This document shows positions 1-64,000 of a DNA stretch of 64,000 nucleotides, in pieces (position 1 is the first letter of the stretch; every line of letters starts with the position of its first letter). This stretch comes from Candidatus Bathyarchaeota archaeon (GTDB taxonomy: Archaea; Thermoproteota; Bathyarchaeia; Bathyarchaeales; DTEX01): contig JANXEA010000007.1 in the NCBI GenBank assembly GCA_025059045.1, positions 1-64,000 on the forward strand, given 5' to 3'. Made by a program: the position numbers and the translations under genes. The notes under the pieces are model-generated. The model worked only from the letters and a program-made list of their open reading frames with translations, did no database searches and was not told the DNA's origin.

Positions 1-44
1 TTCAAGCTGCAAATTCTGAAAATAGTTTTCAAAGGCCATAACGT

Positions 45-887
45 TTAGCACCGCCGCGGTTTATTCGGCTTAATTCCATAAACGGTTATACTTACGATTA
101 AGTTGGCATATTCTTTTGCATCTCGATTTGAAATGCAAAATCCTTCCATGAGAGCCTTTGTTGTTGGATCGTCAATTATAAGGTCAGTTGGAAACTGTGA
201 CTCCCTTAATATTTTTACATTTCTGAAACCTGCGCTTTTGATCAGCTCAAGATATTCATTATTCAATACTGCTCCGGAGATGCAGCCAACATACGCTTGC
301 TCGTTTTCCCTTATCGCCTTGGGCAACTCTTTCAGCAAGACGATGTCAGAAATTATTAGCCTGCCGCCAGGCTTTAAAACCCTAAAAGCTTCTTCAAATA
401 TTCGCTTTTTGTTTGGTGAAAGATTAATGACGCAATTCGAAATTATCACGTCAACGGAGTTATCTGCAACGGGGAGATTTTCTATTTCTCCAAGTCTAAA
501 TTCCACGTTTCTATAATTACCATTCCTAGCGGCTTTCCTTGCCCTATCGATCATTTCAGGCGTCATATCGATACCGATAACTCTCCCTTTTTCGCCAACC
601 TTTTTCGCAGCTAAAAAACAATCAAAGCCGCTTCCTGAGCCTAAGTCAAGCACAGTTTCTCCTTCTTTTAAAGATGCTAAGGCAACCGGATTTCCACAAC
701 CTAGACTGAAAACCTCATCGGAGAGAGATTTTAATTCTTCTTCAACATAACCGGGCTTCTTGTAACCTTCTTCTATATCTACGGGCCCTTTGCAACATGA
801 GCTTGAACAACAGCTACTTTTCTTTTTCGCTATTTCAGCGTAACTTTTCCTTATCATCTCTTTTAATTCAACTTCATCCATGGTCAT
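45..887 (-). CDS. arsM: Arsenite S-adenosylmethionine methyltransferase (ArsM-type)
   Basis: This class I SAM-dependent methyltransferase of 280 residues most likely methylates trivalent arsenic in the cytoplasm. A cysteine-rich N-terminal stretch (SSCCSSSCC, about residues 24-32) precedes the SAM-binding motif LDLGSGSGFD (about 81-90). The conserved cysteines expected in ArsM are visible in SNCVINLSP and YVGCISGA. The length suits archaeal ArsM proteins. ATG at 887 is used; a second ATG lies two codons downstream at 881. It follows, on the same strand and 5 bp away, a small HgcC-like AbrB gene, so the two probably form one transcript. The family is clear; metal specificity is inferred from the cysteines. 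Confidence 0.88.
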   Translation of the reverse strand: MTMDEVELKEMIRKSYAEIAKKKSSCCSSSCCKGPVDIEEGYKKPGYVEEELKSLSDEVFSLGCGNPVALASLKEGETVLDLGSGSGFDCFLAAKKVGEKGRVIGIDMTPEMIDRARKAARNGNYRNVEFRLGEIENLPVADNSVDVIISNCVINLSPNKKRIFEEAFRVLKPGGRLIISDIVLLKELPKAIRENEQAYVGCISGAVLNNEYLELIKSAGFRNVKILRESQFPTDLIIDDPTTKALMEGFCISNRDAKEYANLIVSITVYGIKPNKPRRC

Positions 888-892
888 TATCC

Positions 893-1132
893 CTAACCTA
901 AAACTTCTTTAAGAATCGGGCCTAGGAAACTTTTAACGGAGCTTCCAAGATTTTCAGCCTACACCATGATAAGGCAACACGCCTCATCACCGCTATGACA
1001 ACTAATAATCGCCAATTTATCATTAGGCCTAAGCTTAATTTTCTCTCTAACATCTTTCGGAAGAACTATCTGACCCTTCGAATCAAGTGTAACAACAGCA
1101 TCAATCCCGCAACATTTCACTTTATCGTTCAA
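893..1132 (-). CDS. HgcC-like AbrB/SpoVT-fold protein interrupted by an in-frame TAG
   Basis: A TTG start at 1132 opens a frame reading MNDKVKCCGIDAVVTLDSKG, followed by an AbrB swapped-hairpin motif (GQIVLPKDVREKI) and a paired cysteine EACCLIMV. A TAG at 959-961 (codon 58) interrupts it. The same frame continues with AENLGSSVKSFLGPILKEVL to a second TAG at 893-895. From memory, AbrB relatives annotated as HgcAB-associated proteins have exactly such a tail, with a lysine where the TAG sits. The full protein would be 79 residues; the short form of 57 keeps the AbrB domain. It lies directly upstream of arsM. The amber could be a nonsense mutation (AAG to TAG), a sequencing error, or a recoded codon. 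The stop upstream at 1136-1138 limits the start. Confidence 0.65.
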
Positions 1133-1140
1133 TGTTTAGC

Positions 1141-1720
1141 ACCGTATAAGTTTAACTTTTCCTAATATTTAGATTTTTCTGAAAATCATAAAAATTACTA
1201 CACGATTCAGATAGCAACGTCCAAATGAAAGACTGTTAGGTCAATTTAACTTTCAATTTGTCATTTTAACCTTGAATCCTTATCATCCCTGTTTCTGATG
1301 CTGAAGCGGACAGCTTCGTGCGGTATGGGCGTTTTCTTTGCGCTGCTTCCACATTTATATTAAACAACTTTCATCGCAACGAATTTTAAATCATCATAGG
1401 TTGAAGTTTTATAAGGCTGTACTTATGTCTACGCGATTACCCTTTCCTCTCATTCTCTCGAGACATGCCGAGGAGCAAACAGGCACATCCTGGATAGGTT
1501 GGATAAATGGTTTGGGTACTCCGCATCCCATACCTCTGGAAAGGCCCAGAGCTTGCAGATGAATGATGAAGTTCAATAAACACCCCGACTGAAGCTGTCC
1601 TCAGCCTCCACTTAGCACTCTCAACCCAATTTGAGCAATCATGTATGTCTTACATTCATATACGAGTGAGTATGTGGATTTAAATAGCGCGTAGAGATAG
1701 CGCACTTGAACACGAGGTAC
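1141..1720. other. Intergenic region, no supported gene
   Basis: About 580 bases separate the AbrB-like gene from tRNA-Gly. The open frames here are short and show no recognisable family. A perfect inverted repeat GAAGC...GCTTC occurs near 1302-1316. An ATGATGA followed by CTGA around 1563-1595 recalls C/D-box sRNA boxes, but the spacing does not give a convincing two-guide sRNA. Confidence 0.4.
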
Positions 1721-1817
1721 TGGTGCGGCCGCCGGGATTTGAACCCGGGATTGCAAGCTTGGAAGGCTTCCTCCGTTTGGTCTGTTTGAGTCCTAAACCA
1801 GGCTAGACCACGGCCGC
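1721..1817 (-). tRNA. tRNA-Gly(TCC) with an 18-nt non-canonical intron
   Basis: The acceptor halves GCGGCCG and CGGCCGC pair perfectly, the T arm reads CCGGGTTCAAATCCCGG, and CCA is encoded (1721-1723). The anticodon loop CTTCCAA gives anticodon TCC at 1761-1763. The 5' half of the anticodon stem is restored only if 18 bases at 1770-1787 are removed. This places an intron near tRNA position 27/28 rather than the canonical 37/38; the boundary can slide by one or two bases. Removing it gives the CAAGC/GCTTG stem. Confidence 0.9.
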
Positions 1818-1871
1818 AATATTCTTGAAAACGATTTTCGGCATGTTGATCTTAAGTTTTTTGGATGCATG

Positions 1872-2789
1872 TTAGAACCTTGATATCTTAAATCTTGGAT
1901 GCTTCGGATCCAGCTTTTTTCCCTCTTCCAGGAGGATCTGTCCGTAAGTAGCGTTAATCAGGCTGGCTGCTGGGAAGATGTGATCGGCAGCGTCTATCGG
2001 CCCATAAAGTATGAAGTCTGCGCCTACGGCGAGAGGAAGCGTGTTGACAACGGCGGACAGGGCATTTTTAAGGTTTTTGTCCATCTTCTCTCTTAGGCTT
2101 TTCCATGATGATATCGCGTTATGTGCTCCACATCCGGAGGGATAACCGAACCTTTCCTTCACTTCGCGGATAGCCTTGCATGCCAATCCTAATGTGGCTA
2201 CATCGACGACTACTGTGTCAACAAGAATCTTTTCGATGCCAGCCGCCTTAACCTTCGGTATCAAAGTCTCAAGAATCTTAACTCTTTCCGCTGATGAGAT
2301 TATAGCCCTTGCACTGTATGTGAGGATGATGGCTGACTTCAAACCGGCCTCCCTAATTTTCGCGTACACAGTCTCTTTTGTCTCAGGGCTTATCGAGTTA
2401 AAAACGGTCCTCTCCAGTATCCCAAGATCCTGAGCTGCCTTAATACCGCTCACAGCCGCCTCTTCAGAAACCGCATCTATAGATACAGGCAAGTTTGTAG
2501 TATCCGCAACAAACTCTACATACCTATGGGCGGCTTCTGGATTGCTGCATACAATGTCGATCATCGCTGCCAACCCCGTCCTATCTACGAGTTCCTCGAC
2601 CATCCTAATGCGCGTCTCAGCCTCTTCGCGGCTAAACTCACCAGTCTTCTCATCTTCGACAATCTTGTCCCCCCTGTAAAAGATGCTTCCTATCATTAGG
2701 GATGGATTCTCATAGGCTTCGCCGCCCACCCTGAAACCACCTATATCATAAACCTTCTGTTCCATCGAGAACTTCCACATTCCAATCAT
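1872..2789 (-). CDS. mtrH: Tetrahydromethanopterin S-methyltransferase subunit H (MtrH) homologue, orphan
   Basis: This 305-residue protein matches MtrH along its length: EQKVYDIGGFRVGGEAYENP near the N terminus, LMIGSIFYRGDKIV, and GCGAHNAISSW near residue 222. In methanogens MtrH moves a methyl group between tetrahydromethanopterin and the corrinoid of MtrA. Stand-alone homologues act with other corrinoid proteins in methylotrophic and acetogen-like pathways. No other mtr subunit or corrinoid protein is in this window, so the partner is unknown. By analogy with methanogen MtrH (which begins MF-x-F), ATG at 2780 (MWKFSMEQK) may be the true start instead of 2789. It is divergent from thymidylate kinase across an AT-rich 70-bp gap. 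Confidence 0.88.
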   Translation of the reverse strand: MIGMWKFSMEQKVYDIGGFRVGGEAYENPSLMIGSIFYRGDKIVEDEKTGEFSREEAETRIRMVEELVDRTGLAAMIDIVCSNPEAAHRYVEFVADTTNLPVSIDAVSEEAAVSGIKAAQDLGILERTVFNSISPETKETVYAKIREAGLKSAIILTYSARAIISSAERVKILETLIPKVKAAGIEKILVDTVVVDVATLGLACKAIREVKERFGYPSGCGAHNAISSWKSLREKMDKNLKNALSAVVNTLPLAVGADFILYGPIDAADHIFPAASLINATYGQILLEEGKKLDPKHPRFKISRF

Positions 2790-2903
2790 CTCATTATGTC
2801 ATATAGAATCAGGTCCATAAATATAAAAGTACGCTGAAGTTTTTGCCAGTTGAAATAGGTGAAGAAGGAAGTCTTTTATGTTGTTAGGAGGATAAAAGAA
2901 GTC

Positions 2904-3512
2904 GTGAAGAAAGGGTTCTTCATCTGTATAGAGGGGATAGACAAGAGTGGGAAGACGACCCAATCAAGACTACTTGTGGATGCGCTGCGCAGGGAGGGAA
3001 TTGAAGCTTACTACACTACTGAGCCAAGCGAGGGTGAAATAGGAAGATTCATAAGGCGTCAAATTCTTTATACTACGCATCGCGCCCCAGCAGTCGTTGA
3101 GGCCTTGCTCTTCGCGGCTGACAGGGCCGACCACATAGAAAGAGAAATTTTACCCGCTATCTCAAAAGGAAGTACTATTATCTGCGATAGATATGTTTAT
3201 TCTTCAATCGCATATCAGGGCGCAGCCGGGCTGAGTATCGAGTGGATTAAGGAGATAAATCGGTTCGCCTTAAAGCCGGATCTAGCAATATACTTAGATG
3301 TGCCAGTTGAGGTTGCATTGGGTCGTTGCGGTGTCAAGAAGTCCATTATGGAGAGCCGGGAAACGCAAGAAAGGGTCAGGGAGATATATTTGAGATTCGT
3401 CGATTCCGGGGAAATGACTTTGATAGATGCAAGCGGATCGGTTAAAGAAGTGGCGGACCGTGTAAAAGGATTAGTACTCCAGAAGATGAGGGATTATGCT
3501 GATCGTATATAG
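2904..3512 (+). CDS. tmk: Thymidylate kinase
   Basis: dTMP kinase phosphorylates dTMP to dTDP for DNA synthesis. The P-loop GIDKSGKTT lies at residues 11-19 counted from GTG at 2904. The nucleoside-binding DRYVYSSIAYQG and an arginine-rich lid segment near the C terminus are present. The frame is open from GTG 2859, but a strong Shine-Dalgarno (AGGAGGA, 2886-2892) sits inside that longer frame and points to GTG 2904. That start also gives the usual thymidylate kinase N terminus KKGFFICIEG. The protein is about 202 residues, normal for the family. It is convergent with the next gene, and the last 19 bp overlap. Confidence 0.9.
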   Translation: MKKGFFICIEGIDKSGKTTQSRLLVDALRREGIEAYYTTEPSEGEIGRFIRRQILYTTHRAPAVVEALLFAADRADHIEREILPAISKGSTIICDRYVYSSIAYQGAAGLSIEWIKEINRFALKPDLAIYLDVPVEVALGRCGVKKSIMESRETQERVREIYLRFVDSGEMTLIDASGSVKEVADRVKGLVLQKMRDYADRI

Positions 3513-4015
3513 CTCTGAATTAAGGGTTTCATCTCCATCCTCTCCAATTCAACGTTCACCGCTTGAACGACGAATTCCAATAGATCCTCTATAGCCAAGC
3601 GTCTAGTCCCCCTCTCATGATAAACTAATATTTGCATTTCACGGTCTTCAAAAACAAATCTCACTATATAATAATCGAATCTTAAAGGTAACCTTTTACC
3701 GCCACGCAGATTATAATATCTGACAATGCATAAGAAATCCAGCACCCTAACCTCTTCCTTCTCAATAGCTTCCAGACATCGATTAAGGACTTCCCTATCA
3801 ATATATTCGAACGTTATTTCGTCCGCAACTCCAAATTCAACTATAATCTGAATCATGTGATCCATGAATTCCGGGAGTGATGGTCCTCTTTCAGACTTAT
3901 TAAGCGTGTGTAGGGCATTGACCACAGATCTCTGCACAGATCTTAGTGGTGCCGAATAATGAAAACTTGCTATACAGTGATAGGTTTGGGGAAAGTTTTC
4001 ATATACCCCTAGCAA
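3494..4015 (-). CDS. Conserved archaeal hypothetical protein
   Basis: A 173-residue soluble protein with a TTG start (4015), preceded by GGTGGT. I do not recognise a characterised family. It is mixed alpha/beta in appearance with no membrane segment, and carries an acidic helical region (NRCLEAIEKEEVRVLDFL) followed by a basic beta-rich part (RYYNLRGGKRLPLRFDYYIV). It is the last gene of a tight same-strand run with the two zinc-ribbon proteins at 4034 and 4487, which suggests cotranscription. Its 3' end overlaps the 3' end of thymidylate kinase by 19 bp. Nucleic acid binding or an accessory information-processing role is possible but unproven. Confidence 0.6.
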   Translation of the reverse strand: MLGVYENFPQTYHCIASFHYSAPLRSVQRSVVNALHTLNKSERGPSLPEFMDHMIQIIVEFGVADEITFEYIDREVLNRCLEAIEKEEVRVLDFLCIVRYYNLRGGKRLPLRFDYYIVRFVFEDREMQILVYHERGTRRLAIEDLLEFVVQAVNVELERMEMKPLIQSYIRSA

Positions 4016-4033
4016 AAGACCACCATTAAAAGG

Positions 4034-4396
4034 TTATCTTGAAGATTTCGCTATTCTTCTAACCCTTTCTAAATTTTCAAGGAGCAGAGAGGTAACTTCG
4101 CTTAACCTCTTGAGTTCTTCAACATCAGTCTCATCTTTGATTCTCATCTGAATCTCTTCTATCTTCATTAGAAGAATTGACTCTAAAGTATTGAGCGAAG
4201 ACACTTGAATTGGCATCTGCTCTGAGGAACCCTCCTTCAATATTATGACTTTCTTGTTACAATGCGCGCACCATAATGTTCCATCCTTCATTCTGAATAT
4301 GGGCGAAGCGCATGCTGGACACGAAAGATCCGTAAGAGTTGCACCGCTCCTCAGCATATCAGCCATGAGGCGTATCTCATCATTATCGCCGCTCAA
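4034..4396 (-). CDS. Sjogren's syndrome/scleroderma autoantigen 1-family (UPF0148) zinc-ribbon protein
   Basis: The 120-residue protein has a zinc ribbon in its first half: CPACASPIF (about residues 25-33) and CAHCNKK (about 43-49), with the two CxxC pairs spaced as in the archaeal homologues of human SSSCA1/p27. A helical, probably coiled-coil C-terminal half (residues 65-120) follows. The biochemical role of archaeal members is not established. It sits between two other small genes on the same strand, 18 bp upstream of the 173-residue protein. Confidence 0.75.
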   Translation of the reverse strand: MSGDNDEIRLMADMLRSGATLTDLSCPACASPIFRMKDGTLWCAHCNKKVIILKEGSSEQMPIQVSSLNTLESILLMKIEEIQMRIKDETDVEELKRLSEVTSLLLENLERVRRIAKSSR

Positions 4397-4486
4397 GAAA
4401 ATTCTCCTCTAAATTTTCTAGTATCCCAATTTCTCTTATAAGATTTAAAATGCCTGAGTCGGAAGTAGCATATTAAGATTTACAAT

Positions 4487-4696
4487 CTATCGAGACGAGT
4501 GTAATCTCATCTTATATTTCTTTACAGCCTCAATCGCCTCATCTAGCCTATCTGTTCTCAGCAGTACTTTTGTTCTTGAATCTTGAATTGATATTTTTAG
4601 ACCGCATGTGAAGCATTCCGCTGTACGCTGGCCTTGTTTCGCATATCTGACAGCTCCGCATCGAGGACATGAAAATATCAGGTAACGCCTCTCCAA
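4487..4696 (-). CDS. DUF1922-like small zinc-ribbon protein
   Basis: A 69-residue protein with two CxxC pairs (CPRCGAVRYAKQGQRTAECFTCG, given here as the pairs at residues 10-13 and 28-31) and a short C-terminal helix (LDEAIEAVKKYKM). This is the DUF1922 pattern: a rubredoxin-like zinc ribbon followed by an amphipathic helix. Members are widespread in archaea and of unknown function. It is followed on the same strand by the UPF0148 protein. Confidence 0.7.
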   Translation of the reverse strand: MERRYLIFSCPRCGAVRYAKQGQRTAECFTCGLKISIQDSRTKVLLRTDRLDEAIEAVKKYKMRLHSSR

Positions 4697-4771
4697 GCCA
4701 GATACGCCTCAAATATTCTGGATTTCCCCATTCGTCTCAAAAGCTTTAGGATTAAAAGATTAGTCCAATAT

Positions 4772-5758
4772 TTATCCATGCAGTCTATTTAATGTGAAAC
4801 TCAGGACTCCATTCCTATACATTAGATTCTCTGGCTTCGGAATGACTGGGATAGGTAAGCCTACCCGCCTGTAGAGCTTTATGTCGCGATACTCGGCAGA
4901 AATCTCTATCTCCCACTCAGAAGCCTTAATTCTTATGGCCTCCTCTTCCACTCCGGGCATATAGGCCAATACAGTTATTCTGTCATCCTCAACTATTAGA
5001 TCCACCAAAGGCGTGATAACCCAAGGCGCAACAACAGGTCTCACCGTTTCTGGAGCAACAAGTAATGGTCTTCTTTTAGGTCTAATGCGTACTAACCTGA
5101 CAAGTGCCGAACCATACACGAATCCGCCGATATGTGCCCAGAACGCAACTGTCGAGGGCATGCCCAGCAACGCACCAAATCCCATCAAAAGCTGATATAC
5201 AAACCAGAAGCCAAGATAATAATAGGCAGGAATTTTGATCACCGTAACAATATAGAAGTACCAGACTAACGTTCGAATTCTTGAGTTTGGAAAAAGAAGA
5301 AAATAGGCTCCTAAAACACCTGAAATTGCCCCTGAAGCACCCAAGGAGGGGATTAGAAGATCTGGAAAGAATGGATAAACACCGGCGGAGTAATACATTG
5401 ATAAAAGAGTAGACCCAATATGCGCTAAGCTTGCAACAACGCCGCCCATAATGTAAAAGGCAAGATATTTAATATGACCGAAAGTATCCTCAACATTATC
5501 CCCAAAAACGTAAAGAAAGATCATATTTCCGAGAAGATGAGATATATCGCCGTGCATAAACATGCTCGTTAAAATTGTCCAAACTCTCTCACCTCTCAAT
5601 ATCTCAGCGGGGATGGCGCCATAAACGTAAAAAGCTTTATACATCGAGTCTTGCCCCTGAAGGAAAAAATAGAAGAAAACGATTACATTCGCTGTTATCA
5701 GCGCGTAATTCACTAATGGTTTGCTCAACGGTCTGTTCTCATCTCGAATCGGAAACAA
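4772..5758 (-). CDS. Rhomboid intramembrane serine protease fused to a C-terminal Hsp20-like domain
   Basis: Residues 1-225 form a rhomboid protease with about six membrane segments. The L1 region has FMHGDISHLLGN (70-78), the catalytic serine is in GASG (Ser142), and the catalytic histidine is in FWAHIGG (His209). Both dyad residues are present, so it should be active in cutting membrane helices. Residues 251-326 form a cytoplasmic beta-sandwich of the Hsp20/alpha-crystallin/CS type, with LIVEDDRITVLAYMPGVEEE, IKASEWEIEISAEY and YRNGVLSFTLNR. A proline-rich linker joins the two. The Hsp20 part may present or sense unfolded client proteins; that is inference. The neighbouring genes are small zinc-ribbon proteins. 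Confidence 0.85.
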   Translation of the reverse strand: MFPIRDENRPLSKPLVNYALITANVIVFFYFFLQGQDSMYKAFYVYGAIPAEILRGERVWTILTSMFMHGDISHLLGNMIFLYVFGDNVEDTFGHIKYLAFYIMGGVVASLAHIGSTLLSMYYSAGVYPFFPDLLIPSLGASGAISGVLGAYFLLFPNSRIRTLVWYFYIVTVIKIPAYYYLGFWFVYQLLMGFGALLGMPSTVAFWAHIGGFVYGSALVRLVRIRPKRRPLLVAPETVRPVVAPWVITPLVDLIVEDDRITVLAYMPGVEEEAIRIKASEWEIEISAEYRDIKLYRRVGLPIPVIPKPENLMYRNGVLSFTLNRLHG

Positions 5759-6029
5759 TGTTTATTCACACCAGCTCAAAGCGGCTTTCTCTACATCCGC
5801 CTTCCTTTTATAGCCCATTAAGAAAGGAAAAGTGTCTTTTTAATGTTTATCATTAATAAACTACAACATTTTAAATGTATCCTTACTCTCTTGCATCAGC
5901 CTTTCGTAATGGATAATTGGATGGCAAATTGACGTATGTATGCTTACTTTGCATCAAATAGGAAATAGGAAAATTTGTTTATTAATAGAAAAAGTGGAGG
6001 AAAATAGACAGGGGTTGATGAGATTTTTT

Positions 6030-6290
6030 CTATTTAGAAACTGCCAGCATTATCTCAACATTTTTGAAATATTTCAGAAGATCTAACCCTCTCTCAGTAA
6101 CTTCATAGATCCTTTTGTTTCCCATACGAATCTCTCTAATTAACCCTCTACCAACCATTGATTGGAGAATCTCCTTTAGCGGTATCCAAGAAAGGTTACA
6201 TCTGTACATTATGTTCGTGGGCTTATTAACGCCTGAAGATATCACTTCGAGAACGTCGAGATACATTTCTAGCTTAGATCTTTTCCACAT
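6030..6290 (-). CDS. Archaeal winged-helix protein (ArnR1-like)
   Basis: An 86-residue single winged-helix domain. It starts MWKRSKLEMYLDVLEVISSG, then has the recognition helix region KPTNIMYRCNLSWIPLKEIL and a wing and C-terminal part GLIREIRMGNKRIYEVTERG. This is the layout of stand-alone archaeal winged-helix proteins resembling ArnR1 and Sso10a, which bind DNA as dimers. The target is unknown. It is monocistronic, divergent from pyrF across about 190 bp of AT-rich sequence, and could regulate itself or its neighbour. Confidence 0.7.
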   Translation of the reverse strand: MWKRSKLEMYLDVLEVISSGVNKPTNIMYRCNLSWIPLKEILQSMVGRGLIREIRMGNKRIYEVTERGLDLLKYFKNVEIMLAVSK

Positions 6291-6481
6291 ACCTATTACT
6301 ACCCCTGTTACAACAACATGGTAAGGATTCTTATCTTAATTATGAAAACTAAAACCGTAAGAATTCTAAATATAAAAAATATGTATAGTCCAACAATTTC
6401 CATTTTTTTATGTTTGAAAGTGTAAAGCAAATATCGGGGAGAAAACCTTGATAATTAGTTAGGTAAAAGGGCGGCCGGAAA

Positions 6482-7243
6482 TTGACATTCAAACGTGTGA
6501 TTGAGGAATCATCTAGGAGTAAGCGCACAAACATAGTCGTTGCGATCGATCAAATTAATTATAATAGGCGGGATCTAATAAGAAAGAGCATAGAGATTCT
6601 ATATAAGGTTCACAACCATATATGCGCCGTGAAGCTAAGCTATCACCTAGTACTTCCAGTGGGGCTGGATGGTGCTAAGAAGATAATAGATGCCGCACAT
6701 GACCTAAACCTGCCAGTTATAATGGACTGCAAGATAAACGATATAGGATACACTAATCGCGTGCTTGCTGAAACATTTTTCGACGCAGGCTTCGACGCGG
6801 TAACAGCAAACCCCTTTGTCGGATGGGAAGATGGGCTTGAACCAGTCTTTGAGGCTGCCAGAAAAACTGGGTGCGGCGTCATTCTTCTGGTTTTCATGAG
6901 CCATAAATCTTCATTGGATGGATATGGACAAAATGTCTATGTCCCTGATGCTGGAAAATTGGAGCCCCAATATGTACTCTTCGCCAAAAGAGCACTAGAA
7001 TGGGGTGCAGACGGTGCAGTAGTAGGCGCAACATTCCCGGAAAAAATTAGGGAAATAAGGTCTATTCTGAGAGATGAAGTTCCCATTTACTCCCCTGGCA
7101 TAGGTTTTCAAGGTGGCGATGCTCAACTTGCCTTCTCCTCTGGCGCAAAATACATTATCGTAGGAAGGACTGTTACGCTAGCAGACAAGCCTGAAGAGAT
7201 CTTATTATATCTGAAGAGCCAGTTGAATGCTAATTTAGTATAG
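6482..7243 (+). CDS. pyrF: Orotidine 5'-phosphate decarboxylase
   Basis: The enzyme decarboxylates OMP to UMP, the last step of pyrimidine biosynthesis. The catalytic tetrad motif DCKINDIGYT (Asp82, Lys84, Asp87) is present, as are IVVAIDQ in the first beta strand and the phosphate-binding YSPGIGFQGG plus YIIVGRT near the C terminus. At 253 residues it is slightly longer than compact archaeal PyrF proteins. TTG at 6482 is the only start that keeps the N-terminal helix. No other pyrimidine gene is nearby. Confidence 0.9.
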   Translation: MTFKRVIEESSRSKRTNIVVAIDQINYNRRDLIRKSIEILYKVHNHICAVKLSYHLVLPVGLDGAKKIIDAAHDLNLPVIMDCKINDIGYTNRVLAETFFDAGFDAVTANPFVGWEDGLEPVFEAARKTGCGVILLVFMSHKSSLDGYGQNVYVPDAGKLEPQYVLFAKRALEWGADGAVVGATFPEKIREIRSILRDEVPIYSPGIGFQGGDAQLAFSSGAKYIIVGRTVTLADKPEEILLYLKSQLNANLV

Positions 7244-7306
7244 CAAAAGTGGGCATAAACATTAATAGCGTGATAAAAAGGGGCTGTAAAAATCCGTTGA
7301 TGGTAT

Positions 7307-7453
7307 CTATTTAGTCCAGAGCTCTCGTCTCAAGAGATCACGGACTGCAGCCCTAATCGCTGCACTTCGACTTGGATACATGTTTTGTCTCACTAACTCA
7401 TCGAGCCCCTCAAGATAGGCTTCCGGCAACAATACTGTGACAAGTCTCATCAT
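7307..7453 (-). CDS. Small ribbon-helix-helix DNA-binding protein
   Basis: A 48-residue frame reads MMRLVTVLLPEAYLEGLDEL and continues VRQNMYPSRSAAIRAAVRDL before a basic tail LRRELWTK. This is a complete CopG/MetJ-type ribbon-helix-helix fold: a beta strand with hydrophobic alternation, helix A, the turn MYPSRS and helix B. A GAGAGG ribosome site precedes the paired ATG codons at 7453 and 7450. Such proteins bind DNA as dimers, often as autorepressors or antitoxins. No toxin gene is adjacent, and it stands between pyrF and the GMP synthase gene on the opposite strand. Confidence 0.75.
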   Translation of the reverse strand: MMRLVTVLLPEAYLEGLDELVRQNMYPSRSAAIRAAVRDLLRRELWTK

Positions 7454-7608
7454 CTCATCCTCTCGTTTCTGTTATCAATTAATTCATTTATATGAATTTT
7501 TAAGCATATAAGATGTTAGGGTTAAGTTTAAAAGGATTTAGTCTTAACCTATGAGAAATTCATCATCCTGCTTAATGAGGTAATAGATTAGTAGTAGAGG
7601 AAGAATGT

Positions 7609-8811
7609 ATGGAAAATTTCGATCCTAAAGGGTTTGTTGAAAAGCAGATAGAGGAGATTCGCAGATTAATCGGTAAAGAGAAAGCCGTGATCGCTATATC
7701 TGGAGGTGTAGACAGCTCAACCTGCGCCGTCCTAACCCACATGGCAATAGGTGAGAATCTAATCTGCATAATGCTTGACGACGCCTTTATGAGGGAAGGT
7801 GAACCTGAGCAGGTTGCGGAAATACTTTCAAGACCTCCTTTAAGCCTTCCAGTCCGTATTGAAAGAGTACAGGAAAGGTTTCTGAAGGCGGTTGAGGGGC
7901 TGAAAGATGCTGAGGAAAAACGTAAAGCATTTCGCAGAACATTTTACGAAACTCTGGGCGAGATAGCAAAAAAGGAAGGAAGCAAATACTTAGTTCAAGG
8001 AACAATATTGGCGGACATCATCGAAACTGTTGGCGGAATAAAGACCCAACACAATGTTTTGGAGCAGATGGGGATAAGAACAGATGAGCTATATGGGTTC
8101 AAAGTGGTGGAGCCCCTAGCGACGCTCTTAAAATGGCAAGTTAGAGAAGTAGCAAGATATCTGAAAATTCCCTCTGAAATCTCTGAGAGACAACCATTTC
8201 CAGGTCCAGGATTATTAGTTAGAGTTGTCGGTCAAGTGAAAAGGGAGAAGCTTGCATCGCTTAAAAAAGCCACGTCAATAACCGAAAAGGAGATGGCCAA
8301 ACATAAACCTGACCAATACTTCTCGGTTATAATGGATAATGTGGATGAAGTGGAATTTGGCGGAATCGGCGAGATAAAAAGATTAGCTTCCAAGTTTGTG
8401 GGCCTGCACCAAGACTTGTTAGAGGTTAGAATACTAGCCAACAAGGCAACTGGTTTGAAGGAGAAGGAACGCAGATACGGGAACATCGTCAAGTTAAAAT
8501 GCATAAATAGGAAAGGTCGTCTACTTCGTCCCAAGATTAGAGATCTCATAGATCTCCAAAAAGCCATCATCGAAAAAAATGACTCGGTAACTCGTGTATT
8601 GTACACTGTTGCCGAAAAGGAGGGGCATCTACCTTACATAGTGGCTATAAGAGCTGTTGTCACAAGGGATTTCTTGAAGGCAGATGTGGCGGAAATTCCA
8701 TGGTCAACATTAGAAACAATAGCTCATAGCATTCTGATGGAATGCGAAAATGTCTCAGAAGTTTGCTATGATGTAACGCCTAAGCCTCCGGCGACAATAG
8801 AAATGGAATAG
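7609..8811 (+). CDS. guaAB: GMP synthase ATP-pyrophosphatase subunit, extended form
   Basis: The enzyme adenylates XMP and uses ammonia to form GMP. The PP-loop SGGVDSS is at residues 31-37. FPGPGLLVRVVG follows in the middle of the protein, and the dimerisation and substrate-binding end YDVTPKPPATIEME closes it. No glutamine amidotransferase domain is fused, as expected for the archaeal split enzyme, and the amidotransferase subunit is not in this window. At 400 residues it is about 90 longer than most archaeal subunit B proteins; the extra length lies between the pyrophosphatase and the C-terminal segment (about 240-330). It is monocistronic, with AT-rich DNA upstream. Confidence 0.88.
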   Translation: MENFDPKGFVEKQIEEIRRLIGKEKAVIAISGGVDSSTCAVLTHMAIGENLICIMLDDAFMREGEPEQVAEILSRPPLSLPVRIERVQERFLKAVEGLKDAEEKRKAFRRTFYETLGEIAKKEGSKYLVQGTILADIIETVGGIKTQHNVLEQMGIRTDELYGFKVVEPLATLLKWQVREVARYLKIPSEISERQPFPGPGLLVRVVGQVKREKLASLKKATSITEKEMAKHKPDQYFSVIMDNVDEVEFGGIGEIKRLASKFVGLHQDLLEVRILANKATGLKEKERRYGNIVKLKCINRKGRLLRPKIRDLIDLQKAIIEKNDSVTRVLYTVAEKEGHLPYIVAIRAVVTRDFLKADVAEIPWSTLETIAHSILMECENVSEVCYDVTPKPPATIEME

Positions 8812-8866
8812 TTGCGCCTCATAGTTTTTAAGTAACCAAACTCGTTTTCTATTGGAGTGATATGGC

Positions 8867-9190
8867 ATGAGAGTGACAGTACAAAGAATTGAGTCAATAA
8901 GAGATCAAGGTGGAAACCTTGGAAAAAGAATTGAGCTTGTAGAAGAGAACGTTATGCCGACATTCGCGATCCGTCCGCCCAGCGAAGAAGCTCAGGTGGT
9001 TCAAGAGGTCTTTAGAGTTTTACAACAGCAACTACCAATGCTAGGAATGCAGGCAAAGTTCAGCAACCCAAAGATCATATTATTCCTGACAGAGGAGGAG
9101 TATGAGGAGCTCGGTGTACGTTTTGATGTAAACCAAGTCTATGATGTTATTTTGGAGGATGGTTCAATAAAGTTTAGGAAGGTAACGTGA
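8867..9190 (+). CDS. Arcadin-1-like small protein
   Basis: A 107-residue protein, MRVTVQRIESIRDQGGNLGK to FLTEEEYEELGVRFDVNQVY and DVILEDGSIKF. The layout resembles the arcadin-1 family associated with the crenactin cytoskeleton: an N-terminal beta strand, a hydrophilic middle helix, then a conserved LTEEEYExLGV motif and two terminal strands. This is my recognition by eye. No crenactin or other arcadin gene is in the window. It lies between guaAB and acylphosphatase on the same strand, with a 46-bp gap to the latter. If the assignment is wrong it remains a conserved hypothetical protein. Confidence 0.5.
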   Translation: MRVTVQRIESIRDQGGNLGKRIELVEENVMPTFAIRPPSEEAQVVQEVFRVLQQQLPMLGMQAKFSNPKIILFLTEEEYEELGVRFDVNQVYDVILEDGSIKFRKVT

Positions 9191-9236
9191 AAACTAAGTT
9201 AACTGTCGCTAAAGATCAAGTGGAGGATACCGTTAA

Positions 9237-9512
9237 ATGCGGGCCAGAGTTCACGTGTTTATTAGCGGGCGTGTTCAAGGAGTCTTCTTTAGGCATGAGA
9301 TTAGGAAGAGGGCTACAAGCCTAAATTTGACAGGCTGGGTGCGTAACCTTCCAGACGGAAGGGTTGAAGCCATCTTCGAAGGAGAACGAGAAGCCGTCGA
9401 AGAGATTCTTGAGTTCTGCAGGAGAGGTCCTCCTGGCGCGCTTGTGAGGAATGTTGAAACACGGTGGGAGGAGCCAAAGTGTGAATTTAGCTCCTTTCAA
9501 ATACGGTACTGA
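9237..9512 (+). CDS. acyP: Acylphosphatase
   Basis: A 91-residue acylphosphatase that hydrolyses the carboxyl-phosphate bond of acylphosphates. The phosphate cradle and catalytic arginine are in GRVQGVFFRHEIRKRA (about residues 11-26). The conserved asparagine and glycine are in GWVRNLPDGRVEAIFEG (about 33-49). The C-terminal beta strand FSSFQIRY is intact. ATG at 9237 gives the normal length. It follows the arcadin-like gene closely and may be cotranscribed. Confidence 0.92.
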   Translation: MRARVHVFISGRVQGVFFRHEIRKRATSLNLTGWVRNLPDGRVEAIFEGEREAVEEILEFCRRGPPGALVRNVETRWEEPKCEFSSFQIRY

Positions 9513-9624
9513 AATAAGCGGAGAAGATAGACCAAAATGAATATTAGGAATAATCTACTGTTAAATGCTTGGAAAGTAAGTTGTTAAGATTGCTCTAAAA
9601 TATATACTGCTTGGAGCGGTTAGA

Positions 9625-9981
9625 ATGAGTGAAGGGTGGATACAAACCTGCGAAAGAATACTGGATCAAATTAGAAGATTTTCAGAGAAGAAGGACAAGG
9701 ATAGGCTGGATCTAGTCCAGTCTATGAGATTTGCCCTCTATGCTCTCCATAGGAGCCTGCTTGGATGGCTAAACTGGGTTAATAATCCAGATATAATGGC
9801 GTCGTTTAACAGGGAGGAACTGGAGGAGATGAACAAAAAGCTCACCGAATTTATAGAAGAATTCATAAAGTATGATATTCAAGTGACCGAGAGGGGCGCA
9901 GAAAAAAACTTGGCAATGCAAAAGGCAAGACAGGAAGATGAGAGAATTAGGAGAGGCCCCGAAGACATATTCTACATCTAA
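9625..9981 (+). CDS. DUF2153 family protein
   Basis: A 118-residue all-helical soluble protein with the conserved core LDLVQSMRFALYALHRSLLGW and WVNNPDIMASFNREELEEM. I recognise this as DUF2153, found mainly in Crenarchaeota and relatives and without an assigned function. A TATA-like AATATATA about 25-28 bases before the ATG (near 9598) suggests a leaderless transcript. It is convergent with the radical SAM gene. Confidence 0.75.
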   Translation: MSEGWIQTCERILDQIRRFSEKKDKDRLDLVQSMRFALYALHRSLLGWLNWVNNPDIMASFNREELEEMNKKLTEFIEEFIKYDIQVTERGAEKNLAMQKARQEDERIRRGPEDIFYI

Positions 9982-10076
9982 AACTTTAGCAATTTTCCAA
10001 GGTTATCTCTAAGGCTAAAACTTGATGCGAGTAACTGAAGTTACAGTTAAATTTTTGAATTAGCTTATGCCCCGAC

Positions 10077-11204
10077 TTATGGTATCACTTCGCAGCCATT
10101 ATACTTTATGTGGTTAAACTGATCTATACTTATCCTTCCGGTGGAGATCATACTTTGAACAATTGGCATTGCAGCTCTAAGAGAGTCAATCATGTTTCTT
10201 ACGGTTTGACATACCATCGTATAGGTTTCATCAGGCCATCTCTTAGTCAGGTTTGCGTATAGACATCTTCCTCCACAATCACCTAAAATATCGCATTCGG
10301 TACACGGATGCCCAACAAAGAGTTTCCTCAGCCTAAGAGGATGGGTTCTATTAATATGTCCGAGATAGAAGTCGCGCATACCATTCATTATTGGGCATGG
10401 TATTATATGCCCATCAGTCTGTATGCTGTAATTGATCCATCCTGATCCGCACCGCAGCGAACTTCTCTCCCCCTTTAGTAGAGATTCCATAATGTCTAAG
10501 AATGGGTAAATTCGTAGAACCTGTCCGTACCTGCGCATGTTCTCTACCCAAAATTTAATGAGCCTGCTTATTCCCGGATTATACACATTCTGAGACCAAA
10601 CTTTGAATTTATCTCTTCGAGCTGGTAGATCGCTTTTCCAAAATCCAGCGTCAATCTGCCAATGAATGGATGAGAAGGGAAAATCAGGGTTTCTTAAAAG
10701 CCACATGACCTGTCTATATATGTCTGTTTCCTCCGTTACAGTCATTCTTGCAACGATTTCGCCCTTAAATCCATTATGCCTAATCTTACTCAAATTATCA
10801 ATTATTTTCCTGTAAACGCCCCTTCCACGATTATGATCCGTCAATTTTTCATTCCCATCTATGGAAACAAATATTGTGGATATTCTCTTCAAGTACTCTA
10901 TATCAAGTTCGGCTAGGTGTATACCATTTGTCTGAACAGTAAAGCTGCCAACATTAACTGAATCCATTATCTTTTCCATTTCATTCATGCAGAGTAGCGG
11001 CTCGCCTCCGTAAAAGATGATGTGGGCGTCTGGATCTTTCTCGATGAAATTTTTTAGGGCGTCAATGCTGTAACTGATGGTTTTCGGAACAGAGTAATCT
11101 ACTTCAAAATCTCCAAAGTCCGTTTCAATCTCCTTGATAGACTTATCGTAGCAATATCCGCATTTTAAGTCGCAATCAGTCGTAAGAAGTATGTGATAGA
11201 ACAT
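10077..11204 (-). CDS. Radical SAM protein, putative peptide-modifying enzyme (AF1577 family)
   Basis: A 375-residue radical SAM enzyme. The [4Fe-4S] motif CDLKCGYCYD lies at residues 11-20, followed by the SAM-binding FYGGEPLL. C-terminal cysteines (RCGSG, HIIPCPI, CTECDILGDCGGRC) mark a SPASM-like auxiliary cluster region. The start MFYHILLTTDCDLKC is characteristic of the family described as putative peptide-modifying, AF1577-type. The substrate is unknown. The 151-residue gene at 11257-11712 is 52 bp upstream on the same strand and might be a partner; no obvious short precursor peptide was seen. Confidence 0.8.
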   Translation of the reverse strand: MFYHILLTTDCDLKCGYCYDKSIKEIETDFGDFEVDYSVPKTISYSIDALKNFIEKDPDAHIIFYGGEPLLCMNEMEKIMDSVNVGSFTVQTNGIHLAELDIEYLKRISTIFVSIDGNEKLTDHNRGRGVYRKIIDNLSKIRHNGFKGEIVARMTVTEETDIYRQVMWLLRNPDFPFSSIHWQIDAGFWKSDLPARRDKFKVWSQNVYNPGISRLIKFWVENMRRYGQVLRIYPFLDIMESLLKGERSSLRCGSGWINYSIQTDGHIIPCPIMNGMRDFYLGHINRTHPLRLRKLFVGHPCTECDILGDCGGRCLYANLTKRWPDETYTMVCQTVRNMIDSLRAAMPIVQSMISTGRISIDQFNHIKYNGCEVIP

Positions 11205-11256
11205 CCTACATCAGCATGTATCGTTCACGTTAGATTGATGTATCTATGGTTCACAA

Positions 11257-11712
11257 TTATGGCTTTCTTGGAACACGAAAATGCGAATCTTTACCCGCGC
11301 TGACATATTCCCCGCCGAGTTGATCGCGAACAATTGTAGCTATTCGCCTAAAGTTATCGGCTCCAAGATACTGGCGCGGCTTTACCAACACATACTCTTC
11401 ATCTTCTTCAAAATAGATAACTGGCCACAAGTCTTCTGGAAAGGCTTTTTGAACATCCATTGCGGTTCGTCGCTCAAGAGCCGTGGGTGAAGGTGCCTGG
11501 TCTTGTATAACGTTGGTATGGACAACTGAAGACGCGGGGTGTCCAGACAGGGCGTCAGGTGTTGTGGGAGCTGCAAGATATCTCTTCAAATTTTTAGATA
11601 TTTCTGACAAATCTTCTGAGAGAAACTTCAGGATACTTAGAAGCTCATCCACCCTTCGAAGAAATTCTTCAAACCTCTGCTTATCCTCGGTGCTCATGCA
11701 TCTGCCTTCCAT
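11257..11712 (-). CDS. Hypothetical protein, coiled coil plus conserved C-terminal domain
   Basis: A 151-residue soluble protein in two parts. Residues 1-48 form a helical, probably coiled-coil segment (FEEFLRRVDELLSILKFL). A flexible Ser/Pro/Thr-rich linker follows, and residues 92-150 form a compact domain containing YVLVKPRQYLGADNFRRIA and YVSAGKDSHFRVP. I do not recognise the domain. The longer reading starts at ATG 11712; ATG at 11697 (MSTEDKQRF) is an equally good start. It precedes the radical SAM gene on the same strand. Confidence 0.6.
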   Translation of the reverse strand: MEGRCMSTEDKQRFEEFLRRVDELLSILKFLSEDLSEISKNLKRYLAAPTTPDALSGHPASSVVHTNVIQDQAPSPTALERRTAMDVQKAFPEDLWPVIYFEEDEEYVLVKPRQYLGADNFRRIATIVRDQLGGEYVSAGKDSHFRVPRKP

Positions 11713-11822
11713 AGCAGATTGTAATCATGTCGTCAGAGTATAATGGAGTACTCCGGACACTTATAATTTTTCGCGAATATCACCAAAGATGTGATCTTAA
11801 CGCTCACCATGAAACTTCATTG

Positions 11823-13127
11823 TCATTCATAGACGGGAAGCACTCCTAATAGATCATTTATGTTAACAACGTTTTGTTCTTCCTTTACTAGATCTCGCAG
11901 AACCACTTTCCCTTCCTTCGCTTCTCTTGAACCTACTATTACGGCATATTTTATCCCTTTTTTAGGAGCGTTGGAAAGTGCTTGGGATAATGAACGCCCA
12001 GTAATTTCAATTTCCGTGCAGATCCCGCATTCTCTGAGTATCGAAGCAATATTGAACGCTTCTCTAACCATATCGTCCCCAACTGGGATGATCAAAACCC
12101 TCTCGAGGTGCGACATAGTTTTGATCGGAGCGCCCTGTTTCTTGAGCGCCAGCAATATTCGATCAAGCCCTGGAGCTACTCCAATAGCTGGCGTTTTTCC
12201 TCCACCGAAAAGTTCGATTAACCTGTCGTATCTTCCTCCACCGCCCAGTGCATGGGTCATCTCTGGGACAAAGATTTCGAAGATTACGCCCGTATAATAC
12301 TCTAACCCTCTGGCAAATCCCGCCTCGAGAAGTAATGTTAAATTTGATTCAGTATCCCGGATAAGATTAACTATTGCTTTGAGATTTTCAATGGCTGCTA
12401 GTGCTTCAGGATAGTTCCTTACAACTTCCTCCATCTCTAACAGCAGGCGATCCGCATCTCTCCCGCCCAAAGTAAACAGAGTCTTCATATCGTCTAAAGC
12501 TTGCTTGCTTGCGCCAACACCTTTAGCAAGATTCAATGCTTCCTCCCAGCATTTCTTGTCAAGCAACTGCATTATAGTATCTTGCCTTTCTTCTGTAACT
12601 TTCTCATGCTTTAGTATCCCTCTCAAGATGCCTACATGGCCTACCTTGAATTGATAATTCTTCAAACCTACCTTTTTCAAAAAGCTATTCGCCAAACAAA
12701 GAATCTCTACATCTGCCTCAGGTCTGTTGGAGCCGAAAAGTTCATAATTGGCCTGCCAGAACTCCCGGTATCTGCCGAATTGCGGTTCATCGTAGCGGTA
12801 GAGGCTGCCAACGGAAAAAAGTCTTAAGGGTTTCGGTAAACTTTGCATTTTTGTTGCTACAACTCTTGCAACTGAGGATGTGAATTCAGGTCTAAGAGCA
12901 ACCTTACGGCCGCCTAAGTCTTCGAAGACATACATTCGTCTCCTGTTTTCTTCTCCAATTTTCGCGGCAAGCAATTCATAATTCTCGACGACGGGTGTGA
13001 TGACTTCTCTATACCCAAAAAGTCTAGCAACTTTTCTTGCTACATCCTCGATAGACCTGAGAGCCTCGGCCTCATCAGGCAGAAAATCCCTCATCCCTCT
13101 AACTGTTCTTAGGAACCCAATCGACAA
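11823..13127 (-). CDS. hisS: Histidyl-tRNA synthetase
   Basis: Class II aminoacyl-tRNA synthetase, 434 residues, charging tRNA-His. Motif 1 is near the N terminus (YREVITPVVENYELL). Motif 2 is YRYDEPQFGRYREFWQ, the histidine-specific stretch is ARGLEYYTGVIFEIF, and motif 3 is AIGVAPGLDRILLAL. The C-terminal anticodon-binding domain runs from about residue 340 (RVLIIPVGDD). The length is normal. It heads a same-strand block with endA and mtnA upstream, with gaps of 40-80 bp, grouping three genes of translation and methionine metabolism. Confidence 0.95.
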   Translation of the reverse strand: MSIGFLRTVRGMRDFLPDEAEALRSIEDVARKVARLFGYREVITPVVENYELLAAKIGEENRRRMYVFEDLGGRKVALRPEFTSSVARVVATKMQSLPKPLRLFSVGSLYRYDEPQFGRYREFWQANYELFGSNRPEADVEILCLANSFLKKVGLKNYQFKVGHVGILRGILKHEKVTEERQDTIMQLLDKKCWEEALNLAKGVGASKQALDDMKTLFTLGGRDADRLLLEMEEVVRNYPEALAAIENLKAIVNLIRDTESNLTLLLEAGFARGLEYYTGVIFEIFVPEMTHALGGGGRYDRLIELFGGGKTPAIGVAPGLDRILLALKKQGAPIKTMSHLERVLIIPVGDDMVREAFNIASILRECGICTEIEITGRSLSQALSNAPKKGIKYAVIVGSREAKEGKVVLRDLVKEEQNVVNINDLLGVLPVYE

Positions 13128-13202
13128 GGCTAAAACCTCAACTGTACTTCTCCGCTTAACGGGCCAATTACATGCTGGATTAGAAAGGCTATAAAGGTTT
13201 CC

Positions 13203-13766
13203 TTACTCAATTCTAGGCATCGAAAGCTGAGAAAGGGAGTAATAAACGATCTCCCCCCTCCGGCTTAGAACAGAAAGAATCAGCATCTTCTTCATGCTCT
13301 GAGACTGCTTAATAATGCGAGCGAGATTCTCAACAGGGATCGGTTGTCCCTCCTTTACACAGAGTATTAAGTAATCTGCGGTTGACTTCCCATATTCTCC
13401 TCTCTCATACACGCGGAAATCGATTCCCAAACCAAAGCCTTCTCTCACGACATATCCTCTGCTTCTAAGATCTCGATACACTAGGTATTTCGTCCAAGCA
13501 TCCTCGTATTTCGAGCGGAACCTTTCGAGAAGATCCTGAAATGCTAGTTTCTCATTAGTCTTCTCATCTTCAATTTCTATGATGCCCTTGTATACGAGAT
13601 AGAGAGCTTCGTAGAAAGCAAGTTTTAGAGAATCATCTTCCTGAGTTCCATATCCCCTAGAGGTTAAGCTCTCGGTATTCTCATGAGAGGAAACAAAAAC
13701 ATCCCCGTCCTTAAGGAAAGCCTTAATTCTTTCTTTACTTTCATTCTTTTCTGATTCAGATTCCAT
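13203..13766 (-). CDS. endA: tRNA-splicing endonuclease (EndA), catalytic His replaced by Thr
   Basis: A 187-residue protein of the archaeal tRNA intron endonuclease family, with the N-terminal domain at about 1-85 and the nuclease fold at about 90-187. The conserved block FGLGIDFRVYERG carries the catalytic tyrosine (Tyr120), and QSQSMKKMLILSV carries the catalytic lysine (Lys160). At the position of the catalytic histidine, normally in H-S/A-x-Y-L, the sequence is T-A-D-Y-L, so Thr129 replaces it. The spacing to the lysine (31) matches M. jannaschii EndA from memory. It may be one subunit of a heterotetrameric enzyme or a variant active site. tRNA genes in this window carry introns at non-canonical sites, which homotetrameric EndA usually does not cut. 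Confidence 0.85.
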   Translation of the reverse strand: MESESEKNESKERIKAFLKDGDVFVSSHENTESLTSRGYGTQEDDSLKLAFYEALYLVYKGIIEIEDEKTNEKLAFQDLLERFRSKYEDAWTKYLVYRDLRSRGYVVREGFGLGIDFRVYERGEYGKSTADYLILCVKEGQPIPVENLARIIKQSQSMKKMLILSVLSRRGEIVYYSLSQLSMPRIE

Positions 13767-13807
13767 GAGTAGCCGCCTCAGACCCGGTACTACAATTTAA
13801 TCTAATC

Positions 13808-14833
13808 TTAAATCTTAACTATTCTCTTAAGATTAGCAAGATCTCTCCTATCCAAAACGCCATTCTCACTTATTATAGCACTAACATATTTTAGTGGAGT
13901 GACGTCGAAGGCAGGGTTCAGAACTTTGACACCGTGAGGTGCAATTCTGTAGGGACCAATCATGGTAATCTCGTCTGGGCTTCGCTCTTCTATGATCACA
14001 TGCTCAGAGCGCTTAGATAGATCGAAGCTTGAAGTTGGAGCTGCAACATAGAATGGAACTCTATTCTCTTTAGCAAGGATTGCTAGCGAATAAGTTCCAA
14101 TCTTGTTTATCACCGCGTCCTCTACTATCCTGTCCGCACCCACGATAATTTTGTTAACTAATCCTTTGGACATGAAGTATCCTGCTGCACTGTCCGCTAT
14201 TAGAGTAACAGGTATCCCATCACGCATGAGTTCATATGCTGTTAGCCTAGCACCCTGGAGCAATGGTCTTGTCTCATCAACAATCACCCTTATCTTCTTT
14301 CCGTCATTCCATGCCATCCTAATGACGGCAAGGGCGGTTCCATACTCAACGGTTGCAAGACTTCCAGCGTTACAGTGGGTTAGAATGGTATCACCATCCT
14401 CTATAAGCTTTGAACCCTCCCTCCCGATACGGAGATTTATATTAACGTCCTCATCGACTATTTTATTAGCCTCCCTTATTACAGCATGCCTTAAGCACTC
14501 TACATCACCTTCAGTCTCCACCGCAGCACGCATGACCCTATCTACAGCCCAGAAAAGGTTAATCGCGGTGGGTCTCGTCGACCTTAAGATCTCAGCTGAC
14601 CTTTCAAGTTCATTGAGAAATTCATCCCTATTTCCAGCCCTCGACTTATAGGCGGCTAAAGCCAGACCTAAGGCCGCTGCAACCCCGATAAGAGGAGCTC
14701 CTCTAATCTTCATGTCTCTAATAGCTGAAGCCACATCTTCAGGGGTTCTCAATTTTATCCAGACTTCTTGATGAGGCAGAGCGGTTTGGTCAAGCGTTGT
14801 TACAACACCGTCATTCCACTCGATTGTCCTCAA
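13808..14833 (-). CDS. mtnA: Methylthioribose-1-phosphate isomerase
   Basis: A 341-residue member of the eIF2B/MtnA superfamily that converts 5-methylthioribose 1-phosphate to the ribulose form in methionine salvage. MtnA-specific motifs are present: KIRGAPLIGVAAA, THCNAGSLATVEYGTA with the catalytic cysteine, DETRPLLQGARLTAYEL, and the catalytic aspartate in VGADRI. These distinguish it from archaeal ribose-1,5-bisphosphate isomerase and aIF2B subunits. The MTA/SAH deaminase at 31081 belongs to the same metabolic area. It is upstream of endA and hisS on one strand. Confidence 0.9.
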   Translation of the reverse strand: MRTIEWNDGVVTTLDQTALPHQEVWIKLRTPEDVASAIRDMKIRGAPLIGVAAALGLALAAYKSRAGNRDEFLNELERSAEILRSTRPTAINLFWAVDRVMRAAVETEGDVECLRHAVIREANKIVDEDVNINLRIGREGSKLIEDGDTILTHCNAGSLATVEYGTALAVIRMAWNDGKKIRVIVDETRPLLQGARLTAYELMRDGIPVTLIADSAAGYFMSKGLVNKIIVGADRIVEDAVINKIGTYSLAILAKENRVPFYVAAPTSSFDLSKRSEHVIIEERSPDEITMIGPYRIAPHGVKVLNPAFDVTPLKYVSAIISENGVLDRRDLANLKRIVKI

Positions 14834-14911
14834 GTTAAGCCCCCCAACATAACGGGCTAATATTAACGAGAATACAATATCAGAGAGTATTTAAAAAGTG
14901 AACCATTGACA

Positions 14912-15343
14912 CTAGCTGCTCGGATAGTTGATCTTCCAGAAAAGGATAATCTCAATCATGACAAATGCTACAAGCAGAAGAATTACCCCAATCTTCAATA
15001 GAAGCGACGCTTGTTGCGGATTACGCGAATACCTTATACTGTAATAGACCATCAACAGCCCGGCTGAACCAGTAGCGTAAAGAAGCATCACACCTAAGCT
15101 TTCCATGAGCAGCTGCTCATGAATTCTCCAAGGAAGGAAAGAGATTATCCGCCCACCCGATGGTATATATGTTATCGGTGACATGAAGAGGTCGAAGACT
15201 CCGCCGCCAATAAGGAATATTGAAGCGATCATAACAATCGTTGCTATTAGCAGGGGAGAGGGCTTATAGGCGCTGATCCTTGAATACGTCTTCTTAAGAC
15301 CATAACTGAAGGAGCTTAATCTTCGTTTAAGAGTCCTTGACAT
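14912..15343 (-). CDS. Four-helix membrane protein resembling the Ost3/Ost6 transmembrane domain
   Basis: A 143-residue membrane protein with a basic N terminus, then about four membrane helices: near 29-52, a short re-entrant or surface loop with SGGRIISFLPWRIHEQLLME, near 84-104, and near 115-137. The order of features recalls the membrane part of eukaryotic Ost3/Ost6 (TUSC3/MAGT1): a first helix ending in GGGVFDLFMSP, a loop with Q-x-x-x-E-S, the third helix with AtGsaGLLMVYYS, the fourth helix, and a terminal short K-x-x-Y-P-x-S. The thioredoxin domain of Ost3 is absent. The assignment rests on memory and pattern, not a search. AglB lies 8 kb away, but no glycosylation gene is adjacent. 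Confidence 0.5.
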   Translation of the reverse strand: MSRTLKRRLSSFSYGLKKTYSRISAYKPSPLLIATIVMIASIFLIGGGVFDLFMSPITYIPSGGRIISFLPWRIHEQLLMESLGVMLLYATGSAGLLMVYYSIRYSRNPQQASLLLKIGVILLLVAFVMIEIILFWKINYPSS

Positions 15344-16048
15344 CTCTTAACCTTTCTCTTATATTTTTCCTAACTAATCTACTAATGACTGAATTTAAAT
15401 TTTGCCTTTTGATGGTGAACTGCTGACCATTGGCTCATAGATGTAGTGTAACTGAAGAAAAGAGATCCGGAAGGAACATATTTAAGGAAGAATGTTTCTG
15501 TAGCAGCCGCTTTCTTAACGCTATCCCCTTTACTTATATTTTTACCATAATGTCACAATCACGTAATACTGTGCCCAAAGAAATTTTTCAAATAACCCTT
15601 TTTAACATTATTGATCGTCTACTCAATGATTTATGTGCCCAGGCCCATTGTTACATGGCTCTTCTACACATGGTCGGCACCAATTGTGGTCTACGGCAAG
15701 TTTTTACCATATACATAACTTATCGGCCATTCTTATTCAACCGTTTTAGGTACTGCCCCTCATGCCCATTGGCAGAGGTTTACGGATTGCTTGACAGAAT
15801 TAGCTTGCTTAAGAAGATGTTGTATTTATTTAATAAGAAACGAAACAAGTGTAATAAAATAAGAGATTGGGGTCTCAGCACACTGCATATGATGGATACT
15901 ATAAAAGCTGTAACCCTAAATTAACTTTTATAATCGCTTTTTAGAATTTGGTAGGGTTCAGTTTGGCTGATGACCTAATCATTTAATGCAACTGGCATGC
16001 TAAACCACATGCGATTATTTTATGCTACCTTCATAATCTACCATTACT
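15344..16048. other. 705-bp intergenic region, possibly decayed coding DNA
   Basis: The longest open frame (15430-15924, plus strand, 164 codons) has no recognisable domain. Its residue make-up is irregular (several isolated Cys, His and Phe), and no ribosome site precedes it. One stretch (CPSCPLAEVYGLLDRISLLK) looks protein-like, and a neighbouring frame also shows a short membrane-like stretch around 15655-15715. Together these suggest a decayed gene. I cannot name it. AT-rich tracts near 15340-15400 and 15990-16030 flank it. Confidence 0.35.
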
Positions 16049-16288
16049 TTAGGAATGATCAATTTTTTCCCGGTTTAGAGTTCGGTTCGAAGTCAGAATT
16101 TTTTGGATGACTTCTTTAACCCAAACCCCGGTGAACGGGTTCTTTAAGATCTCTTCTAAGTATTCTGTCCATGAAATACTCATTGACTTCCTCCAAGATT
16201 CGTATCCTTCGATCAAATTCTTATACGCCTCTTCATGGAGCTTGCAGAATCTACTCTCTGCCTTTCTGCCACAAACTTGACATTTCAT
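16049..16288 (-). CDS. Small zinc-binding protein downstream of topoisomerase I
   Basis: A 79-residue protein beginning MKCQVCGRKAESRFCKLHEE, a compact CxxC...CxxH zinc knuckle. A helical segment with YKNLIEGYESWRKSM and NPFTGVWVKEVIQKIL follows. I recognise this as a conserved archaeal small protein without assigned function. ATG at 16288 overlaps the TGA of the topoisomerase gene (ATGA), so translational coupling is likely. The frame is open further upstream to 16315, but that start lies inside topA. Confidence 0.7.
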   Translation of the reverse strand: MKCQVCGRKAESRFCKLHEEAYKNLIEGYESWRKSMSISWTEYLEEILKNPFTGVWVKEVIQKILTSNRTLNREKIDHS

Positions 16289-18375
16289 TTCTGTTTTCCT
16301 TCCTTTGATGGGCAATTTGGGTTGATGCAGAATGTCCAGGGACGGCGACCTTGAACCTTAAAGGTGATCATCGGCCATTCGCATAGATGACAATTTCTCG
16401 CTGCAGGTTTAACTGTACCTTTTTGCGGAAGGGGGAATGATGCTTTACATGTTCCCTCAAAGAAATTTGTGCATCCAATGAACCGTTTTCCAGTTTTTTT
16501 AGAGTAGAGTATTACAAGATCCCCTGTTTTGCATAAAGGGCAGTCTCCTATCAAACGTTGCTCCATGCGGGCCTTTCTTATGGCCTCGCTTAGCTCTTGA
16601 CCTAAAGACTCTTGTTGACTCTTCAGTTCCTTCAAGACGGTTCTAAGCTCAAGTTCCGCTTTGCTCAATACATTCTCTTTCACCTCATTTCCGTTTTGGA
16701 TCTCCTCCATACTCCTTTCAAGGTCCCTTGTTAGTTCAACCGAAATAACTTTAGGACAGTATTTATCTAAAATCTCTGTAATGTTGAAGCCTAGCTCCGA
16801 GACCACTGCCCTCTCCCCACTTACATATCCCCTTCTGTAAAGCGTATCGATTATCTCCGCCCTTGTCGCTTTCGTGCCAATTCCTTCCTCCTCCATTTTT
16901 TGGAGTAGGCTGCTAGGATTATAACGTGGAGGAGGTTTAGTGAATTTGTCTTCACGAATAACCTCGACGACCTCGACTTCCTGCCCCTCTTTTAGGGCTG
17001 GCAAAATAACGTCCTCTGAGCGTATGAAAGGCTTATAGAAAATAATCCAACCTTCATTGATTATGTGTCTTCCTCGAAGATAGAACGTGTGACCGTTAAC
17101 ATCTATTAAGACCTTCATACTTTGCCTTACTGATGGCTGACCGAAAACGGACATAAAACGTCTAGTAATAAGATCCCAAATTCTCCTCTCATGAACGCTT
17201 AATTCCCGTTCCGGCAGGTTGCCAGTTGGGTAGATAGCTGGATGTGCAGGGTCATCTTTCTTTCCCTCATTAGGCACAAGATTTTCCTGTTCTAAGAGAA
17301 TCTGGCAAAGCGGCTTGTATGTATTCTCTCGGCTTAGAGACTCGATTATCTCCCGGTAATTTATGGAAGGAGGAAGTTTTTGGCTTGAGGTTCTAGGATA
17401 AGAGATTAAAGCGTCTAGATACAGCCTTTCAGCAATGTCAACTGTCTGTCTAGGTGTATATTTGAAGTAACTGTAAGCTTCGGCTTGTAGAGTCCCGAGA
17501 TCAAATGGTGCGGGCGGGCTCTGCTGGATCATCCTTGTCTCAACACTCTTTATCCTCCCCTTTTTGCCTGAACACTCATTTACAATAGACTGCGCAGTAT
17601 CTTTCATTTCTATTACTTCACGCTCGTATTCAGCCTCCAATATTGTGCCGTCAACATTGATTCTAGCTTTTATGCTCCAGTACGGGGTTGGGACAAAGCA
17701 ATTGATCTGCTTCTCTCTCTCAACTAAGAACTTTAAGGTTGGACCCTGTACTCTCCCGGTGCTAAGCAAAGCGTATCTTCCACTATAATTCTTGGCTGCA
17801 ACTGTCATCGCACGTGAAAGATTAATTCCATACATAGCGTCCAGGAAGTGTCGGCACTCACCAGCCTCAACAATCCGATTATCAATATGCTCCAACAAGT
17901 TGCTGTATGCTTCCCGGAGCTCATCTGCAGTTAAGGTTGAAAATTTCATCCTCTTTGCTTCTACATCTTTTCCTCCGCATGCAAACTTAAGAATCGTGTA
18001 CCCAAGAGTCTCACCCTCAATATCATAATCAGTTGCCAAGACAAATTCGTCCGCTTCTTTAGAAAGAGTGGAGATTAAATCGATCCAATTCTTGGTCTCC
18101 TTCGCATCCTTTTCTACCAGGTATCTAGGAGCCCATTCAAAATTGAAGACTGGAAAAATACTTCTTTCACGTATTTTGGGCGCTACTGTGTATAAATGCC
18201 CTAAAGCCGCTACTATTATCAACCTTTCATTATCCCTAAATGCTTCGTAATATGGTACACCGTTAAACTCCCTCTTTTTCGGCGTCCCCTTCGCGTCCAG
18301 TGCCTTGGCTATACGCTCCGCCGCGTTCGGTTTCTCAGAAAGCACTAGTATGGTCTTTACGCCCTTATCCAACAC
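16285..18375 (-). CDS. topA: DNA topoisomerase type IA (topoisomerase I/III-like)
   Basis: A 696-residue type IA topoisomerase that relaxes negatively supercoiled or tangled DNA by single-strand passage. The TOPRIM domain spans about 1-160, with ILVLSEKPNAAERIA at the start and the acidic ATDYDIEGETLG. The active-site tyrosine is in DALISYPRTSSQ (about residue 326), preceded by SYFKYTPRQTVDIAERLY. The C terminus has two zinc ribbons: CPLCKTGDLV with CTNFFEGTC, and CHLCEWP with CINPNC. No helicase domain is fused, so it is not reverse gyrase. GTG at 18375 starts the frame. It overlaps the following small zinc protein by 4 bp. Confidence 0.92.
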   Translation of the reverse strand: MLDKGVKTILVLSEKPNAAERIAKALDAKGTPKKREFNGVPYYEAFRDNERLIIVAALGHLYTVAPKIRERSIFPVFNFEWAPRYLVEKDAKETKNWIDLISTLSKEADEFVLATDYDIEGETLGYTILKFACGGKDVEAKRMKFSTLTADELREAYSNLLEHIDNRIVEAGECRHFLDAMYGINLSRAMTVAAKNYSGRYALLSTGRVQGPTLKFLVEREKQINCFVPTPYWSIKARINVDGTILEAEYEREVIEMKDTAQSIVNECSGKKGRIKSVETRMIQQSPPAPFDLGTLQAEAYSYFKYTPRQTVDIAERLYLDALISYPRTSSQKLPPSINYREIIESLSRENTYKPLCQILLEQENLVPNEGKKDDPAHPAIYPTGNLPERELSVHERRIWDLITRRFMSVFGQPSVRQSMKVLIDVNGHTFYLRGRHIINEGWIIFYKPFIRSEDVILPALKEGQEVEVVEVIREDKFTKPPPRYNPSSLLQKMEEEGIGTKATRAEIIDTLYRRGYVSGERAVVSELGFNITEILDKYCPKVISVELTRDLERSMEEIQNGNEVKENVLSKAELELRTVLKELKSQQESLGQELSEAIRKARMEQRLIGDCPLCKTGDLVILYSKKTGKRFIGCTNFFEGTCKASFPLPQKGTVKPAARNCHLCEWPMITFKVQGRRPWTFCINPNCPSKEGKQK

Positions 18376-18547
18376 CTTTGCGTCATCCCTTACTGCTTTT
18401 CCTCATGGACAGATTAGACATCTCTATTGGTATACTAATAAACTTCAAACATGACATCAGGTAAATTAAACTTGTCTTGCGTTTGCCTTATTAAGTGGAT
18501 TCTCCTCTAATTCTCTTAAGTGTAGTGTATTCCTTGGAGGTTAAACG

Positions 18548-18748
18548 TTGCCTCAACAAATAATCTGCCACAAGTGTGGGCACGTCTTGTATTACGGAGG
18601 CGAATTGAAATCGCCAGAAGAGATACACCAGATGTATGAAGGGAAATGTCCAAAATGTGGGAGAGACCTTTCCTCTAGCCCTATTAATGTTGATGTCAAG
18701 CCAGCTAACAACTCCGCTGCTTCAAAATTCATAAAAAGTGAGGTTTAG
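18548..18748 (+). CDS. Small zinc-ribbon protein
   Basis: A 66-residue protein with CHKCGHVLYYGG at the start and CPKCGRDLSSS near residues 34-44, forming one zinc ribbon with a short acidic helix between the pairs (SPEEIHQMYEG). The start is TTG at 18548, supported by TTGGAGG immediately upstream. The product is unassigned. It is followed after 8 bp by holo-ACP synthase and may be the first gene of the acpS-fkbH-acp transcript. Confidence 0.7.
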   Translation: MPQQIICHKCGHVLYYGGELKSPEEIHQMYEGKCPKCGRDLSSSPINVDVKPANNSAASKFIKSEV

Positions 18749-18756
18749 GCGACCCT

Positions 18757-19143
18757 ATGTGGAATATTGGAGTAGACATAGTTGAGGTAGAGAGATTCAG
18801 AAAGATGGATTATGAAACTCATAAGAACTTCTACCAGAACATATTTACACTCAAAGAGATCGAATACTGTCTTTCACATAAAGATTCGGCTCAAAGGTTT
18901 GCCTCGACATTTGCTGGAAAGGAAGCGGTGTATAAAGCGATATCTGAGAGACTTAAGGTAGGTCTTAACGAGATAGAGATTGTCAGAGATTCTGGAATCC
19001 CCAAAGTGAATATTTATCCGGTGAGACGAGATGAATTGAATAGTTCTACAATAAAGGTTAACGTAAAAGTAAGCCTTTCACACACAAGGTCATTTGCAGT
19101 TGCATTTGCAATTGCAACATTCGAAGAGAATGAGCAAACCTGA
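18757..19143 (+). CDS. acpS: Holo-[acyl-carrier-protein] synthase
   Basis: A 128-residue AcpS-type phosphopantetheinyl transferase that moves 4'-phosphopantetheine from CoA to a serine of an acyl carrier protein. The magnesium and CoA-binding signatures are present: GVDIVEVERF (Asp7) and RFASTFAGKEAVYKAI with the key glutamate. The C-terminal VSLSHTRSFAVAFAI is also intact. The length is that of stand-alone bacterial AcpS. Such enzymes are uncommon in archaea, which lack fatty acid synthase. The likely substrate is the ACP at 20997-21239, two genes downstream. The gap to fkbH is 21 bp. Confidence 0.9.
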   Translation: MWNIGVDIVEVERFRKMDYETHKNFYQNIFTLKEIEYCLSHKDSAQRFASTFAGKEAVYKAISERLKVGLNEIEIVRDSGIPKVNIYPVRRDELNSSTIKVNVKVSLSHTRSFAVAFAIATFEENEQT

Positions 19144-19164
19144 AGAATTCGAGGAAGAAGATGG

Positions 19165-21000
19165 ATGAGTAGAGAGGAAGTATTCGGCGAGATTAGTAAG
19201 ATTCTTCAGACTGTTAGGCAGGACCCCTCATATCTCAATTATTGGCATGCTTACAAAAAGATACAGAATCTAGCACGAACAATTGAAATCCCTGAACGAA
19301 GAGGAGTGAGGATTGCCTTACTTAGCTCATTCACTATTGAACCCTTAGTCGCATGTTTAGATATAGAGTGCAGGTTAGCGGGCTTAAATCCAGAAATATA
19401 CGTTGCACCCTTTGGTCAATATTCACAAGACATTATAGACATGAACAGCCGTCTCTACATTTTCAAGCCGGACATAATCTTGGTGGCTATCGATGCTGAA
19501 TCACTCTTAAAAGATGACTTTTTTTCGAATTTTCCAAAAATTGGTGAAGAAGAGAAAAGAATCTTCCAAAATGAGGTAATAGAGCATCTAACTGGTTTAA
19601 TATCGAAACTGACGAGTCAAACGAATGCGCTGGTGCTCCTTACTAACTTCATAGTTCCAGTTTTCTCTCCATTCGGCATATTAGATAGCAAGATTGTATT
19701 AGGATTGAAGGAGTTCTTTGTGGATTTGAACACAAAACTATGCAACATTTACAGAGAGAGTAGACAAGTATATGTCTTCGATCTTGAAGGTCTCGCAGCC
19801 AAGCATGGAAAAGAAAGATGCGTTGAGGCGGAGATGCGTTTCAGAGGATCCATATTGCTCAGCAGGTCTTTCATGCCTTTAGTTGCTAAAGAGATCGCTG
19901 GTTACGTAAAGGCGTTGAAGAACCTTACTAGAAAGTGCATAGTGGTCGACTTGGATAATGTACTATGGGGCGGCATCTTAGGCGAGGACGGGTTTGACGG
20001 CATAAAGCTTGGCAGTGATCCTGTGGGGAAAGCATACGTCGATTTCCAAAAACTTCTCCTTTCTTATTATAACAGAGGAATCATTCTGGCTATAAACAGT
20101 AAGAACAATTACGAAGACGCTATGAAAGTCATAAGGGAACATCCGAATATGATTCTAAGGGAAAAACACTTTGCTGCCATGAGGATAAATTGGAAAGACA
20201 AAGTTGAAAATATGATCGAACTTGCACAGGAATTAAATATCGGCTTAGACAGCATGGTCTTTGTTGACGATTCGCCGCAAGAACGTGAGCGGATAAGACA
20301 GGCTTTGCCGCAAGTGTTAGTCTTAGAGGTTCCAAGCAGCCCCTTTAGATATGCTGAAGCGTTGATGGAATTAAATGATTTTAACACTCTGGCAATATCT
20401 GAAGAGGATAAGCTCCGCGGAGAAATGTACTACGCAGAAAGGAAAAGGAGAGATCTCATGAAGTCAGTGAGCAACATTGAAGACTTCTTGAGATCATTAG
20501 ATATGACGGCGGAGATAAGATATGCAGACAGCTTCTCGGTACCTAGAATAACAAGCCTAATCAATAGGACTAACCAATTTAACCTTACTACGAGGAGAAG
20601 AACACAGGTCGAAGTTGAAAGGATATGCTCTGAAAAAGATAAATATCTAGTTTATAGCATGAGGGTTACCGACAGGTTTGGCGACGAGGGAATCGTCGGC
20701 GTCGCAATCATAAAGAAGGGAGAGAAGGAATGGATTATAGACACATTCCTGCTAAGCTGTCGAGTTATAGGGAGAAGGGTAGAAACAGTCCTCTTGGCTA
20801 GAATAATTGAAGATGCTAGAAGAAGCGGCGTCTCTTTCTTGATTGGAGAATACATTCCAACAGAGAAGAACCAGGTTGCAAAATCCTTCTATAGCGATCA
20901 CGGATTTAAATTTGAAAATGAGGAACAAGGGGTAATGCGATGGAGGCTTAATTTGCAGGAGTCAACCGTCAAAATGCCTGACTGGGTGAAAGTAATATGA
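19165..21000 (+). CDS. FkbH-like protein (HAD phosphatase/glyceryl transferase)
   Basis: A 611-residue FkbH-family protein. FkbH enzymes take 1,3-bisphosphoglycerate, remove a phosphate and load the glyceryl unit onto an ACP. An N-terminal SGNH/flavodoxin-like region (about 1-250, with RIALLSSFTIEPLVACLDIE) precedes a HAD domain opening with CIVVDLDNVLWGGILGEDG (Asp262, Asp264). SKNNYEDAM and FVDDSPQERERIR follow. A GNAT-like C-terminal domain (about 430-600) contains FLLSCRVIGRRVE and EYIPTEKNQVA. ATG 19165 is preceded by a purine-rich GAGGAAGAAG. Its TGA overlaps the ACP start (ATGA), a strong sign of functional coupling. The acceptor of the glyceryl group is unknown. Confidence 0.88.
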   Translation: MSREEVFGEISKILQTVRQDPSYLNYWHAYKKIQNLARTIEIPERRGVRIALLSSFTIEPLVACLDIECRLAGLNPEIYVAPFGQYSQDIIDMNSRLYIFKPDIILVAIDAESLLKDDFFSNFPKIGEEEKRIFQNEVIEHLTGLISKLTSQTNALVLLTNFIVPVFSPFGILDSKIVLGLKEFFVDLNTKLCNIYRESRQVYVFDLEGLAAKHGKERCVEAEMRFRGSILLSRSFMPLVAKEIAGYVKALKNLTRKCIVVDLDNVLWGGILGEDGFDGIKLGSDPVGKAYVDFQKLLLSYYNRGIILAINSKNNYEDAMKVIREHPNMILREKHFAAMRINWKDKVENMIELAQELNIGLDSMVFVDDSPQERERIRQALPQVLVLEVPSSPFRYAEALMELNDFNTLAISEEDKLRGEMYYAERKRRDLMKSVSNIEDFLRSLDMTAEIRYADSFSVPRITSLINRTNQFNLTTRRRTQVEVERICSEKDKYLVYSMRVTDRFGDEGIVGVAIIKKGEKEWIIDTFLLSCRVIGRRVETVLLARIIEDARRSGVSFLIGEYIPTEKNQVAKSFYSDHGFKFENEEQGVMRWRLNLQESTVKMPDWVKVI

Positions 21001-21239
21001 GTGGAGAAGAAAAAAAATTGAAAGAGATAATCTCAAAAGTTCTTCTCTTAGATGAGACAAAAATATATGACGGAATCTCACGAAATGATGTTGAAGCATG
21101 GGATTCTCTCACTCATCTTATCCTAATAAGTGAAATTGAAACAGTATTTCAGATATCTTTTAGCGATGAAGACGTGATAGAGATTAATACAATAGGCGAC
21201 TTAAAAGCCAAAATGAGAAAACACGGCATCCAAATTTGA
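20997..21239 (+). CDS. Acyl carrier protein
   Basis: An 80-residue ACP. The phosphopantetheine attachment serine is in WDSLTHLILISEIE (Ser37), in place of the more usual DSL after a glycine-rich turn. The following helix II and the terminal segment INTIGDLKAKMRKHG fit the four-helix ACP fold. It starts with ATG overlapping the fkbH stop, so it is translated with FkbH. The AcpS two genes upstream should activate it. It most resembles the free ACPs paired with FkbH in polyketide and surface-polysaccharide clusters rather than a fatty-acid ACP. Confidence 0.9.
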   Translation: MSGEEKKLKEIISKVLLLDETKIYDGISRNDVEAWDSLTHLILISEIETVFQISFSDEDVIEINTIGDLKAKMRKHGIQI

Positions 21240-21243
21240 GCTC

Positions 21244-21678
21244 CTATTTTAGTGTTCTAATCGGCCTAGCCGGATATCCAGCTACAAGAGTGTAGGGAGG
21301 CACGTCCCGGTTAACGACGGATCCGGCGGCGACGATTGCACCCTCGCCAACTGTAACGCCTGGAAGAATTATGGAACCAGCCGCAATCCATGCTCCACGC
21401 CCAATCTTGACTCGGCGAGGCTCCTCGTAATAAAGTTTTAGTCTCTGATGGAATGGGCTGGCGCCTGAATGCGCCATTATAATGACACCGGGACCTATGC
21501 TAGCCTCATCTTCAATCTCGATATAATCAGGGTATTCCCCGTCAAACATGGCAAGAAATCCTATATAGACGTTTTTTCCTATCTTTACACCACATCTTCT
21601 CCATAGGCTGCTCCTAAACTGGTATACGGGTGCGATCCAAGCGAGAATGCGAAAAAGTCTACCTGTAATCTTGCCCAT
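21244..21678 (-). CDS. Left-handed beta-helix O-acetyltransferase
   Basis: A 144-residue hexapeptide-repeat acetyltransferase of the WcaF/maltose acetyltransferase kind. It has [34 protein letters not shown] with the catalytic-type histidine, [17 protein letters not shown] and [20 protein letters not shown]. The terminal [13 protein letters not shown] is typical for sugar acetyltransferases. It probably acetylates a hydroxyl of a lipid-linked or nucleotide sugar. It is convergent with the ACP gene (4-bp gap) and is the last gene of the minus-strand block with the deacetylase and VOC protein. Confidence 0.88.
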
Positions 21679-21702
21679 GAAATAGTATTATTGGATCTTA
21701 CC

Positions 21703-22572
21703 CTAAAAAAGCCTTGTCAAATACTCGAACAAGGTAAAATTGTCTATGTCTCCGGTTAGCAGGCAGCAAAAGGCAGCTCCATCTTTCCAGCAACCAAACT
21801 TCAGCCAATAATCCACTGACTCTGTTACCTTGGGAAACCAGCAATTGAGTTTTTCCCCGTATGCAAGTATGTCTTCAAGGATGCCGATGTATTTTTGCTG
21901 TCCAATCCTTATTGGATGCAAGTCGAACATAATTACGCCATGATCTTCAAAGGTTTCCTTCATCGTCTTTATGAAGAGTCTTGCGATTTTAGTGGGGCTG
22001 AGACCGTAGATGTCAATAAGCGTATCATCGGACCATTTGCATTGAGGTATGCAAACGAAGCTTGATTCTTTTCCATTAATCTTTATCCTAAAGAATCTTC
22101 TTAATTCGCGGTACTGCGGCCTGAAGCCTATGCTTCCCTCCCAGATAAAACCGAAACTGTCCAGAATTCTTGCAGTTTCATCTGGGCATGTATTGTAAGG
22201 AGCCCTGAACCCAGTAATCTTAACACCTAAAGATCTAAACGCGCGCAGAGCCTCCTCAATATCCCTTCTCTGTTGTTCAACGGAAAGATACCTGTAATTA
22301 AGATGCTTAAAGCCGTGGCATGCAATTTCTTGATCGTAGTCGAGGATATGGGAGATTATATCTTCATGTTTCAGGGCTATTGAGCCAACGATTGGAAACG
22401 TGAACCCTGCCCCAAATTTTTCTGTAACGGGCAGTATTTTCTCGAGTAGTTTTTTAAAGGACGTTCTGTGATATTTGATCATGTGGATGGCTTGGTCTAA
22501 GAATAAGGTTCTTCTCTCTTTCATAAGATACCTTAGCCAAGCAAGATTAGGAGACACTTGAAGCAACCACAT
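21703..22572 (-). CDS. Polysaccharide deacetylase (NodB-like) family protein
   Basis: A protein of about 289 residues from ATG 22572 (MWLLQVSPNLAWLRYL). NodB-fold motifs are present: QEIACHGFKHLNYRYLS with metal-binding histidines, and ITGFRAPYNTCP. MFDLHPIRIGQQKYIGILE follows towards the C terminus. The TGDIDNFTLFEYL acidic motif, which in many archaeal relatives is found with a WKDG sequence, is at the very C terminus (KDGAAFCCLLTGDID). It probably removes N-acetyl or O-acyl groups from a glycan. The start overlaps the VOC gene by 26 bp. A longer frame to 22638 exists but lies inside that gene. Confidence 0.82.
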   Translation of the reverse strand: MWLLQVSPNLAWLRYLMKERRTLFLDQAIHMIKYHRTSFKKLLEKILPVTEKFGAGFTFPIVGSIALKHEDIISHILDYDQEIACHGFKHLNYRYLSVEQQRRDIEEALRAFRSLGVKITGFRAPYNTCPDETARILDSFGFIWEGSIGFRPQYRELRRFFRIKINGKESSFVCIPQCKWSDDTLIDIYGLSPTKIARLFIKTMKETFEDHGVIMFDLHPIRIGQQKYIGILEDILAYGEKLNCWFPKVTESVDYWLKFGCWKDGAAFCCLLTGDIDNFTLFEYLTRLF

Positions 22573-22999
22573 CCTCTGAGTTATTCTCAGATGGATCCTC
22601 AAGGAACTCAACGAGGTAGCGGTCCTTCGTATAGACAAATGCTATTCTCTTGCCGTCATAAAGTTTCGCTTGAGATGGTCCGAAGACTTTTTTCGCTCCA
22701 CTCTTTTGAGCTTTTTCAAGAGAGAGCTCCAGGTTACCGACCACAAAGCATAGGTGATAAAGGTTGAAGCCTCTCTTGAGTAGATTAGATATGGGAGAAT
22801 CTTCACCTAATGGGCAGACAAGCTCGATTGCCGGGCCGATACTTCTTGAGTCCGAAAGAAGAACTACTTTAACCTTATTTTGCTCGTCGGCGACGATGTC
22901 AGAAACAGGCTCAAAATTGAAAAGGCTCTTGTGGTTCCTAATGGATTCATCTATATTATTTGTAGCTAATCCTATATGATGAAGTCTCAATTTCCTCAT
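22547..22999 (-). CDS. VOC-family protein (methylmalonyl-CoA epimerase/glyoxalase-like)
   Basis: A 150-residue vicinal-oxygen-chelate protein with two beta-alpha-beta3 modules. Candidate metal ligands are LRLHHIGLATNN (His), AIELVCPLGED (Glu), NLYHLCFVVGN (His) and YLVEFLEDP (Glu). Methylmalonyl-CoA epimerase is the nearest well-known relative. VOC proteins of this kind often accompany FkbH and ACP genes in glycan clusters, so an acyl-ACP substrate is plausible. It is the first gene of the minus-strand block and divergent from aglB across 130 bp. Confidence 0.82.
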   Translation of the reverse strand: MRKLRLHHIGLATNNIDESIRNHKSLFNFEPVSDIVADEQNKVKVVLLSDSRSIGPAIELVCPLGEDSPISNLLKRGFNLYHLCFVVGNLELSLEKAQKSGAKKVFGPSQAKLYDGKRIAFVYTKDRYLVEFLEDPSENNSEDVVASSVS

Positions 23000-23131
23000 C
23001 CCGCAAACCTTGATACCTAATTTTCCCTAATAAATATTTGAAATGACCCCTGGAGTATGTTTCAACCATAAATTAAATATAAATGGTAAGTCAACCAATC
23101 AAATTAAGTCTATCTGCGGAGTTCAAGAGAC

Positions 23132-25654
23132 TTGAAAGTTACATCAACATTCATTCAAGGTCTTAAGAAGATTCAGGCTCTACGACCAACGATCTCTCAT
23201 CAAGTGATTATACGATATGGTTTGTTAACCCTCATCCTCATCATAGCTTTCAGTATCAGAATGCTTCCTGCAAGATGGGGCTATTACCTCAATGAATACG
23301 ACCCCTATTATCAATACCGACAAACTAAGTATATTGTTGAAAACGGATTATTCGGCGAAAAGGGATATCTAAGTTGGCATGACTACTTAAGCTGGTGGCC
23401 ATGGGGAAACGAGATTCGAAACCACGCCTATCCTGGACTCCCCCTCACGGCTGCGTCTCTCTTTATCACATTAAAAATTCTTGGCATACCAATAATATCA
23501 AGTACTCAGCTCCATCCTGTCTTCTCTGATCCTGTCTACAACTTCTGCGTAATATTCCCGGTCCTGATGGGGACATTGTCCTGCCTCGCCATCTACTATC
23601 TTGGCAAGGATCTTGGCGGCGTCGAGGTGGGTTTATTCTCCGCCCTATTCTTGGCCTTGGATTCATCACATATAGCAAGAACCTCGCTTGGATTCTTCGA
23701 TGACGAAACAGTCGGAATACTTGGGATCATAGTATACATTGTCTTCTTCTTGAGGTCAATAGATCCGGGGAAGCCTCGTAAGATATCCATGTTGTATTCA
23801 GTAGCGGCAGGTTTAATGTTAGGATATCTCTGCATATCATGGGGAGCCTCTCGATACCCTCTTGTCATGACCGCTTTATTTGCCTTTGTCCTTTTGATAA
23901 TTGGCAGGTATACTTCGCGTCTCTTATTATCCTACGGAATAACATTCCTTTTAGCTCTTTCGATTACAGCGAGTGTTCCATATACTGGCGTTGACTTTCT
24001 ACTTCTAACCGAGGTGCTTCCAGTCTACGGAATATTCTCACTATTATCTCTCGCGGAGATTATTCGCCGCCTAAGAACAACTAGATCAAGACTCATCCTA
24101 GGGGTCATCATTATTGGCGCAGCTACGGGTCTCATATTTCTCCTATGGTCCAGAGGGATGATGGGGTGGCTGGAAGCAAAATTCCTCTCAGTTATACTCC
24201 CCTCTACGCGGTTCCAACATGCGATAATCGTATCGGTTGCTGAGCATAGCACTTCGGCATGGGGAACGTTTTATTATAACTTTGGGATAGCCATGCTCTT
24301 CTTGCCAATCGGCTTATTCTTCGCGGCGATTATGGGGACAAATCTAGGAATCTTCATGACCATCTATGGATTGACATCGGTATACTTTGCAAGTTCAATG
24401 ATTAGACTTACTATTATGATGTCGCCTGCGGTCAGTGTGTTGTGGGCGCTTGCAATAGTACGTATAGCGAGACCGGTTGCATCGATTCTAAGGGAGAGGC
24501 CAACGCCTAAAAAGAAGGCTTTAATGGGCCTTGCATTTAGTAAAGAGGCCGCGGCTGGTGTGCTGGTGCTCCTACTTCTTATGCTCACGCTCAACTATGT
24601 TTTGGGAACAGATTTCGTGGCTGGACCATATGCTCATGGGCCTAGAGTCTATGTGCAAGCCTATACGCCTACAAGCCTTGCCGCGGCGGGCATGGTTGTG
24701 AAGCCGGAGGGTATAGCAAGAGACTGGATTGATGCGTTAGCATGGATGCGGGAAAATCTCCCTCCATCGCCCAGTAGACCCGGAGAGCCTGGGACGGTTG
24801 TTGCCAGCTGGTGGGACTATGGTTACTGGATAACTGCTATCGCAAATAAGACTTCGCTTGCCGATAATGGGACTTGGAATTGGACCCAGATTGAGCAGAT
24901 TGGACTCATGTTCATGTCCAATGAAACTGTAGCGCTAGAGATTCTGAGGAAGTATAATGTGACGCATGTCGTTGTATTCACTACTTTCAATACTCAAGGT
25001 CAAATGGTGATGGCTGGCGGTGACGAGGGGAAGTGGACTTGGATGGCTAAGATTGCTGGTCTAAATGATACTGATTTTGGAAACTATACGCTTGGATGGG
25101 ACTATATAGACGCGGATAAGAATGGGCGACTAACACTATACCCATACGGAAGCGACTACACTGTCGCGAACATTAAGGGTCAAGACTCTGTACTCTACAA
25201 AATGATGACCTATGGCAGAGAGATGACCATACAAGGATATTCAAGCATTATGCTTGAGTACTTCGAGAAGGCATACTTCTCTCAAAAGCCTGGAAGCCCC
25301 AATCCCGCGCCTGGAACAAGTTACGTTCCTCTAGTCTGCATCTATGAAGTCAAATACCCGGTCATGACAGTTAGGCTCTCACAAAATAGCGGCACAGCCG
25401 GGGCTCAGGTAACGGTAAGCGGGACCTTAGAAAACATTGGCGCCCAATTTAAGATATTCTGGGATTACGTTGGAGACTGGGATGGAAGAGGCGGCCTCAT
25501 CGCTGAGGGGTATGCTAAAGGTTATAAGTACTCTGCAAATGTGACGATCCCCTCCGCCCATGAAGGTGAACATTACATAATTGTTAGGGACGAGGTTAGC
25601 GGTCTTGAAAGTAGAGTTGGATTCACATTAACTCGATTAACAGGGTCAGAATAG
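23132..25654 (+). CDS. aglB: Oligosaccharyltransferase, STT3/AglB
   Basis: An 840-residue membrane enzyme that transfers the lipid-linked oligosaccharide to asparagine of secreted proteins. The N-terminal membrane domain has the metal-binding NEYDPYYQYRQT (about residue 57) and SLGFFDDETVGI (about 190-200), with about 13 membrane helices to roughly residue 490. The C-terminal outer domain has the sequon-binding WWDYG motif within ASWWDYGYWIT (about residue 560). A beta-sandwich (about 745-835) follows at the end. TTG at 23132 is the start. AT-rich DNA between the divergent VOC gene and this gene likely holds both promoters. The length and motifs are normal for AglB. Confidence 0.93.
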   Translation: MKVTSTFIQGLKKIQALRPTISHQVIIRYGLLTLILIIAFSIRMLPARWGYYLNEYDPYYQYRQTKYIVENGLFGEKGYLSWHDYLSWWPWGNEIRNHAYPGLPLTAASLFITLKILGIPIISSTQLHPVFSDPVYNFCVIFPVLMGTLSCLAIYYLGKDLGGVEVGLFSALFLALDSSHIARTSLGFFDDETVGILGIIVYIVFFLRSIDPGKPRKISMLYSVAAGLMLGYLCISWGASRYPLVMTALFAFVLLIIGRYTSRLLLSYGITFLLALSITASVPYTGVDFLLLTEVLPVYGIFSLLSLAEIIRRLRTTRSRLILGVIIIGAATGLIFLLWSRGMMGWLEAKFLSVILPSTRFQHAIIVSVAEHSTSAWGTFYYNFGIAMLFLPIGLFFAAIMGTNLGIFMTIYGLTSVYFASSMIRLTIMMSPAVSVLWALAIVRIARPVASILRERPTPKKKALMGLAFSKEAAAGVLVLLLLMLTLNYVLGTDFVAGPYAHGPRVYVQAYTPTSLAAAGMVVKPEGIARDWIDALAWMRENLPPSPSRPGEPGTVVASWWDYGYWITAIANKTSLADNGTWNWTQIEQIGLMFMSNETVALEILRKYNVTHVVVFTTFNTQGQMVMAGGDEGKWTWMAKIAGLNDTDFGNYTLGWDYIDADKNGRLTLYPYGSDYTVANIKGQDSVLYKMMTYGREMTIQGYSSIMLEYFEKAYFSQKPGSPNPAPGTSYVPLVCIYEVKYPVMTVRLSQNSGTAGAQVTVSGTLENIGAQFKIFWDYVGDWDGRGGLIAEGYAKGYKYSANVTIPSAHEGEHYIIVRDEVSGLESRVGFTLTRLTGSE

Positions 25655-25803
25655 TTCAAATATTCAAATTATTTACCGTCGTTGGGTCAAAATGCCGTAA
25701 TGGATTGAGATGCGAACTGTTGAAAGGGATTTCTTAAATGCTTATTAATGCTTCTTGAGAGAAATCTAATCTGACCCATACTCTGCAAGTTGGGAGAGGG
25801 GCA

Positions 25804-26307
25804 ATGTCGGATACTGTGACATTAACAGTAAAGGTGCCAAAGAATATTTTCGCTGAGATCGCGATAAGGGTGCCTGAGGGGGAGAGAAGCAACTTCGTAA
25901 GAGACGCTATAATCGAGAAACTTCAGCGAACACCTGCCCCGGACAAGATTCTAGAACTTGAACGGAGAATCCGCCGGATAGAGGATGACTTAGCTCAAAT
26001 AAAGAAAAGTCTCGCCGACCTTGAGCTTCTAACATATGAAAGGGGTAAAGTGAATCCATATTCATTTTGCATAGACGAGATAGATCACAAAATAATGGAC
26101 TACTTAACCCGCTATAAAGCAGCAACAACAACGGAGCTTTCTGAAGCATTAAAACTTAATAGGTGGCTCATACTGAACCGTTTGAAAAAGATTAAAAGAA
26201 GGGCGATGAAGCAGATTGGCGAGCCAATCGTGAATTACTTCAGGATAGAGAAATCTGGCAAAAAAAGAGCATGGTGGATCAATCAGGAATTAATCGAGAT
26301 GGGTTGA
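25804..26307 (+). CDS. Ribbon-helix-helix plus helix-turn-helix transcription regulator
   Basis: A 167-residue regulator in three parts. The first is an N-terminal ribbon-helix-helix (VTLTVKVPKNIFAEIAIRVP, SNFVRDAIIEKLQ). A coiled-coil segment (ILELERRIRRIEDDLAQIKK) follows. The C-terminal winged helix contains IMDYLTRYKAATTTELSEAL and KLNRWLILNRLKKIKRR. The start ATG is preceded by GGGAGAGGGG. Its target is unknown. The last 24 bases run up to the 5' end of tRNA-Arg(CCG), which begins 17 bp after its stop. Confidence 0.8.
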   Translation: MSDTVTLTVKVPKNIFAEIAIRVPEGERSNFVRDAIIEKLQRTPAPDKILELERRIRRIEDDLAQIKKSLADLELLTYERGKVNPYSFCIDEIDHKIMDYLTRYKAATTTELSEALKLNRWLILNRLKKIKRRAMKQIGEPIVNYFRIEKSGKKRAWWINQELIEMG

Positions 26308-26324
26308 TAATGGATAATTGGACC

Positions 26325-26420
26325 GGGCCCGTGGCCCAGACAGGATTAAGGCGCCGAGCCATAAAATGGCGCGCAAGCCTCCGGAGCCGGAGATCCTGGG
26401 TTCAAATCCCAGCGGGCCCG
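26325..26420 (+). tRNA. tRNA-Arg(CCG) with a 20-nt non-canonical intron
   Basis: The acceptor GGGCCCG pairs with CGGGCCC, and the T arm is CTGGGTTCAAATCCCAG. The anticodon loop CTCCGGA gives CCG at 26381-26383. The 5' strand of the anticodon stem is correct only when the 20 bases 26357-26376 are removed, joining CCG to GC to give CCGGC opposite GCCGG. The intron therefore lies near position 29/30. It contains the hairpin GCCAT-AAA-ATGGC. CCA is not encoded. An integrase remnant reads out of its 3' end. Confidence 0.9.
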
Positions 26421-26822
26421 CTTATAAGTCCAGAAGCCTCTTCAATTTCATGTGGGGAAGTGAGAGGCGGGACGTACGACTATGATGCGAGGCTTGAGCG
26501 GTATAGGCGCCTACTGCCGAAGATGCCTAACGGACAACTTGCCATCCTCTTCTTAGACCACCTTAGCAGTCTAGGCTTGAGCCTGACAGCGCTGAGCAAC
26601 TATGCCAGCCACTTGGTGTCGGTTCTGCGGCCCATAGGCTTTAACCCCGGGCAAGGCGATCTGTAGTGACGTAAAGCGAGTTGTGGTCGCCATAAACCGG
26701 AACCGGCTTTGGAAGGGCTCAACCTAACACATAAAAGGATTATGCTGAAGTTCATTCAATCTGCAAAGAGTGTTCTCGTTGTTCCTAATGGTATTGACCT
26801 GAACAAGCATCTCACCAATTAA
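26421..26822 (+). pseudogene. Decayed tyrosine-integrase N-terminal region adjoining tRNA-Arg
   Basis: The frame coming out of the tRNA 3' half (VQIPAGP) continues into YDYDARLERYRRLLPKMPNG, LAILFLDHLSSLGLS and ALSNYASHLVSVLR. This is the SAM-like core-binding domain of archaeal SSV-type integrases as I remember them. It breaks at TAG 26664-26666, resumes in another frame (DVKRVVVAINRNRLWKGST, 26668-26724), stops at TAA, and shifts again (LTHKRIMLKFIQ). The catalytic domain with the R...H-x-x-R...Y residues is missing. A following stretch VLVVPNGIDLNKH resembles a GT4 glycosyltransferase motif. No second copy of the tRNA end was found in this window. Confidence 0.72.
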
Positions 26823-26878
26823 ACAACCTGTAGACTTTAAAATCGCAGATACGGAAAGAGCGTTAGAACTTGAGGTAC

Positions 26879-26956
26879 TGGTGCGGCCGCCGGGATTTGA
26901 ACCCGGGTCGTCGGCTCGGGAGGCCGGCGTCCTGGACCAGGCTGGACTACGGCCGC
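26879..26956 (-). tRNA. tRNA-Gly(CCC)
   Basis: The acceptor GCGGCCG pairs with CGGCCGC, the T arm is CCGGGTTCAAATCCCGG, and CCA is encoded (26879-26881). The anticodon loop CTCCCGA gives CCC. The gene has no intron. The anticodon stem has one C-A mismatch at its outer pair (27:43). Its 3' half and the 3' flank match the other tRNA-Gly at 1721. Confidence 0.9.
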
Positions 26957-27017
26957 TTATTATTTTAAGTTAAATTGTATGATTATTTGTGGGATATGCG
27001 ATAAGTCTTTCGTTGCT

Positions 27018-28150
27018 TCAGTTCGCGATATTCTCGTATACGCGCTCTACTTCTTCAGCAACCACGTCCCAATCATATCTTTTCCTCACAGTATATTTAG
27101 CCCTTAAGCCAAGAAACTCTGCAAGTTTGCGATCGCTTAATAGATGGATTATTTTTTCCGCTAGGTCTTTTATGTCCCCTCTTCTAAAGAGGAGGCCATT
27201 TAGCCCATCGGTTATGACTTCGGGTATTCCACCGACATTGGATGCTATTACTGGCTTTCCCGCTGCCATTGCCTCAAGGAGGGTTATTCCGAAAGATTCA
27301 CAGTATAGGGATGGTAGAGCAAAAATGCTGCATTGACTATATAGGGCTGGTAGTTTCTCGTCTGGAACAGGTCCGATTAGCTTGACATTATCTTTCAGAT
27401 CTAGACTCTTGACAAGCATCTTGAGAAAGTCTTCCATAGGTCCTTTGCCAGCAATGATTAGACTGCAATCTGGAAATTCCTTAATAATCTCTGGCATTGC
27501 TCGAATTAGAATATGAACACCCTTTCTATACACAAGGCGCCCAACATACAAGATTTTAAGCGTCTTTCTTTGAGGATCGTCTAAACTCCCTGGACACACA
27601 AATCTGTCAGCGTCCACCCCATTGGGAATGACGAGTATTTCTTTTTCTTGTGTAAAATGTTCTATGAAATTTGCGGCTGCCCTGCTAACGGCCGTTATTA
27701 CATCAGCCTTATTTATATACTTCCTATAGGGGTATAACAAATAGCTGGTAGGAATCCAGAGATACTTCTCATCACTTGCAATGAAGATTGTATGATTCGT
27801 TAAAACGGACGGTGTACCAAGCCTCTCAGCAATATTGAGCGAAATAAGAGAGGTAGGGGTAAAAGCATGATGCGCATGGACTATGCCGACTCTTTCCTTC
27901 TTAAGCACCTCTTCAAGCCTTGAAGGATTGGGGGAACAATTATGACTGGCAATGGAAAGATAGGCTCTAACGGGACAATATTTCCGCATCTTATCCGTGC
28001 GAGATGCTCATGGGAAATGACACCTGCCTTCTTAGCAATTATTATGACTTCATGACCCCTTTTATCAAGCTCTGATGCTAGCCCTGCGACATGAGATTGT
28101 ACGCCGCCGATCGTGGGATAAAAGTAGTCTGTGCATAGGGCGACTCTCAT
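27018..28150 (-). pseudogene. GT4 glycosyltransferase interrupted by a frameshift at a G5/C5 run
   Basis: The N-terminal part (from ATG 28150: MRVALCTDYFYPTIGGVQSH) and the C-terminal part (ending at 27018) lie in different frames and together make one GT-B, family-4 glycosyltransferase of about 377 residues. The C part has VGRLVYRKGVHILIRA, the donor-binding region PSLYCESFGITLLEAMAAGK and NVGGIPEVI. One extra base in the run at 27930-27934 (five C on the coding strand) would restore VIIVPPNPSRLEEVL. It may be a sequencing error, a recent mutation or a slippage site. Archaeal relatives assemble phosphoinositol or surface glycans. The substrate is unknown. Confidence 0.8.
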
Positions 28151-28463
28151 CCTCTCCTCACACTCTCATATATAGACGTGTCTAGCGAAAAATATGAATG
28201 CCTCATTTATGTAAACTTTCCTTGCACGACTCATCATTTATAGAATAATAAGCTTACTTCTGACGTTACAAATTCAACTGCTATCGCCAACATCGCATTC
28301 GACTATCTCATGTGAGGAGGATGAATGATCATCAAGATCGGATGTGACTTATATAATTTATTCAGTATCAGCAGCGTCTCAGATCTCGAGGCTTATAATT
28401 TTACTCGAAGATTCAAAGCTGGAGAGTAATCCATTTATGGATGTTGCTTAATTTCTCTACCTT
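28151..28463. other. Intergenic region between the glycosyltransferase and purE
   Basis: About 310 bases, containing the divergent promoters of the glycosyltransferase and purE. A GAGGAGG at 28314-28320 precedes a 34-codon frame (28325-28429, MIIKIGCDLYNLFSISSVSD). Its spacing to the ATG is only four bases and its residues show no known motif, so I do not call it a gene. TATA-like AT-rich tracts lie near 28360 and 28395. Confidence 0.4.
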
Positions 28464-28949
28464 ATGGGATCTGAGAGATTAGTCGTGATAATGGGTTCCA
28501 AGAGCGACCTATCTTTCGCCGAAAGAATTCGCGGCTTCTTGAAAGAGGAGGGCTTCAGTCTAAACTGTGAGTTCGCCGTTTCTTCAGCTCATAGGACGCC
28601 GGAATATCTTCTAGAGAAATTGAAAAAATATGAAGAATCCGGAGATAACGTAGTCTACATAACTGTTGCAGGTCTTTCTGATGCGCTTTCAGGGGTTGTC
28701 GCGGGTTCATCTACTCGCCCAGTGATTGCATGTCCGCCAGACATCGACAAGTTTGGATGGGCAAAGGCTTTCTCATCTTTCATGACGCCTAAGGGTGTCC
28801 CGGTCTTGCTTGCTTCGGGGCCGGAGAACGCTGCCTTAGCGGCTGTGAGAATTCTTTCACTAACAGTTCCACAGTTCAGGGAAGAGCTTAAAATTTATAT
28901 GAGGAAGAGAAGGGAGGAAGTTTTGTCTTCAGATAGGACGGTTAGTTGA
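28464..28949 (+). CDS. purE: AIR carboxylase, class II PurE
   Basis: A 161-residue PurE that carboxylates aminoimidazole ribotide in purine synthesis. The N-terminal IMGSKSDLSFAERI and AVSSAHRTPE motifs are present. The middle of the protein reads AGLSDALSGVVAGSSTRPVIACPP and SFMTPKGVP, in place of the class I AGGAAHLPG pattern. From memory this is the class II signature, in which CO2 is used directly without PurK. Consistent with that, no purK is nearby. It starts the purE-purC-purM operon, 15 bp before purC. Confidence 0.88.
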   Translation: MGSERLVVIMGSKSDLSFAERIRGFLKEEGFSLNCEFAVSSAHRTPEYLLEKLKKYEESGDNVVYITVAGLSDALSGVVAGSSTRPVIACPPDIDKFGWAKAFSSFMTPKGVPVLLASGPENAALAAVRILSLTVPQFREELKIYMRKRREEVLSSDRTVS

Positions 28950-28964
28950 TAGGCTAAACTTGAG

Positions 28965-29855
28965 GTGAAAAATATGGAGATAGATCCGAAAAAAGTGTTA
29001 CTGTACTCAGATCTTCCATATAAACTATTGAGAAGGGGAAAGGTCAGGGACATATATGATCTTGGAGACAATCTCTTAATATTTTCGACTGACAGAATCT
29101 CCGCCTTTGATGTTGTCCTACCGAACGGGATACCCTATAAAGGTGAGTCGCTGAATCTGCTATCGATCTACTGGTTTGAACAGACCGAGAAGATTGTTCC
29201 AAACCATATTGTTAAAGTTGTCGATTCTAGGAGTGTTCTAGTCAGAAAGGCTGATCCCATACGGGTTGAGTTTATTGTGAGAGGATACCTATACGGATCG
29301 GCATGGGAACGATATAGTCGTGGAGAGGAAATTTGCGGGGTTAAGCTGCCTCCGGGACTGCGTAAAGCGGAGAAGCTTCCTAACCCTATTTTGACACCTA
29401 CAACCAAGGCTGATGTTGGACATGATGTAGATATTACAATGGATGAAGCGGCTAAGATGATCGGAAGGAGTCTTCTGGATACAATTGAAGATATAAGCCT
29501 AAAGATTTATAGTGAGGCCGCAGCAAGAGCGGAATCTAGAGGAATAATCATCGCTGACACAAAGTTCGAGTTCGGCATATGCGATGGAGAACTATTCCTT
29601 ATTGATGAGCTGCTGACACCTGACTCTTCACGTTTCTGGCCTAAAGACCTATACACTGTTGGTCAGGATCAGCCGAGCTTCGACAAACAATTTGTCCGTG
29701 ACTACCTCACCTCAATTGGGTGGAATAAGCAGCCACCAGCGCCGAATCTACCTGATCACATCATCATTCGAACAGCGCAGAAGTATATAGAGGCATATGA
29801 GCGGCTAACTGGCATGAAGATTGATGAGGCTATCAGTAAGGCAAAGAAGGGATGA
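28965..29855 (+). CDS. purC: Phosphoribosylaminoimidazole-succinocarboxamide synthase
   Basis: A 296-residue SAICAR synthase that joins CAIR and aspartate. It has RRGKVRDIYDLGDNLLIFST, the DRISAFDVVLPNGIP motif, VEFIVRGYLYGSAWERY, and the C-terminal DELLTPDSSRFWP. The start ATG 28965 or ATG 28974 (MEIDPKKV) are both possible. The stop TGA overlaps the ATG of purM (ATGA), so the two are coupled. It acts on the product of PurE. Confidence 0.95.
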   Translation: MKNMEIDPKKVLLYSDLPYKLLRRGKVRDIYDLGDNLLIFSTDRISAFDVVLPNGIPYKGESLNLLSIYWFEQTEKIVPNHIVKVVDSRSVLVRKADPIRVEFIVRGYLYGSAWERYSRGEEICGVKLPPGLRKAEKLPNPILTPTTKADVGHDVDITMDEAAKMIGRSLLDTIEDISLKIYSEAAARAESRGIIIADTKFEFGICDGELFLIDELLTPDSSRFWPKDLYTVGQDQPSFDKQFVRDYLTSIGWNKQPPAPNLPDHIIIRTAQKYIEAYERLTGMKIDEAISKAKKG

Positions 29856-31024
29856 ATGAGCGTTTGTCTTATGGAAATTCGAAGTATGCAGAGGCTGGCG
29901 TGGATGTAAGGAAAAAGGGGATAGAGATCTTCAAGACAACTGTTGATAACCTCTATCCAGAAGCCTTCTGCGTTGTCACCAAAGACCCTGATCTTCCAGG
30001 ATATGGACTTGTCACGCATGCTGATAGTGCTGGAAGCAAACCAGTGCAGGCCTACCTTAATTGGAGAGAATCGGGTAGTCTCGAGTGGTTTAAGGGTCTC
30101 GCCCAAGATGTACTTGCAATGAATATTAACGACATCTCTTGCGTCGGCGCTAAACCCATAAATTTCGTAGATTACTTAGCGCTAAATCCATTACGCATTC
30201 CAAAAGTTGAACTTCTAAGAGTGTTAAATGAAGGTTTCAGGGAGTGTTTTGGAACGCTGGATAAGCTCGGCATGAAAATACTCTTTTCGGGTGGGGAAAC
30301 AGCGGATCTACCTGATATGCTAAGAACTCTTGATATTTCTGGGGCGGTAAACGGGAGGGTAGAGCTGAAGAAAGTGATTACTGGGGTGAGAATTAAGCCT
30401 GGCGACATAATCATAGGGCTGAGAAGCGGCGGCAGAACACGATACGAAAAGAAGGAGAACAGCGGCATTATGTGTAACGGGCTTACATTGGCCAGGCTCT
30501 GCCTTATGAGTAAAGAATATCAGGAGAAGTATCCTGAAATCGTTGATCCGCAGGGTAGAGGATACTATGGCAGGTTCAGGTTTGACCAGTATCTCGATGA
30601 ACTTGGTATGACTGTCGGAGAAGCCCTCCTCTCCCCTATGAGGTTCTATGCGCCTGTTATACACGAGATATTGAAGAAGTATGGGCACTATGTTTCAGGT
30701 CTAGTCCACAATATGGGCGGCGGCTTAACTAAGGGTTTAAGAATCGGGAGAAACATAAATTACGTTAAGGACAACCTGTTCGAACCTGACCCAATCTTTA
30801 AGCTTATTAAGCATGAATCCGGCGAGTCCTGGCGAAACATGTATGAGATTTATAATATGGGGGTCGGCTTCGAAATCATTGCACAACCTGAAGCGGCTGA
30901 AGAAATAATAAGCGTATGCGAGAGTTATGGACTCGAGGCAAAAGTAGTGGGGAGATGCGAAAGAAGTGACGGACAAAATATGGTGACGATAATAAGCTCT
31001 CAAGGCAATTTTCAATACAAATAA
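29852..31024 (+). CDS. purM: Phosphoribosylformylglycinamidine cyclo-ligase (AIR synthase), PurM-like
   Basis: A 390-residue PurM-superfamily enzyme. It begins YGNSKYAEAGVDVRKKGIEI, followed by VTHADSAGSKPVQAYL, the NINDISCVGAKPINFVDYLA strand and the ATP-site FSGGETADLPDMLRTLDISG. HNMGGGLTKGLRIGRN is near residue 290. It forms AIR, the substrate of PurE, which explains the operon. It is about 40 residues longer than bacterial PurM, with extra sequence around 190-235. Its start overlaps the end of purC. Confidence 0.85.
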   Translation: MNERLSYGNSKYAEAGVDVRKKGIEIFKTTVDNLYPEAFCVVTKDPDLPGYGLVTHADSAGSKPVQAYLNWRESGSLEWFKGLAQDVLAMNINDISCVGAKPINFVDYLALNPLRIPKVELLRVLNEGFRECFGTLDKLGMKILFSGGETADLPDMLRTLDISGAVNGRVELKKVITGVRIKPGDIIIGLRSGGRTRYEKKENSGIMCNGLTLARLCLMSKEYQEKYPEIVDPQGRGYYGRFRFDQYLDELGMTVGEALLSPMRFYAPVIHEILKKYGHYVSGLVHNMGGGLTKGLRIGRNINYVKDNLFEPDPIFKLIKHESGESWRNMYEIYNMGVGFEIIAQPEAAEEIISVCESYGLEAKVVGRCERSDGQNMVTIISSQGNFQYK

Positions 31025-31080
31025 AATCTTTTTCTTTTGAAACAATCATTTAAGCAACTATTTTCCCTCAGGACATTTCA

Positions 31081-32451
31081 TCATCGGTTTGATTCTAATT
31101 GGTCGAGAAGATTCTCTTTGGCTTTTCTCGCTTTTTCCATCACTTCTACCACATCAACTGACTTAACTTCGCGGTTTTCCATAACTATCTCCCCATTTAT
31201 TATTGTTGTCTCAACATCCGCACCTCTAACAGCATAGACAAGATGACTGGCGATGTTGTAGACTGGACACAAATGAGGCTTCTTAAAATCGATTATGATT
31301 AAATCGGCTCTCTTGCCAGGCTCCAATGATCCTATCTGGTCTTCCCAACACAGCGTCTTAGCGCCCTCAATAGTGGCCATTCTTAGAACCGTTTCTGCTG
31401 GCAGTATTGTTGGATCGGCATTTATGCCTTTATGTAGTATAGCTGCGAGCTTAACTGTTTCGAACATGTCTGCAACGTTATTTGAGGACGGGCTGTCCGT
31501 GCCTAAAGACACTGTCACGTTTGACTTTATCAACTTGGTGACGGGGCAAACTCCAGAAGCCAGCTTAAGGTTAGAGACTGGGTTATGTGACACCTTCACC
31601 CCTCTCCTTCTTAGAACTTCAATATCCTTGTCCGTTAAGTGCACGCAATGAGCGGCGACTACATCTGGTCCCAAAACTCCAAGCGAATCTAGGTAATCAA
31701 CCACACCGTCTTTAATACGGATTCCAAATGCTTCCTCAACTTTTTTTGGTTCATCAATTGTCTCGGCGATATGCATGTGCCAAATAATTGGATTTTCTGC
31801 AGACCCATATTTCTCATTTAATTCGGCAGTCCATGATCTGATCTCCTGAAGGTATTCTGGGCTAACCGTGTACGGGGCATGTGGATCAACACTTATACGT
31901 ATTGTGCCGCCCATTTTACCATGCCACATTCTTGTCAGCTCTTCAAGGTCTCGTCTATCACTGTCTCTATGCCAAGATAGGCAGCCGTGACCCACAACGC
32001 CTCTAACCTTAGCCTCTGCGAAGGCTCTAGCCTCATTATACTCCCCACGGTAAAAATACATGGTGTTAATTGTTGTCGTGCCAGTCATTATCGACTCAAC
32101 CGCTGTTAGAAGCGCCCCAACATATATATCATAACCAGTCATATGCCTCTCGATAGGCCAAATCCAATTCTCAAGCCACTCTCTAAGAGGATAATCATCC
32201 GCATATCCCCTTAGTAAACTCATTGCGGCGTGCTGATGAGTGTTGATAAGCCCGGGCATCACCACCCTCCCTGCGGCGTCGATTTTCTCATAGCCAGCAT
32301 ATTTACGTTTAAGGTCTCTTTCTTCGCCTACGTCTATAATCGTGTCACCCTGGATCGCGACTGCACCATTTGTAATTACTCCTTTAACGCCCATCGAAAC
32401 TATCGTTCCGCCAATTATGAGAAGATCCATACTCGATTCCTTCTCATTCAC
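31081..32451 (-). CDS. mtaD: 5-methylthioadenosine/S-adenosylhomocysteine deaminase
   Basis: A 456-residue amidohydrolase. The metal-binding PGLINTHQHAAMSLLRGYADD lies near residues 66-86. WHMHIAETIDE and AAHCVHLTDKDIEVL follow, then the catalytic SLGTDSPSSNNVADMFE and the C-terminal GSLEPGKRADLIIID. This is the MtaD/SsnA type that deaminates MTA or SAH to inosyl products in archaeal SAM recycling. With MtnA (13808) it fits methionine salvage. ATG 32451 or ATG 32430 (MDLLIIGG) could be the start. It is convergent with purM. Confidence 0.9.
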   Translation of the reverse strand: MNEKESSMDLLIIGGTIVSMGVKGVITNGAVAIQGDTIIDVGEERDLKRKYAGYEKIDAAGRVVMPGLINTHQHAAMSLLRGYADDYPLREWLENWIWPIERHMTGYDIYVGALLTAVESIMTGTTTINTMYFYRGEYNEARAFAEAKVRGVVGHGCLSWHRDSDRRDLEELTRMWHGKMGGTIRISVDPHAPYTVSPEYLQEIRSWTAELNEKYGSAENPIIWHMHIAETIDEPKKVEEAFGIRIKDGVVDYLDSLGVLGPDVVAAHCVHLTDKDIEVLRRRGVKVSHNPVSNLKLASGVCPVTKLIKSNVTVSLGTDSPSSNNVADMFETVKLAAILHKGINADPTILPAETVLRMATIEGAKTLCWEDQIGSLEPGKRADLIIIDFKKPHLCPVYNIASHLVYAVRGADVETTIINGEIVMENREVKSVDVVEVMEKARKAKENLLDQLESNR

Positions 32452-32575
32452 TTTCTATTAACCTGAGATACGCCGAAGATATTAAAATCATTTACATTGG
32501 GCATCATAAATCCTTGGAAGCAGTCACCGTTGAAGGGATAATGTTTTAAGGATATTAATTTAAAGTGTCTAGGAG

Positions 32576-33238
32576 ATGGGCATGCTGATAATAATATGCG
32601 GCCTTCCAGGAACTGGTAAGAGCACTCTCGCCAAGCTTTTGGCCGGGGAGATGGGTGCGGATGTCTTGAGAACAGATATTATAAGGAATGAAATGTTCAA
32701 AGAGGCGACACTGGACGAGGTTTTGATGTCAACCGATCCGATGCAGTACAATCTAGAGCAGGTCTTCAATGGACAAAGGGTCATACCTTCTGAATATCAG
32801 AACATGATATGGCGGCAGAAACAGATGGTATATGATGAGCTGCTGCGAAGGACTGAGTCGCTATTGAGGAGAGGTCGAACTGTTATTTTGGACGGAACCT
32901 TTTACAGACGAGACTTAAGAAATCAGCTATACTTGATGGCTAAAGCTGAAGGGGTTCCAGCATACGTGATCGAATGCCGCTGCCCAATACGTATATTGAG
33001 GTATAGATTTAACATGAGACAGCGAATTCCCGACGACGCCTCACACGCGAGTAGCATGAAGGTCTATCGAAAGGTAAAGAGTGTTTATGAGAGCCCAGCG
33101 TTGGACAATGTACCTCTAATCATTTACGATTCCGGAAGGCAGAGGGCTAAAACCCTAAATGTTGCTGAAGGAGATGGTGGTGCAAAAGCAATCTTAGACA
33201 TAATTAAGAGGAACCAATTGGAGGAGTTATCGCATTAG
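32576..33238 (+). CDS. P-loop kinase of the COG0645 type
   Basis: A 220-residue P-loop kinase-like ATPase with Walker A CGLPGTGKSTLAK (residues 8-20), TDIIRNEMF, and the Walker B-like VILDGTFYRRDLR. A lid region RQRIPDDASHASSMKVYRKV follows. In bacteria this domain is commonly fused to a COG2187 phosphotransferase-like domain. Here the COG2187 gene is separate and convergent, overlapping by 12 bp. The phosphate acceptor is unknown. Confidence 0.8.
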   Translation: MGMLIIICGLPGTGKSTLAKLLAGEMGADVLRTDIIRNEMFKEATLDEVLMSTDPMQYNLEQVFNGQRVIPSEYQNMIWRQKQMVYDELLRRTESLLRRGRTVILDGTFYRRDLRNQLYLMAKAEGVPAYVIECRCPIRILRYRFNMRQRIPDDASHASSMKVYRKVKSVYESPALDNVPLIIYDSGRQRAKTLNVAEGDGGAKAILDIIKRNQLEELSH

Positions 33239-34279
33239 GTTTGCATACTCGAGGCTCAGGTCAAAGTATCTCTTGGCGGTGTCTCTAGCTTCCTCCTTTT
33301 CCTGATCAGGTATATGAGGGTCGGCGAGCTTGAAACTCGTCACTTTCCCCCTCACATAGGCTCTGTAACATTTGTAGAATGGTAGAACGTCCAAGAAGTC
33401 TTGGCTTTCACCGCTTAGCTCCAAATATCTGTCAAGAAAAACGTTCGCAAGTTTATCCTTTCCCTTAAACTCTAGATCCATCAATAGGAATGCAATATCC
33501 GAAGCAGTATCTGAGCATCTAAACCTCCTATTGAATTCTATTGCATCATAAATGTAGATTTTGTCGGCGATGAAGATGTTTCCTGAATGAAGATCTCCAT
33601 GGCACTCTCTAATCTTGGACGTTTTCATTCTCATCCTAAATAGGTGCCGCCTGTTTCTCAAGAACCAATCGACCCTTTCACGTATGAGCGTGTATTCGTA
33701 TTCAGAAATTGTCTTTCCTATGAAATCTCTTGTCTGTTCAAAATTCTCTACCCAATTGTACGTGATAGTCGATAGAGATCCATATCTTCGAATTTCATTA
33801 TTGGTTTCCGCGGATCTGTGAAAAGCGGACAGAATAGAGGCCATCTCCTCAATATGTGATACTGCAACTCTATTTTCACTTAGCATCTTAGACATTAAGG
33901 CGTCCTGCGGCATCTCCCTCATTTTTAAAGTATATTCCACAATTCTCCCATCACCGCTAATCTTCACTGCACCACTCCGAACCGTTATCGGAAGAACAGC
34001 GATATACATATCTCCACAGAGCCTACGATTAAGCCTAAGTTCCTCATAGCAGTAGTACCTCCTCTTCCTCAACGTTGTGAAGTCAAGAAAGCCGAAGTCG
34101 ACTGGTTTCTTAATCTTATAGGCATATTTCCCAGTTAAGAAGACATAGGAAATGTGTGTCTGAACAAGCCTAATATCATCAACTTTCTCATCGTAGGATT
34201 CCGTATTTTTTAAAGCCTGAATCAGAATGTCCTGCTGCACGGTTAATATTGGCCAATTTACTGATTTTAAACTTTCCAA
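33227..34279 (-). CDS. COG2187-type aminoglycoside phosphotransferase-fold protein
   Basis: A 350-residue protein of the protein-kinase-like/APH fold. It begins with an ISYVFLTGKYAYKIKKPVDF ATP-lysine segment. The catalytic loop ECHGDLHSGNIF is near residue 220, followed by the metal-binding IYDAIEFNRRFRCSDTASDI. Its small-molecule substrate is not known; the family is not a proven antibiotic-resistance enzyme. It is convergent with the COG0645 kinase, its usual fusion partner, which suggests a joint function kept after gene fission or before fusion. Confidence 0.82.
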   Translation of the reverse strand: MESLKSVNWPILTVQQDILIQALKNTESYDEKVDDIRLVQTHISYVFLTGKYAYKIKKPVDFGFLDFTTLRKRRYYCYEELRLNRRLCGDMYIAVLPITVRSGAVKISGDGRIVEYTLKMREMPQDALMSKMLSENRVAVSHIEEMASILSAFHRSAETNNEIRRYGSLSTITYNWVENFEQTRDFIGKTISEYEYTLIRERVDWFLRNRRHLFRMRMKTSKIRECHGDLHSGNIFIADKIYIYDAIEFNRRFRCSDTASDIAFLLMDLEFKGKDKLANVFLDRYLELSGESQDFLDVLPFYKCYRAYVRGKVTSFKLADPHIPDQEKEEARDTAKRYFDLSLEYANLMR

Positions 34280-34324
34280 TTGCTCATTAGGGTTTAGTTG
34301 TGTTATCTGTAATTAATGAGAAAG

Positions 34325-34338
34325 TTTTTTAAATAAAA
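34325..34338 (+). promoter_or_regulatory. Putative TATA box of the opp operon
   Basis: The sequence TTTTTTAAATAAAA lies about 45-55 bases before the ATG of the substrate-binding protein, matching the archaeal TATA consensus. It sits between two divergent genes and can serve the importer operon. Confidence 0.4.
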
Positions 34339-34379
34339 AGAAGGAAATAACTCTGAATAAAAAAATGAGGATATAGAAA

Positions 34380-37067
34380 ATGGTCAAGGGATTTCTCGGA
34401 AAGGTTTTACTAGTAATTTTAGTGTTCATTCTAATGCTTCCATTAATTGCCATCCCTATAGATGCGCAGCAGGTTCCGAATGGCCCTTGGGTTGACAAGG
34501 TCGTATTCTCTTCTGTCACAGACAGTGCGCAAGCAATAACTATGCTTGAGGCAGGTGATGCTCACGCATACTATTTTGCTCTGGTAGATGCCCAGTTATT
34601 CCAAAGAGTTCGAAGGTCAACAAGCCTATGGTATGCTCTATCCTATGGAACATATAACGAATTTACTTTCAATCCGGTGGGTCCAGAGTTTCCAACCACA
34701 GGAAAATTAAACCCATTCTCAGTTCCAAGAATTAGAGAAGCTATGAACTATCTCATAGACCGAGACTATATAGCAAATGAAATTTGCGGAGGACTAGCCG
34801 TCCCAAGATATACAGTGTTGACGCCATCATTTCCCGACTACGCCCGCCTAATAGACGTATGCAAGAAGATTGAGCTGCAATACGCGTATAACTTTGATAA
34901 AGCTAAGGCGATAGTGACAGAGGAAATGCGGAGGCTAAACGCCACTCTCGTTGGCGGAAAATGGTACTATAAGGGAGAGCCAGTTACAATAATCCTGCTT
35001 ATTAGAACAGAGGACGAAAGACGCCAGATGGGAGATTATCTAGCCAACCAATTGGAGCTATTAGGGTTTACTACTGATAGACAATATAAGAGGAGTGCTG
35101 AGGCAGCTCCAATATGGCAGGGAGATCCGAAACTGGGTCTGTGGCATATTTATACTGGAGGATGGGTAACTACAGCTATATCGAGAGATCAATCTGGCAA
35201 CTTTGAATTCTTTTATACTCCGCGAGGGTTAGCGATTCCGCTCTGGCAAGCCTATACTCCAGATCCGGAATTTGATAATATTGCCCTTAGGCTAACAAAG
35301 CGAGACTTTGGATCATGGGAAGAAAGAAATGAACTTATGGCACGTGCGCTTGAACTATCGATGAAGGATTCTGTAAGGATATGGGTTGTTAACAGGATTA
35401 GCGCATGGGTGGCGAGAAATGAAATAATACAAACCTATGATCTTGCCGGAGGATTCTATGGTGCAAGGTTATGGCCCTATACTATCAGATATAAAGGTCA
35501 GATTGGAGGAACCGTTAAAATAATAACGCAGGCTGAGATACCGGGAATTGATCCTTGGAACCCCTTAGGAGGAAGCAACTGGGTATACGACACAATGATA
35601 TATAGGGCAACGTTTGATCCGGCTGCTATGCCAGACCCCTATACTGGATTATTCTGGCCAGTGAAATTTGTCAGTGCAAAAGTATACGCTAAGACAGGAA
35701 CTCCCATGACTAAGACCTTAGACTGGGTTACACTTAGCTTTGTAGATAAAATTGAAGTTCCTACTGATGCATGGTACGGTTGGAATGCGACGACTCAACA
35801 GATAGTGTATGCTCCTCAAGGATTAGAGGCGACAGCAAAGGTTGTAGTTACCTTTAGGAGTGACCTCTTCCAGCAGAAATACCACGATGGCACAAACATT
35901 TCGCTGGCTGATTTCATATTCAATTACATTATTACCTTTGATCGAGCTGATAAAGCAAGTCCTGTCTATGATGAATCATACGTTTCCACCGCAAAGGCAT
36001 TCATGAGCTACTTCAAAGGGTTCAAGATAATCAGCCAGAACCCACTTATATGCGAATTCTATACAGACAATGTGTATCCAGATGCTGAATGGGTAGTTGC
36101 TGATGTTACAGGCTGGTTCGATCCAACAGCAGCCTTCGGCCCATCACCTTGGCATATCGTAACCATAGGGTTGCTCGCGGAAGAGAAGGGTCTCGCAGCC
36201 TTCACTAGTGCCAAAGCAACAAAGCTGAAGGTGGATAGGCTAAACTACATAGCTGGCGGGACGCTCACAACGCTTATGAATATGCTCACCGAGGCTATCA
36301 GCAAGAAATACATTCCATATGAAAACGTACTCAAGAATTACCTTACTCAGGACCATGCATTAGCTAGGTATCAAGCTCTCAAATCATGGTATGAGAGGCG
36401 AGGACATTTCTGGGTGGGTGATGGACCCTTCTACTTAAAGACTGTTAATCCAACCGCCCATATTGTCGAGATTGAAGCAAACAGGGAGTACTCTGACAGA
36501 GCTGACAAATGGGGAGGGTTCGGAGAGCCGAAGTTGCCAGAAATTACTATAGAAGGTCCCATCAGAGTAATTGGAGGACTGGGCGCAAAGTTTAACGTAA
36601 AGATAACTACGAAAGGTACTGCCTACAAGGTATCTGAAATAGAGTCTGTGAGCTATTTGGTTGTGGATGCTAGCGGAAAAGTGGGGCTAGTCGGTAAAGC
36701 TGAGCCCGTCGAAGACGGTTTGTGGACTGTGGGGCTTGAGGCTGCAGATACATCCGCTCTACCTTCCGGATCCAGTAAGTTGCTTGTTGTGGCTTCATCT
36801 AAGCTTGTGAGCATACCATCTATGAAGGAAGCATCCTTTGTGATGCTTTCTCTCGATGCATATATCGGTGAAAGGATCAGCAGTCCCTTAGCTCAGGTTC
36901 AGGCAAAGATTTCCACACTAGAGGGCTCGGTGAGTAGCTTAGAGCAACAAATCAAATCTTTGCAATCTTCGGTTTCAACTATGAATACGTTTCTAATGGT
37001 GTCAATTGGTATTGCAGTTTTTGCGGTGGCACTTGCTGCATTTTCAATTATAGTCAAAAAGAAATAA
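34380..37067 (+). CDS. ABC importer substrate-binding protein (family 5, membrane-anchored)
   Basis: An 895-residue extracytoplasmic solute-binding protein of the peptide/nickel/oligosaccharide family 5. An N-terminal signal (about residues 5-28) ends near IPIDAQQVPNG. The SBP_bac_5 fold follows (INDRDY-type segment MNYLIDRDYIANEICGG; LGLWHIYTGGW). A coiled coil near the C terminus (STLEGSVSSLEQQIKSLQSS) and one membrane helix (residues 870-890) with a KKK tail anchor it. This anchoring is common in archaea. It heads an operon with two permeases and two ATPases; the substrate (peptide or oligosaccharide) is undecided. Confidence 0.88.
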   Translation: MVKGFLGKVLLVILVFILMLPLIAIPIDAQQVPNGPWVDKVVFSSVTDSAQAITMLEAGDAHAYYFALVDAQLFQRVRRSTSLWYALSYGTYNEFTFNPVGPEFPTTGKLNPFSVPRIREAMNYLIDRDYIANEICGGLAVPRYTVLTPSFPDYARLIDVCKKIELQYAYNFDKAKAIVTEEMRRLNATLVGGKWYYKGEPVTIILLIRTEDERRQMGDYLANQLELLGFTTDRQYKRSAEAAPIWQGDPKLGLWHIYTGGWVTTAISRDQSGNFEFFYTPRGLAIPLWQAYTPDPEFDNIALRLTKRDFGSWEERNELMARALELSMKDSVRIWVVNRISAWVARNEIIQTYDLAGGFYGARLWPYTIRYKGQIGGTVKIITQAEIPGIDPWNPLGGSNWVYDTMIYRATFDPAAMPDPYTGLFWPVKFVSAKVYAKTGTPMTKTLDWVTLSFVDKIEVPTDAWYGWNATTQQIVYAPQGLEATAKVVVTFRSDLFQQKYHDGTNISLADFIFNYIITFDRADKASPVYDESYVSTAKAFMSYFKGFKIISQNPLICEFYTDNVYPDAEWVVADVTGWFDPTAAFGPSPWHIVTIGLLAEEKGLAAFTSAKATKLKVDRLNYIAGGTLTTLMNMLTEAISKKYIPYENVLKNYLTQDHALARYQALKSWYERRGHFWVGDGPFYLKTVNPTAHIVEIEANREYSDRADKWGGFGEPKLPEITIEGPIRVIGGLGAKFNVKITTKGTAYKVSEIESVSYLVVDASGKVGLVGKAEPVEDGLWTVGLEAADTSALPSGSSKLLVVASSKLVSIPSMKEASFVMLSLDAYIGERISSPLAQVQAKISTLEGSVSSLEQQIKSLQSSVSTMNTFLMVSIGIAVFAVALAAFSIIVKKK

Positions 37068-37155
37068 AAACCCCGTGTATCTCTTCCCCTCCTTTTTTTA
37101 TCGCGAAAAGTTTTTATTTTCACCGGATTATCTTAAAAGGACTATTGAAAAGGCT

Positions 37156-38238
37156 ATGGGGAATGAGTTGGATCGTGGAAGATATAGATTTGCAAAATAT
37201 GTGTTTACACGTGCATGTTCCCTCCTACTAGTTGTGATTATGGCGGTGTATCTAACGGTTCTGATCGCAGGAATGGGTGGTTACGTGGACCAGATCATTA
37301 AGAATGATATTTTATACAATATTGGTGTGGAAGTAAATCAGAATCCAGCATATAGATCGTTAACGCCGACTGAGAGGAGAGAGCTTATGGATAAAATGTA
37401 CGAACAAGCTATAAGGGCATTGGGACTTGATACGCCTTTTGAATATAGAAGTTACCAGTATTTGATTCAGGCAATAACGTTGGATCTTGGAAGAGCAATG
37501 TATTTGACGAGCCCTACAGGATCCAGTAGCGTGAGAAACATAATCCTTGAAAGGCTTCCAGTAACAGTGCTACTTTTCACGACTATAAACATGATTCTTT
37601 TCTTTATGTCATTATTTTTCGGACTATATGCTTCGAGAAGATATGGAGGCAAGTTCGACAAGATCATAATAATGCTTTCACCATTATCCTCAATACCGGG
37701 CTGGTTCTATGGAATCTTTCTCATTATAGTCTTCGCTTCAATCCTACATATTCTACCATATGGCGGTCTTGTCGATGTCCCTCCGCCTCAAGACCCACTC
37801 AACTATGCCATAAGCGTACTTAAGCATATGGTGCTTCCAGTCTTCTCATGGTTAATAAGTTACTCATTCATACAGATCTATGTAAAGAGAACATTCTTTC
37901 TTATGTTTTCTCAGGAAGATTATGTTGAATTGGCAAGGGCTAAAGGATTACCTTCAAATGTGATCGAGCGGAGATATATTTTGAGGCCCACGTTGCCGCC
38001 CATAATGACTGAGTTTGCTCTAACCCTTATAAGCTCTTGGATGGGTGCAATAGTTACTGAGAGGGTCTTCAATTGGCCTGGAATAGGCACATTGTTTTAT
38101 CAAGCAGCAACAATGTTCGACTCGCCTGTAATTATTGGGGAGGTGGTAATATACGCCTATCTATTAGCGGTCACAGTTTTCATTCTCGATATGATATATG
38201 CGCTAGTTGACCCCCGAATAAGGATGGGAGCGAAATAA
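37156..38238 (+). CDS. ABC importer permease (DppB/OppB-like)
   Basis: An inner permease of about 360 residues. It has a first membrane helix (CSLLLVVIMAVYLTVLIAG), an outer loop to about residue 125, and five further helices. The EAA loop is DYVELARAKGLPSNVIERRYILRPTLPP, which I note here by its core ELARAKGLPSNVIERRY. The frame is open from GTG 37075, but ATG 37156 (MGNELDRGRY) avoids a low-quality N-terminal extension and is preceded by AAAAGG. It partners with the next permease. Confidence 0.88.
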   Translation: MGNELDRGRYRFAKYVFTRACSLLLVVIMAVYLTVLIAGMGGYVDQIIKNDILYNIGVEVNQNPAYRSLTPTERRELMDKMYEQAIRALGLDTPFEYRSYQYLIQAITLDLGRAMYLTSPTGSSSVRNIILERLPVTVLLFTTINMILFFMSLFFGLYASRRYGGKFDKIIIMLSPLSSIPGWFYGIFLIIVFASILHILPYGGLVDVPPPQDPLNYAISVLKHMVLPVFSWLISYSFIQIYVKRTFFLMFSQEDYVELARAKGLPSNVIERRYILRPTLPPIMTEFALTLISSWMGAIVTERVFNWPGIGTLFYQAATMFDSPVIIGEVVIYAYLLAVTVFILDMIYALVDPRIRMGAK

Positions 38239-38241
38239 GGC

Positions 38242-39648
38242 TTGTCTTACAAATTAAGGGATCAGATAAAAGAGATATTCCAGTATAAGTTGGCATTAGC
38301 AGGGATCGGGATTCTTCTAATATTGATCGGAATATCTGTTTACGCAGTAGTAGCGATACCATACGATGTAGCAACTTATCTGTGGCGTGGCGGGGAGGGA
38401 ATTTGGCTAGATTGTCCGAAAAATGCGTTGCCTTCGTGGATAAGTCTTTTTTCAGCAAAGAAAATCCCTGAAACCATAGTACTCGACACACAGAAAGGAC
38501 AAGTTGGCGTGACGAAGATCATTTTCCCTATAACTGCGAATATGAGCAAATTGAGAATAGAATTTAACTTCTATTACGATTATGATGACTTTCCAAGCGA
38601 AATAAATCTCTTCTATACTGCAATCTATAATGAGCGGTCTCCTCTAGTAACTATATATTGGACAAAACCCACGGGTCAGCAGATCAAGATAATCGATATG
38701 GTTTTGAAAAAGAGTGGAGCATACTACCTCTCAATCGATGCAGTGCTTGCAAACACACTCCAATCTTACCTAACGCAAAAAACTGGGACAGAGCCAGAAT
38801 ACGCCGTGGTTCCCGTAATTGGATTGTTTGCTGTAGAAGATTCCTCCGTCTTAAAAATAAGTACAGTAACACCATTGAAGGGCAAATACAACGTTGTAAT
38901 TGAAGGCACCCTCTTTGAGGAGAACTCTAATGTTGATGTTAAACTTGTGGTCTATGGAAAAATATACGGGCTAGCAGGGACAGATCATCTAAGAAGAGAT
39001 CTGAGCATTGCTCTATTATGGGGGACACCAATAGCCTTATCGTTCGGAGTGGTTGCAGCGCTATCCATAGCAGTTATTCAGATGATTATTGCGGCCTTAA
39101 GTGCTTGGTTCTTAGGAAAAGTTGATTTCACATTCCAGAAGATCACAGAGATAAATATGATCCTGCCGTTTCTCCCAATATTGATAATGTTATCTGTCTT
39201 CTACAGCTTCAGTATATGGATGCTTCTAATCGTTGTGATCGCGCTAAACGTTTTTGGCTCGGGAGTAAAGACCTATCGGGCCGTTTTTCTGCAGATAAAA
39301 GAGTTTCCATACATAGAGGCGGCAAAGGCCTATGGAGCAAGTAGTCTCAGGATTATCTTCCTTTATATGATTCCAAAGATTCTGCCTACAATCATACCTA
39401 ACCTTGTCATGTCCGTTTCGAGTTTTGTTTTTCTAGAGGCTGCAATGGCGCTGCTCGGTCTCGGCGATCCCATGGCGCCCACATGGGGAAAAATTATTGA
39501 TGATGCCTACTCCTCGGGGGCCCTTTACAAGGGATATTACTATTGGGTTCTGGAGCCATCATTTCTGCTTATTCTAACTTCTTTGGGATTCGCATTACTA
39601 GGATTTGCCTTAGACAAAATATTCAACCCCAAGCTGAGGGAGATGTGA
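38242..39648 (+). CDS. ABC importer permease (DppC/OppC-like) with a large extracytoplasmic insertion
   Basis: A 468-residue permease. The first helix (about 18-38) is followed by an unusually long outer domain (about 40-250, beta-rich), and the remaining five helices begin near residue 255. The EAA loop core is YIEAAKAYGASSLRIIF, and the conserved GLGDPMAPTWG is near the end. Typical OppC proteins are about 300 residues, so the outer domain is extra; archaeal homologues share this habit. TTG at 38242 is the start. Its TGA overlaps the GTG of the first ATPase gene. Confidence 0.88.
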   Translation: MSYKLRDQIKEIFQYKLALAGIGILLILIGISVYAVVAIPYDVATYLWRGGEGIWLDCPKNALPSWISLFSAKKIPETIVLDTQKGQVGVTKIIFPITANMSKLRIEFNFYYDYDDFPSEINLFYTAIYNERSPLVTIYWTKPTGQQIKIIDMVLKKSGAYYLSIDAVLANTLQSYLTQKTGTEPEYAVVPVIGLFAVEDSSVLKISTVTPLKGKYNVVIEGTLFEENSNVDVKLVVYGKIYGLAGTDHLRRDLSIALLWGTPIALSFGVVAALSIAVIQMIIAALSAWFLGKVDFTFQKITEINMILPFLPILIMLSVFYSFSIWMLLIVVIALNVFGSGVKTYRAVFLQIKEFPYIEAAKAYGASSLRIIFLYMIPKILPTIIPNLVMSVSSFVFLEAAMALLGLGDPMAPTWGKIIDDAYSSGALYKGYYYWVLEPSFLLILTSLGFALLGFALDKIFNPKLREM

Positions 39649-40625
39649 GCAGCATATTCCTAGAAGTCAAAGACCTGTACATGTACTATCGCACCAGAAT
39701 GGGGCCGCTAAGGGCAGTGGATGGCATCTCTTTCAACGTGGAAAGGGGAGAGTCGATAGCGTTAATCGGAGAATCTGGATGCGGAAAAACCTCCTTGGCG
39801 AAATCATTGATACGTCTCCTTCCAAGGAATGTTGAGTTATATAAGGGATCGATATGCCTAGACGGTGTAGACATAATGACTTTAGATGACGCTGAATTCA
39901 GAAGAACCATACAATGGCAAAGGATCTCAATGGTTTCCCAGGCAGCTATGAATTCTCTTAACCCAGTGATAAAGGTGGGCGAACAAGTCGCTGAGCCACT
40001 AATAGTGCATAAAGAAATGGATAAGAGATCTGCAATGGAAAGAGCAAGAGAAATCTTCTCCCTTGTCGGCATTCCTGAAATATTCATTGACAGGTACCCA
40101 TTTGAATTAAGTGGTGGAATGAGGCAGAGGGTAGTAATAGCGATGGCTTTGGTAATGAATCCGGAAATAATAATTCTTGATGAGCCTACCTCCGCCCTGG
40201 ATGTCTTAACACAGGCAAATATAATGAATCTGCTTAAGAAGATAAGGAGAGAATCAAAAATCAATTATGTTTTAATAACGCATGATGTTGGGTTATCAAG
40301 TGAACTTGCGGACAAGGTAGCGGTAATGTACGCTGGACAGATAGTTGAGTTCAGCGATGCTGATCGCTTCTATGCATCCCCCCTTCATCCTTACTCACAA
40401 AAATTGATGGCGAGTGTACCGACACTTAGACAGGACAAGATGCCGCAATTTATTCTCGGGGTTCCAATAAGCCTCATTAATCCGCCTACGGGTTGCAGAT
40501 TTGCTGAGAGATGCCCATCAAGAATGGAAAAATGCAGGGAAGACCCTCCCCTAAATGAGTTAGGGAAAGGGATGTTTGTCAAATGCTGGTTATACTCAGG
40601 GCAGGGGAAAGAATCAAGTGGGTAA
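39645..40625 (+). CDS. ABC importer ATP-binding protein (OppD-like)
   Basis: A 326-residue ATPase from GTG 39645, which overlaps the upstream permease stop (GTGA). Walker A is GESGCGKTS, the signature is FELSGGMRQRVVIAMAL, Walker B is IIILDEPTSALD and the H-loop is VLITHDVG. The C-terminal oligopeptide-transporter domain has NPPTGCRFAERCPSRMEKC, a four-cysteine patch that in OppD-type proteins can hold an iron-sulfur cluster. A longer open frame back to 39543 lies within the permease gene and is not the true start. Confidence 0.92.
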   Translation: MSSIFLEVKDLYMYYRTRMGPLRAVDGISFNVERGESIALIGESGCGKTSLAKSLIRLLPRNVELYKGSICLDGVDIMTLDDAEFRRTIQWQRISMVSQAAMNSLNPVIKVGEQVAEPLIVHKEMDKRSAMERAREIFSLVGIPEIFIDRYPFELSGGMRQRVVIAMALVMNPEIIILDEPTSALDVLTQANIMNLLKKIRRESKINYVLITHDVGLSSELADKVAVMYAGQIVEFSDADRFYASPLHPYSQKLMASVPTLRQDKMPQFILGVPISLINPPTGCRFAERCPSRMEKCREDPPLNELGKGMFVKCWLYSGQGKESSG

Positions 40626-41607
40626 TGACGTCCTTTTGTCCGTGAAAGATTTGCGAAAGTGGTACAGAATAAAGAGAGGTCTATTCGGTAGGGTAGATTA
40701 TGTGAGGGCCGTTGATGGTGTAAGTTTTGACCTAAGAAGGGGAGATGCAGTCTCCCTTGTTGGGGAAAGCGGTAGTGGAAAGACAACGTTAGGTAGAACC
40801 ATACTCGGGCTTGAGAAACCCACGTCAGGCACGATATCATTTGATGGAAAGAATTTGACAACATTCGATCAAAAGACGCTGGCTTGGTACCGAAAGGACA
40901 CCGGATTTGTTCAACAAGATCCATACGGCGCTTTACCCCCATTCATGACTGTGCAACGAATTCTAGAGGAGCCTATGATCATAAATAACATTAGCAAAGA
41001 TGAAAGGCGTGAAAGGGTTTTCAAGGTTCTAAATGAGGTTAAGCTTACACCAGTAGAGGACTTCTTGAGAAAGTATCCGCACATGCTGAGCGGCGGGCAA
41101 CAACAAAGGGTGGTTATCGCCCGCGCCATGATACTAAATCCAAAGCTCATAATAGCAGACGAGCCTGTATCAATGCTTGATGCTTCTGTCAGGATTGAAA
41201 TACTAACCCTGCTGAGAGAACTTCAAAAGAGACATGACCTCAGCATAGTTTATATCACGCATGATCTTTCAACAACCCGATACTTTTCAGAGTGGATTTA
41301 TGTGATGTATGCCGGAAAGATTATAGAGAAGTCGCTGACGGGAGAGCTGCTCAAGAGTCCGCTCCATCCATACACAAGAGCTTTGCTTCAAGCTCTACCA
41401 GACCCAGACGCAGAAAATAGATTCACATATAGGGAAATCCCGCTTGGAGAGCCTCCCAGTCTGATAAATCCCCCTGCTGGATGCAGGTTCAACCCAAGAT
41501 GTACATTTGCAATAAAGGGACTGTGCGACATGAAGGAGCCGCCCGAAATCATGGTTGAGAAAGATCACCTTGTGAGTTGCTGGCTATATGAGAAACATGA
41601 AAAGTAA
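40618..41607 (+). CDS. ABC importer ATP-binding protein (OppF-like)
   Basis: A 329-residue ATPase from GTG 40618, overlapping the OppD-like stop. It has Walker A GESGSGKTT, signature MLSGGQQQRVVIARAM, Walker B LIIADEPVSMLD and H-loop IVYITHDLS. The C-terminal NPPAGCRFNPRCTFAIKGLC is the cysteine-rich OppF end. Together with the OppD-like protein it powers the importer. It overlaps the following small membrane gene by 20 bp. Confidence 0.92.
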   Translation: MGNDVLLSVKDLRKWYRIKRGLFGRVDYVRAVDGVSFDLRRGDAVSLVGESGSGKTTLGRTILGLEKPTSGTISFDGKNLTTFDQKTLAWYRKDTGFVQQDPYGALPPFMTVQRILEEPMIINNISKDERRERVFKVLNEVKLTPVEDFLRKYPHMLSGGQQQRVVIARAMILNPKLIIADEPVSMLDASVRIEILTLLRELQKRHDLSIVYITHDLSTTRYFSEWIYVMYAGKIIEKSLTGELLKSPLHPYTRALLQALPDPDAENRFTYREIPLGEPPSLINPPAGCRFNPRCTFAIKGLCDMKEPPEIMVEKDHLVSCWLYEKHEK

Positions 41608-41812
41608 TCCATACAATTGGATAGTCATAAGTGCAATACTAGTTATTCTTGGATTTATATTATCTTTCTTGATGGTTATAAATGTGCTTGAGAAGAGTTT
41701 TTTCCTTTCCTTCTTATCTTACGCAATCTCTTTTGCAGGTCTTACGCTAGGGCTGTTCGCCATACATGACATTATATCGACGGAGAAACGGAAAAGCGAA
41801 GCCGAAAGATAG
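41588..41812 (+). CDS. Small two-helix membrane protein at the end of the opp operon
   Basis: A 74-residue protein with two predicted membrane helices (about 11-30 and 38-58) and a charged C terminus (STEKRKSEAER). It starts inside the end of the OppF-like gene, so it is probably translated by coupling; ATG 41588 or 41597 could be used. I do not recognise the family. Position suggests an accessory factor of the importer. Confidence 0.55.
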   Translation: MRNMKSNPYNWIVISAILVILGFILSFLMVINVLEKSFFLSFLSYAISFAGLTLGLFAIHDIISTEKRKSEAER

Positions 41813-41825
41813 AAGGTTTCCATTC

Positions 41826-42968
41826 TTAATAGTCAACTTTTCGGCTTGGAGGCGCAAATCTCATAAGTCTTCTCAATGATGAGAGTTTCTCCTTGTTTCC
41901 AAGTCGGGCGATTTCAATGCATTCACGCAGGACCTGAATTGACTCATCCATTGCCCCTCTATCAACCGGGAATGGGACACCATCTTTCCCTCCATAAGCA
42001 AAAGAATACTTGACCGGATCTCTCCAGCTAGGTCTCTCGCCGTATATAAGCTCCGCAATTAATGCCAAACCCCTCACCGTCGCTGGACCGACACCTTTGA
42101 TGCCTAGTAGATCTTCATAATTGCTTGGTTGGAACTCGTAGACTCTTTCAAGGGTTTTCCAATTAATAGTGGATGGCAAATAAAGGTAGGCCATAGACGA
42201 TTTTTTAGGTTCAGGATCAGCGTCTACCCGAATCCACTCTTGCAGCGATCTTTGATACGCTGGGCGTATGGACTTAAGCATTTTTATTATCTTCCACGGT
42301 CTTTCCTTCGCGATGTCAACCGAAGCCTTTCTGCAACCCTCACTTTCCATGGCAGTCATATTCAGCGTTATCTCTCTTCTCTTATCTCCAACAATCGCTT
42401 CATGAGGCTCCTCAACAAAGCTTTCTAGATTTTTTGACAGCCAATGATATCTCCTTGCAGTTCGATCATCCAAGCTCATGCCCTGCTGCACAACGGCCCA
42501 AGACCCATCTTCTATAACGAAGAATGCATGGTGATAAAGTTTATAGCCGTCTTGGACAGCTGCGTTATCCACCTTCGCGCTCATACGACTTGCATACTTT
42601 AACCTGAAGATTTCCTGGGATGAGAGACCGAATTTTTCGCCTACACTCTCTAACTCAGAAAGAGTATTTTTCGAAGATTTTCCCTTACCGCCGCAGACCA
42701 CAACCCCAAGCTTCTCGGGATCGATCGCGGATTTTAAGACGCCTGTTGCAACCGTTGTTACACCTGACGAGTGCCAATCGTAACCTAAAACGCAGCCCAA
42801 TGCCTGAAACCAGTATGGGTCTGAGATCCTTTCAAGGAAGGCATCTCGTCCAAACTCGTCGATCAGAACTGTCACTATACCCTCTGCTAATCGGATCATC
42901 CGCTTCACAAGCCATTGTGGAGCATGCCCATTATGTAGCGGAAGCTCAGCGAATCCTGTCCGCCTCAT
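41826..42968 (-). CDS. DUF763 protein with a helix-hairpin-helix motif
   Basis: A 380-residue protein. It begins MRRTGFAELPLHNGHAPQWL and contains YDWHSSGVTTVATGVLK with a conserved histidine, and KYASRMSAKVDNAAVQDGYK. A helix-hairpin-helix, LLGIKGVGPATVRGLALIAE, lies near residue 290. These identify DUF763, known in thermophilic archaea and bacteria. The HhH suggests DNA or nucleic acid binding. Function is not established here. It is convergent with the importer operon. Confidence 0.82.
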   Translation of the reverse strand: MRRTGFAELPLHNGHAPQWLVKRMIRLAEGIVTVLIDEFGRDAFLERISDPYWFQALGCVLGYDWHSSGVTTVATGVLKSAIDPEKLGVVVCGGKGKSSKNTLSELESVGEKFGLSSQEIFRLKYASRMSAKVDNAAVQDGYKLYHHAFFVIEDGSWAVVQQGMSLDDRTARRYHWLSKNLESFVEEPHEAIVGDKRREITLNMTAMESEGCRKASVDIAKERPWKIIKMLKSIRPAYQRSLQEWIRVDADPEPKKSSMAYLYLPSTINWKTLERVYEFQPSNYEDLLGIKGVGPATVRGLALIAELIYGERPSWRDPVKYSFAYGGKDGVPFPVDRGAMDESIQVLRECIEIARLGNKEKLSSLRRLMRFAPPSRKVDY

Positions 42969-43027
42969 TATATCAACTCTTAACTATAAGGAAGAAGCAT
43001 CATAACTAAAATAATAAAATTCCACCC

Positions 43028-43519
43028 TTAAAGGTTAGCGGATCCGCGGGGCCTTAATAGGCGTCCCTCTCTATCTATCTCTCCAAGCCTAATTCTAGTC
43101 GAGGAGATTGGTATATGATTCTCGGCTGGAACCATATTGATTACAACAACCTCGAGAGGCGCCAGACCATACGACTTTCTGGCCTCGTTTATCCTGTGCG
43201 CCATGGGCTCGGTCTCCTGACTGACAACGATTGCCTCCAGCTCGCCGCTGATGGCTGCAGGCCCATATGGATCATCTATGGGTGTAACCTTAAAACGCCC
43301 ACCAAAACCCATCCCTTCAAGATAACGTGTTAACTCCTCAAGCCGCTCAGAGTATGGTGCGATCTCATGGTTCTTCAGAAGCCGCTTTGCGAAATCATCG
43401 GTGACGAGACCTATCCAAACACTCTCTCCGACCTCGAAAGCCTTGTTCAGCAATGCCAAATGCCCCTTGTGAAGCTCGTCAAATGTTCCGCCCACGCCTA
43501 CAAGCCTAAACTTCTTCAA
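43028..43519 (-). CDS. coaD: Phosphopantetheine adenylyltransferase (archaeal type)
   Basis: A 163-residue nucleotidyltransferase of the archaeal PPAT type that makes dephospho-CoA from 4'-phosphopantetheine and ATP. It has the HIGH-type motif VGGTFDELHKGHLALL (about residues 9-24), VSQETEPMAHRIN and the terminal IPISSTRIRLGEID. It is divergent from the ECF-like membrane gene and type II pantothenate kinase, making a CoA-related cluster. Confidence 0.9.
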   Translation of the reverse strand: MKKFRLVGVGGTFDELHKGHLALLNKAFEVGESVWIGLVTDDFAKRLLKNHEIAPYSERLEELTRYLEGMGFGGRFKVTPIDDPYGPAAISGELEAIVVSQETEPMAHRINEARKSYGLAPLEVVVINMVPAENHIPISSTRIRLGEIDREGRLLRPRGSANL

Positions 43520-43632
43520 GGCTCAATCGCTCACGTCGCTTTTCCAGCCAACCTTACGTTGATGGTGTTAGGAATCGCTATTATTTCTTCCTTTCAAATA
43601 ATACATACCTATACATACTTTTCCAAGAAAAT

Positions 43633-43641
43633 TCTTATAAG
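43633..43641 (+). promoter_or_regulatory. Putative TATA box for the ECF-like gene
   Basis: TCTTATAAG centred 24 bases before ATG 43661 is placed as an archaeal TATA element of a leaderless or near-leaderless transcript. It supports choosing that ATG over earlier codons of the same frame. Confidence 0.5.
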
Positions 43642-43660
43642 TTCATTCTCTGCCAAACAT

Positions 43661-44557
43661 ATGGCTCGTCTAGGTCTAAAGGTGAAACCATTGCATGAGA
43701 TCGAGAGCATGAGGGAAGGGCAAAATCAGGAAAAAAGCGTTGCGGTAGGGGAAATGTACTCCTCCATGTCGAATGCACTTAAATTATCACTGATATCCAT
43801 CAACGCCGCACTTTATGCCGTGGCTATATCTGTTACATCTCCGATTCCGACGCCATGGGGGGTGGGCCACTTTAGACCCGGCGTAGTTATACCGGCGTTC
43901 TTTTCTCTCGTCTTCGGCCCGCTGGTTGGAGGCTTAGGCGCCGCTATAGGCTGCTTTATTGGAGACTTTGCACTCTCATTCTTCGGTTTAACAAACCCGT
44001 TACTTAGTCTTATAGCAGGAGTTCCAGGAAACTTTTTTGGCTTCTATCTTCTTGGATGGCTCATAACCAAGAACCGGTCACTCTCCTACTTCATTATTGC
44101 TAACCTTATAGCCTTGATCGTTGGAAATCTCATAGCCGCACTCGGAGTCCTAGCATATTTTTGGTTCATAGTTCCAGACTGGGCTGTATGGCCACTAGAG
44201 CTTAAAGCCACTGTAGTATCAGGACTCACAATCTTCTGGGTGACGACAATGGTGATATTCGTTGTCCCACTTGTTCCTATCCTTGTTGCCTACATAGAGC
44301 CTAGGCTCGAGAGAATAGGAGTTAAAGGGCTCTATAATCTTGAATGGAATGAATCCTCCTGCCTGCTTAGATCGTCCGGGTTTGTTGCAGCATTTTTAGC
44401 ACTTATATATTTTGTGGTCACGTTTGTTCCCGGTGGAAAAAATCTCTTCGCTGGAGTAGTCCCGCCTGAACTAATACTGATCTCTGCGGTAATAGTCCTC
44501 ATTTCCGGCGCATTATTCGCGGTCTATGCAAAGAAGATTGTTAAACCAGAAACCTAA
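43661..44557 (+). CDS. ECF transporter S-component-like membrane protein
   Basis: A protein of 298 residues from ATG 43661, with a short soluble N terminus and about seven to eight membrane helices. The FRPGVVIPAFFSLVFGPLVG and GGLGAAIGCFIGDFAL segments are typical of ECF-family substrate-specificity (S) components for vitamins. The open frame extends upstream to 43367, but that part is antisense to coaD and is rejected. Between coaD and a type II pantothenate kinase, pantothenate or pantetheine is the natural guess for its substrate. No ECF ATPase or T component is in this window; they may be shared and encoded elsewhere. Confidence 0.72.
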   Translation: MARLGLKVKPLHEIESMREGQNQEKSVAVGEMYSSMSNALKLSLISINAALYAVAISVTSPIPTPWGVGHFRPGVVIPAFFSLVFGPLVGGLGAAIGCFIGDFALSFFGLTNPLLSLIAGVPGNFFGFYLLGWLITKNRSLSYFIIANLIALIVGNLIAALGVLAYFWFIVPDWAVWPLELKATVVSGLTIFWVTTMVIFVVPLVPILVAYIEPRLERIGVKGLYNLEWNESSCLLRSSGFVAAFLALIYFVVTFVPGGKNLFAGVVPPELILISAVIVLISGALFAVYAKKIVKPET

Positions 44558-44607
44558 CACTTCAATATGGCTTTTCGAAACGGATCGGATGGGAGGATTA
44601 GATCTGA

Positions 44608-45501
44608 TTGATCTTGGGAGTAGACATTGGTGCGAGCACCGTAAAGCAGATTCTCCTAGATGGATCGGAGATTATTTTTAAGGGATTCTGCGAATTAAGC
44701 GGTGAGACCTTCGATCTGAAGAGTCTTCAGAACATAATCTCCGAGGCTGAGCGAAGATACGAAATCAAACTGGTGGCGCTCTCAGGCGGAGGTTCTAGAA
44801 TGATTAATGAAAGTCCCCTAGGAAAGACAGTGATAAAAGTGGATGAAATATCGGCTATAGGAATAGGCGGCTTGCGATTAACGGGAAAGGATAAGGGGCT
44901 GGTCGTGAGTGCTGGTACAGGAACCGCAATGGTCGCCGTCTATGAAAATGGAAGAATCATAAAGCATGTTGGAGGGACGGGCGTAGGCGGCGGAACTCTG
45001 CTCGGTCTTTCTAGGAAATTGATCGGCGTAGGTGACTTCAGTCTGCTTGAGAGAATCGCCTCTCAGGGGAGAGCGGGAAAAGTGGACCTAACAGTCTGTG
45101 ACATTGCAGGTGGACCAGTAGGAATAATCCCCGCAGATGCAACAGCCTCAAATTTTGGAAAGGTTTCAGCTGACTCGTCTAAGGAAGATATTGCAGCAGG
45201 CATATTTAATATGGTTTCGCAGGTCATTGGGGTTCTCGCCGCCATGGCTGCAAAGGCATATGGGCTGGAGAATGATGTGATTCTCACCGGGGGACTGGCA
45301 AGGAGTAAGCTAATCACGCAAAACGTTACAACGACGGCTAATCTCTTCGGCGTTAAGGTCAATGTGCCAAAAGACCCTGAATACTGCGCGGCGGTCGGCG
45401 CGGCGCATTATGCTCTAACCAAAAAATTAGATGAAAAAGATGAGAATATCATGAGAACAAAAATAGGCTCTGATGATAGATGCTTTAGCGTAAAGTTTTA
45501 A
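44608..45501 (+). CDS. coaW: Type II pantothenate kinase (CoaW-like)
   Basis: A 297-residue ASKHA kinase. The phosphate-1 loop is GVDIGASTVKQILLDG, followed by ALSGGGSRMI. The hallmark SAGTGTAMVAVYENG and KHVGGTGVGGGTLLGLSRKL follow, then DATASNFGKV and ILTGGLARSKL. The order and sequence match S. aureus CoaW from memory. It should phosphorylate pantothenate or pantetheine. Most archaea instead use pantoate kinase and phosphopantothenate synthetase, so this looks like a salvage enzyme. TTG 44608 is the start; GGGAGG lies about 10 bases before it. It is 50 bp downstream of the ECF-like gene and likely cotranscribed. Confidence 0.85.
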   Translation: MILGVDIGASTVKQILLDGSEIIFKGFCELSGETFDLKSLQNIISEAERRYEIKLVALSGGGSRMINESPLGKTVIKVDEISAIGIGGLRLTGKDKGLVVSAGTGTAMVAVYENGRIIKHVGGTGVGGGTLLGLSRKLIGVGDFSLLERIASQGRAGKVDLTVCDIAGGPVGIIPADATASNFGKVSADSSKEDIAAGIFNMVSQVIGVLAAMAAKAYGLENDVILTGGLARSKLITQNVTTTANLFGVKVNVPKDPEYCAAVGAAHYALTKKLDEKDENIMRTKIGSDDRCFSVKF

Positions 45502-45559
45502 TGCAAGTATCTGGGAATTTGCTTAGCAGCCATCTAGGAAAGTTTGAGGAGACTTGTGT

Positions 45560-46105
45560 TTGACTGACGGTTCACTCCTTGATAGGAAAGTTGAAGTTCT
45601 ATTGAAGTTAAGGAAGTATAGGCTTTTGGAGAGGGAGGAGTCTGAGGAAGGAGCCTTCCTGAAGGTTGAGAGCCCGAGAGGCAAGAGGCTGCTGGTCTGG
45701 GCATTAAAGGGTGTTGATACGATAGGCATAAAATACATTAATATGCTATCCAAGAAAGTTAAGAGCCTTGGGTTTGATGGTGGGGTCCTGATCTCTACAG
45801 GAAAGTACACGTACTCCGCGAAGTCAAATGCTAGAAAGCGCGGGATAGAACTTGTTCCACCAAACTTCCCCTCATTCGATATATTTGAGCATTTTCTCGT
45901 CCCCAAACATGAGATACTTTCGCCCGAGGAGAAGGAGGAAGTCCTCAAGAAATACAAGGTTGAACCTTATCAGCTGCCCCTTATAAAGGTATCGGATCCA
46001 ATCGCTAAAGTGATAGGGGCTAGGGTCGGCGATCTCGTAAAGATCACTCGAAAAAGCCCGACAGCTGGCGAGTATATTTCTTACCGATATGTGGTTGAGG
46101 GTTAA
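45560..46105 (+). CDS. rpoH: RNA polymerase subunit H (Rpb5) with an N-terminal domain
   Basis: The C-terminal 80 residues are a canonical archaeal RpoH/Rpb5: FEHFLVPKHEILSPEEKEEV, YQLPLIKVSDPIAKVIGARV, VKITRKSPTAGEYISYRYVV. Archaeal RpoH is usually only this domain. Here about 100 residues precede it, with LLVWALKGVDTIGIKYINML, GFDGGVLISTGKYTYSAKSN and ARKRGIELVPPN. This looks like the restriction-endonuclease-like fold that forms the N-terminal jaw domain of eukaryotic RPB5. TTG 45560, preceded by GAGGAG at 8 bases, is preferred; TTG 45554 is also open. It is not next to rpoB or rpoA, unlike the usual archaeal order. Confidence 0.88.
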   Translation: MTDGSLLDRKVEVLLKLRKYRLLEREESEEGAFLKVESPRGKRLLVWALKGVDTIGIKYINMLSKKVKSLGFDGGVLISTGKYTYSAKSNARKRGIELVPPNFPSFDIFEHFLVPKHEILSPEEKEEVLKKYKVEPYQLPLIKVSDPIAKVIGARVGDLVKITRKSPTAGEYISYRYVVEG

Positions 46106-46131
46106 TGGGAGAATGCCGACTCCACTTCGGT

Positions 46132-46404
46132 TCAGATCCCCATTTTGATCTCGTATAATATGACAAGGGCTTCTCCGAGGGGTATTCCAAGCTTAACTGC
46201 GAGTTTTCTAGGTGTTAACTGGGGAAGTTCATTCAACATTTTCTCGGCAACGTATGCTTTATGATATCTATACATTGGCATCGAATGTACCGTCTCAACA
46301 AGGATTGGCCAAAGCGGATCATTCAAGTATTTCTCAATTTCGTCGCTCATACTTGCAATCTCCAGATAGTCTATTTCACCATCAACCCTGTTCACCACAT
46401 CCAA
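46132..46404 (-). CDS. Small helical protein with a helix-turn-helix-like end
   Basis: A 90-residue soluble protein. The N-terminal half is acidic and helical (DEIEKYLNDPLWPILVETVH); the C-terminal half (LTPRKLAVKLGIPLGEALVI) looks like a helix-turn-helix. I do not recognise a named family. It is downstream of the thiolase/DUF35 pair on the same strand, after a short gap, and convergent with rpoH. Confidence 0.5.
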   Translation of the reverse strand: MDVVNRVDGEIDYLEIASMSDEIEKYLNDPLWPILVETVHSMPMYRYHKAYVAEKMLNELPQLTPRKLAVKLGIPLGEALVILYEIKMGI

Positions 46405-46432
46405 AGATTTTTTGATAAGTCCTCTTCTGGCT

Positions 46433-46852
46433 TTACTGCTCGCCTTTGCTTTTTACTGGTCTAAAATAGTACCTAGGCCACTGCGGCCATGTCGCTGGGG
46501 CTGTGGTCTCAAATTCAACCTCAAGCTCCATCCCTATCTCCGCATCATTGTTCGGCAAGCCCTTTATTATGCCGGGAAGCCTAGGTCCATCCTCGAGCTC
46601 GACGATACCATAGACGTATGGAGCTAAGTGTTGAAACTCTTCTGGCGCAACATAGATGACGGTGTAGGTTATGAGCTTCCCACGAGTCTTAATCTCGGTC
46701 CAACCCATTTCCCTGGAATCACATTTAGGGCAAATCGGTTTTGGCGGTATGATTTTTAAGCCGCAATGCTTGCACTCGGCTGCCATCAGCTTCTTCTCGC
46801 CGATGAATTTATAGAATTGCTCAATCGTTAAAGGAGATACAACATTTTCCAT
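46433..46852 (-). CDS. DUF35 zinc-ribbon/OB-fold acyl-CoA partner protein
   Basis: A 139-residue protein from ATG 46852, placed just after a strong AGGAGGTGAGG site. The N-terminal helix is IEQFYKFIGEKKLMAAECKH, the rubredoxin-like ribbon is CKHCG...CPKC, and the OB fold has RGKLITYTVIYVAPEEF. Archaeal DUF35 proteins bridge thiolase and HMG-CoA synthase. Here the thiolase is adjacent but HMG-CoA synthase is not in this window. The longer open frame (to 46882) starts inside the thiolase gene. Confidence 0.85.
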   Translation of the reverse strand: MENVVSPLTIEQFYKFIGEKKLMAAECKHCGLKIIPPKPICPKCDSREMGWTEIKTRGKLITYTVIYVAPEEFQHLAPYVYGIVELEDGPRLPGIIKGLPNNDAEIGMELEVEFETTAPATWPQWPRYYFRPVKSKGEQ

Positions 46853-46859
46853 TTTTTCC

Positions 46860-48029
46860 TCACCTCCTATAAATGTGCACAAAGCATGTTGCGCCGCTAC
46901 CGCCTATATTATGTGTTAACCCTATTTGGCAATCGTCCACCTGCCTCTTATCTGCCTCTCCAGTTAACTGTAGGAAGATTTCGTATAGCTGAGCGACGCC
47001 AGTTGCGCCTACCGGATGCCCCTTAGCCTTGAGGCCGCCACTCGTATTGACGGGCAACTCGCCTTCAAGCGTTGGTGCGCCGTCCTCAATGAATTTCCCT
47101 CCCTCCCCTTCACTGCAGAAGCCAAGATCCTCATATGCGATGAGCTCCGCTATTGTGAAGCAATCATGCACCTCGGCTACGTCAATATCCTGAGGCTTGA
47201 CCCCTGCCATAGAATATGCCTCGCTTGCTGCTAACCTAGCCGCTTTGATGCTTGTCAAATTTTCCCTCTCATAAAGACCTAAGCAGTCGGTTCCATGTCC
47301 GGACCCTATTATGTATATGGGATCATCCGTGAACTTCTTCGCGATCTCAGGCCTGGTAAGAACTGCGCAGCTAGCTCCATCTGAGATCAGTGAGCAGTCG
47401 TATAGCTTGAGTGGATCAGCGATCTTTCTTGATTCAAGAACCTTGTCAACCGTAACTTCTTTTTGCATGTGCGCCTTGGGATTCAGGCTCCCATTATGAT
47501 GATTTTTAACAGCTATAAGAGCCATCTGCTCCTCAGTAGTCCCATACCTGTACATATGTGCCCTAGCCATTAAGGCGAAGAGCCCTGGGAATGTGACGCC
47601 ATTCCACTGCTCAAATGGGAAGTCTGCGGCCATGCCCAGATACTCGGTCGCCTCTGCTGTGGACCTTTTTGTCATCTTCTCGAAACCGCCGACCAAAACG
47701 ACATCAACTAGACCGGAGAGAATGCTGAAGATCCCGAGCCTTATCGCGGCGCCCGAAGATGCGCAGGCAACCTCAGTCCTTACAGATGGAACGGGTAGAA
47801 GCCCTGCCCACTCTGAGGCAAGGGGAGCCAAATGGCCTTGATGTTCAAAAGACTCGCTCATAACACCAATAATCATTGATTTTATGTCCCTTCTCGGATT
47901 GAGGTTTGGGCACCTATCAAACGCTTCCCTAACAGCCTCAGCAAACAACTCCCTCCCAGTCAGATCCTCCATCTTACCGAACCTTGAAATACCAGCCGTC
48001 ACAACTGCCGCAAGGGGTCTTCCTCTCAT
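46860..48029 (-). CDS. Thiolase-family acetyl-CoA acetyltransferase
   Basis: A 389-residue thiolase from ATG 48029 (MRGRPLAAVV), preceded by GGGAGG. The acylated cysteine is in RTEVACASSGAAIRLG (about residue 86), HDCFTIAEL supplies the catalytic histidine, and the terminal GGLKAKGHPVGATGVAQLYE and NIGGSGATCFVHIY complete the site. Such archaeal thiolases supply acetoacetyl-CoA for isoprenoid lipids together with DUF35. Substrate could also be a longer acyl-CoA. It is separated from the DUF35 gene by only 7 bp. Confidence 0.88.
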   Translation of the reverse strand: MRGRPLAAVVTAGISRFGKMEDLTGRELFAEAVREAFDRCPNLNPRRDIKSMIIGVMSESFEHQGHLAPLASEWAGLLPVPSVRTEVACASSGAAIRLGIFSILSGLVDVVLVGGFEKMTKRSTAEATEYLGMAADFPFEQWNGVTFPGLFALMARAHMYRYGTTEEQMALIAVKNHHNGSLNPKAHMQKEVTVDKVLESRKIADPLKLYDCSLISDGASCAVLTRPEIAKKFTDDPIYIIGSGHGTDCLGLYERENLTSIKAARLAASEAYSMAGVKPQDIDVAEVHDCFTIAELIAYEDLGFCSEGEGGKFIEDGAPTLEGELPVNTSGGLKAKGHPVGATGVAQLYEIFLQLTGEADKRQVDDCQIGLTHNIGGSGATCFVHIYRR

Positions 48030-48277
48030 ATTTTTTCCTCCCAAGACTTGACTTTCTAGATGATTTTCTATGCTAATTCAACTTTGACGAATATATTCTT
48101 ACTGTAAATATCTGCTTTCACACTTAACAGATTAACATTAAAGAGTTGAATACCTGGGGAAATGATGCCCAGGTCATGTGATTCTTCCTTAATGGGTGGA
48201 GATCGCCCTAACCAAGGCTTTTGGAACATTAAACTAATAAAACACTTCATTTACTGAGATATCTAGACCGCATGTAA

Positions 48278-48368
48278 GCCCCGGTGGCTTAGTGGGTTAG
48301 AGCAACGGCCTTGTAACAAAACGCAGGAGAGCCGTGGATCGCGGGTTCAAATCCCGCCCGGGGCTCCA
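48278..48368 (+). tRNA. tRNA-Thr(TGT) with a 14-nt canonical intron
   Basis: The acceptor GCCCCGG pairs with CCGGGGC, the T arm is GCGGGTTCAAATCCCGC, and CCA is encoded (48366-48368). Anticodon TGT lies at 48312-48314 in loop CTTGTAA. The stem ACGGC/GCCGT closes after removing 14 bases (48316-48329) between positions 37 and 38, the standard intron site. Confidence 0.92.
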
Positions 48369-48719
48369 TTACCTCTAGCTCTGAAGCCTTTTCCATACCC
48401 TCGATTTTAAAGTCCTATAGGATTGAATGCTCGTGAATTAAAGGACATACATTGATGCACTAAGAGACTTGAGACTGCACGTTTCTATTGGGAAGCCATA
48501 CGCCAAATTTTCAGATGGAGTTTAGTATTTACTGGGTGCAAAATAAGGGGTCTGTGACCAATTTAATGATATGTTGAATTTCGGCTATCAAGTTAGTCTG
48601 CGACACTTGTCTTAAGGGTAGGCTGGAAGTTGGTAAGCCTAAAAAGTATGAGCCTAAACTGGGAAAAGAGAAGGCGGCTTATTTTGAGGCATAACTTTTA
48701 TGTATGCGTTTGATATCTT
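48369..48719. other. Intergenic region before the toxin-antitoxin pair
   Basis: About 350 bases. A 38-codon frame ending at about 48692 (DTCLKGRLEVGKPKKYEPKL) is protein-like but has no start codon and may be a remnant. A TATA-like AACTTTTATG at about 48690-48700 lies some 25 bases before the antitoxin start. Nothing else was recognised. Confidence 0.35.
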
Positions 48720-49055
48720 TTGTTTACGGTGGCGAATTTGGCTCTTAAGCCTTTAGCCGTAAGAATCCCAGAAGAAATAGAGAAGGAGATTCAAGAAGTG
48801 GTTGAACGAGAAGGTTTGGATAAGGCTACGGTTGTTAGGACGCTTCTTGAGTTGGGTATTGGTGAATGGCGTAAACAAACAGCCCTAGAGCTGCTACGTG
48901 ATGGAAAAGTAACTTTTGCTAAGGCTGCTGAGATGGCTAAGCTTTCCCTTTGGGAGTTTGGCGACTTGGTGAAGCAGCGCAATGTTGAGTGGGTTAGATA
49001 TTCGCCAGAAGAAATTGAGGAGGATTTTAAAGAGGCTTCTGCGGCGGCAGAGTAG
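48720..49055 (+). CDS. UPF0175-family antitoxin
   Basis: A 111-residue protein. A ribbon-helix-helix-like N terminus (LAVRIPEEIEKEIQEVVERE, LDKATVVRTLLELGI) joins the UPF0175 module EWRKQTALELLRDGKVTFAK followed by AAEMAKLSLWEFGDLVKQRN. UPF0175 proteins are antitoxins of DUF3368 PIN-like toxins, which is exactly the next gene (2-bp gap). TTG 48720 or GTG 48729 may be the start. It should bind its own promoter. Confidence 0.82.
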   Translation: MFTVANLALKPLAVRIPEEIEKEIQEVVEREGLDKATVVRTLLELGIGEWRKQTALELLRDGKVTFAKAAEMAKLSLWEFGDLVKQRNVEWVRYSPEEIEEDFKEASAAAE

Positions 49056-49057
49056 AA

Positions 49058-49570
49058 ATGAAGCCGCTTGTGTTCAATTCGACTCCATTAATTTATATAA
49101 CGAAGATTGGGTTGAGCAGAATTTTTGAAGAATTAGAAGGCGAAAAGTTAACTTCTCCTAGAGTTAAATGTGAGGTTGTGGATGAAGGCAAGCGTAAGGG
49201 CATCGCAGATGCAATCATTTTAGAAAGACTATTTCAAAAGTATGTTTTTAAGATTGTGAAACCTGGAAATGCAAGCCTCTTGGAAACCCTTTTGCAAACG
49301 AGGGGTCTTCATGTGACTGATGCTGAAGTTTTAGTTATAGCGAAAGAACGCGGCGGAATAGCCGTAATAGATGATGAAGTTACACGAAAGACGGCAAAAA
49401 TTTATGGGATGGCTTACGCTGGGACCCCGTACATTTTGGTTAAGGCGTTTTCTCAAGGGCTCACTACAAAGGAAAAGACGAAACAGGCGATAAATGATAT
49501 GGTTTTCGCTGGGTGGAGATGCAGCATTGAAACTTACGCGAAAATTATGGAAAGCCTAGAAAAGCTGTGA
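49058..49570 (+). CDS. DUF3368 PIN-like toxin
   Basis: A 170-residue PIN-fold protein of the DUF3368 group. It begins VFNSTPLIYITKIGLSRIF, with Asn in place of the first PIN aspartate, as is common for DUF3368. TDAEVLVIAKERGGIAVIDD and EVTRKTAKIYG hold the other acidic residues. The last part (GLTTKEKTKQAINDMVFAGW) is helical. It forms a toxin-antitoxin pair with the UPF0175 gene; RNA cleavage is the expected activity. Confidence 0.85.
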   Translation: MKPLVFNSTPLIYITKIGLSRIFEELEGEKLTSPRVKCEVVDEGKRKGIADAIILERLFQKYVFKIVKPGNASLLETLLQTRGLHVTDAEVLVIAKERGGIAVIDDEVTRKTAKIYGMAYAGTPYILVKAFSQGLTTKEKTKQAINDMVFAGWRCSIETYAKIMESLEKL

Positions 49571-49585
49571 TAGAGTAAGGAATGA

Positions 49586-50505
49586 GTGTTAGGCTTCATA
49601 GCAATGTTAATGGTATCCTTCTACATTGTGGGCTGGCCTATTATCTGGACTCTTCCAATATTACTGCTGTTCTTCGCCGTCGCTATCGGTCAGCTAAGAA
49701 TAGTTGCGGTGGGCGCGTCATTCCTCTTTGCAACATAGGGTTTTGTTAACTTTGATCCCAACCAGCTATTCGGTTAACTGAATGCTGTTATTCGTTATAT
49801 TGCACTGTTTCTTCTCCAATTAACGGGGATAACAGGCCCGTGGCATACTATGGAGCCCACTGTAAATACATGGTGCATCTTTTGTGGAGGGTTTGTAGAA
49901 CATGGTGGCGGCTGATTATGGGCGCCATATCATCCCTTCTTGCATTCTATATTGCAAGTAAGGTGAAGTTAAGAGGAAGGGAGGTCTTGAGTGCGATTCT
50001 AATATTCACGCCGTTATCAATACTTTCCTTCGACTTATGGCATATATTATCACTATACCTTACAAATGTAGACTCAGGACTATTTTTCTCTAGGAGCCTG
50101 ACGGGAAAAGTTCTGCAGAGAGCTTTTCTAAGGGCGATAGGCTCAGTAGGCTTCGACTGGCCCGCGGCACCGGATGCTTGGGCCGTCAAATTGACATTCA
50201 TTTTTCTTGGTATGTTGATAACGACTATCCTTTATACTCTTAGAGACAGGTATCCGTGGTTTAGAATCTCTCCTGAAGGCTTCTGGTTTGGTGTAGCTAT
50301 GGGCCCGACATGGACACTCTCATTGTCAATGCTGATTCTGAAATATGTTGCAACAAGGATTTGTGGAGCAAAGTTTTATGAGGAAATAGCCCAGCCAGTA
50401 GCCATAGGCATTATTCTCGCTTTCGGAGCGAACGTGCTGATACAGCATTCTCTCCAGTTGTCTTATAAGTGGCGAACCGCATTTGGGATAAATTACTCTC
50501 CTTGA
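49586..50505 (+). pseudogene. Decayed multi-helix membrane protein gene
   Basis: Two open pieces carry parts of one polytopic membrane protein. The first (49586-49738, GTG start: VLGFIAMLMVSFYIVGWPII to VGASFLFAT) ends at TAG. The second (49840-50505) holds LSAILIFTPLSILSFDLWHI, AVKLTFIFLGMLITTILYTL, WFRISPEGFWFGVAMGPTWT and AIGIILAFGANVLIQHS. Between them the frame is broken by stops. The pattern recalls large OPT-like/DUF6785 membrane proteins, which have over 600 residues, but this is only a resemblance. The N-terminal half is missing. Confidence 0.6.
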
Positions 50506-50647
50506 GTAAGATATGCGTTGAATGCCTCCAGCTTAACCGCTATTGCCATTTTTAGACGTGTAAAAATTTTAGTTGTAGGAAACCGAACTGTGCTAACTGC
50601 CATATCTACAAAAGGCTTTTCTAAGACAACCATAAAAGATACTTCGG

Positions 50648-51469
50648 GTGAATCCGTTGTCGATATCTTCTAAGCTTGCGGACTACGAGGGAACGAAAGA
50701 GCTGCTTGACAGGTTAAGCACCGAGGAGCTTCGACAGCTCGCAGAAAAGAATAATATTGCCCTTCAAAGGGAGGATCTTGAAGGTAAGGTTAGACCGGTA
50801 ACATCGAGAGAAGAGATTGTTGAGATACTTGTCAATTCGGAATTTAAAGAATCCGACCTCATAAACTTACTTGGAATAAATAGGCTTACAAAGGAGGAGC
50901 TTCTGAACCAGATGACTCTCAGCCAATTGAGGCAACTAGCGAAGGAGACAGGGGTCTCATTAGAGATCTCAACGTTTTTGGGAACGAAAAAGGCTGAGAA
51001 AAAGAGGGATATGATCAAAGCGTTAAGTGTTCTTTCTGAACAGAAGGTTAGAGAATATGCCAACAAGATAGGGCTGATCGGAAAAGCGAAGAAGAGTGCA
51101 ATTAAGAGAAGACTCGCTAAGCCAGGAGTGAGAAGGACAAAGGCTAAGGCGAAAATGGAGGAGCGCAGGATAGCGAAGAAAAAGGTGAAGGAGAGGGAGA
51201 AGACCGCCATTGCAAAGGCGAAACCGAAGATGCCTCCCTCACTACTGAAGGAGCCTACGCAGCCTCCGCCAAAGGCTATCATTAAAGAAGAGGTTCCTGT
51301 TTCCGAGACCCCAAAGAAAGCTATTGGAATCGTTGAAGAGTTCGTGAGTGAAAGAATTATCGAAAGGAGGGTTGTTCGAAGGAAAGCTGTTATTTCAACT
51401 TCGAGGAGAAAAGATAAGAAGGGGGTCTCAGAAGCCCAGAAAAGGGAAGATGAAGCAGAAGTAAAATAA
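50648..51469 (+). CDS. Lysine-rich protein with repeated SAP/HeH-like motifs
   Basis: A 273-residue protein from GTG 50648. Three related helix pairs are visible: LSTEELRQLAEKNNIAL (about 23-39), MTLSQLRQLAKETGVSLE (about 89-106) and LSEQKVREYANKIGLIGK (about 128-145). They resemble SAP or HeH DNA-binding motifs. Residues 145-205 are very lysine/arginine/alanine-rich (KAKAKMEERRIAKKKVKERE), then proline-rich, then a mixed charged end. Such a layout suits a chromatin or nucleoid-associated protein. I cannot assign a specific family. Confidence 0.65.
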   Translation: MNPLSISSKLADYEGTKELLDRLSTEELRQLAEKNNIALQREDLEGKVRPVTSREEIVEILVNSEFKESDLINLLGINRLTKEELLNQMTLSQLRQLAKETGVSLEISTFLGTKKAEKKRDMIKALSVLSEQKVREYANKIGLIGKAKKSAIKRRLAKPGVRRTKAKAKMEERRIAKKKVKEREKTAIAKAKPKMPPSLLKEPTQPPPKAIIKEEVPVSETPKKAIGIVEEFVSERIIERRVVRRKAVISTSRRKDKKGVSEAQKREDEAEVK

Positions 51470-51498
51470 TGGCAAATGTATAATGAGCAAATGAGAGC

Positions 51499-53379
51499 TT
51501 AACTCTTATCTGTCCTTTTACCAGTTTCCAGATGAATTGGTGAGGACACTTTAATGGCTGTCTTCTCAGGCTCTTTAAATTGCATTTCATACAGGTGACT
51601 GTATAATCCACCTCTTTTAATTAGTTCTCTGTGGGTTCCTTCCTCCACTATTCTCCCATCATCTATCACCAATATTCTGTCCGCATCCCTAACCGTTGAG
51701 AGCCTATGTGCGATCACGATTGAAGTTCTATCCTTAAACAGTAGCCTCATGGCTCGTCTAATGATGAGGTCGGTATAAGGGTCTATGCTTGACGTTGCCT
51801 CATCAAGTATAAGGATTGAGGGGTTGCGGAGTAGAGCCCTTGCAAAGGCGATGAGCTGCTTCTGACCGACGGACAGCCCTGCTCCCCGTTCACCTATCTT
51901 AGTATTATAGCCTTCAGGCAGTCTCTCAATGAATTCGTTGGCGCCAACCATCTTCGCGGCTGATATAACCTCCTCATCTGTCGCGTCGATTCTTCCATAT
52001 CTAATATTATCCATAATCGTGCCGGAGAAGAGAAAAGTCTCCTGTGGTACGATACTTATATGTTTGCGAAGTGACTTTAGACTTATCTTTCTCAGGTCAT
52101 GCCCGTCAATCATGATGCTGCCGGACTGTGGCTCATAAAACCTGCAGAGAAGCTTGACAATAGTGCTTTTTCCGGCTCCTGTGGGGCCGACAAGCGCTAC
52201 CATCTCATGAGGTTTTACAGAGAAGCTTAGGTTATGTATGACAGGATGTTCTGGCTTATACCCGAAAGTTACGTTCCTAAATTCTATTTGCCCCCTTACT
52301 TGTTGTAGGTCCGCGGGTTCTTCGCAATCCACGATTTCAGGTTTTATGTCCAGTATCTCGAAGATTCTCTCCGAAGCAGCGAGGGCGGATTGCACAGTAT
52401 TATAGAAGTTGGTGAGGTCCATTATGGGTCCAAAAAACATTCTGACATACATTATGAATGTTATTATCGTGCCGACGGCATCCTCTATTGATCCAAGCAT
52501 GCCGTTGAATGCGAGCCATCCGCCGTATAATGTGACTATTCCAGATCCAGCCGCCTCAAGTAGCTGGACGGTTGGGAAGAATGATCCCCAAACTTTTGCT
52601 GCCTGTAGGTTCGCCTGTAGGTTCTCAAGGGACGCTGTTTTGAAGTCTTCTGTCGCGTCCTTTTCCTTCGTGAATGACTTGATTTCCCTAATTCCGGATA
52701 TACTCTCCTGAAGCTTCGACGTGACCTCTGAGATCTTCATCCTTTGCAATCTATAAGCGGCTCTAAACCTTGAGTTGAACAAGACTGCGACAGCAACGAT
52801 CAGGGGAACAACTGCCAAAGAGGCTAGGGTCAGCTGAACATTTAAGCTGAACATTACGATGATTATCATGAAAAGGCTGAGGATATCGCTTGCAACTTGC
52901 ACTAAACCTGATGTAAACGCCTCGCCTATAGCATCAGTATCGTTAGTTAACCTAGAAATTAGGTCGCCGCTGTCGGATTTATCAAAGAAGCTGAATGATA
53001 GAGTCTGGAGATGCGAGAAAAGATCCGCTCTTATCCTCATAAGTAGCGACTGACCAATCTTTCCAAGACCATATGTGCGGACCGTATTGGCGGCCCAGTT
53101 GATGATTTGGATTCCTACGAAGATGAGTATTATCATGTGAAGTCCCGAGATGTCTCCTTTTAAGATGTATTTTGCCACTATCTCCCTGCCCAAAATGTAC
53201 GGGCTTACGATCCCTGTAACCGACGTAATTAAGACAGCTATCACGACCCCAAAGATCAGCTTTCTATGAGGCTTAAGGTATCCGAGAAGCCTCGAAATTA
53301 TCTCTCTACTGGACATTTTACGTTCTAGAGGTATATCGATGTATTCATGATGGTGAGGCGGGTGAGGGTGAAAACCCAT
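51499..53379 (-). CDS. Heterodimeric ABC exporter subunit, consensus Walker B (His-rich N terminus)
   Basis: A 626-residue fused membrane/ATPase half-transporter with six membrane helices and then an ABC domain (Walker A GPTGAGKST, Walker B ILILDEATSS with the catalytic glutamate, H-loop IVIAHRLST). The signature is LSVGQ rather than LSGGQ. The extreme N terminus is histidine-rich (MGFHPHPPHHHEY). It pairs with the neighbouring half-transporter 2 bp upstream, which has the complementary degenerate residues. The substrate could be lipid, peptide, drug or metal; the His-rich start is suggestive of metal only. Confidence 0.92.
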   Translation of the reverse strand: MGFHPHPPHHHEYIDIPLERKMSSREIISRLLGYLKPHRKLIFGVVIAVLITSVTGIVSPYILGREIVAKYILKGDISGLHMIILIFVGIQIINWAANTVRTYGLGKIGQSLLMRIRADLFSHLQTLSFSFFDKSDSGDLISRLTNDTDAIGEAFTSGLVQVASDILSLFMIIIVMFSLNVQLTLASLAVVPLIVAVAVLFNSRFRAAYRLQRMKISEVTSKLQESISGIREIKSFTKEKDATEDFKTASLENLQANLQAAKVWGSFFPTVQLLEAAGSGIVTLYGGWLAFNGMLGSIEDAVGTIITFIMYVRMFFGPIMDLTNFYNTVQSALAASERIFEILDIKPEIVDCEEPADLQQVRGQIEFRNVTFGYKPEHPVIHNLSFSVKPHEMVALVGPTGAGKSTIVKLLCRFYEPQSGSIMIDGHDLRKISLKSLRKHISIVPQETFLFSGTIMDNIRYGRIDATDEEVISAAKMVGANEFIERLPEGYNTKIGERGAGLSVGQKQLIAFARALLRNPSILILDEATSSIDPYTDLIIRRAMRLLFKDRTSIVIAHRLSTVRDADRILVIDDGRIVEEGTHRELIKRGGLYSHLYEMQFKEPEKTAIKVSSPIHLETGKRTDKS

Positions 53380-53381
53380 AG

Positions 53382-55187
53382 CTATCCACCTACATTATGC
53401 TCAGTGATCATCGGCTGTTCTATTTCTCGCATCTGCCGCTTTGCAATGGCTTCAAGCACATCTCTCTGAGCCTCGTACAGAGTCTCATAAAGTCGATAAT
53501 AGACGCCCCTCTTTTGCATGAGTGTCTCATGATCTCCATCCTCAACGATTTCGCCGTTATCTATCACTATAATCTTGTCGGCGTTGCGGATTGTTGAGAT
53601 ACGCTGGGTTATAACCAGCGTCGTCCTGTTTTTTAGGAGCTCTGCTAAGGCTTTCTGGATTTCATATTCTGTGTCAACATCTACGCTTGACGTGGAATCG
53701 TCGAGGATTAGGATCTTTGGATCCACGAGCAGAGCCCTCGCGATTGCTATCCTCTGTCTCTGTCCTCCAGAGAGGATGATCCCCCTTTCTCCGATTATCG
53801 TATCATATCCATTAGGCAGCTTCATTATAAATTCATGTGCCTGCGCCTTTTCGGCCGCTCTCACGATCTCTTCAAAGGTTGCATTTGGCTTTCCGAAAGA
53901 GATGTTCTCCTTAACCGTTTTGTTGAATAGAAAGACTTCCTGCGAGACTACTCCTATATGCCTTCTTAAGGATTTTAGCTTAACATCCCTTATATCATAT
54001 CCGTCAACAAGGATTCTTCCGGATGAGACGTCGTAAAATCGCAGGAGGAGGTGAATTATTGTGCTTTTTCCAGATCCTGTGGGACCGAGCAGCGCTACAG
54101 TCTCCCCGGGTTTGACTTCAAAGCTAATGTTTTTCAGGACTGGCTTATTCGGATCATATCCGAATGAGACGTTTTCGAACTTTATGTGCCCCCTGACTTT
54201 TTCCATTTCAATGGCGTCTGGCTTGTCTTTCACTTCAGGTTCCTGCTCAATAATCTGGAAGACCCTTTCTCCTGCAGCTGCCATTTGCTGGTAGCCAGAC
54301 CATATATTGCCTAGCATCGACATCGGCCTAATCAGCATTGAGACGTAACTACTGAATACATAAAGCATATCTATGCCGAATTGGCCTTCAATGACCCTTA
54401 TGCCCCCAAGCCAGTAAACGGTGACCGTCACAAGGCCTCCTATGAGGCCGGTTAATGGAAGAAAGGTTGCCCTTAGGCTTGTGGCGGTCATCATTGCTTC
54501 ATAATACTCGTTGTTAGGTTTGTGGAATTTGCTTCTTTCATAGTCCTCCATTCCGAATGCGCGCACAACCCTTATTCCGGAAATATTCTCCCAGAGAACT
54601 GATGTAATGTTGGCGTAGTGTTCGCGCGATTTGCTAATGATAGGTCTCACCTTCTTACCGAAGACTAGAAATGTTACGAGGATAAGTGAGACAAGGCAGA
54701 ATGAGATAATAGTGAGTTGCCAGTCAATTATGACCATTGATGTTACAACACCTGTCAGCAGAAAAGCTGTTTCTATGAGCATTCTGAAATCCCCTCCCAG
54801 AAATCGGCCTATCCTCTCAGTGTCGGTTGTAACTCTTGACATTAGCTGTCCGGTTCCAGTCCGGTCAAAGAAGGCGAGTGACTGTCTCTGTATCGATTCG
54901 AAGGCGTCATTCCTGATTTCATATAGTACGCTCTGAGAAAAGTATCCGTTAAGATATCGTAGGAGAAATGAGAGAACTCCTGACGCAGCTGTAAAGCCTA
55001 TAATTTGTAGGACGAGCCATATTAATGCGTTATAATCTCCGATGAGGATTATGTTCCTGATAACCTGCCCGCCAATTTGGGGAATATATACATTTAGTAC
55101 AGTCGTGAGCGAGATGCATATAATTATGAATGCGAGTAGATGCCACCTTTTAATCATGTATCTGAAGAGCTTGCTGAAAAATGCCAC
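53382..55187 (-). CDS. Heterodimeric ABC exporter subunit, degenerate site
   Basis: A 601-residue half-transporter with six membrane helices and an ABC domain. It has Walker A GPTGSGKST (residues 368-376), a normal LSGGQRQRIA signature, Walker B ILILDDSTSS with aspartate replacing the catalytic glutamate, and LVITQRIST with glutamine replacing the H-loop histidine. With the partner's LSVGQ these changes fall in one nucleotide site, as in BmrCD or TM287/288. GTG 55187 starts 7 bp after the upstream regulator gene stop. Confidence 0.92.
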   Translation of the reverse strand: MAFFSKLFRYMIKRWHLLAFIIICISLTTVLNVYIPQIGGQVIRNIILIGDYNALIWLVLQIIGFTAASGVLSFLLRYLNGYFSQSVLYEIRNDAFESIQRQSLAFFDRTGTGQLMSRVTTDTERIGRFLGGDFRMLIETAFLLTGVVTSMVIIDWQLTIISFCLVSLILVTFLVFGKKVRPIISKSREHYANITSVLWENISGIRVVRAFGMEDYERSKFHKPNNEYYEAMMTATSLRATFLPLTGLIGGLVTVTVYWLGGIRVIEGQFGIDMLYVFSSYVSMLIRPMSMLGNIWSGYQQMAAAGERVFQIIEQEPEVKDKPDAIEMEKVRGHIKFENVSFGYDPNKPVLKNISFEVKPGETVALLGPTGSGKSTIIHLLLRFYDVSSGRILVDGYDIRDVKLKSLRRHIGVVSQEVFLFNKTVKENISFGKPNATFEEIVRAAEKAQAHEFIMKLPNGYDTIIGERGIILSGGQRQRIAIARALLVDPKILILDDSTSSVDVDTEYEIQKALAELLKNRTTLVITQRISTIRNADKIIVIDNGEIVEDGDHETLMQKRGVYYRLYETLYEAQRDVLEAIAKRQMREIEQPMITEHNVGG

Positions 55188-55194
55188 CTTCGAC

Positions 55195-55800
55195 TCACTG
55201 CTCCACGATTTCTATTCCGAGCTCCTTACATAATTCATCAATTATCCGCCTGTATTCTGGGCTTCGAAATAGGAAAGCGTGTGTAAGAACGGATAGTAAA
55301 AGCCTCATCGCAGGCTTACTGATCTCTACCGACTCTTTCTGATTAGAGATTATGCGTTCCAAAATCATGTTCTCAAGTATCGCGTGCCTTTCGATTAGGG
55401 AAAGTATCAGCGGCCTCTTCTCTTCCGGTATCTTGAAGCCGAAGATACCTATATTCTCAGCTGCGTTTCGACATATTTCTCTATTCCATCTTGAAACATC
55501 CTCAGATCCGGGGATCAACCCCTCACTTAACGTGTACGATATGATGAATTTCTCTGCCACTGCGCGATAATATTTCTCGACTAAATTTCCCTTCATGGAG
55601 GTTCGGGTCTGCTCGATCAGCCCAGCCTTCTCCAAAACTGAGAGATGATGCGATATTGATGAGACATTTTTGTCCAGCAGCTTGGCGAGCTGGCATGCGG
55701 TCATTTCTTTATGCCTTAGGTTGTGAAGAATCTCCGTTCTTACCTTGTCGGCGAATAGCTTTGCAACCTCCGGCTCCTTAATTATCATGAATGGTTTCAT
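55195..55800 (-). CDS. ArsR-family winged-helix regulator of the ABC exporter
   Basis: A regulator of about 201 residues from ATG 55800 (MKPFMIIKEPEVAKLFADKV). The ArsR-type winged helix has RTEILHNLRHKEMTACQLAK, LLDKNVSSISHHLSVLEKAG and LVEKYYRAVAEKF. A helical C-terminal half (about 100-200) may sense a ligand. The frame is open to TTG 55815, but the TATA position favours 55800 as a near-leaderless start. It is the first gene of a three-gene operon with the two exporter halves. Confidence 0.85.
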   Translation of the reverse strand: MKPFMIIKEPEVAKLFADKVRTEILHNLRHKEMTACQLAKLLDKNVSSISHHLSVLEKAGLIEQTRTSMKGNLVEKYYRAVAEKFIISYTLSEGLIPGSEDVSRWNREICRNAAENIGIFGFKIPEEKRPLILSLIERHAILENMILERIISNQKESVEISKPAMRLLLSVLTHAFLFRSPEYRRIIDELCKELGIEIVEQ

Positions 55801-55845
55801 CTTGCTCAATGGCAAAAGATTGTAGCATTATATAAAAATGTATCG

Positions 55846-55861
55846 GTACAATTAATTGTAC
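55846..55861. promoter_or_regulatory. 16-bp perfect palindrome, candidate operator
   Basis: GTACAATTAATTGTAC is a perfect 16-bp inverted repeat just upstream of the TATA-like TTTATATAA (about 55828-55836) of the ArsR-type regulator gene. It is a natural binding site for a dimeric winged-helix protein, probably the regulator itself. It touches the stop codon of cdc48. Confidence 0.55.
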
Positions 55862-57999
55862 TATACCCTTTCTTCCTGAAAGGCTTTATACCTCTCCTCA
55901 ACCTGCGGAGTTATGCTCGGTTTAATCTTCTGGAGAGCTTCTTGAAAGTCCTCTAATGTAACTTTTTCCCTATCCTTTCTTATAGCATTAAGGCCGGCTT
56001 CTCTACAGAGCGCTTCTAGGTCCGCGCCTGAGAACCCTTCAGTCTTCTCGCTCAGCTCATTGAGATGAACACGGTCCTCAAGAGGCATATTTCTCGTGTG
56101 AACCTTCAGGATCTCCAGTCTCGCTTTATGATCTGGTTTTGGGATGTAAACTAGGTAGTCAAAGCGTCCTGGTCTGAGAAGGGCGCTGTCTAGCATGTGT
56201 GGCTTATTGGTTGCTGCCATTACTACAACGTTTTCAAGGGTTATTAATCCATCCATCTCTGTTAGCAATTGGCTGATAACTCTTTCTGAGACTGCTGAGT
56301 CGCCGAATCCGAGCTCCCTCTTAGGTGCGATGGAATCTATTTCATCTATAAATATTACTGAGGGTGCAGCCATCCTCGCCTTTCTGAAGATTTCTCTTAT
56401 CGCACGCTCCGATTCTCCAACCCACTTGGAGAAGACTTCTGGGCCTCTAATCGTTATGAAATTGGCTCCACTCTCTGTTGCAACTGCTTTCGCTAGAAGA
56501 GTCTTCCCGCAACCGGGTGGTCCATATAGGAGTATGCCTCTCGGCGGCTTTATGCCTATCCTCCTGAATTTCTCAGGATTTTTCATCGGCCACTCTATCA
56601 TTTCCCTCAGTTGCTGTTTCACATCATCTAGGTTTCCAACGTCATCCCAGTGTACGTTTGGAGATTCAACGTATACCTCCCTCATCGCTGTTGGAACTAT
56701 CTCCTTGTAAGCGTTCATGAAGTCCTCCATCTTAACCTGCATCTTTCTCAGCACTTCTGGAGGCACCCTCTCCTTTTCTAGGTCAATCTGTGGTAGATAC
56801 CGACGCAGAGCCTTCATTGCAGCCTCCTTGCAGAGTGCTGCGAGATCCGCCCCTGTGTAACCGCGCGTTATTTCGGCGATTCTATCCATATCCACATCGC
56901 TGTCAAGAGGCATATTTCTTGTATGAATTTGTAGTATCTCAAGTCTCCCTCTCTTGTCAGGTATTCCTATCTCTATTTCTCTATCAAATCTTCCGGGTCT
57001 TCTTAGGGCAGGATCGATGGCGTTAGGCCTATTAGTTGCGGCTATAACGACGATCTGCCCCCTCGACGTGATTCCATCCATTAGGGTTAATAGCTGGGAG
57101 ACTATTCTCTTCTCAACTTCTCCGCTTACTTCCTCACGTTTCGGCGCAATCGCATCTACTTCGTCTATGAAGATTATGCTTGGAGAGTTCTCCTGTGCCT
57201 CCCTAAAGACTTGTCGAAGACGCTCCTCGGATTCTCCATAGAACTTGCTCATTATCTCTGGACCGTTTATTGAATAGAAGTTGGCCTCTGCCTCGTTTGC
57301 CACAGCCTTTGCTAGGAGAGTCTTCCCACAGCCGGGTGGCCCGTGAAGCAGAACTCCCTTCGGAGGTTCAATTCCCAACCTCTCGAAGAGTTCTGGGTGC
57401 CTAAGAGGTAATTCTACCATCTCCCTAATACGCTGAATCTCTTCACGTAATCCGCCAATGTCCTCATATGTTACGCGTGGAACCCCTATCTCCGCCTCTC
57501 TTGGCTCCGGAGATACCTCTACTTTTGTGTCTCCTGTTACGATCACTATCCCTTTCGGTCTTGTGGAGGCGACAGTAAAATATAATGGGCTTCCGCCGAA
57601 GATCGGCAGAGAGATGAAGTCTCCTATCGTGTACGGTTTGTCGAGAAGTACTGATTTAACATGCATATTAAAATCTTCATCAATCTCGCTGAGCTTATAT
57701 CCACTCGGCGAAAGCATTATATGGATCGCGTCTCTAGTCTCCGCTTTCTTGACTATTACATAATCGCTTAGGGAGACTCCGGCACTTTTCCTCAATAATC
57801 CATCAATACTTATTACTTCATTCTTTTCTTCTGAGCCCAGCGGCCAGACAATTGCGCATGTTGCACGTTTCCCCATTATCTCGATTATGTCTCCTGTGGA
57901 CACTCCAATCTTAGACATGATTGAGACTGGGATCCTGGCGATTTTTCTGCCTACGTCTCTGGGTGAGGCTTCGCTGACCTGCAGCCTTGCTTCTTCCAT
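55861..57999 (-). CDS. cdc48: CDC48/VCP-like double AAA ATPase
   Basis: A 712-residue AAA+ unfoldase. The N domain (about 1-170, with [17 protein letters not shown] and [14 protein letters not shown]) is followed by D1 (Walker [19 protein letters not shown], Walker [16 protein letters not shown]) and D2 (Walker [19 protein letters not shown], Walker [16 protein letters not shown]). Both arginine-finger regions are present ([30 protein letters not shown]). It extracts and unfolds proteins, commonly for the proteasome. The C terminus lacks the long tail of eukaryotic p97. Confidence 0.95.
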
Positions 58000-58062
58000 A
58001 CAATTATGTCTGCTGATAATCAGTCATTTATTATCTTTGCGTCGCAAGGGTTAAAAGAACAT

Positions 58063-59610
58063 TCACGCTGGAGGTTGGGTTCCAAAATGTTTCTCGGTCA
58101 GGTATCTTAGGTAAGGCTCCACCTGCAAGTCTCGTCCAGTGATCTTCTTGATGAGATCGGTGGGATCATACAGGTTGCCCCAGGCGTAAATGTTTCTTGC
58201 CAGCCATTCTATTATCGGTCTTATTTTACCCTCTGCAATTAGGGTTTTCCAGTCCGGAATATCCTTCACTAGTGCTTCTAGGATCTGCCCGCCGTAAATG
58301 TTTCCTAGGGCGTAGCTTGGAAAGTAGCCGAAGAGTCCGCTTGGCCAGTGGGTGTCCTGCATAACTCCTTCCGAGTCATTTTCAATCTTTACTCCCAAAT
58401 AATCGTTATACATTTGTCTCCAAAGTTCAGGTAGATCCTCTACAGATATTTTTTCCGCGAATAAGTCTCTTTCAAGGTTAAATCTAATTATGATGTGTAG
58501 GCAGTATGTTACCTCGTCAGCCTCTACACGTATCTTCGATGGCTTAACAATGTTTATGGCTTTGACGAAGCTGTCGAGATCAACATCTGAGAGCAGTGAA
58601 CCAGCAATCTCTTTCAGCCTAGGGAGGAAGTAGACCCAAAACTCACGTGAACGGCCAATAATGTTCTCAACGAATCGTGACTGTGACTCGTTGAGTCCAT
58701 AGGAGCATGGTGAACCGACAGGTTGATACATCCATTCCCGCCTGATGTTCTGGTCGTATAACGCATGTCCAGCTTCGTGGAGGACGGAAAATATTGACGA
58801 GGTAAAGTTGTCCTCGTAATAGTGTGTAGTTATCCTGACATCGTCGTAATATCCGGTTGTGAATGGGTGTTCTGTCTCATCGATCCTTCCTCCTGCCTCG
58901 CTTGATGTCACGTCATATCCTAAGCTCTCTGCAAGTACTACGGCGATTCGACGCTGAATTTCTACTGGAATCCTTCTCATTAGAAAGTCTGGCCTTTGCT
59001 GTTCACCGAGTCGCTTGATATCTTCCATTATCCTGGTCAGGCCTTGTTGGAGATGTTCAAATATTTTCGTAAGCGTTCTCTCAGTCATTTTCGGCTCGAA
59101 TATGTCTATAAGCGCGTCGTAAGATGTCTCCGTCCCCTTAACATCCATTAGGATCTCAGCGGCTTCTCTCCTAAGCTCAACTAGCTTCGCAAGTTCGGGT
59201 TTAAGGATCGAGAAGTCCTTGGCTGCCTTAGCCTTCTTCCAAGTTTCGGTGGTTATAACACGCTGCTTTGCAGTCTTGGCTACTAAATCCTCGGGGAGTG
59301 CTGTCTGCTCATCATATCTCTTCTTTATTAAGTAGATGTTCCTCTTTTGCACTAAATCTAGACTATCGTAGTCAGGGTGTTCAATAATCTCCTTTAGAAG
59401 ACGGCCTATTTCTGGGTCGGTGCCCATCCTATGCTCTATTCTTCTCATCAGCGACATCTGCTCGCTGCGCAGTTTAACCGCCCTAGGAGGCATCATAGTT
59501 TCAGTGTCCCAATGGATGACGGCGACCGCGGAGCCAAAGACTATTAGCTCCTTAATCTTTTCCATAATCCTTTCATAAAGCAGGGTTATGGTCTGACTCA
59601 TTTTCTCCAA
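58063..59610 (-). CDS. M32-family metallocarboxypeptidase
   Basis: A 515-residue zinc carboxypeptidase of the Taq/Pfu M32 type. The zinc-binding HEAGH lies in VLHEAGHALYDQN (about residue 280). The downstream ESQSRFVENIIGRSREFW supplies the third ligand, and VEADEVTYCLHIIIRFNLE is conserved. It removes C-terminal residues from peptides. TTG 59610 or ATG 59601 may be the start; GGAG lies 4 bases before the latter. It stands upstream of cdc48 on the same strand. Confidence 0.92.
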   Translation of the reverse strand: MEKMSQTITLLYERIMEKIKELIVFGSAVAVIHWDTETMMPPRAVKLRSEQMSLMRRIEHRMGTDPEIGRLLKEIIEHPDYDSLDLVQKRNIYLIKKRYDEQTALPEDLVAKTAKQRVITTETWKKAKAAKDFSILKPELAKLVELRREAAEILMDVKGTETSYDALIDIFEPKMTERTLTKIFEHLQQGLTRIMEDIKRLGEQQRPDFLMRRIPVEIQRRIAVVLAESLGYDVTSSEAGGRIDETEHPFTTGYYDDVRITTHYYEDNFTSSIFSVLHEAGHALYDQNIRREWMYQPVGSPCSYGLNESQSRFVENIIGRSREFWVYFLPRLKEIAGSLLSDVDLDSFVKAINIVKPSKIRVEADEVTYCLHIIIRFNLERDLFAEKISVEDLPELWRQMYNDYLGVKIENDSEGVMQDTHWPSGLFGYFPSYALGNIYGGQILEALVKDIPDWKTLIAEGKIRPIIEWLARNIYAWGNLYDPTDLIKKITGRDLQVEPYLRYLTEKHFGTQPPA

Positions 59611-59788
59611 TTCCTTATGCCTTTTAATTGCTGAATGTCGTAGCAGTATATAACGTTAACATCATCACTAGTGGAGGATGGCATGAAGCAGGGTGCTGAA
59701 AGCGAAAAGTGTTAAATATTTTGTATTGGTAAGCAGCTATAGAAATGTTGAAGCGCAACAATCGTTTTGTGAAGCGGGTGGGAAAGTG

Positions 59789-60415
59789 ATGAGAGAGGAG
59801 AAGATCATCTATTTTGAGGAGCATAGGCCGGAGAATACGGATCTTTTATTACAAATTGTGAAAAAGAAGGCTCTTGAACGCGGTATTAAGCATGTGGTCG
59901 TGGCCTCGACTAGGGGTGAAACAGGCGTGAAGGCTGCTGAGTTGTTTAGTGGGACAGGGATAAACGTTGTTGTAGTAACCCATATGGTTGGTCCCCAAGG
60001 CCCGGAGCTTCTTGAGGAGAATGAGAAAAAGATTAGGGCGCTGGGAGGGAAGATTGTTACCTGCACGCATGCCTTTGCAGGTGTGGGCAGCAGTCTGAGG
60101 AGGATGCCGCCTAGGCAGCCTGACCAGCCTATGCCTCAGCCATATTGGCCTCCATATGTTCCGCCAATAGGGGAGCTTATTGCCAATGTTCTTCGTCTCT
60201 TCTCTCAGGGAATGAAGGTCGCTCTGGAAATTACTGTTATGGCAGCGGACGCCGGCGCCATCCCAGTAGGCGAGGACGTCATTGCCGTTGCTGGGCAGGG
60301 TAGAGGTGCTGACACGGCGGTAATTGTTAGATCCGTGAATACGACGAGCTTCTTTGATCTTGACGTTCAGGAGATCATCGCTAAGCCTATAAGAAAGTTG
60401 CTTCCGAGGCCTTAG
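59789..60415 (+). CDS. COG1751 protein (pyruvate kinase C-terminal-domain-like)
   Basis: A protein of 208 residues from ATG 59789 (MREEKIIYFEEHRPENTDLL). The alpha/beta core has HVVVASTRGETGVKAAELF and GINVVVVTHMVGPQGPEL, then AGAIPVGEDVIAVAGQGRGA and DTAVIVRSVN. This is the COG1751 family, related to the C-terminal domain of pyruvate kinase, with no proven function. A proline-rich loop (RRMPPRQPDQPMPQPYWPPY, about 119-138) is an unusual insertion. The frame is open back to 59693, but GGTGGG just upstream favours 59789. Confidence 0.78.
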   Translation: MREEKIIYFEEHRPENTDLLLQIVKKKALERGIKHVVVASTRGETGVKAAELFSGTGINVVVVTHMVGPQGPELLEENEKKIRALGGKIVTCTHAFAGVGSSLRRMPPRQPDQPMPQPYWPPYVPPIGELIANVLRLFSQGMKVALEITVMAADAGAIPVGEDVIAVAGQGRGADTAVIVRSVNTTSFFDLDVQEIIAKPIRKLLPRP

Positions 60416-60420
60416 ATTCT

Positions 60421-60969
60421 TTATATTTTTCTCGACTTTAGAACGAAGATGCCTGTTGTTGCGTGCAGCCCGGAAGCCATGTAAAAGATTGCTTCAAAAC
60501 CAAATTTAGCTACGATGAGTGCTGAAACGAGGGCTGCTACTGCACCTGCTAGGTCGTAGGCGGAACTCAATATTCCCAAAAAGAATCCTCTCTTCTCTTC
60601 GTTGCTCAGGTCTATCGCCAGGCTTAGTAGTGAGGGTTGTTGTAGGGCATAGGCAATGCCGAACAAGAATTCGATGAGGTATAGGTGCATAATGTTATAT
60701 GCGTAGATGTATGATAGGGATGAGATGGCGCCGAGAAGTACTCCTGCAAGTAAAACCTTCTCTTTGCCAACTAGGTCTACGATTTTCCCCGCAGGTGCCT
60801 TGAAAACGGCGGCGGTGAGACTGAAGACCGCTGCGAGAAAACCAACATCCACTATTGAGGCGGAGAAACGGTTAAGGACGAAGATGGGGTATACAGGACC
60901 GAGCAAGCCCACTCCTAAAGCGCTTAGAGCGCTTACCGTGACCAAGAGGAGTGCCGGCGATCTCCGCAT
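60421..60969 (-). CDS. Half-size major facilitator (six-helix) protein
   Basis: A protein of 182 residues from ATG 60969, 8 bases after GGGGAGG. It contains six membrane helices corresponding to one half of an MFS transporter: helices 1-2 with GLLGPVYPIFVLNRFSAS, the loop motif GKIVDLVGKEKVLLAG between helices 2 and 3, and a last helix ending near FVLKSRKI. Full MFS proteins have twelve helices. No second half follows (the downstream strand is the COG1751 gene), so this is a natural half-transporter or a truncated gene. Confidence 0.72.
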   Translation of the reverse strand: MRRSPALLLVTVSALSALGVGLLGPVYPIFVLNRFSASIVDVGFLAAVFSLTAAVFKAPAGKIVDLVGKEKVLLAGVLLGAISSLSYIYAYNIMHLYLIEFLFGIAYALQQPSLLSLAIDLSNEEKRGFFLGILSSAYDLAGAVAALVSALIVAKFGFEAIFYMASGLHATTGIFVLKSRKI

Positions 60970-61135
60970 AGTGTTTCCTCCCCAAGTCTTCCATCTTGCT
61001 GAATCTTCCATTCATGAGATCGTTATGCGACAATTTGGAGTGGCTTGCCTCGGCGAACTTCTAATAACTCTAATTTTTAATATAAAAATAAGCCAAAGAT
61101 AAATGTTACTTTAGAGACAGTCCGTCATAAATCTC

Positions 61136-61954
61136 TTATTTAGTTTCCTCGTCAATTTTTGCGAGTAGATTCTTCAGGTTATTCCAGCATTTCTGCGAGT
61201 TCTTTACCTTGTTTGGGCTTATATGGGTCTCTATGGAGACAAAGCCGCCATAATCATGCATCTTAAGTTTTTCTAATTGGCGTAGGATGTTCACTTCCCC
61301 TTCTCCAAGGGGGACGTAAACCTTCTTTCCTGTTCTGCGATCTATGACCGCATCCTTCAGGTGCACATGCATGATTGTTTCCTTCACATGCTCGATGCCC
61401 ATAGATGGATCCTCACCGGAGACGTATGCGTTACATGGATCCCAGTTTATGTGTAGATTGTCCTTTTCCACTAGTTTGAGAAGTCTCGCAGTTCTCTCTC
61501 CAGTATCTGCGAGGTATTGGGGTTCATTCTCAAGTGCGAGGTGAATTCCCATACTGGCTGCATAGTCCGAAGCCTTTCGTAATGCGCTGACGGCCCTTTC
61601 AATATACCCATTATTGTTTGGGTCTTTGCAGTGGAAGCCGAATACAATTATGAAGCCGGCCTTCAATTCTTTTGCGAGATCTATTGAGCGTGGTAGCCTC
61701 TCCTCTAAATCTCTCTTTATGGTCTCTTGGTCTTCTATGTCGCATTTGAATATTCCCGGGGATATTGCGACTACTTCGGCGCCGTAACGTGAGATTATGC
61801 TTTTAAGCCGGTCTATTAGCTGGGGTTCAACATCTGGAACCCTCTTACCCAATAGTCCCCTTATCTCGAAATGCCTGATCCCCCAGTCTGAGGCGAGTTC
61901 TATTGCGGTCTCCGGATCTGAGCTTATCTCATCCGTTATTATGCTGACCTTCAT
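61136..61954 (-). CDS. Sugar phosphate isomerase/epimerase (AP-endonuclease-2-like TIM barrel)
   Basis: A 272-residue xylose-isomerase-like TIM barrel. It begins MKVSIITDEISSDPETAIEL and has HFEIRGLLGKRVPD, LALENEPQYLADTGERT with a metal-binding glutamate, HINWDPCNAYVSGEDP, and HVHLKDAVIDRRTGKKVYVP. GGFVSIETHISP carries the last glutamate. It most likely isomerises or epimerises a sugar. It lies 13 bp downstream of a Gfo/Idh/MocA oxidoreductase, a very common pair in sugar catabolism. Confidence 0.85.
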   Translation of the reverse strand: MKVSIITDEISSDPETAIELASDWGIRHFEIRGLLGKRVPDVEPQLIDRLKSIISRYGAEVVAISPGIFKCDIEDQETIKRDLEERLPRSIDLAKELKAGFIIVFGFHCKDPNNNGYIERAVSALRKASDYAASMGIHLALENEPQYLADTGERTARLLKLVEKDNLHINWDPCNAYVSGEDPSMGIEHVKETIMHVHLKDAVIDRRTGKKVYVPLGEGEVNILRQLEKLKMHDYGGFVSIETHISPNKVKNSQKCWNNLKNLLAKIDEETK

Positions 61955-61967
61955 TTAGGTTTCTCCT

Positions 61968-63188
61968 TCACATTTTCAGGTTGAACATGCGGTAGCCCTT
62001 TAGTGGGAAGTAATCTGTCCTATAGGCCCACTCGACCCCCATGTCGGAGTACATCTGCTGTGATTCATAGGCCTTGTCAATTATTTCTTCTATGCCGATG
62101 ATTGTTGTCGATATGGAGCCTGACTCCTCCCTTTTAATGAGGAATCTGTCTGGGATGTCCTTTATCATCCTGGCAGATTCATATGCCCCATTGACCGCTA
62201 AGACGAATGGTCTGGTCATCTCTAGTGGGCAGTTAATCTCTTTATCAAGGCCCCTGACGTATCTGGCTATGTTTCTGAACATTTCGACTCTTTCATCTTT
62301 CCCGTCCTCTCTTATCAATTCTCTCCTGCCGTCTGAGTAGATTATTTGTGCGTCACCCCCAACTGTCCACTCGGCGACACCCTTAGTCCCAACGATCCTG
62401 TGAGCGGGGCTGCTCTGGACTGGGTTGCAGAGTGTGGTGTAAAAGTAGATTCTTGCGCCGCCGCTTACCTCTACCTCAAGGCAGGCGGTATCCTCGCCCT
62501 CTATCCTATGCCCTCTATAAAGCTCAGCCCTTACCTTGATTGGATCTGCAGCCCTGCCCCATTCTCTGCTTGCGAGGTATAGGGAGTTCATTAGGTAGTG
62601 GGCTAGGGGGTTGCTGATCGATCCGTCTAAGACGTACTCTCCGTCACACATGAGCTTGCCTGCCCAAGTGTTGCGTGTATAATATGAGTCGAGCCTCTTC
62701 CATTTGCCCTTAGCGGAGACTGAGACTATCTCCCCCAACCCATCCTCACAGATGAGGGTCTTCAGTCTGCGGACAATGGTCTTCGACTGAAACTGGAATC
62801 CGACTGCGCAGAATCTTCCCGACCTCTTCTCAGCCGCGATCATTGCGTCAAGGTCCTGGATTGTTACAGCGGGGGGCTTCTCGACCAGAACATTGAACCC
62901 CGCCTCAAGTGCCATGATCGTCATGTCCCTGTGCTGATGTATGGCCGTAGGCAATGCGATAATCTCGGTTCTCCCTTTCTCCCCCACTAAAAGATCCTCA
63001 AAGTTATTATATACTGTCACGCCCTTCCCACGGAAGTCAGCCACCTCTCTAGGATACTTTTCCGGGCTTCTGATAACGACGGCGGAGATTCTTATAAGCC
63101 CCTCACCCTCCAGCGCTCGGGCGGCCCTGACATGAACCGCGCCGTATCCGCCTACACCTACTATGGCGACCGTGACAGGCTCCATCAT
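61968..63188 (-). CDS. Gfo/Idh/MocA-family oxidoreductase
   Basis: A protein of about 406 residues from ATG 63188 (MMEPVTVAIVGVGGYGAVHV). The Rossmann fold shows GVGGYGAVHV, the AEKRSGRFCAVGFQFQSK segment and the EKPPA motif (LVEKPPAVTIQDLDAM). The C-terminal beta-sheet domain binds the substrate sugar. The open frame runs to 63347, but the extra 53 residues have no family match. It is upstream of the isomerase and probably forms an operon with it. Confidence 0.86.
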   Translation of the reverse strand: MMEPVTVAIVGVGGYGAVHVRAARALEGEGLIRISAVVIRSPEKYPREVADFRGKGVTVYNNFEDLLVGEKGRTEIIALPTAIHQHRDMTIMALEAGFNVLVEKPPAVTIQDLDAMIAAEKRSGRFCAVGFQFQSKTIVRRLKTLICEDGLGEIVSVSAKGKWKRLDSYYTRNTWAGKLMCDGEYVLDGSISNPLAHYLMNSLYLASREWGRAADPIKVRAELYRGHRIEGEDTACLEVEVSGGARIYFYTTLCNPVQSSPAHRIVGTKGVAEWTVGGDAQIIYSDGRRELIREDGKDERVEMFRNIARYVRGLDKEINCPLEMTRPFVLAVNGAYESARMIKDIPDRFLIKREESGSISTTIIGIEEIIDKAYESQQMYSDMGVEWAYRTDYFPLKGYRMFNLKM

Positions 63189-63808
63189 AGTTTCACTCAC
63201 TGGAAACCTGTGACAGAATATCAGATCATCATATTTTAGCCTTTTCCGTCCAAAACCATTCTCGCCGACTCTAAGCGAATCGAAAATAGAAGTGAAATTC
63301 TCTTTATTTTCGATCCCCCCTCCTAGGTGTTTATATACTCTAATCATGCTTTGGCTCTGATCAATGTTCCTAAAAAAATAACCACTAAACTACTATTGCT
63401 GTTGAAAAATTCACATTCCACGAGCCAAAAAATAAAACATGCAAGATTTCTAGTGCAGATAATCAACCTGCCGAAAATTTCGACGATAACATCCTGAACG
63501 GATTATCTTTCGGTTAACAATCATTTGACCATGGTTATTATCAACAACAAAAGTGAAAGTTTTAAGGCGAGCATCTATGAAATAGGCAAAGCCCCTCATA
63601 ACAGAAGATTTAAATCATAAATCACTTCTAAAGTGCATGATATAGTCTCATCTTCAATAAGATTAGTGACCCTGTATACAAGATTTAGAATGGATAAATT
63701 GAAAGTCTAAAAATCGCGTCCATGGAAAACGCTTAGAATAAATTTAGACCGCCTAAGTAACTAATTTCGTAATCCAGCAGTATCTAGGTTGCATTTTCAG
63801 CCCTAAAT
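63189..63808. other. AT-rich intergenic region
   Basis: About 620 bases with no supported gene. It contains several A/T-rich tracts (near 63360-63450, 63590-63625 and 63640-63720), suitable for promoters of the oxidoreductase operon. No repeat array or tRNA was seen. Confidence 0.4.
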
Positions 63809-64000
63809 CTAGGTGGAGTAAACTCTAGCCCAAGACAGGTCGCAGCAGAACTTAATATCGGATATGTTCTGAGATGAGGGAAGTCGAAGATCCGACCTTT
63901 GCATTCTCCTCACGTCAACCCAATCGGGCATGGACAGTGCCAACAGGTCCCTCACAGAGGACGTAATATTCCTATTATCAACCGTCCCCCCAAAAATATC
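63809..64000 (-). CDS. Partial coding sequence entering from beyond the window (C-terminal end)
   Basis: From the window edge the minus strand is open for 63 codons to TAG at 63809-63811: DIFGGTVDNRNITSSVRDLL, ALSMPDWVDVRRMQRSDLRL and SQNISDIKFCCDLSWARVYS. The residue make-up looks coding. I cannot name the family. Only the C terminus is visible, so the start and function are beyond this window. Confidence 0.4.
   Translation of the reverse strand, partial: DIFGGTVDNRNITSSVRDLLALSMPDWVDVRRMQRSDLRLPSSQNISDIKFCCDLSWARVYST

Follow-up and report, generated by a model that had tools for sequence, protein, structure and literature searches.

A probable recent nonsense mutation in an HgcC-like AbrB gene at the head of an arsM cassette in a Bathyarchaeia-like archaeon

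We found an AbrB-type gene interrupted by an in-frame amber codon close to one end of a 64,000-nucleotide stretch (hereafter the window) from the genome of an uncultured Bathyarchaeia-like archaeon. Very probably, this codon arose through a recent nonsense mutation of the ordinary kind (AAG to TAG, Lys58) in the gene of an HgcC-like AbrB regulator, with translation stopping there to give a 57-residue product that lacks the C-terminal helix. An amber codon lying in frame in an archaeal genome assembled from a metagenome can be resolved this far by computation: the decoding machinery, the usage of stops, the codons of homologues and what became of the surrounding cassette point to plain gene decay. 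In the course of events that we posit, AAG would have changed recently to TAG at codon 58 in the organism's own DNA and translation would end at the amber codon without readthrough. The product would be a bare 57-residue AbrB DNA-binding domain of reduced function, and the gene would either encode a hypomorphic regulator or have taken a first step towards its loss. It heads an arsenic-methylation cassette that was probably moved horizontally, in which arsM itself is intact and of which other copies are decaying.

The amber codon and its homologous column

The minus-strand frame at positions 893-1132 of the window begins with a TTG start at 1132 and reads LNDKVKCCGIDAVVTLDSKGQIVLPKDVREKIKLRPNDKLAIISCHSGDEACCLIMV*AENLGSSVKSFLGPILKEVLG* (asterisks mark the two stops), with the following parts:

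962..1132, minus strand: truncated ORF of 57 codons with a TTG start, encoding a complete AbrB/MazE-type DNA-binding domain (HgcC-like, NF040962) by profile match and predicted structure
959..961, minus strand: codon 58, an in-frame TAG (amber); reads AAG in L006, the closest homologue, and AAA, AAG or AGG in all others
896..958, minus strand: homologous tail of 21 codons after the amber codon, from the homologue alignment, with a C-terminal helix in the predicted structure
893..895, minus strand: a second TAG stop in the frame, located where family members typically end; the codon is TGG in L006 and L267 and TAA in L007

The in-frame TAG and the 21 family-like codons beyond it had been noticed in a sequence-only reading of this DNA and were confirmed here, with 20 of the 21 tail residues identical to those of L006. 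The same reading took the next codon for the proper end of the gene; this is indeed the family-typical end, but it was overlooked that the end codon is itself a TAG that corresponds to TGG in L006 and L267, where the frame extends slightly further. As an open run of 21 codons follows the stop in 32% of the predicted genes of this genome, such a run is unremarkable alone and the case for the tail rests on homology. Separate initiation of the tail was rejected because positions 896-958 have no in-frame ATG, GTG or TTG, as was a frameshift bypass of the amber codon, since the +1 frame hits a stop at most 13 codons further on and a slippery run was not observed.

Genome contigs were scanned and 61 related genomes were searched for the family, yielding 47 homologous loci, which reduce to 42 distinct ones once the sequences shared by both collections are dropped. 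None of these 42 has a stop at the amber column, which is instead occupied by AAA (32), AAG (8) or AGG (2), such that each homologue has lysine or arginine there, in agreement with the lysine that the sequence-only reading had given for the relatives. A sense codon in all 42 distinct homologues, with the AAG of L006 only one base from TAG, argues for a nonsense mutation. Counting against it, both in-frame TAGs fall on sense codons (K and W) of L006 and L267, as would also be predicted if TAG were read as sense.

Selection on the tail is not relaxed beyond the stop: its dN/dS relative to L006 is 0.066 across the 21 codons, compared to 0.20 for the head of the gene and 0.31 for arsM. On the branch leading to the window, 0-1 amino-acid changes are seen in the tail against the approximately 6 expected if it had been neutral throughout (P 0.002 to 0.016), a bound that allows neutrality for the last 49-78% of that branch. 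This leaves three readings, namely a recent stop, an error, or a tail to which translation still extends; of these, a recent stop agrees best with the surroundings. The absence of relaxed selection counts against the nonsense mutation and requires the stop to be recent. The extra stops at codons 80 and 82 were dropped as proof of relaxed selection because L007 also has a stop at codon 80, leaving the polarity ambiguous.

The main rival to the nonsense mutation is that AAG is the true codon and that TAG stems from an error in sequencing or assembly, or from a minority strain whose variant entered the consensus. It would explain both the single-base difference from L006 and a tail that remains under purifying selection without decay, and a contig end at which the assembly branches is 959 bases away, in a draft of 27 contigs. 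However, the exact 141-base overlaps at several contig ends are typical of short reads assembled by a de Bruijn method with k=141, in which a random read error should not survive, and the neighboring arsM frame is intact; we consider an error improbable.

The truncated product and its family

NF040962 is the family model for the 'HgcAB-associated protein HgcC' (curated cut-off 70 bits), and the protein matches it above this cut-off both with TAG read as K (99 bits, profile positions 1-70) and in its truncated 57-residue form (73.7 bits, positions 1-51). Structure prediction for the read-through protein (mean pLDDT 86) places the last strand at residues 50-58, followed by a helix over residues 59-78. 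The amber codon thus falls at the boundary of the predicted AbrB fold and the C-terminal helix, such that it is predicted to remove the helix and keep the DNA-binding domain. The earlier proposal that the truncated form keeps the AbrB fold is thus borne out by both its score and the position of the stop where the predicted fold ends.

An AbrB/PrlF-like gene upstream of or next to hgcA has been proposed as a putative regulator of hgcAB in archaea (PMC10349881), and we infer from the family name that this gene belongs to the NF040962 family. The label 'HgcC-like' from the sequence-only reading stands with respect to the family model but brings no tie to mercury methylation here: the gene does not lie beside hgcAB, the HgcA cap-helix motif was not found in the genome by a search limited to regular expressions, the downstream partner is arsM and, in further distinction from HgcC, the last helix is cut off by the amber codon. 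Commonly, though not invariably, the HgcC-like homologues have CC pairs close to the N-terminus and ahead of the last strand, and these might bind As(III).

The truncated product has approximately the same length as the free-standing archaeal AbrB/SpoVT-type DNA-binding proteins (e.g., PDB 5itj; 2l66, Sso7c4) and aligns with them over nearly the whole domain; those with solved structures are 48-54 residues long and match the profile from position 6 to positions 49-54. The fold matches of our model are to the AbrB and SpoVT N-domains, with E-values that are weak (best 0.012), perhaps because a monomer model was compared with swapped dimers. This similarity in length, together with a score that stays above the NF040962 cut-off, is what would be expected of an adaptive truncation, i.e., a sub-case of a real nonsense mutation in which a short functional AbrB repressor has been selected. 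However, the free-standing proteins are naturally short and full-length, whereas here the shortness comes from a stop missing in relatives; no second case was found, and conservation of the tail extends widely across the family and includes an invariant proline. We accordingly regard selection for the short form as quite unlikely. The tail is shortened or replaced in four homologues (L030, L032, L103 and L104), and its loss may hence be tolerated in the family.

The conserved tail and the location of the stop at a domain/helix boundary, where both forms could be stable, would also suit an unaided readthrough, in which a near-cognate tRNA sometimes passes the amber codon and some full-length protein is made. 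Yet none of the homologues has a stop here, hence there is no conserved readthrough signal, and the genome as a whole has no excess of coding-like extensions after TAG (see below); this option appears slightly weaker still than an adaptive truncation. Even less likely, in our estimate, is readthrough at a useful rate without pyrrolysine machinery, whereby a bare AbrB domain and a full-length regulator would coexist and their ratio would set arsM expression.

Pyrrolysine machinery and the use of TAG as a stop

The genome containing the window is a 27-contig draft of 1.42 Mb that is 98% complete; four small contigs (10,991 bases) read as N and, like the missing 2% of the genome, lie outside the searches for pyrrolysine (Pyl) genes. 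Within this scope, PylS, PylD and PylB have no match above their cut-offs (best 52 bits versus 178, 21 versus 150 and 35 versus 348, respectively), and MttB is likewise absent above cut-off. Each of these profiles scored above its cut-off in Methanosarcina acetivorans, which served as the positive control. The 52-bit PylS match reads as the phenylalanyl-tRNA synthetase beta chain (PheT), judging by its sequence and by its location following PheS. ARAGORN, Rfam tRNA matches and a structural scan of the genome, 11 kb of which reads as N, gave no amber-decoding tRNA (CUA anticodon). Two candidate suppressor tRNAs were discarded: a poor match from the structural scan at C4:21304, and the only tRNA with a CTCTAAA string, at C10:63785-63911 (L191), the anticodon stem of which pairs as Arg-UCU. 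The latter, missed by ARAGORN, is probably a tRNA-Arg(UCU) interrupted by two introns, of which one lies in the acceptor/D-arm region. The absence of PylS, PylB, PylD and MttB above cut-off and of a detectable CUA tRNA argues for a nonsense mutation.

Among 919 genes predicted by a simple gene caller (an approximate set), 349 end in TAA, 315 in TGA and 255 in TAG, the last being approximately 28% of stops. Coding-like extensions beyond the stop are seen at comparable frequencies after TAG (7.5%), TAA (7.2%) and TGA (6.0%). The observation that TAG ends many genes here, which had been raised against pyrrolysine in the sequence-only reading, was thus upheld, and two of these genes in the window, those for dTMP kinase and CDC48, are complete to their family ends. 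The use of TAG as a common stop without an excess of coding-like extension further argues for a nonsense mutation, as does the decay of the cassette elsewhere (see below). High usage of TAG is not an absolute criterion and does not by itself exclude pyrrolysine, as the Sifarchaeia are described as encoding Pyl while making high use of UAG stops (PMC9499178); it is the missing synthetase that decides.

PylS is found above its curated cut-off in 3 of 257 genomes of the class (G131, G232 and G238; loci L287, L286 and L288, respectively). Hence, the capacity for pyrrolysine exists nearby in the class but was not found in the genome of the window. The gene shares with those of pyrrolysine-decoding archaea (PMC9499178) an in-frame TAG followed by conserved sequence; it differs in that its genome has no pyl genes above cut-off and uses TAG as a common stop, and in that the gene does not code for a methylamine methyltransferase of the Pyl type. 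With no tRNA-Pyl or PylS, PylB or PylD found in a 98%-complete genome and a sense codon in every homologue found, the outcome agrees with what the sequence-only reading had named as refuting pyrrolysine. Of its four options (nonsense mutation, sequencing error, readthrough and pyrrolysine), the last can be set aside as extremely improbable.

The arsM cassette, its transfer and its decay

The amber-bearing gene belongs to a cassette with the following features:

45..887, minus strand: intact arsM-type arsenite methyltransferase (PRK11873.1, 349.9 bits, cut-off 263; dN/dS 0.31 versus L006)
1..1220, minus strand: cassette, probably horizontally transferred, 89.4% identical to L006 (L006:2911-4132), with an unrelated upstream flank
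1..141, minus strand: contig end of 141 nt, identical both to the end of C27 and to the start of C18 (C18:1-141, L208), which runs on into a second methyltransferase gene

arsM lies directly downstream of the amber-bearing gene and, across the family, is directly downstream on the same strand in 34 of the 42 distinct homologous loci (L006-L040, L092-L104). From this position and the fold, we predict that the HgcC-like AbrB protein regulates arsM. A family named for hgcAB is the upstream partner of arsM in most loci found, which is possibly worth more than the amber finding, and its name may mislead annotation. An attempt to detect a weakened Shine-Dalgarno sequence upstream of arsM was abandoned, as the energies failed to separate the copies.

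L006 is a Methanomethylicia record, and the RpoB proteins of its genome and that of the window are only 59% identical. Given the 89.4% identity of the cassettes and their differing upstream flanks, the cassette, which consists of the AbrB gene, arsM and probably the second methyltransferase, was probably transferred horizontally between archaeal phyla; a mis-binned contig in either genome could also produce this pattern. No close copies of the cassette were found in viral contigs or plasmids.

Comparison of the copies suggests that the hgcC-arsM pair both moves between archaeal phyla and decays repeatedly. The second methyltransferase of L006 carries a frameshift. In L267 (G196, about 1501-2425), which comes from a related genome, both arsM and the second methyltransferase are frameshifted and hgcC has lost its first 55 codons; the remaining codons 56-79, with the lysine codon still present, are joined to unrelated sequence. 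Against this background of repeated decay, the amber codon is best regarded as a further example.

In the genome of the window itself, the end of the cassette occurs a second time as a remnant, spread across C27, C18 and C6. On C27 (C27:48450-48593, L242), only the last 144 bases of arsM precede the same C18 start, and C6:1-245 (L202) is a piece of the second methyltransferase with an internal deletion. A short frame before the C27 junction has an integrase-like look and was set aside, as Pfam gave it no support. The 144-base 3' remnant of arsM on C27 lies slightly downstream of a tRNA-Ile gene.

Follow-up and report, generated by a model that had tools for sequence, protein, structure and literature searches.

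CoA is universal, and archaea are thought to make it almost always through pantoate kinase (PoK) and phosphopantothenate synthetase (PPS). Bathyarchaeota have been named among the exceptions, without homologues of either enzyme, in the available text of a 2019 T. kodakarensis paper (PMC6650551). For gut bacteria, the accessible portion of a genome survey proposes a pantetheine shunt in 91 strains that lack CoaBC, reports known B5 transporters in only 12% of ~90 pantetheine auxotrophs, and describes knowledge of the transport systems as incomplete (PMC6593275). According to the extract available of PMC11487621, pantethine sustains a coaBC mutant of B. subtilis, in which the pantetheine kinase activity comes from CoaA. 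Our search of the open-access literature, with subscription journals mostly outside it, found no paper on pantothenate auxotrophy in Bathyarchaeia, none on CoA biosynthesis in Bathyarchaeota that is listed as being on pantetheine, only work on eukaryotic parasites for archaeal pantetheine salvage with phosphopantetheine adenylyltransferase (PPAT), and nothing beyond the B. subtilis paper (PMC11487621) for pantetheine together with an ECF transporter S component. Here we compare with these systems an archaeal gene cluster that encodes a PPAT, an ECF-type S component and a type II pantothenate-kinase-like protein.

Results

The cluster and its surroundings

The window, that is, the whole stretch of 64,000 nucleotides that was analysed, is part of contig C7 of the draft genome of an uncultured archaeon (G000; 1.42 Mb, 98% complete). 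We compared this genome with 100 relatives (101 genomes in total), of which its own family, f1, comprises 21 genomes; all gene-absence calls are made on draft genomes, and a subset of 63 good genomes has a completeness of 90% or more and a contamination of 5% or less. The three open reading frames that the original prediction had placed in the cluster, for PPAT, an ECF-like S protein and a type II PanK-like kinase, were all found at their positions, and the coordinates bear out the arrangement claimed for them, with the kinase gene adjoining the S gene and PPAT facing both (Table 1). PPAT is divergent from the S gene, and the kinase gene follows the S gene on the same strand after a gap of 50 bp. 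The S frame as listed begins at 43367, the ATG at 43754 being the likely start, and both promoters probably lie in the 234 bp that separate PPAT from the S gene. By profile and fold searches, the family matches of all three proteins lie far above chance.

Table 1. Positions and supporting evidence for the cluster, the carrier-protein genes of the window and the CoaBC fusions of relatives
Feature	Position	Strand	Evidence
Archaeal phosphopantetheine adenylyltransferase (PPAT, CoaD)	43028..43519	-	NF001985, 174.8 bits (cut-off 104)
Divergent intergenic region PPAT/S gene, 234 bp	43520..43753	.	Coordinates and sequence; putative promoter role
ECF transporter S component, candidate pantetheine/pantothenate importer subunit	43754..44557	+	PF07155, ECF S fold, neighbourhood in relatives
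Type II pantothenate-kinase-like protein, candidate pantetheine kinase	44608..45501	+	PF03630, S. aureus PanK fold; TTG start
ACPS	18757		PF01648
Small acyl carrier protein (ACP)	20997		PF00550, 24.4 bits (cut-off 20.8)
TANGO2 fused to CoaBC N-terminus (G024)	L145:1362-3368		PF05742+PF02441+PF04127
TANGO2 fused to CoaBC N-terminus (G037)	L146:491-2515		PF05742+PF02441+PF04127
TANGO2 fused to CoaBC N-terminus (G022)	L147:459-2423		PF05742+PF02441+PF04127
TANGO2 fused to CoaBC N-terminus (G031)	L148:760-2499		PF05742+PF02441+PF04127

Elsewhere in the window, genes for ACPS (PF01648), an FkbH-like protein (PF21211) and ACP (PF00550) stand in a row at 18757-21239, and the organism therefore needs 4'-phosphopantetheine for a carrier protein. 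The ACP at 20997, which had been put forward as a phosphopantetheine user, is a real one by its PF00550 match and shares this row with the ACPS gene. Beyond the cluster, a gene at 45554-46105 encodes the archaeal RNA polymerase subunit Rpo5/RpoH (PF01191) with an extra N-terminal region that matches the restriction-endonuclease-like family PF04471 (24 bits, cut-off 21); eukaryotic Rpb5 has an endonuclease-like N-terminal domain, and typical archaeal Rpo5, to our knowledge, goes without one. At 46433-48044, a thiolase adjoins an OB-fold/zinc-ribbon protein (ChsH2-like, DUF35-type), a pair that probably serves the acetoacetyl-CoA step of the mevalonate pathway.

The S component

The S protein scored 42.2-43.5 bits with PF07155 (cut-off 26.7). 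Its AlphaFold2 model (pLDDT 88) has the ECF S components ThiT, RibU and PanT as its nearest solved folds, with Foldseek probabilities of 0.99-1.0 and E-values of only 0.007-0.14, and a likeness at such weak E-values says nothing about the substrate. The original prediction had called for a look at shared ECF A and T components, and the genome indeed encodes a single CbiQ-family T protein adjoining two ABC ATPases on contig C11, away from the cluster; as this is the only T protein with two ATPases, the A-A-T unit serving the S protein would be a shared one. An S-family profile, a helical S fold (E 0.007 or worse) and A and T components in the genome together mark the protein as an ECF S component.

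In a tree of S sequences, built from 73 rows less three short ones, the window S forms, with those of G007 and G037, a separate lineage that is sister to a 'long' S group, and is not the S that adjoins PPAT in most relatives. The idea that it is the same S as in the relatives' modules was rejected on this ground; we therefore claim shared position and not orthology, and another substrate is possible for a protein of this different lineage.

The type II PanK-like kinase

The kinase belongs to the Pfam family Fumble (PF03630, 85.7 bits, cut-off 28.5) and falls short of both NCBIfam equivalogs, with 193.1 bits over the full length against the type II PanK model NF009842 (cut-off 234) and 99.8 bits against TIGR00555 (cut-off 247.6). 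Its AlphaFold2 model (pLDDT 81) has S. aureus PanK-II (4nb4, E 1.7e-19) as its best PDB match. In PANK3, as given in the available text of PMC8366970, Glu138 is catalytic and Arg207 hydrogen-bonds pantothenate. The equivalent of the former, Glu80, is present in all 14 orthologues and in all 88 rows of the wider family. Scanning GTDB with the kinase alignment gave 464 loci, of which the best 80 were kept; the residue count excludes six of these 80, for which the ORF caller gave no kinase frame. The position of Arg207, as taken from the alignment to S. aureus PanK, holds His120 in 14/14 orthologues, and His, Tyr and Arg in 80, 7 and 1 of the 88 wider-family rows. The description of the kinase as 'CoaW-type' thus stands for Pfam family and fold, and fails at the NCBI equivalog cut-offs and at the substrate-positioning Arg, which a His replaces. 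This replacement was considered as a marker of pantetheine specificity and dropped, because the His is common to the whole kinase family, including bacteria that carry CoaBC.

Close orthologues of the kinase (E < 1e-70) occur in 14/101 genomes, 13 of these in f1, and the S gene adjoins the kinase gene in 13 of the 14. In the remaining genome (G037), the 5' end of the kinase gene and the 3' end of the S gene both lie at contig ends, in an orientation that fits a split S-kinase operon. Two main layouts recur: in G000, G007 and G015, S and kinase form an operon with PPAT divergent; in G010, G017, G012, G020 and others, the operon consists of S and PPAT, and the kinase gene is the divergent one.

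CoA pathway genes in the window genome and its family

Profile searches found no PPS (PF02006) in G000 or in any of the 21 f1 genomes (23/101 genomes have one), and no DFP domain of CoaBC (PF04127) in either (33/101 have one); the Flavoprotein domain PF02441 was likewise not found in G000, and at least one occurs in 79/101 genomes. With neither PF04127 nor PF02441, G000 has neither half of CoaBC (PPCS, PPCDC). PanB was also missing from G000 and from all 21 f1 genomes in a search of the 101 genomes, 20 of which have it. G000 encodes four GHMP kinases; typing assigned them to homoserine kinase, shikimate kinase, mevalonate kinase and a galactokinase-like protein, which leaves no pantoate kinase among them. 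The absence of pantoate kinase and PPS that the original prediction led us to expect was confirmed in this way, and the gene content is not that of the canonical archaeal PoK/PPS pathway.

PPAT is over its cut-off in 85/101 genomes and the GTP-dependent dephospho-CoA kinase (DPCK) family PF04019 is present in 95/101, G000 being among both. This genome has thus kept the steps from phosphopantetheine to CoA and lost those from pantothenate to phosphopantetheine; CoaBC is absent, and a pantothenate-type kinase, PPAT and DPCK are present, which is the gene content of a pantetheine shunt. In seven relatives (G001, G004, G006, G009, G011 and G013 of f1, and G023 of f4) the type II kinase is absent and no PPAT exceeds the cut-off; two of the seven are 95% (G004) and 98% complete, and DPCK is found in all except G009.

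The module among relatives and its relation to CoaBC

Strong S matches (E up to 1.4e-8) occur in 60/101 genomes, 58 of which also have PPAT over the cut-off, and in 53 of these 58 no more than 3 kb separates S from PPAT (exceptions: G005, G022, G037, G050 and G068). Around the 20 S genes outside f1 whose neighbourhoods were fetched, a GHMP kinase adjoins S in 18, and S, GHMP kinase and PPAT stand together in 16. Three scanned module GHMP kinases scored 123-142 bits with the better of two NCBI pantoate kinase models, and the pantoate kinase adjoining PPS in a relative scored 176 bits with the same models, whose cut-offs of 380 and 500 were reached by none of the scanned GHMP kinases, the PPS-linked one included. 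In an alignment, fifteen module GHMP kinases share 33-42% identity with three pantoate kinases encoded next to PPS, and eight fixed differences set the two groups apart. Judged by these similarities, genomes without the type II kinase usually have a PoK-family (GHMP) kinase in the slot beside S. Relatives keep the module and have an unrelated kinase in it; the branch to which the window belongs also has an S of another lineage.

Defining the module as an S gene no more than 3 kb from PPAT, and adding G024, whose S gene is cut by a contig end, we counted the module in 54 and canonical CoaBC in 28 of the 101 genomes, with no overlap and 19 genomes having neither. Among the 63 good genomes the figures were 43, 14 and 6, again with no overlap. 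The exclusion has Fisher p-values of ~1e-12 (101 genomes) and ~1e-9 (63 good genomes) with kinship ignored, and families f6, f7 and f8 each contain both CoaBC genomes and module genomes. 'Canonical' here omits five genomes (G054, G022, G024, G031 and G037), all with S genes; counting any DFP gives an overlap with the module of 3/101 (p 2.5e-10). G054 has a divergent CoaBC of 415 aa, and the other four carry the fusions of Table 1. In these five genomes, with S genes and divergent CoaBC, the module may handle pantothenate.

Human TANGO2 is a reported acyl-CoA-binding protein in the accessible part of PMC11867700, and the TANGO2-CoaBC fusion is an independent genomic link between TANGO2 and CoA synthesis. 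We found no open-access paper that mentions both TANGO2 and CoaBC, subscription journals lying mostly outside the search.

The kinase beyond the 101 genomes

The S gene adjoins the kinase gene in 15 of the best 80 GTDB loci, all 15 of them archaeal, including Brockarchaeota, Thaumarchaeota and Methanodesulfokora. DFP was searched for in the genomes of 27 of the 80 loci: where S adjoins the kinase gene, 1 genome of 11 has it, and where S does not, 12 of 16 do (p=0.0013). In the kinase tree, which leaves out or lacks L165 to L168 (contigs already included as G017, G014, G007 and G002), the S-linked archaeal kinases and that of L185 fall together, with good support, in a single group of 25 rows. 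At L185:4196-6843, in a Thermoproteota MAG, the kinase gene is divergent from a full CoaBC, and no S gene was found; the product of this kinase gene is probably a true pantothenate kinase within the same family. Since this kinase is nested in the S-linked clade, the family may accept pantothenate or pantetheine, depending on its partner genes. The same kinase family lies near CoaBC in L233 and L234, and S, kinase and CoaBC are all present in L211 (Methanodesulfokora).

Discussion

From the computed families, pathway genes and neighbourhoods we infer which substrate is used, which way it is transported, that the S protein pairs with the A-A-T unit and what the kinase does, and we consider it probable that the cluster is a pantetheine-salvage module that bypasses a missing CoaBC. 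The window S and the genome's shared A-A-T unit would form an ECF transporter that takes up pantetheine or a closely related derivative. The kinase, which is type II PanK-like, would phosphorylate the 4'-hydroxyl of pantetheine, yielding 4'-phosphopantetheine, from which PPAT would make dephospho-CoA; the last step, to CoA, would fall to the archaeal GTP-dependent dephospho-CoA kinase, whose gene lies outside the cluster. The shunt proposed for gut bacteria and the B. subtilis coaBC mutant are precedents for such a bypass. Pantetheine is itself a pantothenamide. The S. aureus PanK-II scaffold accepts pantothenamides, to go by the title of PDB entry 4nb4. The original prediction of salvage by uptake and phosphorylation holds up in this respect, and of the two substrates between which it left the choice open, pantetheine is favoured: phosphopantothenate would lead nowhere without CoaBC, and PPAT and dephospho-CoA kinase are retained, so pantetheine is the likelier substrate. 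Against a pantetheine module stand f1 genomes, such as G004, that have neither kinase nor PPAT, the different lineage of the window S, the co-occurrence of the L185 and L211 kinases with CoaBC, and the five genomes in which S genes are accompanied by a divergent CoaBC.

Salvage of pantothenate would have S import pantothenate, the kinase convert it to phosphopantothenate, and non-homologous PPCS and PPCDC enzymes carry it on to phosphopantetheine. Type II PanKs do take their name from pantothenate, members of this kinase family lie near CoaBC at L185, L233 and L234, and S genes occur with the TANGO2-CoaBC fusion in four genomes (G022, G024, G031 and G037); yet not one of the 21 genomes in f1 has DFP, the Flavoprotein domain is missing altogether from G000, and module and canonical CoaBC are mutually exclusive, which makes this route unlikely in our judgement. 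The adjacency of S, kinase and PPAT is kept across several families and arrangements, and the kinase slot mostly holds families with known pantoyl-carrying substrates. Both points speak against a kinase and S protein that serve a different vitamin or acid, with PPAT beside them by chance or through shared regulation and CoA, dephospho-CoA or phosphopantetheine itself being imported; we regard this as quite improbable, even though PF07155 is annotated as a riboflavin S family, the window S lineage is not the usual one and some f1 genomes manage without kinase and PPAT.

It is harder still to credit that the 'kinase' phosphorylates no small molecule and is a BadF/BadG/HgdC-type activator ATPase of a radical dehydratase. 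It does score above the cut-off of PF01869 (44.7 bits against 31.5), but with 61.3 bits it lies well outside BadF/HgdC membership as defined by TIGR00241 (cut-off 125.4), PanK-II is the better match by sequence (1.8e-17 versus 8.8e-8) and by fold (1.7e-19 versus 3.1e-14), the catalytic Glu is invariant, and PPAT is the genomic neighbour.

If the pantetheine-salvage module is what the cluster encodes, it gives the Bathyarchaeota exceptions without PoK and PPS a candidate route to CoA and a nutritional dependence, one that could help cultivation if pantethine rather than pantothenate is supplied, and its S component is a candidate for the largely unknown pantetheine transporter. A broader proposal, to which we give about an even chance, is that a whole lineage of archaea lives on pantetheine: most of the Bathyarchaeota relatives compared here would have given up CoaBC for the S-kinase-PPAT module, S would be the first pantetheine-specific ECF importer, and the kinase would have been recruited at least twice. 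In one case a pantoate kinase (GHMP) would have become a pantetheine kinase, and proteins that probably carry the annotation 'pantoate kinase' would bear the wrong name; in the other, a type II PanK-like kinase would have been acquired. The cluster also leads to the prediction that a group of GHMP proteins, nearest to pantoate kinase, has pantetheine as its substrate, the pantoyl hydroxyl being the same chemical target.

Among described systems, the gut-bacterial pantetheine shunt (Apn variant), as far as the accessible portion of PMC6593275 describes it, resembles the archaeal cluster in having a pantothenate-type kinase, CoaD and the last kinase, in missing CoaBC and the de novo route, and in having pantetheine as the inferred vitamer. 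As opposed to what that portion describes, the archaeon has an archaeal PPAT, a GTP-dependent DPCK and a dedicated S component in the cluster, and the kinase of the archaeal module is either type II PanK-like or PoK-like. Akin to S. aureus CoaW (PDB 4nb4, 2ews), the window kinase has the PanK-II fold, matches over nearly its full length and keeps the catalytic Glu, whereas it is ~24% identical, below the NCBI equivalog cut-off, has His for Arg and comes from a genome without CoaBC. The pantothenate importers ECF-PanT and PanU share with the window S an S component fold and the use of a shared A-A-T unit; unlike them, the window S is nearest to Pfam PF07155, and pantetheine or pantothenate is its putative substrate. 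The archaeal PoK that works with PPS belongs to the same GHMP family as the kinase in the equivalent slot of relatives, but the relatives with a PoK-like slot kinase lack PPS, and G000 lacks any PoK-family protein. Our addition to these systems is a gene cluster, conserved in archaea, that brings together a candidate transporter and interchangeable kinases and whose predicted substrate and activity we read from sequence.
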